DNA from: an uncultured Pelagibacteraceae bacterium
Lineage (GTDB): Bacteria; Pseudomonadota; Alphaproteobacteria; Pelagibacterales; Pelagibacteraceae
Direction of reading: 5' to 3'
Assembly: GCA_902592655.1 (NCBI GenBank)
Contig: CACJFE010000001.1
Span: 62,001 to 126,000, forward strand
Length of the DNA stretch: 64,000 nucleotides
Shown: in pieces, positions 1-64,000 of the stretch
How the letters are laid out: every line of letters starts with the position of its first letter
Numbering within the stretch: position 1 is the first letter of the stretch
Translations under genes and position numbers: made by a program
Notes under the pieces: generated by a model
Told to the model about the DNA's origin: nothing
What the model saw: only the letters and a program-made list of their open reading frames with translations
The model's database searches: none

Positions 1-420
1 CCTTGGTCTGATCTAGGTAGCTGGAAAGAAATCTGCAAAATCTACGATAAATTAAAGGCTAAATATCAAAAAAAGAAAAATATTTTTTACAGACCTTGGG
101 GCAGGTATACAAATTTGTATAATGGTAAAAATTTTTTAATTAAAGAACTTTATGTAAAACCTAAAGGAGTTTTAAGTCTTCAAAAGCACTTTTATCGTTC
201 TGAACATTGGGTAGTAACTCAGGGAAATCCAAAAATAACTTTAAATAGAAAAAAATTTTTTTTAAAAACTAATGAAACAATTTTTATACCAATTAAATCT
301 ATTCATAGAATAGAAAATCCATATAAAAAACCGGTAAAAATAATTGAAGCTCAATTAGGATCAATTTTAAAAGAGACCGATATAGTTAGATATCAAGATA
401 TTTATGGTAGAGTTAAATAA
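1..420 (+). CDS. manC: Mannose-1-phosphate guanylyltransferase, C-terminal part (cut by window edge)
   Basis: The reading frame is open from base 1 and shows the last 139 residues. The visible start, PWSDLGSWKE, matches the end of the nucleotidyltransferase domain. It is followed by a cupin-type mannose-6-phosphate isomerase domain (SLQKHFYRSEHWVV, then FIPIKSIHRIENP and IIEAQLG). In this family the enzyme makes GDP-mannose from mannose-1-phosphate and GTP for cell-surface polysaccharide. The start codon lies outside the window. The gene ends tail-to-tail with xthA, overlapping it by 8 bases, so no separate terminator fits between them. Identification is from motifs; whether the isomerase half is active cannot be told. 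Confidence 0.88.
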   Translation, partial: PWSDLGSWKEICKIYDKLKAKYQKKKNIFYRPWGRYTNLYNGKNFLIKELYVKPKGVLSLQKHFYRSEHWVVTQGNPKITLNRKKFFLKTNETIFIPIKSIHRIENPYKKPVKIIEAQLGSILKETDIVRYQDIYGRVK

Positions 421-1189
421 TTTCAAGTTCGATTGGTGTGTGATCTGATGGTTTTTCTTTTGATCTTGGTTTTTTATTTATATTAATTGATTTGATATTT
501 TCGACTAAACTGTTTGAGAGTAAAAAATGATCTATTCTCATACCATAATTTTTTTGCCAGGAACCTGCAAAGTAGTCCCAAAACGTATACTCTTGTTTTG
601 TTTTATTTAGAAATCTATAAACATCTTTAAAACCTAAATTAATTAATTCTCTGTATTTTTTTCTTATTTCCAGTCTACCTAAGGCATCGTTTTCATATCT
701 TCTAAAATCATGAACATCAATCTCTTCAGGAATAATGTTAAAATCTCCAGCGATTAGAATATTTGAGTTTTTCTGAATTTTTTTATTAACATTTGATATA
801 AATTTTTTTAACCACTCTTTTTTATATTTATATTTTTCTGTATCTACAGGATTTCCATTTGGAACATAAATATTAATAAGCTCTATTCTTTTTTTTTTTA
901 ATTTTAACTCAGCAGTAATAATTCTAGATTGTTTTAAATCATCTTTAATAAAGCTATTATTAATTTTCTCTAACTCTTGTTTAGAAATAATAGCTACACC
1001 ATTGTAACTTTTTTGACCAAAAACGTAAGAATTATATCCAATATTTTTAAAATCTTCATAAGGAAAACTAATATCTTGAGTCTTAATTTCTTGTAGTAAT
1101 AAAATATCAGGATTTGATTGTTTAATGTAATCAAGAATATTAGTAATTCTTGCTCTAACTGAATTCACATTCCATGAAACTATTTTCAT
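413..1189 (-). CDS. xthA: Exodeoxyribonuclease III
   Basis: Exonuclease III / AP endonuclease family, 258 residues. It acts in base excision repair, cutting DNA 5' to abasic sites and trimming 3' ends. Seen: N-terminal MKIVSWNVNSVRAR, LLLQEIKT (metal-binding Glu), NIYVPNG, GDFNI (catalytic Asp/Asn) and the C-terminal SDHTPI with the catalytic His. I chose the ATG at 1189 because MKIVSWNVNS is the normal family N-terminus; a longer frame upstream would run into erpA. The start shares one base with the erpA stop (TGATG), so the two are probably translationally coupled. Confidence 0.95.
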   Translation of the reverse strand: MKIVSWNVNSVRARITNILDYIKQSNPDILLLQEIKTQDISFPYEDFKNIGYNSYVFGQKSYNGVAIISKQELEKINNSFIKDDLKQSRIITAELKLKKKRIELINIYVPNGNPVDTEKYKYKKEWLKKFISNVNKKIQKNSNILIAGDFNIIPEEIDVHDFRRYENDALGRLEIRKKYRELINLGFKDVYRFLNKTKQEYTFWDYFAGSWQKNYGMRIDHFLLSNSLVENIKSININKKPRSKEKPSDHTPIELEII

Positions 1190-1503
1190 CAAACTGAGAA
1201 AGATAGACCGCAGCCACATGAAGCCGAAGCTTTAGGGTTATTTATAGTAAAAGACTCACCAATCATCTCCTTTTTAAAATCTACAGTGGAACCAGCAATT
1301 ATTTCGAGGGATTGTTTATCTATGACAGCTTTATTAAATAGCACATCATCTTTTTCTATTTTATCATCAAAAGTAAAAATATATTTAAAACCAGAGCATC
1401 CACCACCTTCAACAGCAATTCTGAAATATTTTTTTCCATCTCTTTTGGTGATTTTGTCTATTTGGTTATTTGCGCTATCTGTAAATTCTAATTTTTTTTC
1501 CAT
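1189..1503 (-). CDS. erpA: Iron-sulfur cluster insertion protein, ErpA/IscA family
   Basis: A-type Fe-S carrier of 104 residues, normal family length. The three cluster-binding cysteines are present: C36 in GGGCSGFKY and C96/C98 in SCGCGLSF near the C-terminus. Such proteins carry Fe-S clusters from the scaffold to target enzymes in the cytoplasm. It is first in a two-gene unit with xthA. A TATACT hexamer (1512-1517, minus strand) lies only 8 bases before the ATG, so the mRNA may have almost no leader. ErpA and IscA are hard to separate by sequence alone; erpA is the more likely name. Confidence 0.88.
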   Translation of the reverse strand: MEKKLEFTDSANNQIDKITKRDGKKYFRIAVEGGGCSGFKYIFTFDDKIEKDDVLFNKAVIDKQSLEIIAGSTVDFKKEMIGESFTINNPKASASCGCGLSFSV

Positions 1504-1511
1504 AATTATTT

Positions 1512-1517
1512 AGTATA
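1512..1517 (-). promoter_or_regulatory. Candidate -10 element of erpA
   Basis: TATACT on the minus strand ends 8 bases before the erpA ATG. It lies in the 31-base divergent gap between erpA and dgt. No clear -35 hexamer is seen, and in such AT-rich DNA the match alone is weak evidence. Confidence 0.35.
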
Positions 1518-1534
1518 TAGTCTATATAATAAGC

Positions 1535-2674
1535 ATGCAAAAAAATTCAATCCGAACTTTGTCCAAATTAGCAGTTCCTCCTAAGTCTAAGGGTAGGTTT
1601 TTTAAAGAAAAAAAAACTAGTTTGAGATCAGACTTTCAAAGGGATAGAGATAGAATAATTCATTCGACTGCTTTTCGAAGGCTTAAACATAAGACTCAAG
1701 TTTTTGTTAATACAACAGGAGATCATTTCCGAACAAGAATTACTCACTCTTTAGAAGTTGCTCAAATAGCAAGAACCTTATGCAAATTTTTTAATTTAAA
1801 TGAGGATCTGTGTGAAACATTAAGTTTAGCACATGACCTGGGGCACACACCATTTGGACATGCTGGTGAAGATGCTCTTAATGAATGTATGAAAAAATTT
1901 GGAGGTTTTGATCACAACATACAGACTATTAGAATAGCTTTATTTCTTGAAAATAGATATTATGAATTTAAAGGTCTAAATTTAACTTTAGAAACCATTG
2001 ATGGCTTGTTAAAACATAATGGGCCTATAAAAAAGTTAAATAAGTATAATAGCATTATAGGTAAAAATTATTTTAAAAACAAAATCAATTTTTCTAGCTA
2101 TCCATCCCTAGAAGCACAAATAGCCTCAATATCTGATGATATAGCTTATAATAGCCACGACTTGGAAGATGGATTAAAATCAAATTTATTTAAACTTAAG
2201 GATTTAGAAAAGATACCAATTTTAAAAAATATTATATTTAGGCATTCAAAAAGAAAAAATAATTATTCGATTGATTTGATTATTAGACAGATTATTAGAG
2301 AGATAATAAATGAAATGGTAAAAGATGTTATAAAAACAACTAATTATAATATTAAAAAATATAATTTAGATAATTTAAATAAAGTTTACAGAACTCATTA
2401 TCCAATAGTAAATTTTTCAAAACAAATGAATAAATTTGATATAAAAATTAAACACTTTTTAAGACAAAAAATGTATTATAACAAAAAAGTTAAAAAAAAT
2501 ACCAATCAAGGTAAAAAAATTATAAAAAAATTATTTTCAGCTATGCAAAAAAATCCATCAAAATATATAAATGTTAGTAAGTACGATAAATCGAATATTG
2601 CTAGATCTATTTGTGATTTTATAGCTGGCATGACTGATAGATATGCAATAAATCTATATAATAAGATTAAATGA
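1535..2674 (+). CDS. dgt: Deoxyguanosinetriphosphate triphosphohydrolase-like protein (HD domain)
   Basis: dGTPase family, 379 residues, an HD-superfamily phosphohydrolase that splits dNTPs into nucleoside and triphosphate and so adjusts dNTP pools. Seen: FRRLKHKTQVF (48-58), H71 in ITHSLEVAQIA, H100-D101 in AHDLGHTPFGHAGEDAL and a later Asp in SISDDIAYNSHDLEDG, together the metal-binding HD set. The middle is lysine- and asparagine-rich, as expected from base composition. The stop overlaps the argS start by 4 bases (ATGA), so the two are cotranscribed. Substrate preference cannot be judged from sequence. Confidence 0.92.
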   Translation: MQKNSIRTLSKLAVPPKSKGRFFKEKKTSLRSDFQRDRDRIIHSTAFRRLKHKTQVFVNTTGDHFRTRITHSLEVAQIARTLCKFFNLNEDLCETLSLAHDLGHTPFGHAGEDALNECMKKFGGFDHNIQTIRIALFLENRYYEFKGLNLTLETIDGLLKHNGPIKKLNKYNSIIGKNYFKNKINFSSYPSLEAQIASISDDIAYNSHDLEDGLKSNLFKLKDLEKIPILKNIIFRHSKRKNNYSIDLIIRQIIREIINEMVKDVIKTTNYNIKKYNLDNLNKVYRTHYPIVNFSKQMNKFDIKIKHFLRQKMYYNKKVKKNTNQGKKIIKKLFSAMQKNPSKYINVSKYDKSNIARSICDFIAGMTDRYAINLYNKIK

Positions 2675-4395
2675 ATATATTTGAATACTATTTACTTAAA
2701 ATAAATAAAACTATTTTAGACAATAATTCAAATTTAAACTTGACGTATTTAGAAGATTTAAAAGATACCAATTTAGAAGTGCCTCCTGAACATATTAATT
2801 TTGACTTATCCTCAAACGTTTGTTTAATTTTATCTAAAGCAAATAAAATTAATCCAAATGAATTAGCTGATAAAATTAAGACATTATTATTAAAAAATAT
2901 AAAGCATTTTGAAAGAGTAGAGGTAGCAGGCCCTGGTTTTTTAAATATAAAATTATCTGGTGAGGGACTGGCAAAAAATATCAATGAGATTCTTAAAAAC
3001 AAAGAAAGCTATGGATCAAAAAAATCTAATGAAATTTATAATGTTGAATTTGTATCTGCTAACCCAACAGGACCAATGCATGTTGGTCATTGCCGTGGGG
3101 CAGTTTTTGGTGATGTAATATCAAATTTACTTTTATTTAATGGGAACAAAGTAGTCAAGGAGTACTACATTAATGATTATGGTAATCAAATTAAAAATTT
3201 TGTTAAATCCGTTTTTTTAAGAATTAGAGAAATAAAATTTAAAGAAAAATTTATTTATAAAGAAGATTTATATCCTGGTGAATATGTAAAAGAAATTGCA
3301 TTAAAAATAATCAAAGATAATAAAGAAATAGATTTTGACAATTTTGAAAAATGTTTTGATAGATTAAAAAGACTTTCTTTAGATGGGTCAATGAAATTAA
3401 TCAAAGATGATTTAAAAAAACTAGGCATAATTCACGATAATTTTTTCTCGGAAACACAATTAATAAAAAAAGATCTTGTTAACGAAACAGTAAAAAAGCT
3501 TCAAGATAGAAATTATGTTGAAGAAGGATTTCTTGACCCCCCCAAGGGAGAGTCATCTAAAGATTGGAAAAAAATAAAAAGACTTATTTTTAAATCTACA
3601 AAATTTGGAGATGATAATGATAGAGCTTTACAAAAAAACGATGGTTCTTGGACATATTTTGCAAATGATGTTGCTTATCACTCTGATAAGATAGGCAGAA
3701 AATTCAATAAACTTATAAATATTTTGGGAGCTGACCATACTGGTTACATTAAAAGAATTTCAGCCGCAGTTTCAGCTTTATCGAATAATGAAGTCAAGCT
3801 TAACTGTAAGGTTTGTCAATTAGTTAAATTATATAAAAAAGGAAAACCATTTAAAATGTCCAAAAGAGCAGGAGAATTTATAACAGTTCAAGATTTATTG
3901 AATGAAGTAAATAAAGATTCAATTAGGTTTATGATGCTTAATAGAAGTAACGATGTGGAGTTAGATTTTGATTTTGATAAAGTCAAAGAGAAGACAAAAG
4001 ATAATCCTGTTTACTATGTACAATATGCTTATGCAAGAATTAATTCTATTACTAGAACACTTAAAAAAAGCTTAAATGATAATATTTTAATAAAAAATAA
4101 ATCTTTTTCACCTAATGAGTACGAAGAAAAAATTATTAGAAAAGTTTTTGAATGGCCAAAAATTATAGAGTCCGCTTCCTTTAAATTTGAACCACACAAA
4201 ATACCTTTTTATTTATATGAATTATCGACTTTATTTCATTCCTATTGGAGCAAAGGTAATGAAGATGATAGATTTAAATTTATTGAAAATGGTAAAGTGA
4301 AAAGAGAAGAAATCTTAATATTTCTTTATTTAGTATCAATAGTAATTAGAAATGGGATGAAAGTACTAGGGGTTTCACTGCCTGAAAAAATGTAA
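2671..4395 (+). CDS. argS: Arginyl-tRNA synthetase
   Basis: Class I aminoacyl-tRNA synthetase, 574 residues, charging tRNA-Arg. Seen: an N-terminal additional domain, the HIGH-type signature HVGH at about 136-139 within SANPTGPMHVGHCRGAVFGD, a KMSK signature at about 395-398 (PFKMSKRAGEF), and the DALR anticodon-binding domain beginning near NPVYYVQYAYARI. It is followed with a one-base overlap (TAATG) by the small membrane protein gene and then nagZ, the usual alphaproteobacterial arrangement. Confidence 0.97.
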   Translation: MNIFEYYLLKINKTILDNNSNLNLTYLEDLKDTNLEVPPEHINFDLSSNVCLILSKANKINPNELADKIKTLLLKNIKHFERVEVAGPGFLNIKLSGEGLAKNINEILKNKESYGSKKSNEIYNVEFVSANPTGPMHVGHCRGAVFGDVISNLLLFNGNKVVKEYYINDYGNQIKNFVKSVFLRIREIKFKEKFIYKEDLYPGEYVKEIALKIIKDNKEIDFDNFEKCFDRLKRLSLDGSMKLIKDDLKKLGIIHDNFFSETQLIKKDLVNETVKKLQDRNYVEEGFLDPPKGESSKDWKKIKRLIFKSTKFGDDNDRALQKNDGSWTYFANDVAYHSDKIGRKFNKLINILGADHTGYIKRISAAVSALSNNEVKLNCKVCQLVKLYKKGKPFKMSKRAGEFITVQDLLNEVNKDSIRFMMLNRSNDVELDFDFDKVKEKTKDNPVYYVQYAYARINSITRTLKKSLNDNILIKNKSFSPNEYEEKIIRKVFEWPKIIESASFKFEPHKIPFYLYELSTLFHSYWSKGNEDDRFKFIENGKVKREEILIFLYLVSIVIRNGMKVLGVSLPEKM

Positions 4396-4661
4396 TGTAT
4401 AAAGTTTTTAATTTTCTATTATTTTCATTAATTATCATCTTTATATTAAGTGTTCTTAAATATTATACATCTAGTAAAAATATGGTAAGCAAAAATTATA
4501 ATCGATCAAATGCTGATAAAATATTAAAAGAGAAAATATCAAACTTACCTATTTTGGAAAATGATACTAATAACGTTATAGTATTTAATGATTCATTCGA
4601 AAATGAAATGAATGAAGTTGAAAAAAAAAGAAGTTTTTGGGAACTATTAAAATCTAAATGA
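4395..4661 (+). CDS. Small single-pass membrane protein at the SPOR-protein locus
   Basis: An 88-residue protein of unknown function. Residues 5-25 are a hydrophobic segment (FNFLLFSLIIIFILSVLKYY), followed by a charged, probably periplasmic tail ending in KKRSFWELLKSK. In other Alphaproteobacteria the gene between argS and nagZ often encodes a longer membrane protein with a C-terminal SPOR (peptidoglycan-binding) domain. Here only the anchor and a short linker remain, and no SPOR fold is recognisable. It overlaps both neighbours, so it is translated with them. I infer that it is the reduced positional counterpart of the SPOR protein; it could be unrelated. Confidence 0.72.
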   Translation: MYKVFNFLLFSLIIIFILSVLKYYTSSKNMVSKNYNRSNADKILKEKISNLPILENDTNNVIVFNDSFENEMNEVEKKRSFWELLKSK

Positions 4662-5602
4662 AAACTAAAGCATTGATTATAAGTATAAAAAGTACTGAAC
4701 TATCTAAATCAGAGATAAAACTTATAACCAAGGGAAAACCGTGGGGAGTCATTCTATTTAAAAGAAATTTAAAATCTTACAATCAAATTAAAAGTCTTAC
4801 ATTTAAAATTAGGTCTTTGACAAAGAATAAAAATTTTCCAATCATTATCGATGAAGAAGGTAAAAACGTTTCCAGGCTTCTAAATATATTAAATCACGAT
4901 ATTTCAGCTAATTTTTTTGGAAATCTGTATATTAAAAATAAATCATTTTGTTTTAAGATTTATAACCATTATATTAATTCTTTGTCGAAAATTTTAAAAG
5001 ATCTGGGTTTTAATATTAATACTATACCTGTTTTAGACATATTAAGGTTTAATACTAATAAGATTATAGCAAATAGAACTTTTTCTAAAAGTAAAAAAAT
5101 TGTAAACGAACTTGGATTTCTAACTGTTGAGTATTTAAAAAAAAATAAAATAGCTGGAGTTATAAAACATATACCAGGGCACGGAGCTGCACTTACTGAT
5201 AGTCATAAAAAAATGCCGATAGTTTCTATTAGTTTAAAAAAACTAAATCAATTAGATTTTTATGCATTCAAGTCTTTGAACTCACAATTTGCAATGACTG
5301 CACATATTCTCTATAAAAAGATTGACAATAAAAATGTTGCTACTTTTTCAAAAAAAATTATTAAGGAGGTCATAAGAAAAAATATAGGCTTTAAAGGTAT
5401 TTTAATTTCCGATGATATATCAATGAAAGCTTTAAAATACGATTTGATTACTAACGCAAAAAAATCTCTGGATGCAGGTTGCAATCTAGTGCTCTATTGC
5501 TCTGGAAAAACTAGCGATAACCTTAAATTGTTAAAATCACTACCCTATATTGATAAATTTACAGCAAAAAAAACATCAGAATTTTTTAAATTTTTAGGGT
5601 AA
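4658..5602 (+). CDS. nagZ: Beta-N-acetylhexosaminidase, glycoside hydrolase family 3
   Basis: NagZ-type enzyme, 314 residues, removing N-acetylglucosamine from anhydromuropeptides in the cytoplasm during peptidoglycan recycling. The diagnostic signature KHIPGHGAALTDSHKKMP lies at about 169-186, and the catalytic Asp is in LISDDISMKAL (about 250). IIDEEGKNVSRL matches the substrate-binding loop. The gene starts by overlapping the small membrane protein gene by 4 bases and precedes scpA. The family assignment is firm; substrate detail is inferred. Confidence 0.92.
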   Translation: MKTKALIISIKSTELSKSEIKLITKGKPWGVILFKRNLKSYNQIKSLTFKIRSLTKNKNFPIIIDEEGKNVSRLLNILNHDISANFFGNLYIKNKSFCFKIYNHYINSLSKILKDLGFNINTIPVLDILRFNTNKIIANRTFSKSKKIVNELGFLTVEYLKKNKIAGVIKHIPGHGAALTDSHKKMPIVSISLKKLNQLDFYAFKSLNSQFAMTAHILYKKIDNKNVATFSKKIIKEVIRKNIGFKGILISDDISMKALKYDLITNAKKSLDAGCNLVLYCSGKTSDNLKLLKSLPYIDKFTAKKTSEFFKFLG

Positions 5603-5610
5603 AATTAATA

Positions 5611-6342
5611 ATGGAATCAAATAGAGCAAATCAAATTTCAATTGATATACCCAATTATAATGGCCCTCTAGAAGTGCTTTTAGATTTAGCTAAAACTCAA
5701 AAAGTAGATTTAGCGGAAATTTCTATTACAATGTTGGCTGACCAATTTTTAGATTTTATTAAAAATAAAAATTTAGATTTAGAGATAGCCACTGAATTTT
5801 TACTTATGGCGACTTGGCTTGCTTATTTAAAATCTAAATTATTGTTGCCAGAAGATGAAGATGATGATTTTAAAGCATTACAAGTTGCTGAAAAACTTAA
5901 ATTGCAGTTAAAAAAACTTGAATTAATTCGTATTTTATCGGACCAGATGTTGCAAAAAAAAAGATTAGGAGTTCATATTTTTACAAGAGGTATGAAAGGA
6001 GGCATAAGATCTATTAATACTCCTGTATACGACATTTCTCTTTATGAACTTCTCAAAACCTACTCAACTATTCAAACACAGAAAACTTTTCAAAATATTA
6101 GTATTCCCAAGTTACCTGTTTTAACTACTGAAGAAGGCATTAGATTAATAAAAGATAATCTAAATAATATTACTAATTGGAAAAATTTAATGGAATTAAT
6201 ACCAAAATTTTATTTGGAAAATAAAATGAAAAGAACAGGTATATCTGGAATTTTTACTGCTAGCTTAGAATTAGCAAAAGAGGGTGTTGTTTCAGTTTCA
6301 CAAGAAAAGATATTCGAAAAACTAATGATAAAAAAAACTTAG
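5611..6342 (+). CDS. scpA: Segregation and condensation protein A
   Basis: ScpA, 243 residues, the kleisin subunit that with ScpB bridges SMC heads to condense and segregate the chromosome. The N-terminus shows the typical IPNYNGPLEVLLDLAKTQKVDLAEI, then FLLMATWLAYLKSKLLLPEDED, and a winged-helix end (GIFTASLELAKEGVVSVSQ). It lies directly after nagZ and one base before scpB, so the two condensin subunits are made together. Confidence 0.95.
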   Translation: MESNRANQISIDIPNYNGPLEVLLDLAKTQKVDLAEISITMLADQFLDFIKNKNLDLEIATEFLLMATWLAYLKSKLLLPEDEDDDFKALQVAEKLKLQLKKLELIRILSDQMLQKKRLGVHIFTRGMKGGIRSINTPVYDISLYELLKTYSTIQTQKTFQNISIPKLPVLTTEEGIRLIKDNLNNITNWKNLMELIPKFYLENKMKRTGISGIFTASLELAKEGVVSVSQEKIFEKLMIKKT

Positions 6343-6343
6343 A

Positions 6344-7030
6344 ATGAAAAAAAAGATAGATAATAACATAATTGATTTTCCATCATCAATCTCAAAAATT
6401 GAGAGACAGGTTGAAGCGATTTTGTTTGCTGCTTCCGAACCATTGGATACTGAGACCATAGAAAAAAGAATTCAATCAAGTACAAACTTAAAAAAGATTT
6501 TAAAAAACTTACAAGATACTTATAAAAAAAGAGGTATCAACTTGGTTTGCATTAAAAACAAATGGTCTTTTAGGACTGCAGAGGATCTTTCAAAATTAAT
6601 GGCATTACAAAAATCCACTCATAAAAAATTGTCCAAGGCCACTGTAGAAACATTGGCCATAATAGTTTATCACCAACCAGTTACTAGATCTGAAATAGAG
6701 GAAATTAGGGGAGTCTCATTTGCAACAAATACTTTAGAAATATTACTTGAGTTAGATTGGGTTAGACCGGCTGGAAGAAAAGATGTTCCAGGTAAACCCA
6801 TTCAGTACGCTACAACAGAAAACTTTCTTAATCATTTTAATATACAAAAATTATCAGATTTACCTACTATTGATGAACTCGGCTCCGCTGGGCTCATTGA
6901 TACTTCTAATATTGATAAATCCATTTTTGGAACTGGTAAATTCTTCAAAGAGCAATCTATATCTGAAAAAAAGAACATTTATGAAGATATAGATGAAGCT
7001 ATTAAAAAGGCCCCCGAGGAAGAAAAATAA
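6344..7030 (+). CDS. scpB: Segregation and condensation protein B
   Basis: ScpB, 228 residues, dimeric winged-helix partner of ScpA in the SMC complex. Seen: VEAILFAASEPLDTETIEKR at the start, the conserved LSKATVETLAIIVYHQPVTR and EIEEIRGVSFATNTLEILLE, then GRKDVPGKPIQYATTENFL. The charged C-terminal tail is poorly conserved. Only 42 bases separate it from tatA, and these contain a TATAAT hexamer. Confidence 0.95.
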   Translation: MKKKIDNNIIDFPSSISKIERQVEAILFAASEPLDTETIEKRIQSSTNLKKILKNLQDTYKKRGINLVCIKNKWSFRTAEDLSKLMALQKSTHKKLSKATVETLAIIVYHQPVTRSEIEEIRGVSFATNTLEILLELDWVRPAGRKDVPGKPIQYATTENFLNHFNIQKLSDLPTIDELGSAGLIDTSNIDKSIFGTGKFFKEQSISEKKNIYEDIDEAIKKAPEEEK

Positions 7031-7058
7031 TTATATTTATTTAATTCTTTTTATTGTA

Positions 7059-7064
7059 TATAAT
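7059..7064 (+). promoter_or_regulatory. Candidate -10 element of tatA
   Basis: A perfect TATAAT ends 8 bases before the tatA ATG, in the only gap between scpB and the tat genes. No clear -35 is seen. If used, the transcript would have a leader of one to three bases. Confidence 0.38.
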
Positions 7065-7072
7065 TAATTATT

Positions 7073-7270
7073 ATGGGAATTAGTTTTTGGCAGATAGCAA
7101 TAGTTGTTGTCTTAATTGTTTTGCTCTTTGGAAGAGGCAAAATTTCGAGTTTAATGGGTGACGTAGCTAAAGGAATTAAAAGTTTTAAAAAAGGTATGTC
7201 TGATGACACTACTACAAATAACCAAGACGATAATTCTAAAACAGACAATTCCGACTCTGAAAATAAATAA
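7073..7270 (+). CDS. tatA: Twin-arginine translocase subunit TatA
   Basis: TatA of 65 residues, which oligomerises to form the passage for folded proteins across the inner membrane. N-terminal membrane helix [20 protein letters not shown] with the FG hinge, then amphipathic helix [17 protein letters not shown], then an acidic low-complexity tail. It is first in tatABC. The Tat-type signal of the M48 protease gene at 21252-22085 is a likely client. Confidence 0.93.
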
Positions 7271-7275
7271 TCAAA

Positions 7276-7503
7276 ATGCCTCAAATTGGATGGTTAGAGA
7301 TTTTATCTGTAGTAATTATTGCAATATTAGTTTTAGGTCCAAAAGAATTTCCTATCGCGTTAAAAAAGATAGGCTCTTACATTGGAAAATTTAAAAATAC
7401 TTTAAGCAACATTCAAAGGGAAGTATCTTCATCAACTCAAGATATAGATCTAGAAAAAAAAATCACATCAAAAAGTAAAGAAAACAAAAAAAAGGCTGAT
7501 TAA
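7276..7503 (+). CDS. tatB: Twin-arginine translocase subunit TatB
   Basis: TatB of 75 residues, short for the family (often above 120). It works with TatC to receive twin-arginine signal peptides. Seen: MPQIGWLEILSVVIIAILVLG with the conserved Glu in the membrane helix, then LGPKEFPIALKKIGSYIGKF. Five bases follow tatA and one base precedes tatC. The long charged C-terminal region of larger TatB proteins is mostly missing. Confidence 0.92.
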   Translation: MPQIGWLEILSVVIIAILVLGPKEFPIALKKIGSYIGKFKNTLSNIQREVSSSTQDIDLEKKITSKSKENKKKAD

Positions 7504-7504
7504 A

Positions 7505-8272
7505 ATGGATGAAAGCAATTCATTTACTAGCCATTTAATTGAATTACGAACAAGGCTGTTAAATTCTCTAATTTTTATTTTCTTTGTTTTTGTTATTTCA
7601 TATTTTTTTTCAGAACAAATTTACAATTTTTTAGTTGAACCATACGCTGCGGCAGTTAGAGATGATCAAAATTCTAGGCGTTTAATATTCACAGCTCTAC
7701 ATGAAACATTTATTACTTATATTAAAGTAGCTTTCTTTGCATCGATTTTTCTCGGTAGCCCTGTTTTATTAATACAAATTTATAAATTTATAGCTCCTGG
7801 TCTTTACAAAAATGAAAAAAAAGCGATTCTTCCTTACTTAATATCAACACCAATACTTTTCTTATTAGGAGGACTACTTGTTTATTATCTAGTAATGCCT
7901 TTAGCAATTAAATTCTTTTTATCATTCGAAACTCTGGGGTCAAATACAACTTTACCTATTCAACTTGAGGCAAAAGTTAATGAATATCTCTCTTTAATTA
8001 TGAGGTTAATTTTTGCATTTGGCATAAGCTTCCAACTACCTATACTTTTAAATCTATTAGCTCGGATTGGAATAGTAAACTCTGATTATCTTAGAAAGAG
8101 GAGAAGATACGTAATTGTTATTATATTCGCTATAGCAGCTATTCTAACCCCACCTGACCCCATCACACAGGTTGGACTAGCAATACCTTTGTTATTACTT
8201 TATGAATTATCTATATTTACTGTGCGATTCACTGAAAAAAAAAGTGAAAAAGAAAACTTAGAAGATGCATAA
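7505..8272 (+). CDS. tatC: Twin-arginine translocase subunit TatC
   Basis: TatC, 255 residues, the six-helix membrane receptor that binds the twin-arginine motif. Seen: cytoplasmic N-terminus FTSHLIELRTRLLNSLIF, LHETFITYIKVAFFASIFLGSP, FAFGISFQLPILLNLLARIG and the end of the membrane region ILTPPDPITQ. It completes tatABC and overlaps serS by 8 bases. Confidence 0.96.
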   Translation: MDESNSFTSHLIELRTRLLNSLIFIFFVFVISYFFSEQIYNFLVEPYAAAVRDDQNSRRLIFTALHETFITYIKVAFFASIFLGSPVLLIQIYKFIAPGLYKNEKKAILPYLISTPILFLLGGLLVYYLVMPLAIKFFLSFETLGSNTTLPIQLEAKVNEYLSLIMRLIFAFGISFQLPILLNLLARIGIVNSDYLRKRRRYVIVIIFAIAAILTPPDPITQVGLAIPLLLLYELSIFTVRFTEKKSEKENLEDA

Positions 8273-9512
8273 TATTAAAGATCTTAAAAAAAATTTAAAT
8301 GATTATAGAAAAAAACTTCTTAATAGAAATTTTGACTTCAAAACAGATTTTTTTGTAAGTCTTGATGAAGAAAATAGAAGATTAATCACTAAAAAAGAAA
8401 AACTAGAACAAGAAAAAAAACTTTTATCAAAATCAAAAGATAAATCTAATTTTGAAAAATCAAAAAAATTATCATCAGAAATATCTATGATTGCAAATGA
8501 ACAATTAATTGTTCAAAATAAACTCAATGACTTTTTACATGTTATACCTAACATTGCTTTAAAAGACGTACCAGTTGGCAAAGATGAAAAATCCAATAAA
8601 TTGATAAGTCAAAATGGAAAAATAAAGAATTTTGAATTTAAACCTAAATCTCATATTGAATTAGGTTTAGGAAATAAAGATATAGACTTTGAAACATCAA
8701 TTAAATTGTCGGGTTCAAGATTTGTAGTTTTAAAAAATAAAGTTGCATTACTAGAGCGCGCACTAATAAATTTTATGCTTGATGTACATACAAATGAATT
8801 CAATTACCAAGAAATTTCTCCACCTCTAATAGTAAATGATGAGGCTATGTTTGGAACTGGTCAATTACCTAAATTTGAAGATGATCAATTTGAAATTAAA
8901 TTAGAAAATTCAACTGAGCGAAAATTTTTAATACCAACTGCAGAGGTCGTTTTAACAAATATGGTCAGACAAAGTGTACTAAATCAAAATCAATTACCAT
9001 TAAGATTAGTTGCTGCTACACCATGTTTTAGAAAGGAGGCAGGGAGCTATGGAAAAGATACAAAAGGGATGTTTAGACAACATCAATTTTATAAAGTAGA
9101 ACTTGTAAGCGTTGTTGAGCCAAAAGACTGTATTTCGGAACTCGATCGAATGTTAAAATGTGCAAAATCTATTTTAGAAAAATTAGAATTGCCCTTTCAA
9201 ATAATACAATTATCTACTGGTGATATGGGATTTAGTGCTGAAATGACATATGACATTGAGGTATGGATACCTTCTGAAAAAAAATATAGAGAAATATCAA
9301 GCTGTTCGTCTTGTGGCACATTTCAAGCTAGAAGAATGTCTGCAAAATACAAAACACCTAATGGAACTGATTTTGTAGGAACATTAAATGGCTCAGGGCT
9401 GGCTGTTGGAAGACTCATAATTGCAATATTAGAAAATAATCAAAATGAGGATGGCTCAGTAACAATGCCAGAAGTTTTAAAAAAATATATGAAAAATTTA
9501 GATAAAATTTGA
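8265..9512 (+). CDS. serS: Seryl-tRNA synthetase
   Basis: Class II synthetase, 415 residues. The N-terminus is a long lysine-rich coiled coil (about 30-110) that contacts the long variable arm of tRNA-Ser. The catalytic core has motif 2 (PCFRKEAGSYGKDTKGMFRQ) and motif 3 (GSGLAVGRLIIAILEN). Its start lies 8 bases inside tatC. tRNA-Ser(UGA) is also encoded in this window. Confidence 0.97.
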   Translation: MHNIKDLKKNLNDYRKKLLNRNFDFKTDFFVSLDEENRRLITKKEKLEQEKKLLSKSKDKSNFEKSKKLSSEISMIANEQLIVQNKLNDFLHVIPNIALKDVPVGKDEKSNKLISQNGKIKNFEFKPKSHIELGLGNKDIDFETSIKLSGSRFVVLKNKVALLERALINFMLDVHTNEFNYQEISPPLIVNDEAMFGTGQLPKFEDDQFEIKLENSTERKFLIPTAEVVLTNMVRQSVLNQNQLPLRLVAATPCFRKEAGSYGKDTKGMFRQHQFYKVELVSVVEPKDCISELDRMLKCAKSILEKLELPFQIIQLSTGDMGFSAEMTYDIEVWIPSEKKYREISSCSSCGTFQARRMSAKYKTPNGTDFVGTLNGSGLAVGRLIIAILENNQNEDGSVTMPEVLKKYMKNLDKI

Positions 9513-9544
9513 TAAAATTTAACTTGTTTATCTAAATCATTTAC

Positions 9545-9550
9545 TATAAT
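9545..9550 (+). promoter_or_regulatory. Candidate -10 element of yajC-secDF
   Basis: TATAAT lies 9 bases before the yajC ATG, in the 47-base gap after serS. A weak TTGTTT stands upstream at 9524-9529 with a short spacer. The transcript would be almost leaderless. Confidence 0.4.
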
Positions 9551-9559
9551 TGTCTTTTG

Positions 9560-9844
9560 ATGAGCGGACAAGGAATAGCACAATTTATACCTCTAATACT
9601 AATTTTCGTAATTTTTTATTTCTTTTTAATAAGACCTCAACAGAAAAGAGTTAAAGATCACAAAGCTATGGTGCAATCACTTAAAAGAGGCGATGAAATA
9701 ATAACTTCCGGCGGAATTATTGGAGTTGTCGATCGTATAATGGAAGACGATAGAATAGAGGTAATTATAGGTGAAGATACTAAAGTCCAAATTATTAGAT
9801 CGACTATTACTAGTTTATTGAAAAAAGAAGAAGTAAAAAAATAA
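9560..9844 (+). CDS. yajC: Preprotein translocase subunit YajC
   Basis: YajC, 94 residues, a single-pass inner membrane protein of the SecDF-YajC accessory complex. Seen: membrane helix FIPLILIFVIFYFFLIRPQQKR, then the conserved KRGDEIITSGGIIGVVDRI. I chose the ATG at 9560; a TTG just before it is possible but less likely. It is followed by secD and secF in the usual order. Confidence 0.93.
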   Translation: MSGQGIAQFIPLILIFVIFYFFLIRPQQKRVKDHKAMVQSLKRGDEIITSGGIIGVVDRIMEDDRIEVIIGEDTKVQIIRSTITSLLKKEEVKK

Positions 9845-9853
9845 TTCTTTTTT

Positions 9854-11398
9854 GTGTTAAATTTTTCAAAAATAAATATCATATTAATTTATTTAATATT
9901 TATTCTAATATCCACATTTTCAATTTTCAACTTCCTAAATAATGAAAATTCATTTATAAAAAAAAAAGTTAATCTTGGACTAGATCTTCAAGGTGGTTCT
10001 TATCTTTTGCTTGAAATTAATTCAGATTCTTTAGTAAAGGAAAAAATTCAATCTAAAGTTATACCAATAAAAAAACTCTTAAAGGAAAATAACCTAAATT
10101 TTTCAGCATTCAAAATCGGAGAAAAAAAACTTTCTTTAAAAATTGATGATTTGGAGAAATTTGAATTAATTTTTTTTTCAAAGAAAGATAATTCTGTGAA
10201 TCCTTTTATTGATAGTTACAGATCTTACGAATTAGATTACAATAAATTAGGTAATAATAATATAGAAATTTTGTTTTCTAAATTTGGCTTACTTACAATA
10301 AATAATGCTGCCTTAAAACAATCTATAGAGATTGTTAGAAGAAGGATTGATGATGTTGGAACAAAAGAACCTACAATATTACAAAGAGGTGAAAAAAGAA
10401 TTCTTGTAGAATTACCAGGTCTAAAGGATCCTGAAAGAATTAAAAAATTACTTGGTAAAACTGCTAAATTAAATTTTAGATTAGTTGCAGATAATAATGA
10501 GTTTGGTGTTGATGAGTTAATTTCAGAAACTGGTGAGAAACTAAAAATAAGTAAAAGAATTGTGATGAGCGGAGAAAATCTGGTAGATGCTCAACCTAGT
10601 ATTCAAAATCAAAGGGGTGAGCCCACAGTATCTTTCACATTAGATAGACTTGGGGCTCAAAAATTCGGTAGGACGACAACCGACAACGTTGGTAAAAGAC
10701 TAGCAATAGTTCTTGATGGCAATATAATAAGTGCACCTAATATTAACGAGCCAATTACTTCAGGCAACGGGATGATTTCAGGTAATTTTACATTTCAAGA
10801 AGCTACAGACCTTGCTTTGTTACTAAGATCTGGGGCTCTACCAACTCCTCTAAAAGTAGTTGAAGAAAGAACTGTGGGACCAGACTTAGGAGAAGACTCA
10901 ATAAAATCTGGTTTAACATCTCTTATAATTGGTTTTATTTTAGTAATCTTATTTATGTTTTATAAATATAAAATATTTGGATTAGTTGCTAATACAGCAT
11001 TAGTTGCAAATTTGTTAATGCTAATTGGTACTTTGACAATATTAGAAGCCACACTCACTTTACCTGGTATTGCAGGAATAATCCTGACTGTTGGTATGGC
11101 AGTTGATGCGAATGTATTAATCTTTGAAAGAATAAAAGAAGAGTTGAAGACTGAGAAATCTACAATACACGCTTTTGATCAGGGTTATTCAAAAGCAAAA
11201 ATAACAGTCCTTGACGCTAATATTACAACTCTTATTGCTGCTATTATTCTTTTTGCATTTGGATCAGGGCCTGTAAAAGGATTCGCAATTACTTTAGGAA
11301 TTGGAATAGTAACAACTTTATTCACTGCATATTTTTTAGCAAGGCATTTAACTTCACTTATAGTTTTAAAAAAAAACAACAAAGAAATTAAGATCTAA
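9854..11398 (+). CDS. secD: Protein translocase subunit SecD
   Basis: SecD, 514 residues, drives late steps of Sec export using the proton gradient. Seen: first membrane helix, then NLGLDLQGGSYLLLEI, a large periplasmic P1 domain (VRRRIDDVGTKEPTILQRG; RILVELPGL), and the RND-type membrane domain with VGMAVDANVLIFERIKEE. The best start is a GTG at 9854. secD ends with a one-base overlap into secF (TAATG). SecD and SecF are separate proteins here. Confidence 0.95.
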   Translation: MLNFSKINIILIYLIFILISTFSIFNFLNNENSFIKKKVNLGLDLQGGSYLLLEINSDSLVKEKIQSKVIPIKKLLKENNLNFSAFKIGEKKLSLKIDDLEKFELIFFSKKDNSVNPFIDSYRSYELDYNKLGNNNIEILFSKFGLLTINNAALKQSIEIVRRRIDDVGTKEPTILQRGEKRILVELPGLKDPERIKKLLGKTAKLNFRLVADNNEFGVDELISETGEKLKISKRIVMSGENLVDAQPSIQNQRGEPTVSFTLDRLGAQKFGRTTTDNVGKRLAIVLDGNIISAPNINEPITSGNGMISGNFTFQEATDLALLLRSGALPTPLKVVEERTVGPDLGEDSIKSGLTSLIIGFILVILFMFYKYKIFGLVANTALVANLLMLIGTLTILEATLTLPGIAGIILTVGMAVDANVLIFERIKEELKTEKSTIHAFDQGYSKAKITVLDANITTLIAAIILFAFGSGPVKGFAITLGIGIVTTLFTAYFLARHLTSLIVLKKNNKEIKI

Positions 11399-12303
11399 TG
11401 ATTAGTAATATTAACTTTGTATCAAAATTTAAAAAAGCGAATTTAACATCAATTATAATTTTTATTTTAAGTATTTTTTTAATATTTTTTAAGGGTTTAA
11501 ATTATGGAATTGATTTTAAAGGAGGGACTCTAATAGAACTTAGGGCTGAAAATAATATAAATGTATCAATTATCAGAGACACTTTAAACACAATGAATCT
11601 CGGGGATATTAATGTTAAAAAATTCGGAAATGATAGTGATTTTTTAATAAAAGTAGAACAAAAAAACTCAAATGATAATAATTTAATTCCTGAAATCAAA
11701 AAAAAATTAAATGAAAATTTGAATTCAAAGATTGATTTTAGAAGAGTAGAAAATGTTGGCCCCAAAGTTAGTGCTGAACTCCTAGAGTCATCTGTTATAG
11801 CCATTTCATTAGCTTTAGCAGCTATGCTTTTCTATATATGGGTAAGATTTGAATGGCAATTCAGTATTGGTTCAATTATTGCTTTATTTCATGACGTTGT
11901 GATTACACTTGGTATTTTTTCATTTTTATCATTAGAAATTAACTTATCAATAATTGCAGCTGTACTTACAATAGTTGGTTATTCAATGAATGACACGGTT
12001 GTGATATATGATCGTATTAGAGAAAATTTGTTGAAATATAATAAAGTCAGCATAAGCGACATTGCTAATTTGTCAATTAATGAAACTTTAGCCAGAACAA
12101 TCATAACTTCTATTACAACATTACTTGCTTTATTTTCAATATATATATTAGGTGGTGAAATTCTCAGAGGCTTCTCATTTGCTATGATTTTGGGAGTCAT
12201 GATTGGAACTTATTCATCAATTTTTGTTGCTTCTCCAATCTTAAAGTTTTTTAAGGTAAGCTATAAAACCTTGGAGAAAAAAGAAGAAAAAATTGTTCCT
12301 TAA
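11398..12303 (+). CDS. secF: Protein translocase subunit SecF
   Basis: SecF, 301 residues, partner of SecD. Seen: GLNYGIDFKGGTLIELRA at the N-terminus, VGPKVSAELLESSVIAI, and the membrane motif VGYSMNDTVVIYDRIREN with its conserved Asp-Arg. Six predicted membrane segments. The stop is directly adjacent to the stop of the oppositely oriented PuuD-like gene, with no room for a terminator. Confidence 0.95.
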   Translation: MISNINFVSKFKKANLTSIIIFILSIFLIFFKGLNYGIDFKGGTLIELRAENNINVSIIRDTLNTMNLGDINVKKFGNDSDFLIKVEQKNSNDNNLIPEIKKKLNENLNSKIDFRRVENVGPKVSAELLESSVIAISLALAAMLFYIWVRFEWQFSIGSIIALFHDVVITLGIFSFLSLEINLSIIAAVLTIVGYSMNDTVVIYDRIRENLLKYNKVSISDIANLSINETLARTIITSITTLLALFSIYILGGEILRGFSFAMILGVMIGTYSSIFVASPILKFFKVSYKTLEKKEEKIVP

Positions 12304-12906
12304 TTAATAAAGATTTTGTGCAGCAACCATAGAAAGCAGCATAGGAAAAGATAATAAAGTATTTGTTCTTGAAAATAACATTGCTTTTTTTGCGGACAAA
12401 GCTTTTTCATCCGCTGAGCATTCTATCATTCCCAAAGCTTTTTTTTGATTTGGCCATATCACAAACCAAACATTATAAGCCATAATTATACCCAACCACA
12501 TTCCGATACCTATGGCTGTAGTTTTAGGATCACCGCTTCCTATTCCTAAAATCATTGCCTGATGAACATAACCTTGAAGATACGATACTACGAGACCTGT
12601 GATTATTGTGCCTAAAGCTGCCCATCTAAACCAAAATAATGCTTTTGGAGCAATTACCTTACCTATCGCTGGCTTTTGATCGTCAGGAATATTTGGCATT
12701 GATGGTATTTGAACAAAATTAAAATACCATAATAAACCTATCCACATTATTCCTGTTAAAACATGTAAATATCTAAACAACCAACTAAAAAAATAACGAT
12801 CAAAAACAAATCCATCGCCAAAAAAATGTAAAGCTATTAATAAGGCTATTGCGATACCAAGAGAAAGATGAACAGTTTTAGATAATGATTGTAAAATATT
12901 TGTCAT
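12304..12906 (-). CDS. PuuD/urate-oxidase-N-like membrane protein (no cytochrome domain)
   Basis: A 200-residue integral membrane protein with about five hydrophobic segments. The stretches LHVLTGIMWIGLLWYFNFVQ, LFWFRWAALGTIITGL and AYNVWFVIWPNQKKALGM match the N-terminal membrane domain of the PuuD urate hydroxylase family. In those proteins a C-terminal cytochrome c domain with CXXCH follows; here no CXXCH is present and the protein ends after the membrane part. Conserved His residues in the helices could bind haem. Function in urate oxidation is therefore uncertain. No other purine-breakdown gene is nearby. Confidence 0.7.
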   Translation of the reverse strand: MTNILQSLSKTVHLSLGIAIALLIALHFFGDGFVFDRYFFSWLFRYLHVLTGIMWIGLLWYFNFVQIPSMPNIPDDQKPAIGKVIAPKALFWFRWAALGTIITGLVVSYLQGYVHQAMILGIGSGDPKTTAIGIGMWLGIIMAYNVWFVIWPNQKKALGMIECSADEKALSAKKAMLFSRTNTLLSFPMLLSMVAAQNLY

Positions 12907-12933
12907 AGATTCTTATAGCACAAATATAATTTT

Positions 12934-15813
12934 TTAGGCAGTTTTTTTCATAGCTCCATTACCTATGATTTCTCTAATAAATTTGCCCGTGTAACTATCT
13001 TTTATTGTAGAAACTTTCTCTGGTGTACCCTCTGCTATAATTTTACCTCCATTTATACCACCTTCTGGACCCATATCAATTATGTGATCAGCAGTCTTAA
13101 TAACATCTAAATTATGTTCTATAACTACAACTGTATTACCTGTATTCGTAAATGCTTGTAAAATTTCTAATAGTTTTTTAATATCATGAGAATGTAGTCC
13201 TGTAGTTGGTTCGTCGAGAATATATAAAGTTCTACCAGTAGGTCTTTTAGACAATTCTTTCGCTAATTTTATTCTTTGAGCCTCACCCCCAGAAAGAGTT
13301 GTGGCCTGCTGACCTATTTTCATATATCCTAATCCAACGTGCTTTAACGTTATCAATTTAGATCTGATATTGTTAATATTTTCAAAAAAGTCACATCCCT
13401 CATCAACTGTCATATCTAAAATATCCGCTATATTTTTTCCTTTAAATCTTATTTCGAGGGTTTCACGGTTGTATCTAGCTCCTTTACATGTGTCACAAGG
13501 AATAAACACATCTGGTAAAAAATGCATTTCATATGTTAGAACTCCATCACCCTCACATGTTTCACATCTTCCTCCTTTAACATTAAAAGAATATCTTCCA
13601 ACTTTATAACCTCTTGCTTTCGACTCTGGCAGATTAGCAAACCATTCTCTAATAGGACCAAATGCTCCAGTGTAAGTAGCTGGGTTAGATCTAGGCGTTC
13701 TACCAATTGGTGATTGATCTATATCGATAATTTTATCTATTAATTCCGTACCTTTAAAACCTGTAAATGCTTTTGGAACTTTTCTACTTTTGTTTTTATT
13801 CAACATTAGATTAAAAGCATTATAAAGAGTGTGTAATATTAAAGTGGACTTGCCACTTCCTGATACACCTGTAACGCAAGTGAAAGTTCCAACTGGAATT
13901 TTTAAATTAACTTTCTTAAGATTATTTCCACTCGCGCCACTTATTTCTATAAATCTACCATTTTTTGCAGATCTTCTTTTTTTTGGAACAGGAATAAATT
14001 TTTTACCAGATAAGTAATTACCAGTGATACTTTTTTCATTTTCAATTATTTTTTTTACTTCACCCTCAGCAACTATTTGACCACCATTAAGTCCAGCCTC
14101 GGGGCCGATATCAATTATATGATCTGAGCTTTCCATTGTTTCTATATCATGCTCAACAACAATAACTGTATTACCCAAGTCTCTTAATTTTTTTAGTGCA
14201 GTTATTAATTTTTTATTATCTCTTTGATGCAAGCCTATTGATGGCTCGTCCAATACATACAATACACCAGTTAGACCTGATCCAATTTGCGATGCTAATC
14301 TTATTCTTTGAGCCTCCCCACCAGATAACGTGCCTGACTCTCTAGACAACGTTAGATAATTGAGTCCTACGTTTAATAAAAAGTTTAATCGTTCATTAAT
14401 TTCTTTTAAAATATGCTGTGCAATTTTTTTTTCTCTTTCATTTAATTTATTTTCTAAATCAGCGAACCATTTTTGAGCTTCATCTATTGATTTATTAGTA
14501 ATCTCGCTAATATTTAATGAATCTATTTTTACACATAAAGCTTCATCTTTTAGTCTCATTCCATTACATTTTTCACAATTACTCTCACTTTGATATTGTG
14601 AAATTTCCTCTCTTTTCCACTCACTATCAGTTTCTAGATAACGTCTCTCTAGATTATTAATTACTCCTTCAAAAGTTTTTTTTGTAGTATAAGATTCATA
14701 TCCATCATCATATGAAAATTTAATTTCCTCTTCATCTGATCCATATAAAATGATATCCTGAATTTTTTTTGGAATTTTTTTCCATGGTTCATCTAATGAA
14801 ATCTTAAAATGTTTTGCTATTGAAGCTAAAGTCTGAGCATAATACAAAGAAGTAGACTTTGACCACGGCTCTATAACGCCATCTTGAAGACTTTTTTTAG
14901 TGTCTGAAACTACTAAATTAGGATCCACATTTAAATTATGACCTATACCCTCACATTCTTCGCAAGCGCCGTATGGAGAATTAAAAGAAAAAAGTCTAGG
15001 TTCAACTTCTTCAATAGTAAAACCACTTTCAGGACAAGAGAATTTTGATGAGAATGTTATCGTTTCTGTTTTTCTAAATTTTTTAGGGACTGTCTCATTC
15101 TCATATTCTACAACTAGTAAACCGTCTGATAAATTTATAGCTGTTTCAACACTATCTGCAAGTCTATTACCTAATTTTGAATTTAATATAATTCTATCGA
15201 CTATTATTGAAATGTCATGTTTAACTTTCTTATTTAGATTTGGAAATTCATCTATATTTAAGTATTTACCATCCACTTTAATTTTTGAAAAACCTCTTTT
15301 TTTGTAATTTAAAATTTCTTTCTTATATTCTCCCTTTCTACCTCTTACTATTGGTGCCAAAATATAAATAGTATTGTTTTTTGGTAATTTTGATATTTTA
15401 TCAACCATTTCACTGATTGATTGTGAAACGATAGGTTTACCTGTGAATGGTGAATATGGAATTCCAACTCTAGCAAAAAGTACTCTCATATAATCATAAA
15501 TTTCAGTAACAGTTGCTACTGTTGATCTTGGGTTTTTAGAAGTATTTTTTTGTTCTATCGAAATAGCTGGACTTAACCCCTCAATAAAATCCACATTGGG
15601 TTTTTTCATTTTATCCAAAAATTGTCTCGCATAAGAAGATAAACTTTCCACATACCTTCTTTGACCCTCAGCGTAAATAGTATCAAAAGCTAGAGACGAT
15701 TTTCCTGAACCTGAGAGACCAGTTATAACGACTAATTTCTCTTTCGGTATTTCAAGAGAAACATTTTTTAAATTATGTTCTTTAGCGCCTTTTACAACGA
15801 TTTTTTTCACCAT
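12934..15813 (-). CDS. uvrA: Excinuclease ABC subunit A
   Basis: UvrA, 959 residues, damage-recognition ATPase of nucleotide excision repair. Two ABC cassettes are visible: Walker [21 protein letters not shown] and [19 protein letters not shown], signatures [12 protein letters not shown] and [12 protein letters not shown]. Zinc-module cysteines appear as [20 protein letters not shown] and [20 protein letters not shown]. The first module reads CPESG, with Ser where the second Cys sits in many UvrA proteins. Divergent from ssb across 100 bases. Confidence 0.98.
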
Positions 15814-15913
15814 TTTTTTTCCTACAAATAATAATCATCTTATATTTACTAATCAAATATGATATAAAATATCGTGTATAAACAATTAAAAATCAAAGTA
15901 CATTCAAAATATT

Positions 15914-16372
15914 ATGGCCGGAAGTTTAAATAAAGTACAATTAATAGGTCGTTTAGGCGCAGATCCAGAAATAAAACAAATGGTTAATGGTAAAAGTGTT
16001 GCAAGATTAAGTATAGCTACAAGCCAATCTTGGAAAGATAAATCTAGCGGGGAAAGAAAAGAAAAAACAGAGTGGCATAGAGTAGTAATATTTAATGAAG
16101 GTCTAGTAAATGTAGTACAACAATATGTAAAAAAAGGTTCTAATGTATATATTGAGGGTCAGCTAAGTACAAGAAAGTGGAAAGACGAAGCTACTGGACA
16201 AGATAAGTATTCTACTGAGGTGGTATTACAAGGATATAATTCAAGTTTAACAATGCTTGATAGTAGAGGTAACGGTAATAATTCCAACTTGGTGAAAGAA
16301 AATAAGAGCTCATTACCAAATGAAAATATGAGTCAAGATAACTCAGATCTTGACGATGAAATTCCTTTTTAA
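15914..16372 (+). CDS. ssb: Single-stranded DNA-binding protein
   Basis: SSB, 152 residues. N-terminal OB fold (LNKVQLIGRLGADPEIKQM, TEWHRVVIFNE, YVKKGSNVYIEGQLSTRKW), a short flexible linker, and the acidic tip DLDDEIPF that recruits partners such as RecG and RecJ, both encoded in this window. It is divergent from uvrA. The shared upstream region is AT-rich, and I saw no clear LexA-type operator in it. Confidence 0.97.
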   Translation: MAGSLNKVQLIGRLGADPEIKQMVNGKSVARLSIATSQSWKDKSSGERKEKTEWHRVVIFNEGLVNVVQQYVKKGSNVYIEGQLSTRKWKDEATGQDKYSTEVVLQGYNSSLTMLDSRGNGNNSNLVKENKSSLPNENMSQDNSDLDDEIPF

Positions 16373-16378
16373 AATTTA

Positions 16379-18949
16379 ATGGAAAAAAAATCTATAGAAA
16401 AAGATAAATCATTTAAGCCTATTTTGGTTCAAGATGAAATGAAATCATCTTACTTATCTTACGCTATGAGCGTTATAGTAAGTAGGGCATTACCTGATGT
16501 TAGAGATGGTTTGAAACCAGTTCATAGAAGAATAATTTATGCTATGTATAAAGGCGGTTATGACTGGTCTAAACCATTTAGAAAATCTGCTAGAATAGTC
16601 GGAGATGTAATTGGTAAATATCATCCTCACGGCGATCAATCAGTGTATGATGCACTAGTAAGATTAGTACAAGATTTTTCTATGAGGTTACCTTTAATTT
16701 CAGGTCAAGGAAATTTTGGCTCTATAGATGGAGATCCACCAGCTGCAATGCGATATACTGAAACAAAATTGGGTAAGATTGCTCAATTTTTAACAGAAGA
16801 TTTGGAAAAAAATACAGTCAATTTCAGAAGTAATTATGATGAGACAGAAAAAGAACCAGAAGTATTGCCATCGCAATATCCTAATATTTTAGTAAACGGA
16901 GCAGGTGGAATAGCTGTTGGTATGGCTACTAGTATTCCGCCACATAATTTAGGCGAAGTAATTGATGCAACAATAGCTTACATAAATAATAATAATATAA
17001 CTATTTCCCAACTAATGAAACTTGTTCCCGGACCTGATTTTCCTACTGGCGGAGTTATAATTGGAAAAGAAATAATAAAACAAGGATATAACAAAGGTAG
17101 AGGATCTTTTAAAATTCGTGGTGAGATAGAGTTTGAAGATAAAAAGGGCGGAAGAGAAATTTTAGTAATTAAATCAATTCCTTATCAAGTAAATAAATCA
17201 ATTTTAATAGAAAAAATAGCACAACTAGTTAGAGATAAGAAAATTGATGGAATAAGAGATTTAAGAGACGAGTCAAACAGAGAAGGTATTAGAGTAGTGA
17301 TTGAACTTAGAAAAAATGTTGAACCAGAAACTGTAAGGCGTCAACTTTTTAAATTTACAAATATTGAAAGTTCTTTTGGATTTAATACTTTAGCAATAGT
17401 AAATAATAAACCAAAAATTTTAAACTTAAAAGAATTTATTGCAGAATTTTTAAAATTTAGAGAAGAAACAGTCACCAAAAGAGTCAGATACGATTTAAAG
17501 AAAGCACAAGAAAGAGCAAATATTTTAATAGGTCTTGCAGTTGCAGTAGAAAATATTGATGAAATAATTAAGATAATTAAAAATTCTAAAGATACTAGCT
17601 TGGCAAAAAAAAATCTGTTGTCTAAAAAATGGAAAATTAAAAAAAGCTCAAAATTAATTGCCACCATCGAAAAAACTAATCATTCTAGCTACCAACTTAC
17701 TTCTAATCAAGTTGATGCTATTTTAGAACTTAAGCTTCAAAAATTAACTGCGTACGGAATTGGAGAAATAGAGTCTGAAATTTCGAAGCTTTCGAAACTT
17801 ATTATTGAATACAATAAGATTTTGAACTCAAAAAAAACACTATATAATTTGATAATTGACGAATTAGGAAAAATTAAAGATAAATTCGCAACACCACGGA
17901 AAACAAAAATAATCGATGCTGTATTAAATTATAATATTGAGGAAACAATTCAAAAAGAGTCTGTGGTTATAAATATTACAAATCAAGGTTATATAAAAAG
18001 AGGCCCCTTAAGTTCTTTAAAGCCACAAAAAAGAGGTGGAAAAGGAAAAACAGGTATTTCTACAAGAGAAGATGATTTTGTTGTACAAATTTTTACAGCT
18101 AATACGCATACGCCGGTATTATTTTTTTCTACTCAAGGATTAGTCTATAAAATCAAAGCTCATAAAATACCTGAAGGGACACCTTCATCAAAAGGTAAAT
18201 CTATTTTCAATATTTTACCTCTTAAAAGCCATCATTCTATTAGTTCAATAATGCCTTTGCCTGAGGATGAAGCTGTATGGAAGAACTTGATGGTAATTTT
18301 CGCAACTGAAAAAGGAAATGTGCGAAAAAACACTTTAGAAGATTTTATAAACATAAATAATAGTGGAAAAATTGCAATGAAATTAGATGAAGATGACAAA
18401 ATTATTGGCGTCAAAATTTGTAAAGATGATCAGGATATATTGTTGAGTACAAAAAACGGTAAGTGTATAAGATTTAAATCAAAAAAGTTAAGATTATTTA
18501 AAGGTAGATCATCCAAGGGTATTAAAGGCATTCAATTAAAAGACAATGATAAAGTTATTTCTTTATCAATTCTTGATAATATTCAAATTAAATCAAATGT
18601 CTTAAGTAAAGATAAAAAGATTAAAAGCGGAGTTGATAGGTTTATTTTATCAGTTTCTGAAAATGGTTATGGAAAAAGATCTTCATATCTTGATTACAGA
18701 GTTACAAATAGGGGAGGCAAAGGCATCATAGGTATCATTAATTCATCTAGAAACGGTAATATAGCATCATCTCTAGTCGTTGGTGAAAGTGATGAAATTC
18801 TTTTATCAACCGATAAAGGAAGTATGATGAGATGTGCTGTAAAAGAGATTAGAATAGCTGGTAGAAACACTCAAGGTGTTAGAATAAAGAAATTATCTGG
18901 TGAAGAAAAAGTAGTTTCAGTAATTAAAATTGAGGATAATATTCAATAG
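16379..18949 (+). CDS. gyrA: DNA gyrase subunit A
   Basis: GyrA, 856 residues, the cleavage-reunion subunit of the enzyme that introduces negative supercoils. The catalytic Tyr is Y126 in [11 protein letters not shown]. The quinolone-pocket segment reads [15 protein letters not shown], with Gln at the position of E. coli Ser83 and the later acidic residue kept. The C-terminal beta-pinwheel shows repeated blades and a GyrA-box-like [10 protein letters not shown]. Six bases follow ssb and two bases precede coaD. Confidence 0.97.
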
Positions 18950-18951
18950 AG

Positions 18952-19443
18952 ATGAAAGTAGCTGTTTATCCTGGAACCTTTGATCCAATTACATACGGAC
19001 ATATTGATGTAATAAAAAAAGCTTTAAAAATATTTGATAAACTAATTGTCGCTACTACGGATAATACAGATAAGGAATACTTCTTTTCATTAGAAGAAAG
19101 ATTGGATATTATCAATCATTCACTTTTTAAAGACTTAAAATTTGATAAGAAAAAAATTAAAGTGATATCTTTTAATGATTTAACTATAGACTTGTGTAAA
19201 AGATATAATGCATCTGCTATAATAAGAGGTTTAAGAGCGGTTTCAGATTTTGAGTATGAATTCCAGCTTGCAGGAATGAATAAAAAACTAAATGCAAATA
19301 TTGAAACAATGTTTTTAATGTCTGATGTAGAAAATCAGATTATATCCTCAAAGTTTGTAAAAGAAATTGCTAATTTGAGAGGAGATATAAATAGATTTGT
19401 CACCAAATATGCCTCTAAGATGCTAAAAAATAAATATTTATGA
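18952..19443 (+). CDS. coaD: Phosphopantetheine adenylyltransferase
   Basis: CoaD, 163 residues, penultimate step of coenzyme A synthesis. Seen: YPGTFDPITYGHID with the T-x-G-H nucleotidyltransferase signature (14-17), IIRGLRAVSDFEYEFQLAGMN, and SSKFVKEIANLRGDI near the end. It follows gyrA closely and overlaps the cyclophilin gene by 4 bases. Confidence 0.96.
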   Translation: MKVAVYPGTFDPITYGHIDVIKKALKIFDKLIVATTDNTDKEYFFSLEERLDIINHSLFKDLKFDKKKIKVISFNDLTIDLCKRYNASAIIRGLRAVSDFEYEFQLAGMNKKLNANIETMFLMSDVENQIISSKFVKEIANLRGDINRFVTKYASKMLKNKYL

Positions 19444-19994
19444 AAAAATTTATTTGTTTATTTATCCTAATTTTTGGTTTAGTAACAACTAATTCAATGG
19501 CAAATAATATAATGACATTAAAATTAGAGTATGGTGAGGTAGAGATAGAACTTTATCCTGAGAAAGCCCCTAATCATGTGAAGAGATTCAAAGAATTATC
19601 TAATAGTGGAAAGTACGATGGTGTAGTATTTCACAGAGTTATTGAAGGTTTTATGGCGCAAACTGGTGATGTAAAATTTGGTAATGTTAATTCCCCTGAT
19701 TTTAATTTAGCTTTAGCAGGTACTGGAGGATCAAACTTGCCTAATTTAAAATCCGAATTTACAGATTTACCGCATCTCAGAGGAACTTTGTCTGCAGCTA
19801 GATCAGCTGATCCTGACAGTGCTAATAGTCAATTCTTTATATGTTTTGAGGCAGCACCCCATCTTGATAGACAATATTCTGCTTTTGGTAAAGTCATCAA
19901 GGGAATGGAATTTATTGATAAAATTAAAAAAGGTGAGCCTAATTCAGGTTCAGTATCAGATCCAGATAAAATTATTTCACTAAAGTCAAAATAA
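19440..19994 (+). CDS. Exported cyclophilin-type peptidyl-prolyl isomerase
   Basis: Cyclophilin family, 184 residues, speeding cis-trans isomerisation at proline. Residues 1-21 (ending TTNSMA) are a Sec-type signal peptide, so the protein is probably periplasmic. Catalytic core: VVFHRVIEGFMAQTGD and ANSQFFICFEAAPHLDRQYS. It sits between coaD and tgt. I call it PpiA-like by its export signal, but this cannot be fixed from sequence alone. Confidence 0.9.
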   Translation: MKKFICLFILIFGLVTTNSMANNIMTLKLEYGEVEIELYPEKAPNHVKRFKELSNSGKYDGVVFHRVIEGFMAQTGDVKFGNVNSPDFNLALAGTGGSNLPNLKSEFTDLPHLRGTLSAARSADPDSANSQFFICFEAAPHLDRQYSAFGKVIKGMEFIDKIKKGEPNSGSVSDPDKIISLKSK

Positions 19995-19998
19995 TTAG

Positions 19999-21114
19999 AT
20001 GTCCGAGAAAGAATTTTCTTTTGAGCTTATAACTCAAGATAAAAAAGCTAGGCTTGGAAAAATTAAAACTCAAAGAGGAATAATTAACACTCCTGCATTT
20101 ATGCCCGTAGGAACACAAGGGACTGTTAAAGGAGTTTTTGTTGATGACATTTTAAAAACTAAAACAGATATAATTTTAGGAAATACCTACCATTTATTAC
20201 TAAGACCCGGGGTAGATGTTTTAAAAAGATTTGGTGGATTACATAAATTTATGAATTGGGAAAAACCTATCTTAACCGACTCAGGCGGCTATCAAATAAT
20301 GTCTTTATCTAAATTTAATAAGATAGAACCAAAGGTAGGAGCAATTTTTAGATCACATTTAGACGGAAAAAAAATAATACTAAGTCCTGAAAAAAGCATT
20401 CAAGTTCAAAAAGCGATTAATTCAGATATAATAATGGTTCTAGACGAATGCCCGAGTCTCACAAAAGATAAAAAGATATTATCAAAAGCTATTGAAGTTT
20501 CTACGAGTTGGGCAAAAAGATCTAAAGTAGAATTTGGAAATATTAAGTCAAAAGGTTTATTTGGTATAGCACAAGGTGGTTTATATAAAGATCTCAGAGT
20601 AGAAAGTATTGAAAAATTAGTTGAATTAGATTTTGATGGATATGCAATGGGAGGACTAGCTGTAGGTGAAAAACAATCAGATATGTTTAAAATTTTAAGT
20701 GAAAGTGTTGATTACTTGCCACTAGAAAAACCTCGATATCTAATGGGTGTTGGAACTCCATCAGATATTCTTGGAGCAGTAAATGAAGGTATAGACATGT
20801 TTGACTGTGTGTTGCCAACAAGGTCGGGGAGAACAGGATTAGCTTTTACATGGGAGGGCAAAATAAATCTAAAAAACTCTAGATTTCAAAATGATGATAC
20901 CCCTCTAGATAATACATGCGACATAAGAGGTCTAAATAAATACTCTAAAAGTTATTTAAATCATTTGATTAAATCTGAAGAAATGCTCGCTTCAATGCTA
21001 ATTTCATTGCACAATATATACTTTTATCAACAATTTATGAGCGAAATTAGAAAAAGTATTAAAGAACAGAAATTTGATGTGTTTTATAAAAAATATATTC
21101 GATTTTTTGATTAA
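19999..21114 (+). CDS. tgt: Queuine tRNA-ribosyltransferase with degenerate zinc site
   Basis: TGT, 371 residues, exchanges guanine-34 for preQ1 in GUN anticodons. The active site is intact: TDSGGYQIMSLS with the general Asp at about 94, and the nucleophile in DCVLPTRSGRTG (Asp 269). The C-terminal zinc motif of the family is C-x-C-x2-C-x25-H. Here the spacing is exact, but only C307 and H338 remain; the second and third cysteines are Ile309 and Leu312 (NTCDIRGLNKYSK). Zinc binding is therefore doubtful. It could still be active if the fold is held together another way. Confidence 0.95.
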   Translation: MSEKEFSFELITQDKKARLGKIKTQRGIINTPAFMPVGTQGTVKGVFVDDILKTKTDIILGNTYHLLLRPGVDVLKRFGGLHKFMNWEKPILTDSGGYQIMSLSKFNKIEPKVGAIFRSHLDGKKIILSPEKSIQVQKAINSDIIMVLDECPSLTKDKKILSKAIEVSTSWAKRSKVEFGNIKSKGLFGIAQGGLYKDLRVESIEKLVELDFDGYAMGGLAVGEKQSDMFKILSESVDYLPLEKPRYLMGVGTPSDILGAVNEGIDMFDCVLPTRSGRTGLAFTWEGKINLKNSRFQNDDTPLDNTCDIRGLNKYSKSYLNHLIKSEEMLASMLISLHNIYFYQQFMSEIRKSIKEQKFDVFYKKYIRFFD

Positions 21115-21157
21115 ACATTTGAAATTTTGACAATAAATATATAAAAGATCGTTTCTA

Positions 21158-21233
21158 GGGCCCTTAGCTCAGTTGGTAGAGCACCTCCCTTTTAAGGAGG
21201 GTGTCGTTGGTTCGAGTCCAACAGGGCTCACCA
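21158..21233 (+). tRNA. tRNA-Lys (UUU)
   Basis: Cloverleaf of 76 bases including an encoded CCA. Acceptor GGGCCCT pairs with AGGGCTC (one G-U), D arm GCTCAGTTGGTAGAGC, anticodon stem CCTCC/GGAGG with a seven-base loop carrying TTT at 34-36, T arm GTTGG-TTCGAGT-CCAAC. Confidence 0.97.
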
Positions 21234-21251
21234 ATAAATTATAATTTAATG

Positions 21252-22085
21252 TTATATTTTTATTGGCGGGTATTCGACAATAACTTCATTAATCCAGTTT
21301 TTTAAATTTTCAATTCTCTTAGCGCTGCTTGGATGGGTGCTTAAAAATACAGGTGGTTCTTTACCTTTATTTTTTTCATACATCCTTTTCCATAGATTTA
21401 TTGACTCTCTGATATCGTATCCTGCTAGTGAAGAAAAAATTAAACCTAAATAATCTGCTTCTGTCTCTTGCTTTCTGCCAAAAGGATTTAATACCCCAAG
21501 TTGAAATATATCTAAACCAGTATTCTGACCAACTGTATTACGAGTTCTATTAATTGCCCCACCTAAAAAAATGTCAGCGACTGCAGTACCAAGATTTAAT
21601 GTCATTGCGTGACTCATTCTTTCTACAGAATGTCTAGCTACTGCGTGAGCTATTTCATGTCCCATAACTATGGAAAGAGCATTAGTATTTTTAGTGACTT
21701 TAAGTAAACCAGTATAAACTGCAATTTTACCCCCTGGCATACACCAAGCGTTTACAACTTTATCATTATCTACTAAAATATAGTCCCATTCAAAATATTT
21801 TGTAGGATCTTGTTTTTTTTTATTTGCAAAAAATGCACTAACAGAAATTTCAATTTTTTTACCAATTTTTCTTATTTCATTCAATTGAGAACCAGAATTA
21901 ATTAATTTAGTTTTTTTTCTGAAATTTTCATACGCTGCAGCAGCCTGTCTATTAATACGTGCCTCTGGTATTATACTCAATTGTTTTCTTTCGGTAATTG
22001 GAACCGTTGAGCAAGACGGAAGGATTAATGAGCAACACCCACACCCAAATAAGCCGAGAAATTTTCTCCTGTTTATGTTATACAT
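21252..22085 (-). CDS. M48-family metalloprotease, probable Tat-exported lipoprotein
   Basis: A 277-residue zinc protease. HEXXH is at 143-147 (MGHEIAHAVARHSVERM) and the third ligand is in QETEADYLGLIFSSLAGYD. The N-terminus combines a twin-arginine motif (NRRKFLG, R6-R7) with a hydrophobic stretch and a lipobox-like LPSC ending at C25. It is therefore probably folded before Tat export and then lipidated. It resembles periplasmic quality-control M48 proteases of the LoiP/BepA type, but lacks an obvious TPR domain. The Tat machinery is encoded in this window. Confidence 0.87.
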   Translation of the reverse strand: MYNINRRKFLGLFGCGCCSLILPSCSTVPITERKQLSIIPEARINRQAAAAYENFRKKTKLINSGSQLNEIRKIGKKIEISVSAFFANKKKQDPTKYFEWDYILVDNDKVVNAWCMPGGKIAVYTGLLKVTKNTNALSIVMGHEIAHAVARHSVERMSHAMTLNLGTAVADIFLGGAINRTRNTVGQNTGLDIFQLGVLNPFGRKQETEADYLGLIFSSLAGYDIRESINLWKRMYEKNKGKEPPVFLSTHPSSAKRIENLKNWINEVIVEYPPIKI

Positions 22086-22095
22086 TTATAGATTC

Positions 22096-22173
22096 ATGAT
22101 TTTAAATAATAAATTATTAATTGCAATTTTTATATTAATTTTAATATTTATAATTTATTCAAGCTACTCGTAA
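22096..22173 (+). CDS. Possible 25-residue membrane peptide
   Basis: A small frame (ATG to TAA) ends two bases before the DUF502 start and would encode one hydrophobic helix with a polar N-terminus (MILNNK) and a serine/tyrosine end. Spacing to the next start would allow coupling. There is no ribosome-binding site in front. AT-rich DNA makes such frames by chance, so this is a weak call. Confidence 0.22.
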   Translation: MILNNKLLIAIFILILIFIIYSSYS

Positions 22174-22175
22174 AA

Positions 22176-22790
22176 ATGTCAAAAAATAATATTAAAAAGT
22201 CCTTATTTTCGCGTATAAGAAATAATTTTATAGCAGGTGTAGTTGTCTCAATTCCGATCGGTATCACCGTTTATTTAACCTTATTTGTAATGAATGTATC
22301 GAGTAGATTGATACCAAAAGAAATAAACCCGAACAACTATTTACCTTTCGACATACCAGGATTAGAGATTTTAATAGCTTTATTATTAATCACTATTATC
22401 GGTTGGTTATCTTTATCTTTTATAGGAAAAAAATTTTTTGACTTATTCAACAATATTTTAAAAAAGATACCGATCTTAAGAACAATTTACTCTGCCATTG
22501 GTCAAATGACAGAAAGTTTTACTAAAACTGATAATAAGCAAAAAAGTGTAGTTCTTTTAGAATATCCTAGAAAAGGCGTTTGGGCTGTAGGTTTTGCAAC
22601 AAAAGAAAATACCGGTATTATCAAAGATCAAGTTAAAGAGGATCTTGTAAATGTTTTTGTACCTACAACACCAAATCCAACTAGTGGTTTTTTATTAATG
22701 GTACCAAAAAAAGATTTAATTTATTTGAATGTTACATTTGAGCAGGCTTCGAAATTTATCGTGTCGGCTGGCACAACTAATATAAACTAA
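22176..22790 (+). CDS. DUF502 family membrane protein
   Basis: A 204-residue protein of the DUF502 family, function unknown. Seen: N-terminal RNNFIAGVVVSIPIGITVYL, a second membrane helix (ILIALLLITIIGWLSLSFIG), then the conserved soluble part KIPILRTIYSAIGQMTESF, VVLLEYPRKGVWAVGF and VFVPTTPNPTSGFLLMVPK. The last stretch is diagnostic of the family. It is convergent with recG, with a 4-base tail overlap. Confidence 0.88.
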   Translation: MSKNNIKKSLFSRIRNNFIAGVVVSIPIGITVYLTLFVMNVSSRLIPKEINPNNYLPFDIPGLEILIALLLITIIGWLSLSFIGKKFFDLFNNILKKIPILRTIYSAIGQMTESFTKTDNKQKSVVLLEYPRKGVWAVGFATKENTGIIKDQVKEDLVNVFVPTTPNPTSGFLLMVPKKDLIYLNVTFEQASKFIVSAGTTNIN

Positions 22791-24838
22791 ATTTCACTAA
22801 AATTAATAATATCAGCTTTATCAAATAACTTAAGCAAAAATATATATTTTTTTTGATTTACTTTGTCTTTGATATTGAAAATATATTTTTCAGCTAATTC
22901 AAAAAGATCACTATGGATGACTGGATCTGCAAATCTAAAACTTTTTATACCACTTTGTTGATATCCTGTAAGGTCACCAAAACCTCTCAATTTTAGATCT
23001 TCATCAGCAATAAAAAAACCATCATCTGAATTTTTTAGAATTTTAATTCTTTTTATTGCATTTTTACTCAATCCTTCTTTAAATAATAAAATACATGTTG
23101 CTTGCTTATCACCTCTACCAACTCTGCCTCTTAATTGGTGTAATTGAGCTAAACCAAATTTATTTGCATTCTCAATTACAATTATATTTGCATTAGGAAA
23201 ATCTATACCAACTTCAATTACTGTAGTTGATACTAGTATTGAAATTTTTCTTTCTAGAAATTTTCGTAAAACTTTAATTTTTTCATCTTTTTCAAGTCCA
23301 CCATGTAAAAGTCCTACGATGTTAGGAAAAAATTTATTAATTTCATTAAATTTTTTTTTAGCAGATGAAAAATCTAAAAATTTAGAATCTTCAATTAAAG
23401 GACAAACCCAAAAAACTTGATTTTGTTTATCAATATTCTTTTTTAAAAAACTATAAATTTCTTTAATCTTCTTTTCTGGTTTACTGATTGTAATAATCTT
23501 TTTTCTTATTGCTGGTTTTTCTGAAATTTTTGACAAATCCATGTCACCGTATAATGACATCATCATAGTTCTAGGAATTGGCGTAGCTGACATTAGCAAA
23601 AGATCACAATTAGAGCCTCCTTTCTTTGCTAAATCCGTTCTTTGATTAACTCCAAACTTATGTTGCTCATCAATAACTATGTATCCTAAATTATTGAATT
23701 TAATTTTTTTTTGAAATAATGCATGTGTTCCAATTATTATGTTTATTTTTCCGTGTTCTAAATCTTTCAAAATTTTAATTTTTTCTTTTTTTTCAGTTTT
23801 ACCTGTTAAAAAAATTATATTTGTGTCTGTATTTTTAAAAATTTTTTTAGCAAGTTTATAATGCTGTAGTGCCAAAATTTCTGTTGGAGCCATCAAAGCA
23901 CACTGGTAACCACTTTCAATTACATTCGAAATAGACAATAATGCTACTATAGTTTTTCCTGATCCAACATCTCCTTGTAGAATTCTAAACATTCTCTTAT
24001 CATTACTCAAATCTAGATTAATTTCATTCAAAACTTTTTTTTGATCATTAGTAAGTTTGAACTCTAAATTATTAATTATTTTTTTTGAGAATATCTTAGA
24101 AAATTGCTTTTCTTTTTTATCTTTTCTAATTCTTTTTCTATTTTCTGCAAGAGTAAGTAGGTTTGCACATATTTCATCAAAGACGATTCTTCTATAACTT
24201 GACGAGTTATTATCGTTTTCTAGAGAGGTATGTAATTTCTTTATAGCATTATTCCAACCTAATAAATTATTTTCTTTAATAAAATCATCACTTAACCAAT
24301 CATCAATTTTAGGAAGATTTTCAGTTACTTGATCACATATAGATCTATACTTTTTTTCATTAATTCCTTTAGTAAGACTATATTTTGGTATATTCTTAAT
24401 CACATAGTCTTGATTTTCTAATGATGTTACATAATCTGGATTAGAGATTTGATATTTGTTTCTAAAAAAATTTACTTTTCCACTAATAACTACCCATTCA
24501 TTAAGAGGAAAAATTTTTCGCAAATATCCCTCTCGGCTATTAAAATATACTATATCTATATTTCCTGTTTCATCTTCACACACAATTCTATTTGGTAAAT
24601 TTTTTACCCTCGGAAAATAAAGTTTTTTAACAAGTACTTTAATAGTTTGAATTTTTCCGATTTCAAGATTATTTAATTTGGATAATCTCGATCTGTTAGT
24701 TTCGGAATAAGGAAAGTTAAGTATTATATCTTTTATTTTTTCAATCCTTTTTTTCTTAAGATATCTAGATAGCTGTATTCCAACACCTTTTAATTTATTT
24801 ACATCTTGAAAAAAAAAATCTTTTTTTAGTAAATTCAT
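22787..24838 (-). CDS. recG: ATP-dependent DNA helicase RecG
   Basis: RecG, 683 residues, reverses stalled forks and branch-migrates Holliday junctions. Order: N-terminal wedge/OB region (GVGIQLSRYLKKKRIEKI at the start), Walker A GDVGSGKTIVALL, DEQH box in VIDEQHKFGVNQR, LMSATPIPRTMMM, and motif VI region QLRGRVGRGDKQATC. The C-terminal DLTGYQQSGIKSFRFADP is typical. Divergent from sdhE with 25 bases between starts, an arrangement often kept in Alphaproteobacteria. Confidence 0.97.
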   Translation of the reverse strand: MNLLKKDFFFQDVNKLKGVGIQLSRYLKKKRIEKIKDIILNFPYSETNRSRLSKLNNLEIGKIQTIKVLVKKLYFPRVKNLPNRIVCEDETGNIDIVYFNSREGYLRKIFPLNEWVVISGKVNFFRNKYQISNPDYVTSLENQDYVIKNIPKYSLTKGINEKKYRSICDQVTENLPKIDDWLSDDFIKENNLLGWNNAIKKLHTSLENDNNSSSYRRIVFDEICANLLTLAENRKRIRKDKKEKQFSKIFSKKIINNLEFKLTNDQKKVLNEINLDLSNDKRMFRILQGDVGSGKTIVALLSISNVIESGYQCALMAPTEILALQHYKLAKKIFKNTDTNIIFLTGKTEKKEKIKILKDLEHGKINIIIGTHALFQKKIKFNNLGYIVIDEQHKFGVNQRTDLAKKGGSNCDLLLMSATPIPRTMMMSLYGDMDLSKISEKPAIRKKIITISKPEKKIKEIYSFLKKNIDKQNQVFWVCPLIEDSKFLDFSSAKKKFNEINKFFPNIVGLLHGGLEKDEKIKVLRKFLERKISILVSTTVIEVGIDFPNANIIVIENANKFGLAQLHQLRGRVGRGDKQATCILLFKEGLSKNAIKRIKILKNSDDGFFIADEDLKLRGFGDLTGYQQSGIKSFRFADPVIHSDLFELAEKYIFNIKDKVNQKKYIFLLKLFDKADIINFSEI

Positions 24839-24863
24839 TAAATAATATATATATTATACTTTA

Positions 24864-25121
24864 ATGTCAGAAAAATTAGAAATTTTTAAAAAAAAACTTT
24901 TATACAGAGCTTCTTACAGAGGAACTAAAGAAATGGATATATTATTGAGTTCGTTTGTGAAGAATCACATTGAAAAATTCGATCAAGATCTATTAAAAGA
25001 ACTGGAAAAATTTTTAGAATTTGAAGATGAGACTATTCTAAATTATTATAATTTTAATATTATTGATAAAAACATTGATAAGAATTTAATTTCAAAAATT
25101 TTTAAAAATTTTAAAGTTTAA
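24864..25121 (+). CDS. sdhE: FAD assembly factor SdhE
   Basis: SdhE family, 85 residues, normal length. It helps attach FAD covalently to the flavoprotein subunit of succinate dehydrogenase. The signature RASYRGTKEMDILLSSFV contains the RGxxE motif needed for flavinylation, followed by LEKFLEFEDETILNYYN. It ends one base before the 3' end of the convergent tRNA-Ser gene. Confidence 0.9.
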   Translation: MSEKLEIFKKKLLYRASYRGTKEMDILLSSFVKNHIEKFDQDLLKELEKFLEFEDETILNYYNFNIIDKNIDKNLISKIFKNFKV

Positions 25122-25211
25122 TGGCGGAGAGGGTGGGATTCGAACCCACGAACGAGTTGCCCCGTTGCTGGTTTTCAAGACCAGTGCTTTCAACCGCTCA
25201 GCCACCTCTCC
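25122..25211 (-). tRNA. tRNA-Ser (UGA)
   Basis: A 90-base class II tRNA with encoded CCA. Acceptor GGAGAGG/CCTCTCC, discriminator G, anticodon stem CTGGT/ACCAG around a loop with TGA at 34-36, a long variable arm, and T arm GTGGG-TTCGAAT-CCCAC. Its 3' end abuts the sdhE stop with no gap. Confidence 0.97.
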
Positions 25212-25304
25212 AGTTGGTAAAAGTCATTATTTATTACTATCAAAGTCAACAAATAACAATAATTAAGTAATTATATTTCTTATGCTAGTTAATAAATATC
25301 AAAT

Positions 25305-26318
25305 ATGCTAATTAAAAAAATGATAAAAATTATTAAAATTATATTAGGTTTTAGTATTCTTTTTATTTCAACTAGTTATGGAAACGAAGATAATTTTGAA
25401 ACATGGTTAAGTAATTTTAAAAAAGTAGCGATCTCTGACGGTATATCTAAAAATGTTGTTAATGATGTGATGAGTAATGCAAAATTTTTACCAAAAGTAA
25501 TTGAATATGACCGCTATCAACCAGAATTTTATGAGGATACTTTTACCTATATAAAAAAAAGGTCATCTAAAAGAAAAGTGAATGAAGGATTGAGGCTTTA
25601 CAAAAAAGAGAAAATTATTATTGATAAAATAGAAAATGAATTCCAGGTTGAAAAAGAATTACTTTTAGCATTGATGGGTATTGAAACAAATTTTGGAAAA
25701 TATTTAGGAAAAATGGATATAATATCCTCCTTAGCTACGTTAAGTTTTGACAAAAGAAGAAGTGAATTTTTTACAAAAGAGCTTTTAATTTTACTAAAAC
25801 TTGTCGAAAAAAGAATAATTAGTAAAGATATACTTTACGGATCTTGGGCTGGCGCTTTTGGAAACTTTCAATTTATGCCGAGAACCATAAAAAACTATGC
25901 CATAGACTTTAATAATAATAAAATTGTTGAATTAAAAAAAACAGAGGATTCATTTGCTTCTGCTGCCAATTATCTAAAGAAAATTGGATGGAAAAAAAAT
26001 CAACCTTGTTTTTTTAGAGTAAATTTAAAAAATAAAATACCAAAAAAATATCTAAATTCTTCTGCAAGATCTATTAAAAATAAAAAAAATGCCTTCTTTT
26101 TCAAAAAATATATTATGAATTTTGATGAACTAGAAATTGAAAATAATTTAAGAGCAGCCATCATTATACCTGATAAAGATATTATTCCGGGTTCAGAAAC
26201 CTTATCTCCTGCTTTTATTATTTTTGAAAACTATGAGAAAATATTAAGCTGGAATAGATCTCTAAGATTTGCATTGGCAGTATGTACTTTAAAGGAAAAC
26301 TTTAAAAATGAAATATAA
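25305..26318 (+). CDS. mltB: Lytic murein transglycosylase, MltB type
   Basis: A 337-residue exported enzyme that cleaves the MurNAc-GlcNAc bond with formation of anhydroMurNAc. A signal peptide covers about residues 1-26 and has no lipobox cysteine. The catalytic Glu is E127 in LALMGIETNFGKYLG, followed by LATLSFDKRRSEFFTKEL and GSWAGAFGNFQFMPRTIKNYA, all typical of MltB. It leads the wall cluster mltB, RlpA-like gene, dacA, which overlap. Ten bases overlap the next gene. The upstream ATG was kept because the hydrophobic core needs it; an inner ATG at residue 6 is also possible. Confidence 0.9.
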   Translation: MLIKKMIKIIKIILGFSILFISTSYGNEDNFETWLSNFKKVAISDGISKNVVNDVMSNAKFLPKVIEYDRYQPEFYEDTFTYIKKRSSKRKVNEGLRLYKKEKIIIDKIENEFQVEKELLLALMGIETNFGKYLGKMDIISSLATLSFDKRRSEFFTKELLILLKLVEKRIISKDILYGSWAGAFGNFQFMPRTIKNYAIDFNNNKIVELKKTEDSFASAANYLKKIGWKKNQPCFFRVNLKNKIPKKYLNSSARSIKNKKNAFFFKKYIMNFDELEIENNLRAAIIIPDKDIIPGSETLSPAFIIFENYEKILSWNRSLRFALAVCTLKENFKNEI

Positions 26319-27048
26319 AATTATAATAGTTTTTTTAGCATTATATTCTTGCACAATTAATACCACAAAAATTGATAACAGAATACCTTATAACTCAAAA
26401 GGTTTTGCTTACATTTACAACGATGAGGATTTCAAAAATAATATAATTAAAGGTAAACTGGATAGTTCACTTATGCAAGTTTCACACTCTAATTTAAATA
26501 ACAATACACTAATCAAAATTATTAATCCTAAAAATAATGAGTCACTTACAATTAGGAATCATAAAAGGATTAAATATCCTGATTTTTATAAGATTCTAAT
26601 TACAAAAAAAGTTGCAGATAAATTAGGTATTCAAAGTGACTTTCCATTAATTGAAATATTAGAAATTAAAAAAAATAAGTCTTTTATTGCAAAAAAAGCA
26701 AAAATTTATAGTGAAGAAAAAAAAATATCTACTAACGCTCCTGTTACATCAGTTCAAATATCTAATATTTCCAAAAACAAAAAAACAAAGAGTATTAATA
26801 AAAAAAAAGATGAGTTTGTTATTTTGATAGGATCTTTTTATAGAGAAGAAACGGCAAAATTCTTAAAACAAAGAATCATCAAAGAAATACCTGATTTTAA
26901 TGTAAAAAAATTACGAATAAAAAAACAAAGTAATAAACAAACTAACCTAATTTCAGGACCATATAATACTATCAATTTTATGAAAAATGATTACATTCTG
27001 CTAAAGAAATTTGGTTTTGAAGAATTGGATATTATTAGCTATGAATAA
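26308..27048 (+). CDS. RlpA-like SPOR-domain lipoprotein, degenerate catalytic domain
   Basis: A 246-residue lipoprotein (lipobox LYSC ending at about residue 15). The position after mltB and before dacA, and the pattern QVSHSNLNNNTLIKIINPKN, match the double-psi beta-barrel domain of RlpA. The catalytic Asp of the NDRGPF segment is missing; the equivalent reads IRNHKRIKYP. Residues about 165-246 (DEFVILIGSFYREETAKFLK to ISGPYNTINF) form a SPOR domain, which binds denuded glycan at the septum. I infer a wall-binding septal protein that may no longer cut glycan. Confidence 0.75.
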   Translation: MKYKIIIVFLALYSCTINTTKIDNRIPYNSKGFAYIYNDEDFKNNIIKGKLDSSLMQVSHSNLNNNTLIKIINPKNNESLTIRNHKRIKYPDFYKILITKKVADKLGIQSDFPLIEILEIKKNKSFIAKKAKIYSEEKKISTNAPVTSVQISNISKNKKTKSINKKKDEFVILIGSFYREETAKFLKQRIIKEIPDFNVKKLRIKKQSNKQTNLISGPYNTINFMKNDYILLKKFGFEELDIISYE

Positions 27049-28189
27049 ATTTTTTATAATTATCTTATTTTATTTTACTTTGATCATTAACGTTTTTGCT
27101 AACCCAAATTTAAATGCTAGAACTGGAATTCTTATAGATTATCATTCGGATAAAATTTTATATGAACTTGATCCAGATGCTACTATTTACCCAGCCTCAA
27201 TGACAAAAATAATGACATCTATAATTGCTTTTGATTTAATCGAAAAAGGAAAACTTTCTTTGGATGATGAATTTGTAATTTCAGAAAACGCATGGAGATT
27301 ATCACAAGCTGGTTACTCATCCATGTTTATAATGGTAAATGATGAGGTTTCTGTAGAAGATTTACTTAAAGGGATTATAATTGCTTCTGGAAATGACGCA
27401 TGTGTGGCCTTAGCAGAGGGTATTGCTGGATCTGAAGATAACTTTGCACAAATGATGACTGAAAAAGCTTTAGAAATTGGAATGACCAACACCAATTTTA
27501 CCAACTCTTCAGGCATTAATGATCCAAATAATATTTCAACGGTTAGAGATATAGCAATAATGTCAAAGTATTTAATAAAAAATTATCCCAAATACTATGA
27601 GCTATTTAAAGTAAAAAATTTTACTTGGGACAGAACTGGTGGAGATCCTATTAAACAAGGAAATCGTAACCCTCTTCTTTATAAAAACGTAGGAGTTGAT
27701 GGAGTAAAAACAGGATATCTAGCTGTAGAAAAATACTCACTAGCTAGTTCTATGCTAAAGAGTGATAGAAGAATAATAGCTGTTGCATCAGGTTTTCAGA
27801 CTAAAAATTTGCGAAGTTCGGAGTCTCTGAAATTATTAAATTGGGGTTTTAGAAATACAAATACTTTTGAAATTTCTAAAAAAAACGAAACAGTTTTTGA
27901 GTTGGACACGTGGTTAGGAAAAAAAAATAAGGTAAAAGCAGTTACCAAGGAGGACTATTTTTTAACAATTAATAAAAAAGATATTAGAAATTTAAAAGTT
28001 TCAATTCAGTATGATGGTCCAGTTGTTGCACCTGTATCTGAAAATCAAGAAATTGGTAAATTATTGATAAAAAATAAAGATGAAGTTATAAAAACTTTAT
28101 CTTTATATGCTAGTGAAGACTTAAAAAAGGTCAATTTTTTCAAAAGTTTAATAACCTCCATAAATTATTTGATCTGGGGAGATGTTTAA
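27041..28189 (+). CDS. dacA: D-alanyl-D-alanine carboxypeptidase (penicillin-binding protein 5/6 type)
   Basis: A 382-residue DD-carboxypeptidase removing the terminal D-Ala of peptidoglycan stems. Signal peptide 1-20 (ending INVFA), active-site S53-x-x-K56 in PASMTKIMTS, SGNDACVALAEG (SxN), and DGVKTGYL (KTG). A C-terminal beta domain and a last hydrophobic/amphipathic stretch are present for membrane attachment. I chose the ATG at 27041, which overlaps the end of the preceding gene by 8 bases, because it gives a clean signal peptide. Confidence 0.94.
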   Translation: MNKFFIIILFYFTLIINVFANPNLNARTGILIDYHSDKILYELDPDATIYPASMTKIMTSIIAFDLIEKGKLSLDDEFVISENAWRLSQAGYSSMFIMVNDEVSVEDLLKGIIIASGNDACVALAEGIAGSEDNFAQMMTEKALEIGMTNTNFTNSSGINDPNNISTVRDIAIMSKYLIKNYPKYYELFKVKNFTWDRTGGDPIKQGNRNPLLYKNVGVDGVKTGYLAVEKYSLASSMLKSDRRIIAVASGFQTKNLRSSESLKLLNWGFRNTNTFEISKKNETVFELDTWLGKKNKVKAVTKEDYFLTINKKDIRNLKVSIQYDGPVVAPVSENQEIGKLLIKNKDEVIKTLSLYASEDLKKVNFFKSLITSINYLIWGDV

Positions 28190-28826
28190 AAAAAAACCTT
28201 TTTTTATCGTATTCGAAGGAGTTGAGGGCTGCGGAAAGTCTTATCAAAGTAAAAAACTTTACAATAATCTAAAGAAAAAAAAAATCTCATCAATATTAAC
28301 TAGGGAACCAGGCGGAACTGAAAGTGCTGAAATGATAAGGAGTCTCATTCTTAAAGATTATTTTAATAAAAAAATTAAAGAGAAATTTGATAAGTACACA
28401 GATACTTTATTATACCTTGCAGCAAGAAATGAGCATGTGAAAAATAAGATAATACCGGCTTTAAAACAAAGAAAAGTAGTTATTTGTGATAGATTTGTAG
28501 ACTCGACTCTTGCCTATCAAGTATACGGTAAAAAAGTAAGTCCAAATTTTATAAATAATATACATAAAACTATTTTAAATGGTTTAAAACCTAACATTAC
28601 ATTTATTTTAAAGGTTTCTCCTACTGCTTCAAAATTAAGACTTTCTAAAAGAAAAATTAAAAATAGATATGATAAATTTGATCAGTCATTCTATAATAAG
28701 GTTCAAAAATCTTTTTTAAGAATAGCTAAAAATAAAATGAATTACTATGTACTCGACTCTTCGAAAAATGATAAAGTATTAGAAAATAAAATAATTAATA
28801 TTGTTTTAAAACACATAATTAAATGA
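28182..28826 (+). CDS. tmk: Thymidylate kinase
   Basis: TMK, 214 residues, makes dTDP from dTMP. Seen: P-loop FEGVEGCGKSYQSKKL, LTREPGGTESAEMIRSLIL, the DRFVDSTLAYQVYGK segment, and a lid region rich in Lys/Arg. It overlaps dacA by 8 bases and holB by 4. The tmk-holB-metG-tatD order is common in bacteria. Confidence 0.96.
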   Translation: MFKKKPFFIVFEGVEGCGKSYQSKKLYNNLKKKKISSILTREPGGTESAEMIRSLILKDYFNKKIKEKFDKYTDTLLYLAARNEHVKNKIIPALKQRKVVICDRFVDSTLAYQVYGKKVSPNFINNIHKTILNGLKPNITFILKVSPTASKLRLSKRKIKNRYDKFDQSFYNKVQKSFLRIAKNKMNYYVLDSSKNDKVLENKIINIVLKHIIK

Positions 28827-29758
28827 ATGTAATTGAAAAATTTAATCCAAAAAATTCGTTAGAATTATTTGGCTATAATGAATATTTTAATAATTTGCGA
28901 AATCTTATTCTTACAGAAAATTTTCCAAAAGTTCTTTTAATTTCAGGTGACAAAGGTCTTGGTAAATCAACATTAATCAATCATTTACTCCACTTTTTTT
29001 ATGATAGAGGCAACTATGATTTAAAAAACCTAAAAATACTAAAACAAAGTAGATTTCATTCTCAATTTTTAGAAAATACTTATCCTAATATTATATATTT
29101 GTCTGGCTCAGAATCTTCTTACATTAAAATAGATGATATTCGTACAATTAAGAATAAATTACTTCAAACACCAATAGATAATAATAAAAGATTTATAATT
29201 TTTGATGATGTTGATCTTTTTAATGTCCAAAGCCTCAACGCTTTATTAAAAATAATTGAGGAACCAGGTAATTATAATCATTTCATATTAATAAATAATA
29301 ATAAAAAAAACCTAATTGATACTCTTAAATCAAGATGTTTAGAAATTAAGGTGTTTATCAGTCAGACTAACAAAATAGAAATAATCAACTCTTTATCTAA
29401 AAAGTTTAACCAGAATATTCTTTTTGATATTGATACTTTGGTAAGTTCTCCGGGTAACCTGATAAAATATAATTTTATACTCGAGAAACATAAAATTGAT
29501 TTCAGTTTAGATTATTTGGATAACTTAAAAACACTTATCAATTTGTATAAAAAAGAAAGAAATATTTTCTATAAAGAATTAATTTATTTCTTCACTGATT
29601 ATCATCTTTGTAATTTTAAAAAACAAAAATCCATATCAGATGAGGACTTTATATCTAATCATTTAAATATTAAAAAGAAAATTGATGATTTTTTTGTTTT
29701 AAATTTAAGTCAAAGCTCTCTGATCAACTCTTTGGAGGGCAATATATTTAATGGATAA
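28823..29758 (+). CDS. holB: DNA polymerase III subunit delta'
   Basis: Clamp-loader subunit delta', 311 residues. Seen: P-loop LLISGDKGLGKSTLINHLL, YIKIDDIRTIKNKLLQTP, FIIFDDVDLFNVQSLNALLK and IIEEPGNYNHFILINN, and LKSRCLEIK (SRC-type motif). The zinc-binding cysteines present in many delta' proteins are not evident. It sits between tmk and metG with overlaps on both sides. Confidence 0.92.
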   Translation: MNVIEKFNPKNSLELFGYNEYFNNLRNLILTENFPKVLLISGDKGLGKSTLINHLLHFFYDRGNYDLKNLKILKQSRFHSQFLENTYPNIIYLSGSESSYIKIDDIRTIKNKLLQTPIDNNKRFIIFDDVDLFNVQSLNALLKIIEEPGNYNHFILINNNKKNLIDTLKSRCLEIKVFISQTNKIEIINSLSKKFNQNILFDIDTLVSSPGNLIKYNFILEKHKIDFSLDYLDNLKTLINLYKKERNIFYKELIYFFTDYHLCNFKKQKSISDEDFISNHLNIKKKIDDFFVLNLSQSSLINSLEGNIFNG

Positions 29759-31292
29759 AAATTTCTATATTACAACACCAATTTACTATCCTTCAGGGAA
29801 ACCTCATATGGGTCATGCTTATTCAAGTATTATTGCGGATATATTTGCTAGGTTTAAGAGAATAGAGGGATATAACGTTTTATTTTTGACTGGTACTGAT
29901 GAACATGGTCAAAAAATTCAAAAAGAGGCTGAAAAAAATAATAAAAATCCAAAACAATTTTGCGATGAAATTTCTGAAACTTTTAGATCTCTAACAAAGA
30001 TTTTAAACTTAACAAACGATGATTTTATAAGAACGACTGAACAAAGGCATTATAAATCAGTAAATGAAATATGGAATCGACTAATAAAATCAGGAGATAT
30101 TTATTTAGACAAGTATAGCGGCTGGTATTCTGTTTCAGATGAAGCCTACTACGACGAAGACGAAATTATAGAAAAAAATGGTAAAAAAGTCTCTTTATCA
30201 TCTGGATCACAAGTTGAATGGGTAGAAGAAGAATCATATTTTTTTAAATTATCTGCATTTCAAAATAAACTACTAGATCATTACAAAAAAAATAAAGATT
30301 TTATTCTTCCCCAATCAAGAAGAAATGAAGTAATAAGTTTTGTTAAAAAAGGATTAAAGGATCTATCTATAAGCAGAACATCATTTTCTTGGGGAATACC
30401 AGTTCCAGACAACAAAAAACATATTATTTATGTATGGCTGGATGCATTAACAAACTACTTAAGTGCACTTAATTTTCCAAATACAAACGATATAAAATAT
30501 AAATCCTTTTGGCCTGCAAACATTCACATAATTGGAAAAGATATTTTAAGATTTCATGCAATTTTTTGGCCAGCATTTCTTATTGCTGCTAAACTACCTT
30601 TACCAAAAAAAGTCTTTGGACATGGTTGGATTCTTTCAGATGAAAAAAAAATGTCCAAGTCATTAGGAAATATTTTAGACCCAATTGATATAGTAAATAA
30701 TTATGGAATAGATCAATTAAGATATTACTTGGTAAAAGAAGTTTCATTGGGAAACGATGGCAGTGTATCAATGGAAAATTTGAAAAATTGTATAAATAAC
30801 GACCTTGCTAACAATTATGGAAATTTGTGTCAGAGAGTTTTTTCTTTTATTAAAAAAAATTGTAATAGTAAAATTCCAAAATCAAAAAGTTTAACGACAA
30901 ACGATAAAAAATTAATTGATAATATTAAAAACAATGTTCAAACTTTGATTGGCTTAATCAATAAACAAAATTTAAACGAATATATAAAAATGGTTGTTAA
31001 TTTTTCTTTTGAGGCAAACAAATATTTTAATGACTCGGAACCGTGGAAATTTAAAGATAAAGATCCTGATAGAATGAATTCTATTCTTTATACAATTGTA
31101 GAGCAAATTAAGAATATATCTATACTATTAAGTCCAATAATACCAATATCTACAAAAAAAGTTTTAAATACAATTAATATATCTGATAAAGATATTTTGA
31201 TAGAAAATATTAAAAAAGACAATCTTTTAGATAATTCTAAAAAATTAAAAGATTTAGATATTTTATTTAAAAAAATTGAAAATGATAATTGA
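29751..31292 (+). CDS. metG: Methionyl-tRNA synthetase
   Basis: Class I synthetase, 513 residues. HIGH-type signature in YYPSGKPHMGHAYSS, KMSKS in DEKKMSKSLGNILDP, and the anticodon-binding helical domain after residue 340. It is of the short form with no zinc-knuckle cysteines in the connective region (WYSVSDEAYYDEDEI, VEWVEEESYFFKLS) and no C-terminal dimerisation domain. Overlaps holB by 8 bases and tatD by 11. Confidence 0.96.
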   Translation: MDKNFYITTPIYYPSGKPHMGHAYSSIIADIFARFKRIEGYNVLFLTGTDEHGQKIQKEAEKNNKNPKQFCDEISETFRSLTKILNLTNDDFIRTTEQRHYKSVNEIWNRLIKSGDIYLDKYSGWYSVSDEAYYDEDEIIEKNGKKVSLSSGSQVEWVEEESYFFKLSAFQNKLLDHYKKNKDFILPQSRRNEVISFVKKGLKDLSISRTSFSWGIPVPDNKKHIIYVWLDALTNYLSALNFPNTNDIKYKSFWPANIHIIGKDILRFHAIFWPAFLIAAKLPLPKKVFGHGWILSDEKKMSKSLGNILDPIDIVNNYGIDQLRYYLVKEVSLGNDGSVSMENLKNCINNDLANNYGNLCQRVFSFIKKNCNSKIPKSKSLTTNDKKLIDNIKNNVQTLIGLINKQNLNEYIKMVVNFSFEANKYFNDSEPWKFKDKDPDRMNSILYTIVEQIKNISILLSPIIPISTKKVLNTINISDKDILIENIKKDNLLDNSKKLKDLDILFKKIENDN

Positions 31293-32058
31293 TTCACATT
31301 GCCATTTAACTTATGAACCTATTTCGAGTTCTTTGTCAGAAACTATAAACAGGGCGAAAAAAGATGGCGTGCAATATATCCTGACTATATCAACTGAGGA
31401 TAAAAGTTTTGAAAAGATCTTAAAAATTTTAAAAGATCATAAAAATGTTTATGGCACATATGGTATCCACCCACATGAAGCAAAATCTCATCAAAATATC
31501 AGATGTTCTAATATCATTCAAAAGTTAAATTTAAACAAAAAAATTATTGGTATTGGCGAAACTGGTTTAGATTTCTATTACAATAATTCGGTAAAGAAGG
31601 ATCAAATTAGTTGTTTCGAGGAACATATTTATGCTGCACAGGAGAAAAATCTTCCATTAATTGTTCATACTAGGTCGGCTGAGAGTGAAACTTTTGAAAT
31701 TTTACAAAAACATTTAAAAATAAAACATTTTAAAATACTAATTCATTGTTTTACTGGATCAAAAGACTTTGCTTTCAAGCTACTAGATTTAGGAAGTTAC
31801 ATTTCTGCGAGTGGCGTTGTTACTTTTAAAAAATCAAAAGATTTGGCTAATACCTTTAAAGAATTACCTAACGAAAAAATATTAGTAGAAACCGATGCCC
31901 CTTACTTATCTCCTGTTCCTCTTAGAGGTAGACCCAATGAGCCTGGACATATAATCCATACTGTAAGATTTTTATCTGATCTTAAAAAGTTGTCATTTGA
32001 GGAATTCTCTAACATAACAACAAATAATTTTTTTAACTTATTTGGTAAACTAAATTGA
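31282..32058 (+). CDS. TatD-family metal-dependent hydrolase
   Basis: A 258-residue TIM-barrel hydrolase of the TatD/YcfH family (DNase-like; in vivo role not certain). Metal ligands: IDSHCHL near the start, GETGLDFYY, PLIVHTRSAE, ILIHCFTGS and VETDAPYLSPVPLRGRPNEP. I chose the ATG at 31282, so that the protein begins MIIDSHCH; a TTG two codons earlier is possible. It follows metG and overlaps the next gene. Confidence 0.94.
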   Translation: MIIDSHCHLTYEPISSSLSETINRAKKDGVQYILTISTEDKSFEKILKILKDHKNVYGTYGIHPHEAKSHQNIRCSNIIQKLNLNKKIIGIGETGLDFYYNNSVKKDQISCFEEHIYAAQEKNLPLIVHTRSAESETFEILQKHLKIKHFKILIHCFTGSKDFAFKLLDLGSYISASGVVTFKKSKDLANTFKELPNEKILVETDAPYLSPVPLRGRPNEPGHIIHTVRFLSDLKKLSFEEFSNITTNNFFNLFGKLN

Positions 32059-32822
32059 AAAAAAAATTTACAATATTAGGATGTGGAAGTTCTTTGGGTT
32101 CCCCGTGGATAACAAGTTATAATGGTAATCTAAAAAAAGATAAAAAAAATTTAAGAACAAGATGCTGTGCACATATTCAGAAAGGAAATTTATCTGTTTT
32201 AATAGATACGTCTCCGGATATAAAAAACCAATTTTTATTAAACAAAATTACATCTTTAGATGCAATTGTTTACACACATGAACATTCAGACCAAACGTCA
32301 GGAATTTTTGAGATGCGTCCATTTTACTGGAAAAATAAAGAAAAAATTCCTGTTTATGGAAGTTTGAGAACAATTAAAGAATTAAAAAGTAAATACGATT
32401 TTTGTTTTAGCAAAAAGAATGGCTATAAACCTATAATGAAAGCTAATATAATTAGGAATAATTTTACTATAAGTAAAAAAAAGAATAAGATTAATTTTAA
32501 AGCTTTTGACGTAAATCATGGGATGATCAACTCCACGGCGTATGTTATGGAAAAAATTGCTTACATTAGCGATTGTAAAAAAATACCAAAAAAAAATTTA
32601 TTTTATTTATCGAACTTGAATTTTTTAATAATAGATTGTTTGAAATTTGAAAAACATCCGTCTCATTTAGATTTTGTTTCTGCAATGGATTTGATAAATT
32701 TCCTTAAACCAAAATATTCTATTTTAACAAATCTACATACAGACATAGATTATTTTAAATTGAAAAGAAAATTACCTAAAAACGTATTACCAGCTTATGA
32801 TGGACTAAGTTTTAGTTTTTAA
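32055..32822 (+). CDS. Metallo-beta-lactamase-fold hydrolase, PhnP-like
   Basis: A 255-residue MBL-fold protein. Seen: LGCGSSLGSPW at the start, SVLIDTSPDIKNQ, the metal motif YTHEHSDQTSGIFEMR (HxHxDQ rather than HxHxDH), FDVNHGMINSTAYV and ISDCKKIP. This set fits PhnP-like phosphodiesterases, but no phn gene is nearby, so the substrate is open. The start is TTG, embedded in the tatD stop as TTGA; no ATG lies before the conserved start. Its 3' end overlaps glutathione peroxidase by 11 bases in tail-to-tail orientation. Confidence 0.88.
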   Translation: MKKKFTILGCGSSLGSPWITSYNGNLKKDKKNLRTRCCAHIQKGNLSVLIDTSPDIKNQFLLNKITSLDAIVYTHEHSDQTSGIFEMRPFYWKNKEKIPVYGSLRTIKELKSKYDFCFSKKNGYKPIMKANIIRNNFTISKKKNKINFKAFDVNHGMINSTAYVMEKIAYISDCKKIPKKNLFYLSNLNFLIIDCLKFEKHPSHLDFVSAMDLINFLKPKYSILTNLHTDIDYFKLKRKLPKNVLPAYDGLSFSF

Positions 32823-33354
32823 TCAAATCTTCTATTGTTTTTGTAAATTTTTTTGATAATGGTCTGGTTATTGAGGAAAATGTTTCTGCAACTTTTCCAT
32901 CTTTTCCAATTATAATTTTATGAAAATTCCATTTTGGTATTGCACCAATACCATAATCTTTTCTTGCCCATTTATAGAATGGATGTGAATTATTTCCTAT
33001 TACACTAATCTTTTCAGTCATCGGAAATGTAATTCCAAAATTTGTTTCACAAAAGTTTTTTATTTCTTTATTGTTACCAGGTTCTTGTCTGAAGTTATTA
33101 GTGGGGATTCCTAAAACAACTAAATTTTTACTTTTATATTCAGACCACAATGTTTGAAGATCTTCGTATTGTGGCGTGTAACCACATCTACTCGCAACAT
33201 TTACTACTACAATTACCTTTCCTTTGTACTGACTTAGTTTAATTAAGTCTCCATTTATACTATTAAATTCGTAATCATAAGCGGTGCTATTATTCCCAGC
33301 TGTAACTTTTGAAAAAAAACTGAACATAAATAAAATAATGAATATTTTTTTCAT
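32812..33354 (-). CDS. Glutathione peroxidase, exported form
   Basis: A 180-residue thiol peroxidase. A signal peptide (KKIFIILFMFSFFSKVTA) precedes the core. The catalytic Cys is in VVNVASRCGYTPQYEDLQTL (cysteine, not selenocysteine), with the conserved Gln-bearing segment WSEYKSKNLVVLGIPTNNF and KWNFHKIIIGKDGKV (Trp/Asn). It probably reduces peroxides in the periplasm, perhaps with thioredoxin-like donors. The ATG at 33354 gives the signal peptide and overlaps the preceding gene by 4 bases. Confidence 0.92.
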   Translation of the reverse strand: MKKIFIILFMFSFFSKVTAGNNSTAYDYEFNSINGDLIKLSQYKGKVIVVVNVASRCGYTPQYEDLQTLWSEYKSKNLVVLGIPTNNFRQEPGNNKEIKNFCETNFGITFPMTEKISVIGNNSHPFYKWARKDYGIGAIPKWNFHKIIIGKDGKVAETFSSITRPLSKKFTKTIEDLIKN

Positions 33355-33752
33355 AATTTTAATGCTTTTAATACTGCATCGATTGGCAAAAATATACATT
33401 TAAATCTATTAAAATTGTCGCTATTTAGTAATTTTTCGAAATCAGATAACCTTTTAGGAATTTTTACATTTTTTTTTAATGATATTTTTTTTAAGGTTAT
33501 CAAATCATTTTTAATATCTTTTAATTTAACGTTTTTTATTTTTCTCGATAGAAGACTTGCTGAAGCCTCACAATATACACAGGATATAGTTTCGTATTTC
33601 ATTGAGCTTATCTTTTTTTTATCTGCTATTAACTCTAAGGTAATTTTGTCTCCACATGTTGAATTTTTTAAAGATATCTTGTGTGAGTATTTTTTTTTAA
33701 GACCTACATTTGAAGTATTAGAAGCTAATCTAATGATATCTTTATTGATCAT
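33351..33752 (-). CDS. Iron-sulfur scaffold protein, NifU/IscU-like
   Basis: A 133-residue protein of the SufU/IscU/NifU-N family. The three expected cysteines are seen in NSTCGDKITLEL, SCVYCEASASLLS and RFKCIFLPIDAVLKAL. Such proteins hold or deliver nascent Fe-S clusters. The sequence is diverged, with Val-Tyr before the middle Cys, and there is no cysteine desulfurase here. It overlaps nhaA by 4 bases upstream and the peroxidase by 4 bases downstream. Confidence 0.82.
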   Translation of the reverse strand: MINKDIIRLASNTSNVGLKKKYSHKISLKNSTCGDKITLELIADKKKISSMKYETISCVYCEASASLLSRKIKNVKLKDIKNDLITLKKISLKKNVKIPKRLSDFEKLLNSDNFNRFKCIFLPIDAVLKALKL

Positions 33753-34921
33753 TTCTTAGAAGAAAGTAACAGTAAAAAATATCCAAAGAGTGTAGAAAGA
33801 AGCGAGCCAGTTAACACTCCAATTTTAACTCCATCCATATATTCTAAATTGTTAACAAAAGCTAAATTCCCAACAAATAAACTCATTGTAAATCCAATAC
33901 CTGTTAAAATTGAAACTCCATAAAGAGCTAACCAGGTAGAACCGGATGGTTTATCTGCAAATTTAAGTTTAACAGATATATAAGAGAGAGCAAAAACACC
34001 AATTTGTTTTCCAAAAAATAGACCTAAAACAATTCCAAGAGGCACAGGATTTAACAAAGTAGCAAAAGTAAGTCCTTCAAGTGAAACTCCTGCATTTGCA
34101 AAAGCAAAAAGGGGCATTATTCCAAAAGCTACATAAGGTGATAATCCATGTTCTAATTTAAGTAACATTGATTCTTTACTCTTATTTTTGTTATGTGGAA
34201 TTGTTAGGGCTAAAAGAACACCTGCAATTGTAGCATGTATTCCTGATTGATGAGTAAAATCCCACAGAAAAATTCCTACAATAAAGAAAGGTATAAAACT
34301 TTTTATTTTATATTTATTAAGAGCTATTAAAACAATCAAAGATACCAACATCAGAACTAAATATTTTGCTTCAATATTTCCAGAATAAAAGAAGGCAATA
34401 ATAACAATTGCCCCTAAATCATCAATAATTGCTAGAGCAGTCAAAAAAACTTTAAGCGATATTGGAACCCTTTTACCTAATAACGATAGAACTCCTAAAG
34501 AGAATGCAATATCTGTAGCTGAAGGTATAGCCCAACCATTTAATGTTGTGCTGTCAGAATAATTTACAACGATATAGAATAATGCCGGCACTGCCATTCC
34601 CCCGACAGCACCAATGATAGGTAGCATAGCTTGTTTTGGATTAGATAATTCTCCCTGAATAAATTCTCTTTTTATCTCTAATGAAACAAAAAAGAAAAAT
34701 ATAGCCATCAGAACATCATTTATCCAATGAAGAACACTTAGTTTTAGACCAAATTCTTTAGTACCAAGTGTAATATATTTTTCTAGTGTAGAAAAATAAA
34801 TTTCACTTAAACTACCATTACTAATTATAAGTGCTAATATTGCAGCAAATAACAAAACTAACCCAGAAGCAGCTTCAAGTTTAAAAAAATATTTAAATGG
34901 TTTTGTAATATGCTGTATCAT
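33749..34921 (-). CDS. nhaA: Na+/H+ antiporter NhaA
   Basis: NhaA, 390 residues, exports Na+ in exchange for H+ across the inner membrane. Twelve or so membrane segments. Seen: NDVLMAIFFFFVSLEIKREF, SATDIAFSLGVLSLLG and the paired aspartates in LTALAIIDDLGAIVIIAFFY that bind the ions. Consistent with life in seawater. First gene of a three-gene minus-strand unit. Confidence 0.96.
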   Translation of the reverse strand: MIQHITKPFKYFFKLEAASGLVLLFAAILALIISNGSLSEIYFSTLEKYITLGTKEFGLKLSVLHWINDVLMAIFFFFVSLEIKREFIQGELSNPKQAMLPIIGAVGGMAVPALFYIVVNYSDSTTLNGWAIPSATDIAFSLGVLSLLGKRVPISLKVFLTALAIIDDLGAIVIIAFFYSGNIEAKYLVLMLVSLIVLIALNKYKIKSFIPFFIVGIFLWDFTHQSGIHATIAGVLLALTIPHNKNKSKESMLLKLEHGLSPYVAFGIMPLFAFANAGVSLEGLTFATLLNPVPLGIVLGLFFGKQIGVFALSYISVKLKFADKPSGSTWLALYGVSILTGIGFTMSLFVGNLAFVNNLEYMDGVKIGVLTGSLLSTLFGYFLLLLSSKK

Positions 34922-34994
34922 TGGTATTATTTACTTCTATAGAGACTATCTTTCAATTGCCAAAATCACTTAATTAACCTATAAAACAGACGTT

Positions 34995-35071
<77 letters not shown>

Positions 35072-35079
35072 TTATAAAC

Positions 35080-35364
35080 ATGAAAAAAGCTAAAATTTAT
35101 ATTCCTGCTAAAACCGCGATGCAATCGGGCAGGGGCAAACTTAAAAATTGGGTTTTAGAATTTATAACCAAAGATCCCTCAATAAATCCTTTGATGGGGT
35201 GGGAGACATCGACGGACACCCTAGAAGAAGTTATTCTTAAGTTTCCATCAAAAGAAAAAGCTATAGAATATGCTGAAAAAAATAATATATCTTATAAAGT
35301 TATTGAACCTAATAAGAAAGAATTTGTTATTAAATCATACTCAGATAATTTTCTTAAAGATTAA
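35080..35364 (+). CDS. NDUFS4-like complex I accessory subunit
   Basis: A 94-residue protein of the ETC complex I subunit family (NDUFS4/AQDQ-type), an accessory subunit shared by alphaproteobacterial and mitochondrial NADH:quinone oxidoreductase. Seen: KIYIPAKTAMQSGRGKLKNW, NPLMGWETSTDTLEEVILKF, then EKAIEYAEKNNISYKVIEP. It lies just after tRNA-Pro, well away from any nuo cluster in the window. Confidence 0.9.
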   Translation: MKKAKIYIPAKTAMQSGRGKLKNWVLEFITKDPSINPLMGWETSTDTLEEVILKFPSKEKAIEYAEKNNISYKVIEPNKKEFVIKSYSDNFLKD

Positions 35365-35366
35365 AT

Positions 35367-36374
35367 ATGTGGAGAAGTTTTTTCAGAGATAAAAAATGGT
35401 TTTATTGGTCCTACGGGGGAGGTTTTTTTATTATTTCTTTGCTAGTGTTGCAAACCTATTTGGATGTTCTCTTCAATAGTTGGTACAAAGATTTTTATGA
35501 TATTCTCCAAACAGCTGAGAAACGTGAAATATCTGAGTTTTGGGAGTCAATTAAAAGATTTTTATATATAGCACTTCCGTACGTTACACTTTTTGCTTTT
35601 ACTAATTGGTTTACAAGGCTATGGGCGTTTAGATGGAGAGAGGCTATGACGTTTTCGTATATGCCATATTGGAGAGCTACTGAAGCAAAAGTAGAGGGTT
35701 CATCTCAAAGAATTCAAGAAGACTGTATGAACTTTGCAAAAATTGTAGAGTCAATTGGATTACAAGTTGTTAAAGCTATTATGACATTAATAGCATTCAT
35801 ACCAATTTTATGGGTTCTTTCTTCAAATGTTACTGTACCTTTTTTAAACAATGTATCTGGATCTTTAGTATGGGTAGCACTTACTCTCAGTTTAGGTGGA
35901 ATACTTATTAGTTGGCTAGTTGGAATAAAATTACCTGGTCTCGAATACAATAATCAAAAGGTTGAAGCTGCATTTAGAAAAGAATTAGTTTACGGTGAAG
36001 ATGACAGAAAAAACTATGTCCAAGCTCCTACAATTTTACAATTGTTTACTGGAATAAAATTCAATTACCATAAGCTATTTTTACACTATGGATATTTTGA
36101 TTTATGGGCTATTTGGTACAGACAATTATTTGTAATTGTACCATTTTTAATAATGGCACCAGGATTGTTTACTGCAGCGTTCACTTTGGGTATTATGATG
36201 CAAGTAGTAAATGCATTTGGAGAGGTAAAGGACGCTTTTTCTGTGTTTCTATATAATTGGACAAGAATTACAGAACTAAGATCAATATATAAGCGATTAA
36301 TGGAGTTCGAAACGGCTATTAATTATAACACTAATAAGTTGAGAAAGCCTCGAAAATCTGATGTAAGAGTTTAA
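35367..36374 (+). CDS. SbmA/BacA-like inner-membrane transporter
   Basis: A 335-residue membrane protein matching the SbmA/BacA peptide-uptake family. Seen: WFYWSYGGGFFIISLLVLQTY, FNSWYKDFYDILQTAE, FTNWFTRLWAFRWREAMT and SSQRIQEDCMNFAKIVESIG. There is no ATPase domain, so it is of the proton-driven type rather than the ABC-fused YddA type. It is shorter than E. coli SbmA (about 400). The substrate is unknown; it could take up peptides or vitamin-like compounds. The stop overlaps the next start by one base. Confidence 0.85.
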   Translation: MWRSFFRDKKWFYWSYGGGFFIISLLVLQTYLDVLFNSWYKDFYDILQTAEKREISEFWESIKRFLYIALPYVTLFAFTNWFTRLWAFRWREAMTFSYMPYWRATEAKVEGSSQRIQEDCMNFAKIVESIGLQVVKAIMTLIAFIPILWVLSSNVTVPFLNNVSGSLVWVALTLSLGGILISWLVGIKLPGLEYNNQKVEAAFRKELVYGEDDRKNYVQAPTILQLFTGIKFNYHKLFLHYGYFDLWAIWYRQLFVIVPFLIMAPGLFTAAFTLGIMMQVVNAFGEVKDAFSVFLYNWTRITELRSIYKRLMEFETAINYNTNKLRKPRKSDVRV

Positions 36375-37273
36375 TGGAACTCTATATCAAACTGATAGAC
36401 GTCATACTTCCAGTATTTTTTGTGATTGGTATAGGTTATTACCTTGGAAAAAAAGATCAAAATTTTAACACCGATTTTATAACCACATTGGCTGGTAATG
36501 TGGGTACACCTGCAATGATTTTTTACACTATTACTTCTACAGGTGTAACTTTAGAAACATTTATAGAATATTTTACCTATGCTTTAATAATAATAGGCGG
36601 GTTTGCTGTAGTAGGTTTAATTGTTCTTGCTTTAATGAAAAAGGACTTTGTAAGTGAACTTCCTCCATTAATTTTACCAAATACTGGTAATATGGGTATA
36701 CCAATTTGCTTATTTGCCTATGGTACAGAGGGTTTAGGTGTAGCCTCAGCTATAGCATCAGTAATTATTTTGCTTCACTTCACATTAGGTGTCCTTTTAG
36801 CAAAAAAAAGTTTTTCACTAAAAATATTAATTACCAATATGCCTATTTACGGGATAATAGCGGCTGTGATTGTTTTATATTATGATTGGGAGGTTCCTGG
36901 CTTTGTAGTTAACACTACGTTTTTATTAACCTACGCTACAATATTTCTGGTTCTAATGTCCTTAGGAATTGCACTGACAAAATTAAAAGTAGTGTCATGG
37001 CTGAATGCATCTATTTTAAGCGGCGTAAGAATTATAGTTGGTCCCATAATTGGATTTGGTCTAATTAAATATTTAAACCTAACTGGATTGCCTGCTGGAG
37101 TGCTTTTAATTCAATCTGCTATGCCAAGTGCAATTTTAACTTACTTAGTAGGTTCTATGTATTCAGAGAAAAGGGTAGTCGATAGTATTGCTAGCGTCAT
37201 AGTTACTTCCACACTAATGTCGTTTATAACTATTCCAATTGTTGTATATATAAGTCTTAAATATTTTCAATAA
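36374..37273 (+). CDS. AEC (auxin efflux carrier) family transporter
   Basis: A 299-residue protein with about ten membrane segments, split five plus five. Seen: DVILPVFFVIGIGYYLGKK, LAGNVGTPAMIFYTITST, LPNTGNMGIPICLFAYG, ALTKLKVVSWLNASILSGVR and QSAMPSAILTYLVGSMY, the typical AEC helices. Members export or exchange small organic acids such as malate; the substrate here is unknown. It is the last clear core gene before the accessory region. Confidence 0.88.
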   Translation: MELYIKLIDVILPVFFVIGIGYYLGKKDQNFNTDFITTLAGNVGTPAMIFYTITSTGVTLETFIEYFTYALIIIGGFAVVGLIVLALMKKDFVSELPPLILPNTGNMGIPICLFAYGTEGLGVASAIASVIILLHFTLGVLLAKKSFSLKILITNMPIYGIIAAVIVLYYDWEVPGFVVNTTFLLTYATIFLVLMSLGIALTKLKVVSWLNASILSGVRIIVGPIIGFGLIKYLNLTGLPAGVLLIQSAMPSAILTYLVGSMYSEKRVVDSIASVIVTSTLMSFITIPIVVYISLKYFQ

Positions 37274-37685
37274 ATACAGTTAGTTATAATAAATAATTAA
37301 AGTAAAATATTAATATATAAGTAAGTACTATTTACATATTTGAGAAAAAATGCAGATAAATATTGAAAAATAACTCTTAATATTAATAAAAAAATAACAA
37401 AACTGTCAAAAAAAGTTATTAAAATTAAGGATTAATTATAAAAAACGATAAAATGTTAAATTGCTAAAGGCTAAGATTAAGTAAAATGTTGTGTTTTAGA
37501 CCACTCTAAAAGCATTTATAATTAACAATTCTACGAGCTTTGCACTTACTGAATATACCGTTTAAACGGTCATAAAGGGTGTTTTTTTTGTAATCATTGA
37601 TTTCAGAGTACAACTAACTGGTGTGTGGATAAAAAATACAATGAAGTAGGGGTCAATAGACCCGATCGCGCGTCAAATAACAATT
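37274..37685. other. 412-base non-coding stretch at start of accessory region
   Basis: No plausible gene. It holds a perfect 14-base palindrome ACCGTTTAAACGGT (37557-37570), a small GGGTC/GACCC hairpin (37650-37663), an unusual CGATCGCGCG run, and at 37524-37541 a near copy of the 3' end of the neighbouring MGMT gene. In a genome with almost no spacers this length is notable. It may be a remnant of an integration or deletion event. Confidence 0.6.
37524..37541. repeat. Near copy of the MGMT-gene 3' end (left copy)
   Basis: AACAATTCTACGAGCTTT here matches AACAATTCTAGAGCTTT at 37679-37695, with one extra base. The right copy spans the stop codon of the MGMT gene. The two are 155 bases apart in the same orientation. 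A duplicated gene end beside a recombinase can mark integration; chance or local duplication are alternatives. Confidence 0.4.
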
Positions 37686-37695
37686 CTAGAGCTTT
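37679..37695. repeat. MGMT-gene 3' end repeat (right copy)
   Basis: Partner of the repeat at 37524-37541. It includes the last codons and the TAG stop of the MGMT gene on the minus strand. Confidence 0.4.
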
Positions 37696-37961
37696 ATACC
37701 CTCTTTTTTCAGTAAAAATCTCTTTGTTTTAACGCCTCCTTTACCTGAATAGCCTCCCAGCGATCCATCAGATCTTATAACTCTGTGGCAAGGTATTTTA
37801 GGAGCATAGGGGTTTTTTCCTATGGCATTGGCCACAGCACGTACAGCAAGCGGTTTTCCTATATCTTTTGCCACTTGAGAGTAAGTTTTAACGCTTCCAC
37901 GAGGTATTTTCCTTAAATAAGACCATACTTTTATCTGAAATTCACTACCTATTAACTTCAT
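37686..37961 (-). CDS. MGMT-family alkyl-DNA transferase domain protein
   Basis: A 91-residue protein consisting only of the DNA-binding/active-site domain of O6-alkylguanine-DNA alkyltransferases. Seen: FQIKVWSYLRKIPRGSVKTY, AVRAVANAIGKNP and the active-site PCHRVIRSDGSLGGYSGKGG. The acceptor Cys is kept, unlike alkyltransferase-like proteins where it is Trp or Ala. The N-terminal domain of Ogt is absent, so it is a minimal form. Its ATG overlaps the stop of the 63-residue membrane protein gene by one base. Confidence 0.88.
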   Translation of the reverse strand: MKLIGSEFQIKVWSYLRKIPRGSVKTYSQVAKDIGKPLAVRAVANAIGKNPYAPKIPCHRVIRSDGSLGGYSGKGGVKTKRFLLKKEGIKL

Positions 37962-38152
37962 TAGTCAAAAACCAAGTAAGTTGTTAAAGATATGCCCACT
38001 ATAAGGGCTATTATTAAGCCTAAAGCTATCATTTTTTTGCCTTTTGAGCTTGAGTTAGTCCAGAAGTACGAAATTCCGTAAACAGCAGCTATGAATACTA
38101 CTATGGGAAGAATAAATTTAATCATTAACTTTATAATTATATGTATTGACAT
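37961..38152 (-). CDS. Small two-helix membrane protein
   Basis: A 63-residue hypothetical protein with two hydrophobic segments, FILPIVVFIAAVYGISYFW and MIALGLIIALIVGISLTTYL, joined by a short basic loop (SSSKGKK). No family recognised. It overlaps the MGMT gene by one base and is probably cotranscribed with it. The start could also be an inner ATG nine codons further in (38125). Confidence 0.6.
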   Translation of the reverse strand: MSIHIIIKLMIKFILPIVVFIAAVYGISYFWTNSSSKGKKMIALGLIIALIVGISLTTYLVFD

Positions 38153-38169
38153 CTAAAATCACTTAATAT

Positions 38170-38204
38170 ATTACTAATGATAATTAATTGTTATCAATAG
38201 TAAT
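38170..38204. promoter_or_regulatory. 35-base dyad against the integrase start: operator or recombination core
   Basis: Two 14-base arms (left 38170-38183, right 38191-38204) are inverted repeats with 13 of 14 positions paired, separated by a 7-base centre TTAATTG. The right arm ends at the base before the ATG at 38205. The layout of two inverted arms around a 6-8 base spacer is that of tyrosine-recombinase core sites (dif, FRT type), but an autoregulatory operator fits as well. Confidence 0.6.
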
Positions 38205-39158
38205 ATGAATGAACTGGTTACAGACCTAAAAAAACTTCACGAGGATACTTTAAACAACCTCAAGTTGTCAAAGGCCAATAATACTCTTAGAGCTTATAAA
38301 TCTGATTTTAAAGACTTTGGGTTATTTTGCGCTAAACATGGCCTTAGTTCAATACCTACAGAACCTAAGGTTGTTTCATTATACTTAACACACCTTTCTG
38401 TTAACTCGAAAATTAGTACTTTAAGGCGGAGATTGGTCTCTATTGCTATGGTTCATAAGCTTAAAGGTCATTATCTAGATACAAAACATCCAATCATTAT
38501 AGAAAACCTAATGGGCATTAAAAGAAAAAAAGGAAGCATGCAAACAGGTAAAAAACCTATATTAATCAGTCACTTAAAACAATTAATTGATGTAATAGAC
38601 GAACAAAAAATGGAAAAGATTAAAAAACTAAGAAATAGGACTTTAATACTTACAGGATTTGGCGGAGGTTTTAGAAGGACAGAATTAATTTCAATTGACT
38701 ATGAAGACTTAGATTTTGTTCAAGAAGGAGTAAAAATTACTGTTAGAAGGTCTAAAACGGATCAATTTGGAGAAGGTATGGTCAAAGGTCTACCCTACTT
38801 CTCTAATGAAAAATATTGTCCAGTTACAAGTTTAAAGAATTGGCTAAATTTTTCAAAAATAAAAGCTGGACCGATATTTAGAAGGTTTGCAAAAGGTTCG
38901 AAACTAACTAATCATAGATTAACGGATCAATCAGTCGTTTTAATAATTAAGGATTGTTTGAATATCGCAGGTGTAGAAAATAAGAATTTTTCAGGTCACA
39001 GTTTAAGGTCTGGATTTGCAACAGTAGCGGCTGAGTCTGGTGCTGACGAAAGAAGCATAATGGCTATGACAGGTCATAAAACTTCACAAATGGTTAGAAG
39101 ATATATACGAGAAGCAAATATATTCAAACATAACGCATTAAATAAAATTAAACTTTAG
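38205..39158 (+). CDS. Tyrosine recombinase / integrase
   Basis: A 317-residue site-specific recombinase. N-terminal SAM-like core-binding region (NTLRAYKSDFKDFGLFCAKHG), then the catalytic domain with Arg in GGGFRRTELISI, Lys in RRSKTDQFGEG, HSLRSGFATVA (HxxR), MTGHKTSQM (His) and the nucleophile in RRYIREAN. All key residues are present, so it should be active. It has no phage-type arm-binding domain, unlike the integrase gene at 55150-56136. It stands alone between the MGMT gene and glycosyltransferases, with a 35-base dyad touching its start. Confidence 0.92.
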   Translation: MNELVTDLKKLHEDTLNNLKLSKANNTLRAYKSDFKDFGLFCAKHGLSSIPTEPKVVSLYLTHLSVNSKISTLRRRLVSIAMVHKLKGHYLDTKHPIIIENLMGIKRKKGSMQTGKKPILISHLKQLIDVIDEQKMEKIKKLRNRTLILTGFGGGFRRTELISIDYEDLDFVQEGVKITVRRSKTDQFGEGMVKGLPYFSNEKYCPVTSLKNWLNFSKIKAGPIFRRFAKGSKLTNHRLTDQSVVLIIKDCLNIAGVENKNFSGHSLRSGFATVAAESGADERSIMAMTGHKTSQMVRRYIREANIFKHNALNKIKL

Positions 39159-39162
39159 AAAA

Positions 39163-40020
39163 TTAAGTATATGAAAATATTGAATGATAGATATAAGCAA
39201 TCTTACATCTACATAAGTCTAAATAATAAAATAGATTCTTTTTAGGTTCATCAAGTAAATTATCAAAGTTTTTATCTGATTTTAGATAATATTTCTTAAA
39301 AAATTTAATACTTATTCCCCATTTAAGTAAAAAAGTTTTTGCACCATTATTCCAAGCTTTTTTTCTAAGTGATAATGAGGAAAAGTGATAAACTCTGCAT
39401 TCTCCAAGACCTTTAAATAATCTAACACCGATTTGCCAAAGCTTCATATTGAAATCTGGATCAGAGCCTAAACCAGGACTAAATTCTAAACTAAAACCTC
39501 CAACTTTATTCCAAGTTTTTTTTGGAATTAATGAAGGTTGCCAATGAGTTCCTTGAAAATTTTTATATCTAATTTTCGGCAATTCTTCTAATAATTTTTT
39601 CTCATTAAAATTTTCAAAATTATTTCCACAATCTAGATTAATGTAAGACTCAAAAGGTTGAACCATCGTTCCTGATAAAAAAAAATCTTCTAGACTTGAA
39701 ATATTTTCTAATTCTTTTCTAAAGACCTCATCCCAATTCGGACAAAAATACATATCATCATGTGCTAAAATAATATATTCTTTCGTAGATTTCTTGACTG
39801 CTTCATTGAAAGCTACACATACACCAGAATTTACTTCACTATAAGAAAATTTATAATTATTATTTTTTATAAACTCCAATGTTCCATCAATACCTTCGTT
39901 TATATGAATTATTATTTCATGTTCATATTTAGAATTTTTTTTAATACTATTAAGACATAGTTTTAAATAATCAAGATTATTAAAAGTTGGTATAACTATA
40001 GAAAACATTACTTTTCCCAA
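39163..40020 (-). CDS. Family 2 glycosyltransferase
   Basis: A 285-residue GT-A fold protein. Seen: SIVIPTFNNLDYLKLCLNSI (nucleotide binding), an ILAHDDMYFCPNWDEVF segment holding the DxD-like metal site, and FSPGLGSDPDFNMKLWQIG. No signal peptide or membrane helix. It overlaps the fused glycosyltransferase gene by 13 bases, so they probably act on the same glycan, perhaps O-antigen or another surface sugar, which is the usual role of such variable genes in SAR11. The product is unknown. Confidence 0.85.
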   Translation of the reverse strand: MGKVMFSIVIPTFNNLDYLKLCLNSIKKNSKYEHEIIIHINEGIDGTLEFIKNNNYKFSYSEVNSGVCVAFNEAVKKSTKEYIILAHDDMYFCPNWDEVFRKELENISSLEDFFLSGTMVQPFESYINLDCGNNFENFNEKKLLEELPKIRYKNFQGTHWQPSLIPKKTWNKVGGFSLEFSPGLGSDPDFNMKLWQIGVRLFKGLGECRVYHFSSLSLRKKAWNNGAKTFLLKWGISIKFFKKYYLKSDKNFDNLLDEPKKNLFYYLDLCRCKIAYIYHSIFSYT

Positions 40021-42137
40021 AAATATCTTTTTTTATTATTAATATCTAAAGTTTTTTCTATAATGTATTTTGCAACTAAATCTGAATTAAAATATTTCAT
40101 ATACTTTTCTTTACCTTTTTTGGCTATTTTTCTTCTTAATTTGTCATCATTTGTAAGCTTCTCAATTTTTTCTGATAAATCATTAACATTATTATAAAAA
40201 ACCATTTCTTTATCGTTAAAAAAATTTCGATATTGAGTTTTTTCATCTATCAAACATACTAGTCCGTTCCCCACTATCTGAGTAATTCTATCACTACTAT
40301 AATATTTAATCGCTTCCCCCCTGCTTAAGTTAAGCCCCATTTTAGCATTAGATACTGTTTTAATATAATGGTCTGCCCAAATAGGTTGTACCTTGTCAAT
40401 ACCGTATAAATCAAATTTAACATCTGGACTTTTTTCCATAAGTTTTTTTAAAAAGATAATTCTATCATCAGTTTTACCAGATTTTAAAACACCTCTATGC
40501 ACTCCATGACTTAATGCAAAAAAAACATCAACATTACAAGGTTTGTTAAAATTATTTAAAACTTCAAATGATTTATCACATGGATTTGGCATAAAAAAAC
40601 TTTTATCTTTATTAATAAAACTTAATACGTCAGGGCTAGTGGTTAAAAATGTTGAGTCAACTACTTTATACTTATCTAAAATCCTTTTTTTATTTCTTTC
40701 ATAATCTGGCCCTTTTTTATTTAATGGATCAAGAAACCATTGTCCAAATCTAGCACTTGGATAGTCCTCCCTTAGTTCTGAAATTAAATCAGGTGAAATT
40801 AAATCTGCGTGTCCCAATACTATAAGATCAGGCTTATAATTATAACAGGTTTTTTTTAACTTATCGTTTAAATTTTTTGCACCTTTTAAATCTTTGTATG
40901 ATTTATAATATTTTTGAATATCTCTATCACTAAACCCTAGAACACTATGCCCTAATCTAATAAATCCATTATTAATTCTTCTGCCAGTATTAAAAAATAA
41001 TCTACCGTCTAGTCTTTCGTTAAAATTTGTTATGTGTAATATTCGTAAATTATTAAGACTTTTTTTCGTAGAAAAAATATTTACCTTTTGTAATCTTTCA
41101 GATCTATGCTTATCAATATTTTTTGTTATAAATTCATGGGTAAGATAAAAGTTTTTTATAGATAAATTTTGTAATTTTTTTCTCAAATTATAATTTTCAA
41201 TTAGCAATCTAAGAGTTTTTTCTAAATTTTTAACATTAAGCGTATTAAGTATTTTGGCGTTTGTAACAGTTTCTGGAAGACCTCCTTTTTTAGTTATAAC
41301 TACTGCGCAACCATTTGCAGATGCTTCAAGACCAGTTCTACCGAAAGGCTCCTCCCACCTTGAACAAGCTACAGCTATACTAGATTTTTCAAAAATGTTA
41401 AGAACCTTTTTATGATTTAAAAATCCTAATATGTCAGCATTTTTATGAGTTAAATCTATTTTTTCTCTCTTTTCATCTCCTATAATCTTTGCTTTCCAGT
41501 CTGGATATCTATTAAGAATTTTTTTAATAGATCTAGCAAAAATATCATAACCTTTTGCACTATTTAATTTACCAACAAAAGTAATCCATTTTTGTTTCTT
41601 TTTTAATATCTTAACTTGGTTTTTTTTGGCTGAATGAAAAAAAACAACTAATTTTTCGCTATTAACAAATTTATTATCTAACCCCTCTAAAAATCTTTTT
41701 TTTACCCAATTACTTATAAAGTTAATCTTATAACAGTTTTTTAATAATTGTTTTCTTTCCTCAATAGTTTTTGATCCATCCATTGATAATGGGTCATTAT
41801 GAAAATAAATTGAAAAAACTTTATCCTTAATTCTTTTTTTTAACAAATTAATATAATTAGGTCTGTTGTGGACTTCTATGATCGAAAATTTATATTTATT
41901 CTGAAGATTAATGAATTTATTGATATAAAATTTTGTCTGACTTTTAAAAGGACTTTTAAATAATTCAATATTTTTATATTTTAAATTGAATTTTTTTTTT
42001 AAGTTCGTATTACCAAACACAATTATATTTTTTCTAAATTTACTGTTAATACTTGTTTCATAAACAAATAGTGAAACAGCTCCAGGATAATCTGGTGAGA
42101 AGTTTTCTTTGTATGGCAATAAAATTCCTATTTTCAT
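40008..42137 (-). CDS. Two-domain glycosyltransferase (GT4 plus CgeB-like) fusion
   Basis: A 709-residue protein with two GT-B units. Residues about 1-345 are a GT4-type transferase: ITFVGKLNSAKGYDIFARSI and the E-x7-E region SRWEEPFGRTGLEASANGCA. Residues about 365-700 resemble CgeB-like transferases: LRILHITNFNERLDGRLFF, DLIVLGHADLISPDLISEL, FGQWFLDPLN, and MGLNLSRGEAIKYYSSDRI. Two transferase units in one chain suggest consecutive sugar additions. It overlaps the GT2 gene downstream and the GIY-YIG gene upstream. Confidence 0.85.
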   Translation of the reverse strand: MKIGILLPYKENFSPDYPGAVSLFVYETSINSKFRKNIIVFGNTNLKKKFNLKYKNIELFKSPFKSQTKFYINKFINLQNKYKFSIIEVHNRPNYINLLKKRIKDKVFSIYFHNDPLSMDGSKTIEERKQLLKNCYKINFISNWVKKRFLEGLDNKFVNSEKLVVFFHSAKKNQVKILKKKQKWITFVGKLNSAKGYDIFARSIKKILNRYPDWKAKIIGDEKREKIDLTHKNADILGFLNHKKVLNIFEKSSIAVACSRWEEPFGRTGLEASANGCAVVITKKGGLPETVTNAKILNTLNVKNLEKTLRLLIENYNLRKKLQNLSIKNFYLTHEFITKNIDKHRSERLQKVNIFSTKKSLNNLRILHITNFNERLDGRLFFNTGRRINNGFIRLGHSVLGFSDRDIQKYYKSYKDLKGAKNLNDKLKKTCYNYKPDLIVLGHADLISPDLISELREDYPSARFGQWFLDPLNKKGPDYERNKKRILDKYKVVDSTFLTTSPDVLSFINKDKSFFMPNPCDKSFEVLNNFNKPCNVDVFFALSHGVHRGVLKSGKTDDRIIFLKKLMEKSPDVKFDLYGIDKVQPIWADHYIKTVSNAKMGLNLSRGEAIKYYSSDRITQIVGNGLVCLIDEKTQYRNFFNDKEMVFYNNVNDLSEKIEKLTNDDKLRRKIAKKGKEKYMKYFNSDLVAKYIIEKTLDINNKKRYFWEK

Positions 42138-42382
42138 GAATATTTTTTCTTAATTTTATTTCTTTCAGTAGTGTTATGCTTTATATAATATTCTCTTAAG
42201 ATTGCCTCTTTTTTTGACTTAAATTCTTCTTTATAAATTATTTTCCATTTTCTACCCCTTGTAAATTTTGCTCCTTTGCCTGTATTATGTAGTTTTAACC
42301 TGTTATTCATATTATTTGTATAGCCAACATATGTAACTGATTTATAGCCCTTAGATTTGAGCATATAAACATAGTAATTCAT
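42134..42382 (-). CDS. GIY-YIG domain protein (YhbQ/UPF0213 type)
   Basis: An 82-residue single-domain GIY-YIG nuclease-like protein. Seen: YYVYMLKSKGYKSVTYVGYT (GIY/YIG halves as YVY and YVG), the conserved Arg in NRLKLHNTGKGAKFTRGRKW and the Glu in AILREYYIKH. Small proteins of this kind are common; some nick DNA, others have no known role. It overlaps the fused glycosyltransferase gene by 4 bases. Confidence 0.88.
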   Translation of the reverse strand: MNYYVYMLKSKGYKSVTYVGYTNNMNNRLKLHNTGKGAKFTRGRKWKIIYKEEFKSKKEAILREYYIKHNTTERNKIKKKYS

Positions 42383-42391
42383 TAATTTTAA

Positions 42392-43183
42392 CTAATAACC
42401 TTTTCCAGAGTCTTTTACTTGATCTTTTTTTAACTTACTCAGAGCCTCTTTGGATGCAGCTGTCATGTATCTTTGATCTGAACCAATAGTAACAAGCTGA
42501 AACCCTTTGTTAATCATTTTTTCTGCATATTCAGGGTTACCATTTTGAATGCCTGCAACTATATTATTTTTTTTTGCGTGCTCTAAAATTTTCATTATAA
42601 CTTTATAGACCGGATCACCCTCTGGTTTATCAAAACTAGGTTTTTGTCCTAAAGCTAAACTTAAATCAGCGGGACCAATATATATTCCATCTAGACCAGA
42701 TGTATTCATAATTTCATCTAAATTTTCTAAAGACTCTTTTGTTTCTATCATAGCAAATTTTAAAATTTCATTATTAGCTTCATCAGCGTAGTCAGATCCT
42801 CCATAAACTAAACCTCTTATTGGTCCATAACTTCTATAACCATTAGGAGGGTACATACATGCTTTTACAAAGTTTTCTGCTTCTTTTTTATTACTTACCA
42901 TTGGGCAAATAATTCCATAAGCTCCAGCGTCAAGAATTTTCATAATTTGTCCTGGCTCATTCCAGTTAACTCTTGCCATAGGAACTACTTTAGTTGTAGA
43001 TATCGCCTGTAACATCCCTACTGCATTTGGGTAATCTATAACTCCGTGCTGCATATCTAATGTTAAAGAGTCCCAATTTTGATTTGCCATCAGTTCTGCG
43101 GTAAATGAATTTGGTATTTGAAGCCAGCCGTTAACAGCAGATTTCCCAGATTTAAAAATCTCTTTTAGTCTATTTTTTCTCAT
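42392..43183 (-). CDS. HpcH/HpaI-family aldolase
   Basis: A 263-residue class II (metal-dependent) aldolase of the HpcH/HpaI family. Seen: LTLDMQHGVIDYPNAV (catalytic His), VPMARVNWNEPGQIMKILDAG, MIETKESLENLDEI (metal Glu) and IYIGPADLSLALG (metal Asp). Family members cleave 2-keto-3-deoxy or 4-hydroxy-2-oxo acids into pyruvate plus an aldehyde. It overlaps the aldehyde dehydrogenase gene by 4 bases, so that enzyme could oxidise the aldehyde formed. The exact substrate is not known. Confidence 0.9.
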   Translation of the reverse strand: MRKNRLKEIFKSGKSAVNGWLQIPNSFTAELMANQNWDSLTLDMQHGVIDYPNAVGMLQAISTTKVVPMARVNWNEPGQIMKILDAGAYGIICPMVSNKKEAENFVKACMYPPNGYRSYGPIRGLVYGGSDYADEANNEILKFAMIETKESLENLDEIMNTSGLDGIYIGPADLSLALGQKPSFDKPEGDPVYKVIMKILEHAKKNNIVAGIQNGNPEYAEKMINKGFQLVTIGSDQRYMTAASKEALSKLKKDQVKDSGKGY

Positions 43184-44625
43184 TCGTATGAAAAACCAAA
43201 GTGAGTGTATTTTATATTTAAATAATCTTTTATAGCCATAGACCCACCTTCTCTTCCGTAACCTGTTTGTTTAATTCCTCCAAATGGTGCCTCTGCAACT
43301 GCCACGACTGGCGTGTTAACAGCAACACAACCTGTTTCTAATTGTTCAGATGCTTGGTTTGCTTTTTTTAAATCAGTTGTATAGACATAACTCGCTAAAC
43401 CTAAATCATTGTCATTAGCTCTACTCATCACTTCATCGAAATTTTTGAAACTAAGAATTGGGACTATCGGGCCAAATGGTTCTTCCTTCATGACTGTAAA
43501 ATTATCTTTAATATTATCAAAAATAGTTGGTTCATAGTAATAACCTTTATTGAAGTTAGCTGCTCTTTTACCGCCCAATAGAACTTTTCCACCTTCTTTC
43601 TTTGTCGTTTCAACTAATTTTTCAACACCCTCTAACCTCTCTTTTGTGCATAAAGGCCCGAGTAAGGTATCCTTATCCATACCGTTGCCCATTTTTAATT
43701 TTTTTGTTTTTTGAACCATCAAGTCTGCAAATTCATCTTTTTTACTCTCATGAATATAAAATCTATTTGGGGATATACAGACTTGTCCGTTATTTCTAAA
43801 TTTAGCTGTAATGGCCATATCTGTTACTTTATTTAAATCAACATCGTCGAAAACAATAAATGGAGAGTGACCACTTAATTCCATTGTTACTCTTTGTACT
43901 TTATCTGCAGCTTGTTTAAGGATAAGTTTACCAACTCTAGTTGATCCTGTAATAGATATTTTTTTTATTATATCTGATTGAATTAATTCAGATGAAATTG
44001 CTGCTGGATCTCCTGATAATAGATTGACGACACCTGGTGGAACGCCAGCCTCTTTACATATATCAACTATTTCCATCACACTTCCTGGAGTAATAACGTC
44101 AGGTTTTACTATGACTGAGCATCCAGCTGCCAAAGCGGTAGAAATCTTTCTTGATGCTAAAATAACAGGAAAATTCCAAGGAACTAGCGCTGCAACTACG
44201 CCAACGGGCTGATAGATCACATGTATTTTTGTGTTTGGAAAACGACTTTGGTTTATTTCACCAAAAATTCTTTTTGTTTCTTCTGAGTTCCATTCAAATA
44301 TGTCAGCTGCTCCACCTACTTCTCCAGCTCCTTCGGTTAAAGGTTTTCCCACTTCTAGCGTAAGCCATTTTGATAATGTATCTACTTTTTTTCTCATTAA
44401 CTCAGAAATTTTTCTAATAACTTTTGATCTTTCCCATGGCGAGGTGTTTCTCCAAATTTCCAGACCTTTTTCTGCTGACTTAAGAGCTCTCTGAATATCT
44501 TTACTATTTGCCTTCGAGGCTTTTCCAATTATTTCTTCGGTGGCTGGATTAATAACTTCATAAGTTTCACCGCTAGATGATTGTTGCCATTTACCGTCAA
44601 TAAACTGACCAAATTTTTCGTACAT
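43180..44625 (-). CDS. NAD(P)-dependent aldehyde dehydrogenase
   Basis: An ALDH-superfamily enzyme of 481 residues. Seen: VPWNFPVILASRKISTALAA (cofactor site), ISITGSTRVGKLI, catalytic Glu249 in TMELSGHSP and nucleophile Cys283 in NNGQVCISPNR, then MKEEPFGPIVPI. It is of the succinate-semialdehyde/glycolaldehyde dehydrogenase type rather than the CoA-acylating IolA type. It is first in an operon with the aldolase gene and divergent from iolD across 56 bases that contain a GTTAATTAAC palindrome (44655-44664). Confidence 0.9.
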   Translation of the reverse strand: MYEKFGQFIDGKWQQSSSGETYEVINPATEEIIGKASKANSKDIQRALKSAEKGLEIWRNTSPWERSKVIRKISELMRKKVDTLSKWLTLEVGKPLTEGAGEVGGAADIFEWNSEETKRIFGEINQSRFPNTKIHVIYQPVGVVAALVPWNFPVILASRKISTALAAGCSVIVKPDVITPGSVMEIVDICKEAGVPPGVVNLLSGDPAAISSELIQSDIIKKISITGSTRVGKLILKQAADKVQRVTMELSGHSPFIVFDDVDLNKVTDMAITAKFRNNGQVCISPNRFYIHESKKDEFADLMVQKTKKLKMGNGMDKDTLLGPLCTKERLEGVEKLVETTKKEGGKVLLGGKRAANFNKGYYYEPTIFDNIKDNFTVMKEEPFGPIVPILSFKNFDEVMSRANDNDLGLASYVYTTDLKKANQASEQLETGCVAVNTPVVAVAEAPFGGIKQTGYGREGGSMAIKDYLNIKYTHFGFSYE

Positions 44626-44654
44626 AAATTATATATAATTATTGAATATATTAA

Positions 44655-44664
44655 GTTAATTAAC
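44655..44664. promoter_or_regulatory. Palindrome in the ALDH-iolD divergent promoter region
   Basis: GTTAATTAAC is a perfect 10-base palindrome midway in the 56-base gap between two divergent catabolic operons. A TATAAA hexamer follows towards iolD. It could be a regulator site; AT-rich chance is the alternative. Confidence 0.28.
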
Positions 44665-44681
44665 TATCTTATAAAGAATTT

Positions 44682-46526
44682 ATGAAAAATATTCAACTTA
44701 CTTGTGCTCACGCGCTAGTTAAATTCCTTACAAAACAAAAAATTTTAATTGATGGAAAGAAAGAGCCATTGTTTCCAGGTGCATTTGGAATTTTTGGTCA
44801 TGGTAATGTAGCGTGCTTGGGGCAAGCGCTTCAAGAAAATCAAAAAGAACTTCCTACATGGAGAGGTCATCATGAGCAAAATATGGCTCTCACAGGAATA
44901 GCTTATTCAAGAGCAAAAAGGAGAAAGCAAATTTTTATTGCAACTAGTTCAGTAGGACCTGGTTCTACAAATATGATTACAGCGGCAGCTGTTGCAATGA
45001 GTAATAGACTTCCAATATTATTTTTACCTGGAGATACATTTGCGAATAGAATGCCAGATCCAGTATTACAACAAGTTGAACATTTTAATAATCCTGGGAT
45101 TACTCAAAATGATGGATTTAAACCAGTTGTTAGATACTTTGATAGAATTATACGTCCTGAACAAATAATCTCTACTTTACCTCAGGCAATTGAAGTTATG
45201 CTTGATCCTGCAGACTGTGGCCCTGCATGTATCTCTTTAAGTCAAGATGTCCAAGGCGAAGTTTTCGATTATCCAGAAGAATTTTTTGAAGAAAGAGTTC
45301 ATTCTATTAGACGTCCACGTCCAGATGATTATCAAATAAAAAAAGCAGCTGAGGCAATTAAATCCTCAAAAAATCCAATAATAATTTCAGGAGGTGGAGT
45401 ATTTTACTCTGATGCAATGGAAGAATTATCTGATTTTGCAAAAAAACATAATGTACCAGTAACACAAACCGTCATGGGTTATTCCACTATGAAAAGAGAC
45501 CATTCTCATTTTTTAGGACCAATAGGTGGTCTTGGAGGTAAAGCTGCAAATAATATGGCTAAAAAAACAGATTTAGCTATAGCAGTAGGTACTAAGCTAG
45601 CAGATTTTACTACAGGGTCTTGGGCAAACTTTGAAAATCCAAATTTCAAACTTGTGTCTATAAATGCAGCTAGATTTGATGCAAATAAACATATGGCACA
45701 AGCTGTAGTTGGTGATGCTAAGGTTTCATTATCTGAATTATCTTTAGTTCTAGGAAGTTGGAAAGCAGAAGATAGCTGGAATAAAAAAGCACAATCAGAA
45801 TTAAAAAGTTGGAATGAATATGTAGACAAAGAAAGCGGTCCTACTAATCAAAAATTACCTAGTTATGCTCATGCAGTTGGTGCAATATATAGAAATTCTG
45901 ATCCATCAGATATAGCAGTTACTGCTGCAGGTGGTTTAGTAGGAGAAGTTGTGCAAGTTTGGAGACCTAGAGAATTAAATACTCATGAAACTGAATGGGG
46001 TTTTAGTTGTATGAGTTATGAAATTTCAGGGGCTCTAGGGATTAAAATGGCAAAACCAAATAAAGAAGTTATAGCATTTGTTGGAGACGGATCATATTTG
46101 CTCTACAATTCAGATATTTACAGTTCGGTAATTACTAATAATAAATTAATTATAATAGTTTGCGATAACGGTGGTCATGCAGTTATTAATAGACTTCAAT
46201 TGTATAAGGGAGGTAAAGAATTTAATTGTTTGTTAAGAAGTTCGAAAACTCCAAATCTTGTTCCAGTTGATTTCGCGTCTCATGCGAAAAGTATGGGTGC
46301 AGAGGGAGAACAAGTTAACTCAATATCTGAATTAGAAGAGGCTTTTAAAAGAGCAAAAAAATCAAAGAAAACGTATGTTATAAGTATTCATACCGATGGA
46401 TATCAATGGCTAGAAGGTTCTGCATACTGGGAAAGCCCTACTCTTTCAATACCAACAACTAAGGAAAATGAAAGAGCCCTAAAAGAACACTTAGAGGGGA
46501 AGAAAAAACAGAGAAAAGGTGTATAA
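44682..46526 (+). CDS. iolD: 3D-(3,5/4)-trihydroxycyclohexane-1,2-dione acylhydrolase
   Basis: ThDP-dependent enzyme of 614 residues that opens the ring of the cyclitol diketone in inositol breakdown. Seen: TWRGHHEQNMALTGIAYSRA with the cofactor-activating Glu, TSSVGPGSTNMITAAAVA, and the ThDP motif AFVGDGSYLLYNSDI to NGGHAVINRL. Length and sequence are those of IolD rather than acetolactate synthase. It is followed by a Gfo/Idh/MocA gene after 8 bases. IolE and IolG-like proteins are encoded 5-8 kb away. Confidence 0.93.
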   Translation: MKNIQLTCAHALVKFLTKQKILIDGKKEPLFPGAFGIFGHGNVACLGQALQENQKELPTWRGHHEQNMALTGIAYSRAKRRKQIFIATSSVGPGSTNMITAAAVAMSNRLPILFLPGDTFANRMPDPVLQQVEHFNNPGITQNDGFKPVVRYFDRIIRPEQIISTLPQAIEVMLDPADCGPACISLSQDVQGEVFDYPEEFFEERVHSIRRPRPDDYQIKKAAEAIKSSKNPIIISGGGVFYSDAMEELSDFAKKHNVPVTQTVMGYSTMKRDHSHFLGPIGGLGGKAANNMAKKTDLAIAVGTKLADFTTGSWANFENPNFKLVSINAARFDANKHMAQAVVGDAKVSLSELSLVLGSWKAEDSWNKKAQSELKSWNEYVDKESGPTNQKLPSYAHAVGAIYRNSDPSDIAVTAAGGLVGEVVQVWRPRELNTHETEWGFSCMSYEISGALGIKMAKPNKEVIAFVGDGSYLLYNSDIYSSVITNNKLIIIVCDNGGHAVINRLQLYKGGKEFNCLLRSSKTPNLVPVDFASHAKSMGAEGEQVNSISELEEAFKRAKKSKKTYVISIHTDGYQWLEGSAYWESPTLSIPTTKENERALKEHLEGKKKQRKGV

Positions 46527-46534
46527 ACTTTTCA

Positions 46535-47692
46535 ATGGGAAAAGTTTATAAAGTCGGCCTAATTGGCTGTGGTCATATAGCTGAAACTTATTTTAGAGCA
46601 CATAAATATTTCAATAACTTTAAGATAATCAAATGTGCTGATATTAACAAATTCGCAGCTCAAAAGTGCGCTAAAACTTTTAAGATTAGTTCAGCTTCAG
46701 TTAATGAATTGCTTAAAGATAAAGAAATTCAAGTTATTCTAAACTTAACGATACCTAATGCACATTATTTAATAGCTAAAAATTCATTACTTAATGGTAA
46801 ACATGTTTATTCTGAAAAACCATTAGCTGTTTCTTTTAAAGATGGAAAAGAACTTATAAAAATAGCAAAAAGAAAAAAACTTTTTATTGGAAATGCTCCT
46901 GATACTTTTTTAGGTGGAGGAAATCAAAAAGCAAGAGAACTTTTAGACAAAAAAGTGATAGGTAAAGTGAAATTTGGAACAGGAATATTTGCCTATCCTG
47001 GTATACAATCTTATCATCCTAACCCAGAGCCTTGGTTTGCTAAAAAAGGAGGAGGACCAGTTATAGACATGGGTCCATATTATTTAACGGCTTTAGTAAA
47101 TTTATTGGGTCCAGCTAAAGAAGTAACAAGTATTAGCTCAAAAGGAGTTAGCAAGCGCACTATTGGTTTAGGTCCGAAAAAAGGGAAAAAATTTAAAGTA
47201 GAGTGTCCAACTACTTATTTTTCTACTATAAAATTTCATAATGGCACGATAATTAGATTAACTTTATCTTTTGATGTTATTTCTCATCTTAGGAATCATA
47301 TAGAACTTTACGGAGAAAGCGGTTCTATGATAGTTCCAGATCCAAATATGTTTGGGGGATCAGTCTTAATCAGTAAAAAATTAGGCAGTTCATGGCAGAA
47401 CCATCGAACAAATAGAATGACCTTGGGAAAAATAAATATAAGATCCCAAAGCTCTAGAGCCAATGAGTCTCCTACTAACGCAAATTACAGAGGCGTTGGA
47501 TTATCGGAGATGATAAATTCAATTCAAAATAAGAGAACACATAGATGTAACGGAAATTTATCTCTTCACGTTTTAAATATTATAGAGGCGATTCATTTAT
47601 CTGCAAGAAATAATAAAAAACAAAGAATTTCTATTAAATGTGAAAAGCCAAAACCATTTACAAATAAAGAGATTAATTCAATAATTAAATAG
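46535..47692 (+). CDS. Gfo/Idh/MocA-family dehydrogenase
   Basis: A 385-residue NAD(P)-dependent sugar/cyclitol dehydrogenase. Seen: VGLIGCGHIAETYFRAHKY (Rossmann fold), GKHVYSEKPLAV (EKP motif), NAPDTFLGGGNQKARELLD and GGGPVIDMGPYYLTALVNLL. The last parts match a branch often found next to inositol genes. The likely role is oxidation of scyllo-inositol or a related sugar; this is inferred from iolD next door. The tail overlaps the ROK kinase gene by 8 bases, convergent. Confidence 0.87.
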   Translation: MGKVYKVGLIGCGHIAETYFRAHKYFNNFKIIKCADINKFAAQKCAKTFKISSASVNELLKDKEIQVILNLTIPNAHYLIAKNSLLNGKHVYSEKPLAVSFKDGKELIKIAKRKKLFIGNAPDTFLGGGNQKARELLDKKVIGKVKFGTGIFAYPGIQSYHPNPEPWFAKKGGGPVIDMGPYYLTALVNLLGPAKEVTSISSKGVSKRTIGLGPKKGKKFKVECPTTYFSTIKFHNGTIIRLTLSFDVISHLRNHIELYGESGSMIVPDPNMFGGSVLISKKLGSSWQNHRTNRMTLGKINIRSQSSRANESPTNANYRGVGLSEMINSIQNKRTHRCNGNLSLHVLNIIEAIHLSARNNKKQRISIKCEKPKPFTNKEINSIIK

Positions 47693-48584
47693 AGTTTTGC
47701 CTACTCAAAATAGCAGCACCCCTAACGCCGCTTGCGTCCCCGTGCTTTGGTTTTAAAAATACTGTTTTAAGATTAGGTTCATTTATAAATGATGATGTTT
47801 TTTTTTTAATTTGATCTAAAAAATCTATTTCATTAGAAATTCCTCCGCCAAAAACAATAGCATCCGGATCAAGAGTTGTTATTATTATTACCAAACATCT
47901 TGCTAAAATATCCTTATACTCATTTATAAATAAAGTGGAGTTAGGTTCCTTTTTTCTATATCTGCTAAAAATTTCTTTTGCTGAAATGTTTTCATTAAAT
48001 TGTTGATTAAATCTTCTCTCTATTGATTTACCTGATAAATAACCCTCTAGTCTATTTGAAAAATCTAAGATTTTATCAGATTTCAGGTTTGGTGTATTTG
48101 TAAGTGGCATTTGATTTAAACTCCATTCTCCTGCCAAGCCATTTGTTCCAGATATTATCTTTTTATTTATTACTAGACCACCGCCACAGCCTGATCCCAA
48201 TATAATTCCAAAAACTGATTCGTAGTGACTAGCTGATCCATCAAAAGCCTCAGATAAACAAAAACAATTAGCATCATTTTCTGAAAGAAAATTATTATTT
48301 ATTTTTAATTTTAAGTCTTTTATCAAGTTTTTATTATTTAGCCATTGAGAGTTATGCGCATTTTTAATTAATCCGGTAGTTTTATCTACTGCTCCGGGAT
48401 GACATATGCCTACATTAAATTTTCCAGATTTATTTTCTAATTTTTTTACAATTTCAGTTATTGAAATTATTGTGTTTTCATAATCCTTAGGTGTTTGAAC
48501 TCTGTCTCTTTTTAATTCTTTATTATTATTATCAAGAAGAACGTACTCTATTTTGGTTGCACCTAAATCTATTCCTATTTGCAT
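47685..48584 (-). CDS. ROK-family sugar kinase lacking the zinc motif
   Basis: A 299-residue ROK kinase. Seen: IGIDLGATKIEYVLLD (phosphate site), NDANCFCLSEAFDGSA (catalytic Asp104), GIILGSGCGGGLVINKKI and IVFGGGISNEIDF. In most ROK kinases a GH followed by a CxCGxxGC zinc cluster comes after GEW; here residues 155-180 read WSLNQMPLTNTP and on to NRLEGYLSG with no Cys or His. It directly follows the transporter genes in the frcBCAK order, so it may phosphorylate the imported sugar. Confidence 0.87.
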   Translation of the reverse strand: MQIGIDLGATKIEYVLLDNNNKELKRDRVQTPKDYENTIISITEIVKKLENKSGKFNVGICHPGAVDKTTGLIKNAHNSQWLNNKNLIKDLKLKINNNFLSENDANCFCLSEAFDGSASHYESVFGIILGSGCGGGLVINKKIISGTNGLAGEWSLNQMPLTNTPNLKSDKILDFSNRLEGYLSGKSIERRFNQQFNENISAKEIFSRYRKKEPNSTLFINEYKDILARCLVIIITTLDPDAIVFGGGISNEIDFLDQIKKKTSSFINEPNLKTVFLKPKHGDASGVRGAAILSRQNSI

Positions 48585-49378
48585 TAATTAGTTGAAGACC
48601 TATTCATTTCTTGAAGCTCTACCTCTAATTTATTTAGCTCTTCACCACCTGCCATCATACTTAAAAGTTTTTCTCTAGAAATATCTTTTTTTTCATAAGT
48701 GCCTAAACTTTTTCCTCTATTTAATACTGTAAAGCTATTTCCAACTGGATAAGCGTGATGAACGTTATGTGTTATTAAAATTACTGCCAATCCCTGTGAA
48801 GCGGCTTTAACTATATATTTTAAAACAACTGAAGCTTGATGCACTCCAAGAGCAGAAGTAGGCTCATCTAAAACAAGAACTTTTGCTCCAAAGTATATAG
48901 CTCTACTTATAGCTAAACACTGTCTTTCACCTCCCGACATAGTTCCGACTGCCTGAGATGGATCTCTAACATCAATACCTATCTGCCCCATTCTCTCGGC
49001 AGCTATTTTATTTGCTTTATCTATATCAAACGTTTTGAAAAATGGTGGACCTTTCATTGGTTCTCTTCCCATAAAAAAGTTTCTAGTTACACTCATTAAA
49101 GAGACTAAAGCTAGATCTTGGTACACGGTAGCTATGCCCATATCTAATGCATCTTTGGGACTGTCAAATATTGTTTTTTTTCCCTCAACAATAATTTCTC
49201 CTTCATCAGGCCTATGTACTCCAGCTAATGTTTTAATTAAAGTTGACTTACCTGCACCGTTGTCACCAAGAAGACACATAATTTCACCTTTTTTTAATTT
49301 CATAGTTACATCTTTAAGAGCTATTACTTTTCCAAAAAATTTACTTATGTTGTTAAATTGAACTAAATAGTTTGACAT
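48584..49378 (-). CDS. Sugar ABC transporter ATP-binding protein (single cassette)
   Basis: A 264-residue ABC ATPase. Walker [18 protein letters not shown]-loop region TVYQDLALV, signature [15 protein letters not shown], Walker [13 protein letters not shown] and H-loop [11 protein letters not shown]. It is a one-cassette FrcA-like protein rather than the doubled cassette of RbsA or MglA. It sits between permease and kinase genes with one-base overlaps. Confidence 0.93.
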
Positions 49379-50505
49379 TATTTGCTTTCCGTTACCTTTC
49401 TTCTTATATAATTATTAAAGATTACTGCAATTAACATCATTGCTCCTAAAAAAACTTTAAACCAGTCCGTATCCACATCAGTATAAAATATACCCATTGA
49501 TACTGTTCCGAAAATTAAAGCTCCAAATGCAGCACCTATTGCTGAACCATAACCGCCAGTCAATAAACAGCCTCCAACAACTGCGGCTGCAATAGCTTCT
49601 AACTCCTTTAAAGTTCCACGCATAGTATCAGCTGAACCAGCATCCAAAACTTGAATAGTTGCGAAAATAGTTGCCGCTACTGCAGTGCCTATAAATAAAC
49701 TTATTTTTACTCTACCAACTGGTACTCCAACATTGTTAGCACCATTTTTGTCTCCTCCAGATGCAAATATCCAATTTCCATATCTTGTTTTCATTAGTAT
49801 CCATGTTGTAATAATTGCCAAAGCTATGAACCATATTACTGATGGAGGTATTCCTGTGGCAAGTGGAGTTCCATCTGTTCTCAGTGCAATCAAATTCATC
49901 GAACCTAACCAAGTAAAGACCCATTTAAAAGTATCAGTTGCAAATATCCATGCTAATGGATCATCTTCGATTAAAACTCTTAGGCCTGGAACTTGCGTTC
50001 GACCAGTTATCAATCTTGTTATAGCTAAAGTTGCACCTCTTAAAATAAAAAGCATTGCAAGAGTGACGATAAATGATGGCAAGCCTGTTCTTACAACTAA
50101 TATTCCATTAAAATAACCTACTAGCACTGCCATTGCGAATGCAAAAATAATACTCATCCATAGTGGCCACCCCCAATAAATTGCTGGAATGGCTATACAT
50201 ATACCTGCAAATCCAATCATCGATCCTATAGATAGATCGAACTCTCCACCTATCATTAACATAGCAGCGGCAATAGCTATTATTCCTAGATTAGCTGAGA
50301 CATCTAAGAAGTTTAATACTCCATATGCACTAAACATTCCTGTATCACCAGCAACAATACCAAAAAATATAAATACAAGTATAGCTCCACCAAGAGCGCC
50401 AAGTTCGGGTCTATTTAACAATAACCTTAATTTAGAAACTTTTTTGAGTCTTTCATCCTGATTGAAATCAGTTTTTGTTTCAATACTTTTAGACTTTGTA
50501 GACAT
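49378..50505 (-). CDS. Sugar ABC transporter permease
   Basis: A 375-residue permease of the RbsC/FrcC (BPD_transp_2) family, with about ten membrane segments. Seen: [60 protein letters not shown] and [20 protein letters not shown]. The N-terminus is a charged cytoplasmic extension. A hairpin with T-tract separates it from the upstream binding-protein gene, so it is probably expressed at a lower level. Confidence 0.93.
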
Positions 50506-50517
50506 ATAAAAAAACTT

Positions 50518-50551
50518 AAAAAAAAAGGCCTAGTGAATAATCACTAGGCCT
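50518..50551 (-). terminator. Hairpin with T-tract between binding protein and permease genes
   Basis: Reading the minus strand, a perfect 11-base stem (AGGCCTAGTGA with TCACTAGGCCT, 50526-50536 and 50541-50551) with a 4-base loop is followed by eight or more T. It has all the hallmarks of an intrinsic terminator placed inside an operon. Such partial terminators leave the binding protein in excess over the membrane parts. Confidence 0.8.
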
Positions 50552-50565
50552 CTTAAATATTTTTA

Positions 50566-51489
50566 TTATCTATAACCTTGAGCAGCCCATTTTATTACGT
50601 CCTTCGCATTGTTAGGAGTAACAAAACCAGGTCCTGTCATTACAACACCAGCTGGCATTGTTCCATATCTCATATATTGAGAAAAGATAGCTATAGGTAA
50701 ATAACCTTGTAGATACTGTTGTTGGTCAATTAAAAACTCAACTTTTCCAGCAGCAGCAGCTTTTAACATACCCGGCGACATATCGAATGTACCAAGTTTA
50801 ACGCTTCCAACCTTACCAGCAGACTCTAATGCTTTTAAAGCAGCCTCTCCTGCAAGACCAGCTCCTAAAGTAAGAATAGTGTCATATCCACCACCTAATT
50901 TAGCAGCTACAGCTTTTTGAATTTCAGTCGGGTCATTTGATGTACCTAAAATGTCTACAGATCCACCGAAGCCTTTTTTGAAACCAGCACATCTTCTATC
51001 TAAAGCGACGTTACCTACTTCGTGGTTAACACATAGTGCTTTTTTACCGCCTGCAGCTTTCATTTTTTGTCCACCGCCTACACCAGCTTCAAATTCTGTT
51101 TGACCTACGTGAGCACTAATACCTAGTTTCATGTAGTCATCTGAACCTGAATTCATAGAGATTACTGGGATACCTGCAGATATTGCAGCTTTAACAGATT
51201 TACCTAAAGCAGCAGCATCTGGTAAAGTTATCACAATACCTTTTGGTTTTTGAGAAACAGCATTGTCAATTAATTTTGCCATTTCGACCATGTCGAATGT
51301 TGCTGGGGCTGTGTATTTGCAAGATACTTTCATATCTTTGCAAGCTTTATCAACTCCATTTTTTGCAACAGACCAGAAAGGGTCATTTGCTTGTCCATGA
51401 GATACAACAATAATATCAACTGCTAAAGCAGCTACTGACATCATTGCCCAGCTCATTAGAGCAGCAATTGTTAAGTATACTTTTTTCAT
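50566..51489 (-). CDS. Periplasmic sugar-binding protein of ABC importer
   Basis: A 307-residue Peripla_BP_4-type binding protein. Signal peptide 1-23 (MSWAMMSVAALA before VDII). Mature part: VVSHGQANDPFWSVAKNGVD, VITLPDAAALG, GIPVISMNSGSDDYM, ALCVNHEVGNVALDRRCAGF and LIDQQQYLQGYLPIAIFSQY. The family binds ribose, fructose, inositol and similar. The neighbouring IolG/IolE/IolD proteins point to a cyclitol or related sugar (inference). I chose the ATG at 51489, preceded by GAGGGAAAT, because it gives a proper signal peptide. Confidence 0.92.
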   Translation of the reverse strand: MKKVYLTIAALMSWAMMSVAALAVDIIVVSHGQANDPFWSVAKNGVDKACKDMKVSCKYTAPATFDMVEMAKLIDNAVSQKPKGIVITLPDAAALGKSVKAAISAGIPVISMNSGSDDYMKLGISAHVGQTEFEAGVGGGQKMKAAGGKKALCVNHEVGNVALDRRCAGFKKGFGGSVDILGTSNDPTEIQKAVAAKLGGGYDTILTLGAGLAGEAALKALESAGKVGSVKLGTFDMSPGMLKAAAAGKVEFLIDQQQYLQGYLPIAIFSQYMRYGTMPAGVVMTGPGFVTPNNAKDVIKWAAQGYR

Positions 51490-51517
51490 GATTATTTCCC
51501 TCATTTGTTTGTTAAAT

Positions 51518-51525
51518 TTGCGCAA
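51518..51525. promoter_or_regulatory. TTGCGCAA palindrome upstream of binding-protein gene
   Basis: A GC-centred perfect 8-base palindrome 29 bases before the start of the binding-protein gene, in otherwise AT-rich spacer. LacI-family regulators often bind CG-centred palindromes, so this could be the operator of the importer. No regulator gene is in the window. Confidence 0.3.
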
Positions 51526-51557
51526 TTAAAACAAAAAATTTATTAAAATTCAAAAGG

Positions 51558-51587
51558 AAAAAAAATACATACAACTAGAGGTAGTTG
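51558..51587 (-). terminator. Candidate terminator after the iolG-like gene
   Basis: On the minus strand, just after the iolG-like stop, CAACTA and TAGTTG form a 6-base stem (51572-51577 and 51582-51587) with a 4-base loop. It is followed after 6 bases by a run of eight T. The stem is short and the gap to the T-run is longer than ideal. Confidence 0.42.
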
Positions 51588-51590
51588 CAA

Positions 51591-52586
51591 TTACTTTAAT
51601 TTTACTACCTTTTTTTGCTTTAGAGATTGATATGCAGCATTAGCAATTTTTAAAGCTAAATAACCATCTTTGAAAGTTGATCTAGGTTTTATTTTATTTT
51701 TATGAAGAGAAATCACTTCATTCAATTGCAAATTATAAGCTTCTTTGTATCGTTCAATAAAAAAATTTAAAAAGGGTTTTTGAGAATGGGATTGACTTGA
51801 ATTAAATATCTCTGTGGCCGTACTCTTTTGATTGCCTGATAAAAGCATTCCTTTTTTTCCAAATAATTCAACCCTTTGATCATATCCAAAAGAACAATGT
51901 CTAGAATTTGTGATTATACATATTACACCTTTTTTTGATTTCATAGTTACCGTGGCTAATTCATGATCTTTAATTTTTTTATAAAAATTCTCAAATGAGC
52001 TTACAGATGCACTTATTTCAGAAATTTCATCTTTATTTAAATAATACCTACATAAATCAAAATCATGAATCATCATATCTCTAAAAATGCCCCCAGAAGA
52101 TTTAAGATAAGTCTTTGAAGGAGGTGCTGGATCTCTACTTGTAATTATTATTTTTTCTAATCTTCCTATTTTACCTTTTTCTAAATCTTTTTTAATTGAG
52201 TGGTGACCAGGATCAAATCTCCGATTAAAACCCATTTGTATCTTCGAGTTATTTTTCTTAACTTTTTTGAAAGTTTTAACAATTTTATTTATATTTAAGT
52301 CTAAAGGTTTTTCGCAAAAAATAGTTTTATTGTATTTGATACCCTCCTCGATAAATCTAATATGAGTATTAGTGGGGCTAGAAATAAAAATAATATCTAC
52401 TTTTTCGTCTGAAAAAATTTTTCTATAATCTTTTTCAATTTTACAATTATAAAGATTTTTAGCTTTTTTTCTTAGCTTATCAATCTTTTCGTATACATAT
52501 AGGAGATTAAGTGTCTTATTAAGGTATATATTTTGAGCATGCATTTGCCCGATTCTACCAAAACCCAAAAGTGCTACATTGATCAT
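51591..52586 (-). CDS. iolG: Inositol 2-dehydrogenase-like oxidoreductase (Gfo/Idh/MocA)
   Basis: A 331-residue NAD-dependent dehydrogenase. Seen: VALLGFGRIGQMHAQNIYLN, IFCEKPLDLNI (EKP motif with catalytic Lys), QMGFNRRFDPGHHSIKKDLE and GGIFRDMMIHDFDLCRYYLN. The GFNRRFDPGH stretch is typical of myo-inositol dehydrogenases. It starts divergently from iolE over 57 bases. I infer the first step of inositol breakdown (to 2-keto-inositol); other cyclitols or sugars are possible. Confidence 0.83.
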   Translation of the reverse strand: MINVALLGFGRIGQMHAQNIYLNKTLNLLYVYEKIDKLRKKAKNLYNCKIEKDYRKIFSDEKVDIIFISSPTNTHIRFIEEGIKYNKTIFCEKPLDLNINKIVKTFKKVKKNNSKIQMGFNRRFDPGHHSIKKDLEKGKIGRLEKIIITSRDPAPPSKTYLKSSGGIFRDMMIHDFDLCRYYLNKDEISEISASVSSFENFYKKIKDHELATVTMKSKKGVICIITNSRHCSFGYDQRVELFGKKGMLLSGNQKSTATEIFNSSQSHSQKPFLNFFIERYKEAYNLQLNEVISLHKNKIKPRSTFKDGYLALKIANAAYQSLKQKKVVKLK

Positions 52587-52643
52587 AAATTCTTTTGTAA
52601 CTTAATTATTTATAATATAAAATATTATTATTTTCTTAAAACT

Positions 52644-53543
52644 ATGTCGATAAGATTAGGAATAGCACCCATTGCATGGAGTAACGATGATATGCCTGAA
52701 TTAGGTGGCAAAACCTCACTAGAACAATGTTTAAAAGAAGCAAGTATGGCAGGTTTTACCGGAATTGAGTCTGGTGGAAAATTTCCAATAAATTCGAAAG
52801 AACTTATTCCAAAACTCGAAAAAGAGAATCTTAAATTATGTTCAGGTTGGTATGGAGCTCAACTATTAAAAAGATCACCCAAGGAAGAATTTAAACTTAT
52901 GCAAAAACAACTTAAATTATTCAAAGACTGTGAAGCACCTTGCATGGTTTTTGCCGAGGTAACAGACTCCATCCAGGGAGATCCTATTACACCGTTATCA
53001 AAAAGACCTAAATTAAATAAAGATGATTGGAATAGATTTATTAATTCAATAAATGAAATTAGTAAAATGATGATAGATGAAAATATGCCATTAGCTTATC
53101 ATCATCACATGGGAACAATAATTGAAACCGAGGAAGATACTTCCAGACTTATAGAAAATACGATGGACACAGTTAAATTATTGGTAGACACTGGTCATAT
53201 GTTGTTTGCTCAAGGTGACTCTATTAGATTAGTTGAAAATTTTTACGAACGTATAATTCACGTTCATTGCAAAGACATTAGAAAAGATATTTTAGAAAAA
53301 TCACTGAGAAATGATGTGACTTTTAGACAGGCTTTTTTAGATGGAGCATTTACTGTGCCGGGTGATGGATGCATTGACTACATTCCTTTCCTAAATACTT
53401 TAAAGAAAAAAAATTATTCAGGATGGCTTGTAGTAGAGGCGGAACAGGATCCTGCAAAAGCTAATCCATTTGAATATGCAAAAATTGGTTTCAACTATTT
53501 AAGTAAAACTGCAAAACAATGTGGTTTCAAAATTATTGATTAA
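52644..53543 (+). CDS. iolE: Myo-inosose-2 dehydratase
   Basis: A TIM-barrel protein of 299 residues. Seen: LGIAPIAWSNDDMPELGGKT at the start (nearly diagnostic of IolE), GFTGIESGGKFP, PLAYHHHMGTIIETEEDTSR, LLVDTGHMLFAQGD, IHVHCKDIRKDIL and WLVVEAEQDPAKANPFEYA. It dehydrates 2-keto-myo-inositol to the diketone that IolD opens. I chose the ATG at 52644, matching the usual N-terminus; the longer frame upstream would run into the iolG gene. Confidence 0.93.
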   Translation: MSIRLGIAPIAWSNDDMPELGGKTSLEQCLKEASMAGFTGIESGGKFPINSKELIPKLEKENLKLCSGWYGAQLLKRSPKEEFKLMQKQLKLFKDCEAPCMVFAEVTDSIQGDPITPLSKRPKLNKDDWNRFINSINEISKMMIDENMPLAYHHHMGTIIETEEDTSRLIENTMDTVKLLVDTGHMLFAQGDSIRLVENFYERIIHVHCKDIRKDILEKSLRNDVTFRQAFLDGAFTVPGDGCIDYIPFLNTLKKKNYSGWLVVEAEQDPAKANPFEYAKIGFNYLSKTAKQCGFKIID

Positions 53544-54049
53544 CGGTATACAGAGACTAATTCATTATTACCAGCTGCTACGCAAGGCGATTTTACGCAA
53601 GTCCCAACTACCCATTCAGAGCCTGCTTCTGTCTCAAAGTTATTTGAAGAAACAAAAATTATACCTTTATCTGTAGATTGACCTGCTTTACCTTCGGCTT
53701 GAATTCTAGGATCCTGAGAAGTTTGTATTAATGGTGTATTAATTGAATATGGATTTTTTAAATCAATATTAGTTAAAACGTAACTTACAATTTTTTCTGA
53801 AGTCCAAACAGAATTACACCTCTCACCCCAAGATGTTAAACCCTCTTCATTTGAACTGCACCTATTTACCTCACCATTTATGAAATCGACTACAGACTTG
53901 TGATTTGATTTTATATCATTTGCTTTTTGTAAAACTTCTGATCTAGTTGAAGCTGTCCATAATAACATTACAACAACATATGTAATAGAGCTTAATACTA
54001 AAATTTCTAATGGTCCAAAATTTTTTAATTTCCTATTTATATCTATCAT
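53540..54049 (-). CDS. Membrane-anchored hypothetical protein with pilin-like layout
   Basis: A 169-residue protein of unknown function. One N-terminal membrane helix (FGPLEILVLSSITYVVVMLL) with a Glu near its start, running into a helical segment, then a soluble part with four cysteines. The last two are in GTCVKSPCVAAGN close to the C-terminus. This layout is like type IV pilins or pseudopilins, but the classic cleavage motif is not clean and no pilus gene is near. Its tail overlaps iolE by 4 bases. It overlaps the dehydrogenase gene upstream by 4 bases. Confidence 0.65.
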   Translation of the reverse strand: MIDINRKLKNFGPLEILVLSSITYVVVMLLWTASTRSEVLQKANDIKSNHKSVVDFINGEVNRCSSNEEGLTSWGERCNSVWTSEKIVSYVLTNIDLKNPYSINTPLIQTSQDPRIQAEGKAGQSTDKGIIFVSSNNFETEAGSEWVVGTCVKSPCVAAGNNELVSVYR

Positions 54050-55002
54050 AATTTTACAATCATAGACTTATCAATCTTATTATTAAAAAAATCAATAATA
54101 TTCTTAGTTGTTTCTAAAGACATTCTAGATTTACATTCATTCGTAAACGTTGCTGAATGCGGACTTAACAAAACTTTTTTATTTGATAGTAAAGGATTAT
54201 TTTTATCCACTGGCTCTTTTTCAAAAACATCTAATCCTGCCCCAAAAATTATTTTCTCTCTTAATGCCTTATCTAAATCTATTTCGTTAATAATCCCACC
54301 TCTTGCAGTATTGATTAAGATTGCCTCTTTTTTCATACTCCTAAGTTTAGAATAATTAATTAAATTTTTAGTTTTTTCATTTAATGGAACATGTAAAGAA
54401 ACATAGTCGCAAATTTTTAACCCATCATCTAGATTTTCAATTTTTTGTCCTCCAAATCTCTCAACAATATATTTATTAACAAAAGGATCAAATACTTTTA
54501 CCTTCATTTCAAATCCTTTACATCTTTTGATTAAACTTTGTCCTATCCTTCCAAAACCAACAATTAAAATTTCTTTGTTAAAAAGCTCTAAAGTTGAAAT
54601 GGAAGATGCGTTTTTCTTAAAATTTCCAATTCTAACCTCCTGGTCGTATTGGTTAATACTTTTAGAAATGGAAAGCATCATGTAAATTACATGCTCTGCC
54701 ACAGCTACTGCATTAGCAGTAGCAGTTATTAATAAAGTTATATTGTTTTTTTTAATAAAATCTAAATCGATATTGTCATATCCCACACCGTGTCTTGATA
54801 TAACTTTTAGATTTTTACAATTTGATAAAATTTTTTCATTTAATTTTGAAACTCTTAGCGTACAAGCATCAAAGTTAGGAAGAACTTTTAATAAGTTATC
54901 TTCTGAAGAATCTTCGATTATTTCAAATTCAAAGTCAGGATTATTTTTTAATAAATTAATTCCGTCTTGGTGAATTTTTTCTATAATTGCTACTTTATGC
55001 AT
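54046..55002 (-). CDS. D-2-hydroxyacid dehydrogenase
   Basis: A 318-residue NAD-dependent enzyme of the D-2-hydroxyacid dehydrogenase family. Seen: LKVISRHGVGYDNIDLDFIK, the dinucleotide site ILIVGFGRIGQSLIKR, ILINTARGGIINEIDLDKAL (catalytic Arg) and LSPHSATFTNEC (catalytic His). It could reduce or oxidise a 2-hydroxyacid such as phosphoglycerate, glycerate or a sugar-acid product. No ACT domain, so it is not a full-length SerA. The ATG at 55002 abuts the left repeat of the integrated element. Confidence 0.88.
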   Translation of the reverse strand: MHKVAIIEKIHQDGINLLKNNPDFEFEIIEDSSEDNLLKVLPNFDACTLRVSKLNEKILSNCKNLKVISRHGVGYDNIDLDFIKKNNITLLITATANAVAVAEHVIYMMLSISKSINQYDQEVRIGNFKKNASSISTLELFNKEILIVGFGRIGQSLIKRCKGFEMKVKVFDPFVNKYIVERFGGQKIENLDDGLKICDYVSLHVPLNEKTKNLINYSKLRSMKKEAILINTARGGIINEIDLDKALREKIIFGAGLDVFEKEPVDKNNPLLSNKKVLLSPHSATFTNECKSRMSLETTKNIIDFFNNKIDKSMIVKL

Positions 55003-55006
55003 TTTT

Positions 55007-55035
55007 TTTGGCGGTCCCAAGGGGAATCGAACCCC
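55007..55035. repeat. Distal attachment site: direct repeat of tRNA-Glu 3' end
   Basis: A perfect 29-base copy of 59180-59208. It corresponds to the T arm, acceptor strand, discriminator and CCA of tRNA-Glu plus three bases, read on the minus strand. No tRNA body follows it: after CGAACCCC the sequence diverges at once. It marks the far end of an element integrated in tRNA-Glu. Confidence 0.93.
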
Positions 55036-55114
55036 GTTTCGGTGATCGTGACCTTAGGTCCGTAAGTCATACATACCAACACTTTTTGATTCTTTCAATC
55101 GCTAACAATCAACA

Positions 55115-55133
55115 GTGGACGCAGTGCGGACAC
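55115..55133. repeat. Candidate integrase arm sites, left end
   Basis: TGGACGC at 55116-55122 and CGGACAC at 55127-55133 start 11 bases apart, one helical turn, just inside the left repeat. The same heptamer occurs at the right end of the element. The integrase carries an arm-binding N-terminal domain that would need such sites. Confidence 0.6.
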
Positions 55134-55149
55134 AGAAAGGTATAGAAAA

Positions 55150-56136
55150 ATGGCGAACATAAGAAAGCGGAGAGGTAAATGGACTGTCTCTATAAGGAAG
55201 TCTAATTACCCGCCCGTATATAAAACTTTTTTAGATAAACCTACTGCAAGAAAGTGGGCTAGAAAAGTTGAGAGCGATATGGATAGAAATCAATTTGAGG
55301 ACTATTCAGACGCAAGTAAGACTTTGCTAACGCAGTTATTGCAAAGATACAAAGAGGAAATGACTGTAAAAAAGAAAGGTGCTCGGTCAGAAACATACAG
55401 ACTGAATTGGTTAATGAGACACAAAATCTCAAAAATCAATTTAATGAGACTTCAATCTAAGCATATCTATGCTTTAAAGTCGGAGTTAACCGAGCGAAAT
55501 CTTAAACCGCAAACTGTTAAACATTATATTCATTTGTTGTCAGTTGTATGGAACACTGCAAAAAAGGTATGGGGTATTCATTTACCCGCTCAATCCCCTT
55601 TTGAGTTAGTTGTTCTAGACAAAGTTAATAATACTAGAGATAGAGTATTGGACTCCAAAGAATATAGTAAGTTATTAGAGGTTGCTGATAGGTCCAAATA
55701 TAATTTTATGAAAGACTTATTACAATTCCTTTATGTTACAGGTGGTCGTTGGAGTGAAGTTATTAATCTAAAAAGATGTAATGTTCAGTTCAATGAAAGA
55801 CTTGCTACATTTGTTGATACAAAAAATGGTGAGGACCGAACAATCCCGCTAAGCAATGAGTGTATTAAGATACTTAAAAGATATCCATTTGGAGATACTT
55901 TCTTTCCAATTAAGTATAGAGACTATTATGATGAGTTCAGACGAATTTGTAAGGTTGCTGAATTAGCAAACTTTACAACGCATGACCTAAGAAGTTGTGC
56001 AATAGTTAATATGCTTAAAAGCGGTATGAATATCGCTGAGGTTAGAGTGATAAGCGGACATAAATCTTTATCACAGTTCCAAAGATATGCTCGAATAAAA
56101 CCGAGTGACTTACTAGATAAAATAAACCAAGTCTAA
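55150..56136 (+). CDS. int: Phage-type tyrosine integrase of the tRNA-Glu element
   Basis: A 328-residue recombinase. Residues 1-45 (KRRGKWTVSIRKSNYPPVYK, then KPTARKWARKVESDM) are a typical arm-DNA-binding domain. The central part is the core-binding SAM-like domain. Catalytic residues are Arg200 (TGGRWSEVINL), Lys225 (DTKNGEDRTIPL), His278 and Arg281 (THDLRSCAI), His304 (SGHKS) and nucleophile Tyr313 (QFQRYARI). All are present, so it should be active. It is transcribed away from the left attachment site and preceded by AAAGG nine bases before ATG. Confidence 0.95.
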   Translation: MANIRKRRGKWTVSIRKSNYPPVYKTFLDKPTARKWARKVESDMDRNQFEDYSDASKTLLTQLLQRYKEEMTVKKKGARSETYRLNWLMRHKISKINLMRLQSKHIYALKSELTERNLKPQTVKHYIHLLSVVWNTAKKVWGIHLPAQSPFELVVLDKVNNTRDRVLDSKEYSKLLEVADRSKYNFMKDLLQFLYVTGGRWSEVINLKRCNVQFNERLATFVDTKNGEDRTIPLSNECIKILKRYPFGDTFFPIKYRDYYDEFRRICKVAELANFTTHDLRSCAIVNMLKSGMNIAEVRVISGHKSLSQFQRYARIKPSDLLDKINQV

Positions 56137-56143
56137 AAATTAT

Positions 56144-56174
56144 AAGGCGGTCCTATGCAAATTAGGACTGCCTT
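56144..56174. terminator. Inverted repeat after the integrase gene
   Basis: Two 12-base arms (AAGGCGGTCCTA and TAGGACTGCCTT) pair with one G-T, around a 7-base loop. It lies 7 bases after the integrase stop. There is no T-run after it on the plus strand; on the minus strand ATAATTTTT follows. It may end or insulate transcription. Its GGCGGTCC core is the same eight bases as in the attachment repeat. Confidence 0.5.
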
Positions 56175-56354
56175 AAAATCCTACACCAATAAAATCAATG
56201 TTCATTTCAAGGTAACAAACCTCTCCTACAAATTAAGGCATACCAAAATTGCGTTAAATTATTTTGAACAAATAAAATATATTCTTACATGGATAGATTT
56301 AGAATAGGTGTTACATTATTAGGTGAGCACTTTAAAATTACAAAAATTATTTCT

Positions 56355-56383
56355 TATAATTTTCATACACTATTTTATAGTGT
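56355..56383 (+). promoter_or_regulatory. Candidate promoter with operator dyad for the replication operon
   Basis: TATAAT at 56355-56360 is followed at 56367-56383 by the perfect dyad ACACTAT-TTT-ATAGTGT, which would overlap the transcription start. A repressor bound there would block the promoter. The -35 region is weak. No repressor gene is recognised in the element. Confidence 0.45.
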
Positions 56384-56439
56384 GTTCCCTACTGCTTTCC
56401 CCTGTCTAAATCTTGATCCATACAAATATTAACAAGGGA

Positions 56440-56465
56440 CTCTCCGCATTGAAAAATGCGGGGAG
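56440..56465 (+). promoter_or_regulatory. GAAA-tetraloop hairpin in the leader of the element operon
   Basis: An 11-base stem with one wobble pair (CTCTCCGCATT and AATGCGGGGAG) is closed by a GAAA tetraloop, 19 bases before the first small gene. There is no T-run, so it is not a simple terminator. It could protect the mRNA, bind a protein, or control translation of the first gene. Confidence 0.55.
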
Positions 56466-56484
56466 CAACAAATTGGAGCTATTG

Positions 56485-56667
56485 ATGACAGTAAAACAAT
56501 TAAGACTAAAACTATTAAACTCATTGAAAGGTTATGCCAAAAGACGATTAGAGACTTGCTCTAGCAAGGTATCTATTTGGAAAAATGAAATGGCTACCGC
56601 TTTAGATGAAGTAGAAAAATACGATAATCAAATAAAGGAGTTACAAAATGAAAAAGAAGATTTTTAA
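56485..56667 (+). CDS. Small basic coiled-coil protein of the element
   Basis: A 60-residue protein, unknown family. It is basic and helical at the start (TVKQLRLKLLNSLKGYAKRR) and ends in a charged heptad-like helix (ALDEVEKYDNQIKELQNEKE). I chose the ATG at 56485 because GGAG stands six bases before it; a TTG at 56413 would run through the hairpin. It overlaps the next gene by 20 bases. It could be a DNA-binding or regulatory protein, but no known fold is recognised. Confidence 0.6.
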   Translation: MTVKQLRLKLLNSLKGYAKRRLETCSSKVSIWKNEMATALDEVEKYDNQIKELQNEKEDF

Positions 56668-56938
56668 TTATGCTACTAGAGAATTTGAAAATCTAAATGC
56701 TGAGGACGATATTCAAGAAATGAAAGAGAAAGAGTTTAAAACACTTAAACCTAATGCAGTCCCACCTAAAACAGAAACATTTAAAAAAACAGTCATAACC
56801 CCATCAGGTGATATTTTTGATGCGATATATGACGAGATGAATATTTTTGAGAAAGGTCATTACAATCAAAGACACAAAAAACAATATGGAGTTACCTATG
56901 TCGAAGCAAGAAATAAAAGACTTAAAAAAAATAATTAA
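56648..56938 (+). CDS. Small hypothetical protein of the element
   Basis: A 96-residue charged protein with no recognised domain and no membrane segment. Features: an acidic/basic start (NLNAEDDIQEMKEKEFK), a proline segment (LKPNAVPPKTETFKK), and a basic end (GHYNQRHKKQYGVTYVEARN). It is preceded by a textbook AAAGGAG seven bases before the ATG. It overlaps the gene before by 20 bases and the gene after by 41. Confidence 0.62.
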   Translation: MKKKIFNYATREFENLNAEDDIQEMKEKEFKTLKPNAVPPKTETFKKTVITPSGDIFDAIYDEMNIFEKGHYNQRHKKQYGVTYVEARNKRLKKNN

Positions 56939-57140
56939 AATACAAGAAAAAATTATTGCTGCTAACAAAGATGAAATTAAATATTACAAACATATAAATC
57001 ATTATTTAATGCATGAGTGTTTTGATATTTGGGAAAAAAATTGGAGCACTAAAGTTCACAATGTAATGTTGAAAACCTACGCAGACAATTTATGGAAGTC
57101 TTGGAAGATTTGGAAAGCGGGGGAAAATGTTTCAGAATAA
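56898..57140 (+). CDS. Small helical protein before the Prim-Pol gene
   Basis: An 80-residue protein, unknown family. Helical, lysine-rich start (SKQEIKDLKKIIKIQEKIIA), then a tryptophan-rich end (HECFDIWEKNWSTKV, NLWKSWKIWKAGE). I chose the ATG at 56898 because GGAG precedes it by seven bases; a start at 56847 in the same frame would lie deeper in the previous gene. Its last 14 bases overlap the Prim-Pol gene, so the two are coupled; it could be a partner of the primase. Confidence 0.6.
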   Translation: MSKQEIKDLKKIIKIQEKIIAANKDEIKYYKHINHYLMHECFDIWEKNWSTKVHNVMLKTYADNLWKSWKIWKAGENVSE

Positions 57141-58560
57141 TACTCTAGATAGCCCAAAGAGGTGGTTAGACGCGGGTTATAGAGTCTTTCCATGCCAAGA
57201 GAAGAAACCTCTCGTAGAATGGAAAACCGAAAATAAAAAAATTTTTTATGATGGCAATGCAGTTGGACTGTACTTGCAAGGTGTTACCGACTTTGATGTC
57301 GATAACCCTACTGCACATAATTTTATAAAAGAATATTTAAAACCATGCGGAGCGGTATATGGCAGACATAGTAATCCCAATTCACATTACCTGTTTAAAG
57401 GTGACTATGAATTCAAACAATATGTATTTCCCAAATCTCTAGAAAATCATGTCAAAGAATTTGCACATGGATTGACTATTGGAGAAATAAGAAATGGAGA
57501 GCACTACTCTATTGTCCCTAATTCCAAAATTGACGGAGAGAAAGTTGAGTGGAGTAAGTTCATAGATATAAATGAATATGACGGGGACCTAGTGAGAGAC
57601 ATAGGGTTAATTATGTTCTCTACTGCTATGGCAATCCTATACCCGCAAAAAGGACAAAGAGATAATTTCTGTACTGCTATGGCGGGAGCTCTCGCTAAGA
57701 ATACAGATTGGGACGGGTCCTACATAGACTCAGTTGTTTTTAATATTGCAAAGTATGCACTCAATAAAGATGAAAACTATATGAAGAAAGGCGGTAAAGG
57801 GACCAATGCAAGAAATGCTATCAAAGGTAAAAAGAAAGTTTTAGGTATGCCTACACTTGCAGAAATATTAAATGTTCCTCTCAAAGATATTACAATCCTA
57901 TTCAGTTGGGTTGGAGTAAAATATGAGGGTGAAATTTTTAGTAATTTAAAAATATATAATACAGTTCCCAAATATTATGAAATGCAAGTTGAGGGCAATG
58001 TAATACGAATAATGAATACAAAAGATTTGATGTCGTATGCTGCCGTTCAGGTAATAATAGAAGAACAATTATTAAAAACTGCTCCAATGATAACTCCAAA
58101 ACAATGGAGAGAGATAAGACAGGGACTGTATGACAATGCAAAGATTGTTGAAGTTCCTATTGAGCAATCCTTTACAGGAATTATACAACACCACTTTATA
58201 AATTTTGTTACAAGGCATGAGTCTAATATGAAAGAGAATTTATTCGATTATCAATTACACATGACTTGGCATGATCGAGACAATAAAAGATATGTATTCC
58301 GGTTAGAGGGATTTAGAGACGATCTAATGAGACATAGGATTAGTTTTGAGCAAAGGCAGATGACTGCAATGCTGACTGATGTATTCAGGGCAAAACCCAT
58401 CAAAATTTATTCTAAGAGAAAAGAGGTAAGATGTTGGGAGTGTCCCGTTGAATTAGTCGAGAAATACCAAAACAGTGATTGGGAGACTTACAATGAAGTT
58501 AGAAAAAAAAGATTTGAGGAGAGTATGAAGACTGCACCAAATTTACATAAAAATTTCTAG
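57127..58560 (+). CDS. Prim-Pol (AEP superfamily) replication protein without helicase
   Basis: A 477-residue protein. Residues about 8-170 match the bifunctional primase-polymerase domain: RWLDAGYRVFPCQEKKPLVEW, metal aspartates D57 and D59 in TDFDVDNPT, His87 in the SNPNSHYLF loop, and Glu120 in GEIRNGEHYSIVPNS. Residues about 174-215 (KGQRDNFCTAMAGALAKN) resemble the helical region that follows the Prim-Pol domain in many mobile-element primases. The rest, 240-477, is unrecognised. No Walker A motif, so no helicase. It probably primes or copies element DNA. GGCGGGGG precedes the ATG. Confidence 0.85.
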   Translation: MFQNNTLDSPKRWLDAGYRVFPCQEKKPLVEWKTENKKIFYDGNAVGLYLQGVTDFDVDNPTAHNFIKEYLKPCGAVYGRHSNPNSHYLFKGDYEFKQYVFPKSLENHVKEFAHGLTIGEIRNGEHYSIVPNSKIDGEKVEWSKFIDINEYDGDLVRDIGLIMFSTAMAILYPQKGQRDNFCTAMAGALAKNTDWDGSYIDSVVFNIAKYALNKDENYMKKGGKGTNARNAIKGKKKVLGMPTLAEILNVPLKDITILFSWVGVKYEGEIFSNLKIYNTVPKYYEMQVEGNVIRIMNTKDLMSYAAVQVIIEEQLLKTAPMITPKQWREIRQGLYDNAKIVEVPIEQSFTGIIQHHFINFVTRHESNMKENLFDYQLHMTWHDRDNKRYVFRLEGFRDDLMRHRISFEQRQMTAMLTDVFRAKPIKIYSKRKEVRCWECPVELVEKYQNSDWETYNEVRKKRFEESMKTAPNLHKNF

Positions 58561-58779
58561 CCCCTATATATACATATTTATATACAGACAGACGGACACT
58601 ACAAAAATACTTACCGATTAGATGTATTTTTATATTTATATATATGGCGTAAAATGAATCTTTTTCATAAAGTTTTTGCGGTGGCTCAATGTTACCTCTA
58701 ATACAGTTAAATTGTTGGCTTTAGTTGGCTTGAAAAAATAAAAAGTGTTGATTTGATTCAAATTTTTAAAAAATTTTTT

Positions 58780-58921
58780 GTGTCGGTAAAATATTTTTCG
58801 AGGTGACATTTCCGTTTTCCATGGTCCATTGACCCTGAATCCCGAAACATATAGGGTAACTAAATCATTAATAGCAAGTCCTTAGTGTCGGTTAGGACTC
58901 CCATATAGTTTTGATCGACAC
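58780..58921. repeat. GTGTCGGT repeats, iteron-like
   Basis: GTGTCGGT occurs at 58780-58787 and 58885-58892, and its inverted form CGACAC at 58916-58921 (AGTGTCG and CGACACT form a 7-base dyad from 58884 to 58922). Such spaced repeats can bind an initiator. Confidence 0.4.
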
Positions 58922-59031
58922 TGACAATCTCAATCCTTGTACATACATAGACATAATCTAAAGTGTAATTTTAAAAATTGGACTCCCCCACTTTGCATTA
59001 ATTGCATTTTCTAAAACTGATAGGGGTCCCA

Positions 59032-59062
59032 CCGAGGACGAGGGCGGAGCCCGAGTCCGAGG
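59032..59062. repeat. GC-rich fold-back with tandem G-A interruptions
   Basis: The arms pair as CC, GGAC and GGGC with GCCC, GTCC and GG, around a GGA loop. Between each paired block both arms have the dinucleotide GA, so tandem G-A pairs would form at regular spacing. In single-stranded DNA or RNA this is a stable rod. It is one of the few GC-rich stretches in the window. Possible origin, packaging or transcription-stop signal. Confidence 0.6.
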
Positions 59063-59083
59063 TTCGTGTTCCGTGACTCAGAA

Positions 59084-59115
59084 CGGACACACTACGGACA
59101 CAGTACGGTGGACAC
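59084..59115. repeat. Candidate integrase arm sites, right end
   Basis: CGGACAC at 59084-59090 and 59095-59101 and TGGACAC at 59109-59115, spaced 11 and 14 bases. The first two have the same 11-base step as the pair at the left end. They lie 65-95 bases from the right attachment repeat. Confidence 0.6.
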
Positions 59116-59179
59116 AATGAATCCACCTGTGCTAAGATTCATTTAGAAAGATGAGCAAAGTAGATTGGTTAATGATTAG

Positions 59180-59208
59180 TTTGGCGGTCCCAAGGGGAAT
59201 CGAACCCC
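59180..59208. repeat. Attachment repeat inside the intact tRNA-Glu gene
   Basis: Right copy of the 29-base repeat. It spans the tRNA-Glu 3' half of the T arm to CCA plus two bases beyond. Integration here keeps the tRNA complete. Confidence 0.93.
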
Positions 59209-59256
59209 TCTTTGTTGGATGAAAACCAACTGTCCTAACCGATAGACGATGGGACC
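59182..59256 (-). tRNA. tRNA-Glu (UUC), integration target
   Basis: A 75-base cloverleaf with encoded CCA. Acceptor GGTCCCA/TGGGACC, discriminator G, anticodon stem GTTGG/CCAAC around a loop with TTC at 34-36, T arm GAGGG-TTCGATT-CCCCT region. Its 5' 22 bases overlap the end of recJ. Its 3' end is the attachment site of the element to the left. Confidence 0.96.
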
Positions 59257-61022
59257 ATATTTTTGAGTGTCTTATTAACAGAAATATCATCGATAATAAA
59301 CTCCACATTTGATTGCCCCTGCCACTCATTTAAGGATAATTTACCAGCAATATTAAATAATTTATTATCTTTTTTAAGTAAATGAGCTCCTATTTCGTTT
59401 TCGACGCAGTTAAATGCTATTGATTTTACTGTTGATCCGTCCATTCCAACTAAAATTGCTTTTATATGTTTATTCTTTATAATTTTACTATTAATAGATT
59501 TCATATTTTCTATAACAAACTTTGGCTCTGGATTGCCTGAACCAAAAGGTGCTAGCACATTAACTTTGTTGTAAAATTCAAGATTTAAGGCAGTTGGTGC
59601 TATAATACTGTCTAAATATAAAGGTTTAATATTAGAGATATTATTATTTACTTTTTCAAATTTTTTAAAAATAAACTTTCTAAATTTATCAAAATTTTCA
59701 ATTTTTATTGTAAATCCTCCGGCCATCTTATGACCACCGCCTTTAACTAATATATTTTCCTGAACAGCAGATATAATTACTGAACCAATATCAAAGCCTA
59801 CAATAGATCTTGCTGAAGCTTTTCCGATACCATTTTCATCTACTGAAATAATAATAACAGGTTTGTTTAGTTTGTCTTTAATTCTTGATGCGACTATTCC
59901 AATTACACCTTCGTGCCAATTTTTTCCATTAATGATTATTAAAGAGTCATTAATTTTATTTCCTAGTTCTATTAAGATTTTATCAAGAACTTCTTTTTCT
60001 AAAATTTGTCTTTCGTTATTAAATTTATCTAACTCAGATGCTATCCTGAATACATCCTTGGGATTTTTATTAATTAGTAAATTTGCTCCGTGAGAAGATT
60101 TTCCAACTCTTCCACCAGCATTAATCCTTGGCCCTAGTAAATATCCGATATGATAAACATTAGGTCGGCTTTGAATATCGCAAATGTCAAATAAAGTTTT
60201 TAAACCTAAATTTTTTTTTGATCGTAAAATTTTTAATCCCTGAAAGACAATTGCTCTATTTAAACCAATCAAAGGGACAACATCACAAACAGTGCCTAAT
60301 GTAACTAGATCTAAATATTCAAGCAGATTTGGCTCTGTTATTCGACTCTGAATAAACCAATTTATTGATCTTAATTCTTTGTTTAAAGAAATTAAAAACA
60401 TAAATGTCACGCCAGCAGCGCAGAGATATTTAAGATCAGATGTATCATCTATTCTATTTGGATTAACTACAGAATAAGCTTTAGGTAATTTAATTTCTGA
60501 TTGATGATGATCAAGAACTATTACATCAATTTTATTTCTAAAAGCATATTCAATTGCCTCAAAAGAAAGTGTTCCACAATCAACAGTAAAAATCAATTTT
60601 ACTCCATTATCTATCAACTTTTTAAAAGACTCTGTAGACGGGCCGTATCCCTCTTTTTTTCTATCAGGTATATAAATTTCGCAAGGCACTCTTAGTTTAT
60701 TAAAAAAATTGGTAAGCAATGCTGTTGCAGAGGCTCCATCAACATCATAATCACCAAAAATACCGATCTTTTCTTTCTTATCTATTGCATTTAGAGTTCT
60801 TTTTGCAGATTTTTGCATATCTTTGATTATTTCAGGATTTGGGAGAAAGTTTTTTATTGATGGTGAAAGGAAAGCCTGAACATCTTCCTTCTTAATCTTT
60901 CTTATGGATAAAAGTTTTGATGTGATTTCATCTAATGAATAATTTTCTTTATAGAATATTATATCTTGTTCGTCGTATTTTTTAAAAATCCAGTTTTTGT
61001 TGCTTACTGAATTTGATTTCAT
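59235..61022 (-). CDS. recJ: Single-stranded-DNA exonuclease RecJ
   Basis: RecJ, 595 residues, a 5'-3' ssDNA exonuclease in recombination and mismatch repair. DHH-family motifs: GIFGDYDVDGASATALL, FTVDCGTLSFEAIEY, VIVLDHHQSEIKLPKAY, NAGGRVGKSSHGANLL and DHHA1-type KGGGHKMAGGFTI. The C-terminal OB domain ends in VEFIIDDISVNKTLKNMVPS. The last seven codons and the stop lie within the 5' part of tRNA-Glu. Its ATG overlaps the glpX stop by 4 bases. Confidence 0.95.
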   Translation of the reverse strand: MKSNSVSNKNWIFKKYDEQDIIFYKENYSLDEITSKLLSIRKIKKEDVQAFLSPSIKNFLPNPEIIKDMQKSAKRTLNAIDKKEKIGIFGDYDVDGASATALLTNFFNKLRVPCEIYIPDRKKEGYGPSTESFKKLIDNGVKLIFTVDCGTLSFEAIEYAFRNKIDVIVLDHHQSEIKLPKAYSVVNPNRIDDTSDLKYLCAAGVTFMFLISLNKELRSINWFIQSRITEPNLLEYLDLVTLGTVCDVVPLIGLNRAIVFQGLKILRSKKNLGLKTLFDICDIQSRPNVYHIGYLLGPRINAGGRVGKSSHGANLLINKNPKDVFRIASELDKFNNERQILEKEVLDKILIELGNKINDSLIIINGKNWHEGVIGIVASRIKDKLNKPVIIISVDENGIGKASARSIVGFDIGSVIISAVQENILVKGGGHKMAGGFTIKIENFDKFRKFIFKKFEKVNNNISNIKPLYLDSIIAPTALNLEFYNKVNVLAPFGSGNPEPKFVIENMKSINSKIIKNKHIKAILVGMDGSTVKSIAFNCVENEIGAHLLKKDNKLFNIAGKLSLNEWQGQSNVEFIIDDISVNKTLKNMVPSSIG

Positions 61023-61960
61023 TTATTATAAATATTTGTTATAATTTTTTTGATCTTTTTACTTTTGTGTAAAGCAAAAGTTGAAACTTCATACTCATTT
61101 CCTAAATCTTTAACACCCTTAGTAAGATCTCCATTAGTCACACCTGTCGCGCAAAAAATAACATCTCCTTTAACCATATCATCAATATTATACTTTTTGC
61201 CAAAATCTTTTATTCCAAGTTTTTTCGCTCTAATTTTTTCTTCTTCATTTAAAACTAAACGACCTTGTATTTGTCCATCAAAACATGATAGTGCTGACGC
61301 AGCAAGAACTCCTTCTGGTCCGCCTCCAATGCTGTAATAAATATCATTCTTAGGTTGATTACCAACAACACTTAATACCCCAGCTATATCTCCATCCGTA
61401 ATGAAATTTATAGAAACTTTCATTTCAGAAAGTATTTTAACTATATGGTCGTGTCTTGGTCTTTTTAATACACAAGCATTTAATTCCGATATCTTCTTAT
61501 TTTTAGCTTCAGCAAGTAATTTAATATTTTTTTCTACACCATTATCAATATCCAATAAATCTTTTGGCAAATTAGATCCGATTGCAATTTTCTCCATATA
61601 AGTATCAGGCGCTGATAATAAATTACCTTTATTTGCCACTGCTATTACTGAAAATGCATTAGGTTGATTATTAGCAGTAAATTTTGTTCCTTCTAATGGA
61701 TCAACTGCAATATCAAATTTTGGTCCATTTAATGTTCCAAGTCTTTCGCCTATATAAAGCATAGGTGCTTCATCCATCTCCCCTTCTCCTATTACTATTG
61801 TTCCTTCCATATTTATTTTGTTTAATTCTCTTCTCATAGGATCTACTGCACCTTTATCAGCTCCAATTTTATCTTTTTTTCCAATAAATTTTGATGCACC
61901 TATAGCCGCTTTTTCTGTAGCTTTTATAAATAAGTTTAAAAATTTTTGTTCAATTGACAT
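61019..61960 (-). CDS. glpX: Class II fructose-1,6-bisphosphatase
   Basis: GlpX, 313 residues, gluconeogenic removal of the C1 phosphate. Seen: FIGKKDKIGADKGAVDPMRR, GTIVIGEGEMDEAPMLYIGE (metal site), DIAVDPLEGTKFTA, LKRPRHDHIVKIL and SIGGGPEGVLAASALSCF. It lies directly after hom (adjacent, no gap) and overlaps recJ by 4 bases. The hom-glpX-recJ order is common in Alphaproteobacteria. Confidence 0.96.
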   Translation of the reverse strand: MSIEQKFLNLFIKATEKAAIGASKFIGKKDKIGADKGAVDPMRRELNKINMEGTIVIGEGEMDEAPMLYIGERLGTLNGPKFDIAVDPLEGTKFTANNQPNAFSVIAVANKGNLLSAPDTYMEKIAIGSNLPKDLLDIDNGVEKNIKLLAEAKNKKISELNACVLKRPRHDHIVKILSEMKVSINFITDGDIAGVLSVVGNQPKNDIYYSIGGGPEGVLAASALSCFDGQIQGRLVLNEEEKIRAKKLGIKDFGKKYNIDDMVKGDVIFCATGVTNGDLTKGVKDLGNEYEVSTFALHKSKKIKKIITNIYNK

Positions 61961-63247
61961 TTAGTTGTCATCGATTCTTATTAGTTTAGATTTTTTTTTA
62001 ACATAAGATCGATTATTAATTATGTTAATAATTCTATTTAATGAACTGTCTTTTGAGGGATGAGTGATAATTATTATTGATGAAGAACCTTTATTCTTAT
62101 TAGGATCTTGTACTAGTCTTTTAATTGAAACATTATTTTTGGAAAAAATTTGAGCAATATTAGATAAAACACCAGGTTTATCTACAACCTCAAATCTAAG
62201 ATATGCTGAAAAAGATCGTCCTGAAATCTGTTTAAAATTTAAATTTTTTCTTTCTTTATTTGAAATTGAGAAAGGAAATTTAATATTGCCTCTCAGAATA
62301 GATGAAATATCTGATATTAAAGCAGAAGTAGTAGCTGCCGGACCAGCTCCTTCACCTTGAATTATGCTTTTACCAACTGGTATACCATCTATAATTACCG
62401 CGTTCAGAACGCCGTCAATACTAGCCACATGAGAGCTATTCTTTATTAATGTGGGGTGCACTCTTTGATAAATATGTTTTCCTATTAGCTCAGTATAACC
62501 TAGTAATTTGATTTTATAACCAAGTTTTTTTGCATAGTTTATATCATCCTTGTCAATTTCTTTAATTCCCTCAACATGTATATTTTTATTTAAAAAAGAA
62601 TTGAAACATAAAGAAGTTAAAATCTTTAATTTAGCTGCTACGTCCTCTCCATTTAAATCAGATTTAGGATTTGACTCAGCATATCCTAATTTTTTTGCTT
62701 TATGTAAAACTTCATTAAAAGATTTATTCTCTTTTTCCATAGAAGAGAGAATATAATTGGAAGTTCCATTGAAAATTCCAAAAACTTTATTAATTTTATT
62801 TGCTATTAAACCTTCTTTTAAAGATCTAATAATCGGAACGCCACCGCATACAGACGCTTCAAATTCTAAATTTACTCTATTTTTTTCTGCAATCTTGGAT
62901 AATTGATCACCATATTTAGCGATTAAGGCCTTATTTGCTGTGACAACGTGTTTTTTGTTTTTAAGAGCTTTAAAAACTAATTTCTTAGCAGGTCCCTCTG
63001 CTCCTCCAATTAGCTCAACTATCAAATCAATATCCTCTTTTTTTGTGGCATCTAAATAATTATTAAGAAACATTTTTTTGTTAAATTTAATTTTCCTTTT
63101 ACGATTCTTGTTTTTTGCACTTAGATAAATTACATTTGGAATACAATTATTCTTTTTTGCAAGAATCATTTTATTTTTAATCAAATATTTGAATAAATAA
63201 GACCCGATATTTCCTAATCCAACTATTGCAATATTAAGCTTTTTCAT
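61961..63247 (-). CDS. hom: Homoserine dehydrogenase
   Basis: A 428-residue enzyme making homoserine for threonine and methionine. Rossmann start IAIVGLGNIGSYLF, VVTANKALIAKYG, EASVCGGVPIIRSLKEGL, IFGIFNGTSNYILSSM, KAKKLGYAESNPKSDLNGED, then a C-terminal ACT domain (YLRFEVVDKPGVLSNIAQIF) for feedback control. It follows the lysine-rich lipoprotein gene by 8 bases. Confidence 0.96.
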   Translation of the reverse strand: MKKLNIAIVGLGNIGSYLFKYLIKNKMILAKKNNCIPNVIYLSAKNKNRKRKIKFNKKMFLNNYLDATKKEDIDLIVELIGGAEGPAKKLVFKALKNKKHVVTANKALIAKYGDQLSKIAEKNRVNLEFEASVCGGVPIIRSLKEGLIANKINKVFGIFNGTSNYILSSMEKENKSFNEVLHKAKKLGYAESNPKSDLNGEDVAAKLKILTSLCFNSFLNKNIHVEGIKEIDKDDINYAKKLGYKIKLLGYTELIGKHIYQRVHPTLIKNSSHVASIDGVLNAVIIDGIPVGKSIIQGEGAGPAATTSALISDISSILRGNIKFPFSISNKERKNLNFKQISGRSFSAYLRFEVVDKPGVLSNIAQIFSKNNVSIKRLVQDPNKNKGSSSIIIITHPSKDSSLNRIINIINNRSYVKKKSKLIRIDDN

Positions 63248-63255
63248 TTCTAAAA

Positions 63256-63801
63256 TTATTCTCTAAGTGTTAAATCAGGAAACTTTCTTTTTTTTCCCTC
63301 CTTAATTAAAAAATTAGATATTTCATCAATACTACACTTTTCTAAAATAGTACAAATATCAATTATTTTATCTTTTTGATTTAACTCTCTTGTTGATAAA
63401 TCTTTTGATATTTTTTTCGCTTTACTTTCTTTAATATTTCTTTTTTTTATAATTTCTTTTTCTGTCTTTTTGTTTTTAATATTGCTTTTATTTTTAACCT
63501 TCTTTTTTATCTCCTTTATTTCTTTATCTGTTAACAACTTTACTTCTTTTTTTGTTTTATTTTTTTTTATTAAGCTTATTTTTCTGTCATTTAAATTATC
63601 ACTAGTATTTAATTCGATCAGACTTAATTCTTTTTTTTTATTGTTATTTACTACTTGCACTTCCAATGACAGATTTTCTTCAAAATATTGTTTTGCCTCG
63701 GCTTTGTTAACACAAATATGGTCACCACAAATTAAAACTACCTTATTTTTAGAGCAACTTTGTATAATTATTAGAAGAGAAAGTATGATAATTTTTTTCA
63801 T
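63256..63801 (-). CDS. Lysine-rich lipoprotein with [12 protein letters not shown] motif
   Basis: A 181-residue hypothetical lipoprotein: short signal with lipobox IQSC (Cys 16). Just after it comes [20 protein letters not shown], a two-cysteine segment that may form a disulfide. Residues about 50-150 are a low-complexity Lys/Ile/Glu linker. The end (DIGT-like [17 protein letters not shown]) has two more cysteines. I do not recognise a family. It overlaps argC by 4 bases, which suggests cotranscription with argC and hom. Possibly an outer-membrane or wall-spanning linker protein. Confidence 0.7.
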
Positions 63802-64000
63802 TTAAGACCTAAATCTTCAGGATATCCATAAAGAATATTCATGTTTTGAATAGCTTGACCCGAAGCTCCTTTGACTAAATTATCAATTGCAGAAAATATA
63901 ACAATCTTATTTTTAATTCTTGTTTGGCACACAGATATTTCTAAATTATTCGTATTCAAAACATTTCCAGATCCTATTTGAGAATTTAATTTCAGTATTT
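63798..64000 (-). CDS. argC: N-acetyl-gamma-glutamyl-phosphate reductase, C-terminal end (cut by window edge)
   Basis: The last 67 residues are visible. [20 protein letters not shown] followed by [12 protein letters not shown] matches the C-terminus of ArgC, the third step of arginine synthesis; the KGASGQAxQNMN stretch is a family hallmark. The stop overlaps the lipoprotein start (ATGA). The start lies outside the window. Confidence 0.9.

Follow-up and report, generated by a model that had tools for sequence, protein, structure and literature searches.

A probable phage-satellite-like element at the tRNA-Glu gene of a SAR11-type genome, and integrase-less cassettes with similar ends at the same site

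The window, a stretch of 64,000 nt of SAR11-type DNA, carries at positions 55007-59208 a unit of about 4.2 kb (hereafter the window element) that is probably an integrated phage-satellite-like element, inserted at the 3' end of a tRNA-Glu gene. SAR11 genomes are streamlined and hold few mobile elements. These bacteria are among the most abundant (PMC7029224), and the cited passages of an early SAR11 genome study describe one hypervariable region with an integrase gene and one flanked by tRNA genes, and report no integron attC sites in such regions (PMC2217521). The original prediction was of a mobile element that targets a tRNA gene and carries genes for integration and priming but none recognised for packaging, and it was borne out by the following features:

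54046-55002, minus strand: D-2-hydroxyacid dehydrogenase gene of the chromosome, which borders the empty site on its far side
55007-55035, unstranded: distal attachment site, a repeat of the tRNA-Glu 3' end that lies 4 bp away from the start codon of the dehydrogenase gene
55036-55149: element end with an 11-bp-spaced arm-like pair at about 55117-55134 (minus-strand motif)
55150-56136, plus strand: tyrosine integrase, 328 aa (PF00589, 9.5e-24)
56155-56307, plus strand: 50-aa ORF, a weak candidate
56485-56667, plus strand: 60-aa ORF (84 aa if a TTG start at 56413 is used), unknown
56648-56938, plus strand: 96-aa ORF, unknown
56889-57140, plus strand: 83-aa ORF (97 aa if a TTG start at 56847 is used), with a phmmer relative in L195
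57127-58560, plus strand: Prim-Pol-type primase, 477 aa, assigned by homology and motifs
58561-59179: 619-bp element end in which no gene was recognised, bearing repeats that resemble integrase arm sites
59180-59208, unstranded: proximal repeat copy, inside the tRNA-Glu 3' end plus 2 nt beyond
59182-59256, minus strand: tRNA-Glu(ttc), the target gene
59235-61022, minus strand: recJ-like gene, chromosomal flank

The direct repeat is perfect over its 29 nt (55007-55035 and 59180-59208) and 89% identical over 38 nt, and by simple arithmetic the chance of a 29-mer repeat arising within 8.5 kb is negligible. Since the tRNA-Glu(ttc) gene lies at 59182-59256 on the minus strand, the repeat corresponds to the tRNA 3' end, confirming the bracketing repeat that had been claimed; of the enclosed genes, the predicted three small ones hold as the better-supported ORFs, and a fourth, the weak 50-aa ORF, is also present. 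Among the features by which phage satellites are broadly recognised, the element has attachment repeats with its own integrase and a priming gene, and it shows no gene for redirecting packaging (terS, capsid). No small terminase, capsid, regulator, interference or capsid-size gene was recognised among its ORFs. At the right end, direct arm-like repeats, with their motif on the minus strand, run in 11-bp steps at about 59074-59119, and the 619 bp in which no gene was recognised contain a GC-rich foldable stretch (z -2.57, with 2 of 200 shuffles equally good). A promoter scan of the whole element stayed at chance level, with 18 signals against 16.7 expected.

Throughout the genus, the tRNA-Glu/recJ site acts as a hotspot of insertion. 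We classed 119 such loci, the window included, and 80 were empty, among them L057-L059, which belong to three of the four closest relatives, so that the empty site predicted for close strains was indeed found. The window element was found in one of the 119 loci, and no integrase like its own was found at the other 118 but for one broken fragment. In the empty loci with a dehydrogenase on the far side, the gene starts 5-17 bases past the tRNA end in all 54 and at the 7th base in 29, and the distal repeat of the window element keeps this 7th-base spacing. Anatomy and empty sites together show that integration left a whole tRNA-Glu gene. Neither this genus-wide hotspot nor the 619-bp end stretch with arm-like repeats had been part of the original prediction.

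The integrase reading frame and its conserved residues are intact, and R200, K225, H278 and Y313 are invariant in nine aligned integrases, that of the window included. Its closest integrase relative is L195, where a 103-aa ORF behind the integrase is related to the 83-aa ORF of the window element (phmmer 1.9e-7). The Prim-Pol assignment was upheld, though a Pfam profile search gave no PF09250 match in the primase or elsewhere in its own genome, and it rests for that reason on homology and motifs. The N-terminal half aligns to the primase of Microbacterium phage Hendrix (tblastn 2e-5), itself a PF09250 protein at 1e-19, and the DxD, SHY and E..(V/I)P.S motifs, which we take to be those of Prim-Pol proteins, fall into register. 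No helicase domain was found in the 477-aa protein; an AAA domain, present in four of the five primases tested from related elements, is absent from it. A single-sequence AlphaFold model of the primase (pLDDT 33) was dropped, and a distant primase match in G010 was set aside, as it falls among phage-like replication genes in a bin that is 8% contaminated.

Integrase matches at E<=1e-15 were found in 12 of 397 family genomes, the element's own included. Six of the 11 others (L192, L197, L199, L200, L202 and L204) carry an integrase and a primase-like gene between partial tRNA copies, spanning 5.1-6.4 kb and sitting in several different tRNA genes; of the remaining five, one is cut by a contig end, one (L198) has an integrase with other cargo and no primase, and three lack such a layout. 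Only distant similarity links the window primase to those of the six (best phmmer 1e-4). With 4.14 kb between its repeats, against 5.0-6.4 kb in seven others, the window element is the smallest compared, as its predicted unusualness would have it, but it is no lone oddity, given these related elements and the like-ended cassettes described below. That it is a degraded prophage remnant which kept integrase and primase, as its likeness to phage integrases (473 phage records) and the distant phage relatives of its primase might suggest, is very improbable, since decay would not repeatedly yield six elements alike in size and layout in several different tRNA genes; the intact frames and conserved integrase residues also speak against it.

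Three of the six related elements (L199, L202 and L204) encode a small terminase. The L204 protein matches Terminase_2 at 8.7e-10, while that of L202 does so at 1.8e-5, just under the Pfam cut-off, and matches the PHROG terminase small subunit at 1.1e-8; the L199 protein is homologous to both. That of L199, the one of the three searched against phages, has as its best match the terminase small subunit of the pelagiphage HTVC027P (42.9% identity, 3e-22), and its closeness to a cultured phage suggests a helper testable in culture. In addition, L205, an IMG/VR contig of 6170 bp whose ends share a 99-bp terminal repeat and which is thus a circular or concatemeric form, has matches to each of the seven ORFs listed for L204 and encodes a small terminase. 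L205 is the family's sole viral contig, and its integrase shares just 27% identity with that of the window element. The L199 integrase, at a tRNA-Met gene, is 29% identical, and TGnGTC pairs are present there too, while several other related elements have arm pairs at one end or none.

The pairing of an integrase with a primase-like gene recurs in six family genomes and one IMG/VR contig, but viral_contigs yielded no close relative of the window proteins. Peptide-pattern scans there found no relatives of its primase or integrase, an exact pattern for its right end and a looser one for its core-adjacent end gave nothing, and the 50,697 phage records contained no DNA match to the window element or L199. 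No excised junction of the window element was seen. Three viral contigs with the tRNA-Glu 3' end as candidate attachment sites were rejected, as they match phage tRNA-Asp genes in tRNA clusters. The lack of a close relative in viral_contigs and of a recognised packaging gene in the element would fit a self-contained, phage-independent unit, plasmid-like or vesicle-carried and spread by transformation or vesicles. We consider this improbable in view of the small terminases of three of the six related elements and of L205, as we know of no use of a small terminase outside phage packaging. A putative phage dependence is supported at family level only, because related elements encode this protein; the original claim that packaging or transfer must be borrowed from a phage has this support for the family, while no small terminase was recognised in the window element itself.

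As a phage-satellite-like element, it would be recombined by its integrase with the tRNA-Glu 3' end, leaving a whole tRNA gene, and this integrase probably recognises the paired TGnGTC arm sites at 11-bp steps. Infection by a helper would bring about excision and circularisation, the element would be copied by its own Prim-Pol together with a helicase and polymerase of the host or helper, and the multimers could be packaged by a tailed pelagiphage. Such packaging would have to proceed without a terminase of its own, as reported for phage-inducible chromosomal minimalist islands (PICMIs; PMC10803314).

Satellites of the PICI family carry an integrase and primase module and a small terminase. 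The window element shares the module, and L199, L202, L204 and L205 also encode the terminase; however, small terminase, interference and capsid-size genes were not recognised in the window element. The VEIMEs of Eppley 2022 and the tycheposons of Hackl 2023 are reportedly marine integrative elements, some of them virion-packaged or tRNA-linked, and SAR11 satellite elements may already be among them. The tycheposon trait of a tRNA-linked element with a tyrosine recombinase (as given in PMC10872708) is seen in the window element. PICMIs of Vibrionaceae, which carry int, alpA and prim at fis and for which a concatemer packaging model is described, are similar in being very small, with an integrase and a primase, no capsid or terminase gene and few unknown ORFs (PMC10803314). 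Unlike them, the window element lies in a SAR11-type host and in tRNA-Glu, its primase is of the Prim-Pol rather than the DUF3987/DUF5906 type, and none of its six ORFs scanned gave an AlpA-type match. Elsewhere in this group, a prophage in a SAR11 tRNA-Val (PMC7542561) and a Pelagibacterales phosphonate operon located next to tRNA genes and tyrosine recombinases (PMC12416821) have been described. The comparison also covered PMC12324425, PMC11898729, PMC10734472, PMC11389934 and PMC13230959, and among the literature matches listed we saw neither tRNA-Glu cassettes nor phage satellites described for SAR11.

Twenty-six other tRNA-Glu loci carry one to four tandem gene cassettes without an integrase, 36 in all. 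In 24 of them (class A) both ends bear TGnGTC pairs at 11-bp spacing, as in the window element, and in nine (class B) both bear GnGATC pairs; three have an unclassed end, and none of the 33 with both ends classed is mixed. The ends, which are tRNA repeats with paired arm sites, keep fixed distances and matching pairs, and stretches of about 75 and 110 nt in them stay conserved despite different cargo. Since TGnGTC pairs also bound the class A cassettes, elements of the window kind may mobilise them in trans; at this site, the only intact source of integrase observed is the window element, which has class A arms, and no candidate integrase was found for class B. Additive genomic islands of Actinomarinales (PMC7771536) and Methylophilaceae (PMC10872708) are likewise small cassettes added at a tRNA gene with direct repeats of part of it, although conserved ends, pairs of arm sites and a linked element with an integrase go unmentioned in the passages cited.

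We tentatively propose, as a reading that falls a little short of probable, an integron-like gene capture in SAR11, in which a tRNA gene serves as the docking site, satellite-borne integrases act on paired 11-bp-spaced arm sites, integrase-less cassettes bearing these sites are added in tandem after tRNA-Glu and shared between distant strains, and one cassette class often has a promoter-like leader. If so, the arrays would be a concrete and testable route of gene gain, with one integrase, one short attachment site and many cassettes, and the end motif shared with the window element suggests one way in which streamlined genomes gain genes. Several cassettes are 93-99.9% identical between genomes whose recJ-side flanks are 76-84% and dehydrogenase genes 73-91% identical, and for some the far-side gene differs; such near-identity in distant genomes indicates that some moved recently. 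Integrase-free movement, by homologous recombination between conserved flanks or by repeat recombination, would agree with the frequent exchange of genome parts in SAR11 (PMC7542561) and with the finding that the window integrase has no match in any of the 26 cassette-bearing genomes, but it is rather unlikely, given the contrast between cassettes and flanks, the fixed end distances and the matched, never mixed arm pairs. Cassette ends were not found in viral_contigs.

Cis-mobilizable islands and integron cassettes are integrase-less units with attachment sites that are moved by an integrase encoded elsewhere. The tRNA-Glu cassettes resemble them in this, but differ in their tRNA-gene site, paired arm repeats and candidate integrase on a satellite-like element. 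The cassettes could also be remnants, in that satellites or islands inserted and then lost the integrase, as cis-mobilizable islands did, with no evolved system behind them, which we regard as less likely than not. Such loss is suggested by the integrase and cargo without primase of L198 and by two cassettes of G276. In one (L056.3, class-B-like), a stop-broken 30-aa match to an integrase start, with 50% identity and an E-value of 0.008 across all segments, lies just inside the right end, the same place as the start of the window integrase; the other has an end 99% identical to 98 bp of the left end of the window element (55036-55149). Against it, an integrase profile gave no match in any of the other 47 segments (48 with that of the window), the ends are conserved across different cargo, and near-identical cassettes occur in distant genomes.

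The leader assumed under gene capture concerns class A, and its promoter signal is suggestive only, because the class A ends are related sequences. None of the nine class B ends has promoter-like signals, while 13 of the 24 class A left ends have them at one fixed place and a 14th elsewhere, compared with a mean of 2.9 and a maximum of 7 of 24 in shuffles.

The element at 55007-59208 is enclosed by two identical copies of a 29-nt direct repeat, the 3' end of tRNA-Glu, between which lie an integrase with its conserved residues intact, small ORFs and a primase of the Prim-Pol type, plus a 619-bp end in which no gene was recognised, bearing out the original prediction of a perfect tRNA-Glu repeat around this gene set. 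GC content is slightly higher within the element (0.30-0.36 in 1-kb windows wholly inside) than in its flanks (0.26-0.32). Some match to the tRNA-Glu/recJ stretch was found in 153 of the 169 genomes of the genus, and 119 loci, window included, were classed from regions fetched on the element side, leaving out two contigs ending near the tRNA (G298:C21 and G205:C58), a contig-end fragment (G198:C29), matches without the tRNA (G206; L064, on G084:C18) and genomes with short matches only. Eighty of these tRNA-Glu loci were empty, 27 carried at least one further repeat (window included), 11 were filled without a recognised repeat, and one had no boundary gene, its contig ending there. Of the 80 empty loci, 54 have the dehydrogenase gene starting 5-17 bases past the tRNA, 29 of them at 7 bases, the same spacing as past the window's distal repeat; in the other 26, an aldehyde dehydrogenase lies 7-55 bases past the tRNA. 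The empty site that was to be sought in close strains was present in three of the four closest relatives, G293, G236 and G286 (88% flank identity), and G175, the fourth of them, has a cassette of 841 bp there. This makes the window element a precise insertion.

Apart from the window, 26 repeat-bearing loci contained 36 repeat-bounded segments, or cassettes. Searches with nine integrases and with their profile found no intact integrase in 47 segments besides the window's. Just inside the right end of the third segment of a G276 array (L056.3) lies a stop-broken 30-aa match to an integrase start, with no other integrase parts, which suggests that at least one segment formerly carried an integrase and that decay accounts for part of the array. 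Within the genus, only four of the 169 genomes, its own included, had an integrase match, and the 26 cassette-bearing genomes were not among the other three, an absence that is uncertain because genome completeness is 51-98%.

Despite differing cargo, the cassettes are conserved over about 75 nt at their left ends and about 110 nt at their right ends. With the window counted in, strict TGnGTC-N5-TGnGTC pairs occur at 18 of 37 left ends and at 13 of 37 right ones, where shuffled sequences would give 0.01 and 0.00, and their distance is fixed, at 54 nt in 16 left ends (77/88 in the window and locus L108) and 75-76 nt in 12 right ends (99 in the window). Under lenient scoring, the 36 cassettes without the window comprised 24 with TGnGTC pairs (class A) at both ends, nine with GnGATC pairs (class B) at both, three with an unclassed end and none mixed; the Fisher p for this agreement (2.6e-8) is overstated because the cassettes are related. 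The class A left-end pattern gave 19 matches in 16 of the 169 genomes, all at or within tRNA-Glu arrays when coordinates were compared by eye, with none for the reversed control among the matches listed. A right-end pattern was found in 18 stretches of genome_contigs, all Pelagibacteraceae, and in none of viral_contigs. Class A cassettes may be mobilised in trans by integrases like that of the window. In a four-cassette array of G202 (L041), class A adjoins class B.

Cassettes have been exchanged between genomes. One cassette of 810 bp reaches 99.9% identity between genomes that are 83.6% identical in the recJ-side flank and 90.8% in the dehydrogenase gene. Other pairs reach 97.0% over 1305 bp (recJ-side flank 75.7%, far-side genes differing), 97.1% over 629 bp (80.7%), 95.0% over 1286 bp (76.5%, far-side genes differing), 93.9% over 1553 bp (77.6%) and 93.5% over 821 bp (82.1%). 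The remaining shared segments are lower, to about 67-88%, some of them no higher than flank identity. The right ends of the window element and of a G276 cassette are 99% identical over 98 bp, compared with 73% in the tRNA-recJ stretch. Four insertions of about 0.9 kb at the tRNA-Glu boundary (L131, L132, L139 and L143) have no recognised repeat; they were probably inherited vertically, since the closest pairs match each other to the same degree as the flanks of their hosts do (87-88%).

Nine cargo proteins were scanned: matches included Z1/helicase, glutaminase-ankyrin, trypsin-like, MORN and alginate-lyase-like proteins, and a methyltransferase from a segment without a recognised repeat, while three had no match. 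Cassettes may carry phage defence genes, since a Z1-domain helicase in a class B cassette (L038:1362-3269) matches the PADLOC Helicase_II model (1e-40). A glutaminase-ankyrin protein lies in a 3.5-kb tRNA-Glu segment (L125:5791-9044) with unclassed ends and five mismatches in the far repeat.

At E<=1e-15, the window integrase had 11 matches other than itself in the 397 genomes of the family. Six belong to elements of 5.1-6.4 kb in which the integrase, several small ORFs and a 594-689-aa primase-like gene lie between partial tRNA copies.

Integrase and primase-like elements and their tRNA genes
L192: tRNA-Met
L197: tRNA-Arg
L199: tRNA-Met
L200: tRNA-Asn (by its repeat)
L202: tRNA-Ser
L204: tRNA-Met

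Three of the six encode a small terminase, and that of L199, the only one compared with phages, is closest to that of pelagiphage HTVC027P. The window element would work like a minimal phage satellite, with excision, primed replication and packaging as its putative steps; it falls outside the definition of phage-inducible chromosomal minimalist islands (PICMIs) with respect to both alpA and the fis site. The closest integrase relative (46% identity; L195:7103-7413) comes immediately after a tmRNA gene, its probable target, on a contig that ends before the far side. In L198:4516-9729, integrase and cargo lie between tRNA-Met repeats and no primase was found; the cargo comprises small secreted-looking proteins and one matching PADLOC candidate PDC-S57 (4e-25). 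The layout of integrase and primase between tRNA copies was not seen in L196, L201 and L203.

In L200 and in L197, both ends carry an arm-like motif particular to that element, and L199 has TGnGTC pairs, as in the window element; in the other elements, pairs occur at one end or none. These differences between elements fit one arm motif per integrase group, but do not prove it. Behind L199 lies a repeat-bounded segment of 1.4 kb that has no integrase; the two have a TGTGTC-type pair in common at one end only. Additionally, a 6170-bp IMG/VR sequence with 99-bp terminal repeats (L205) has a match to each of the seven L204 ORFs that were listed.
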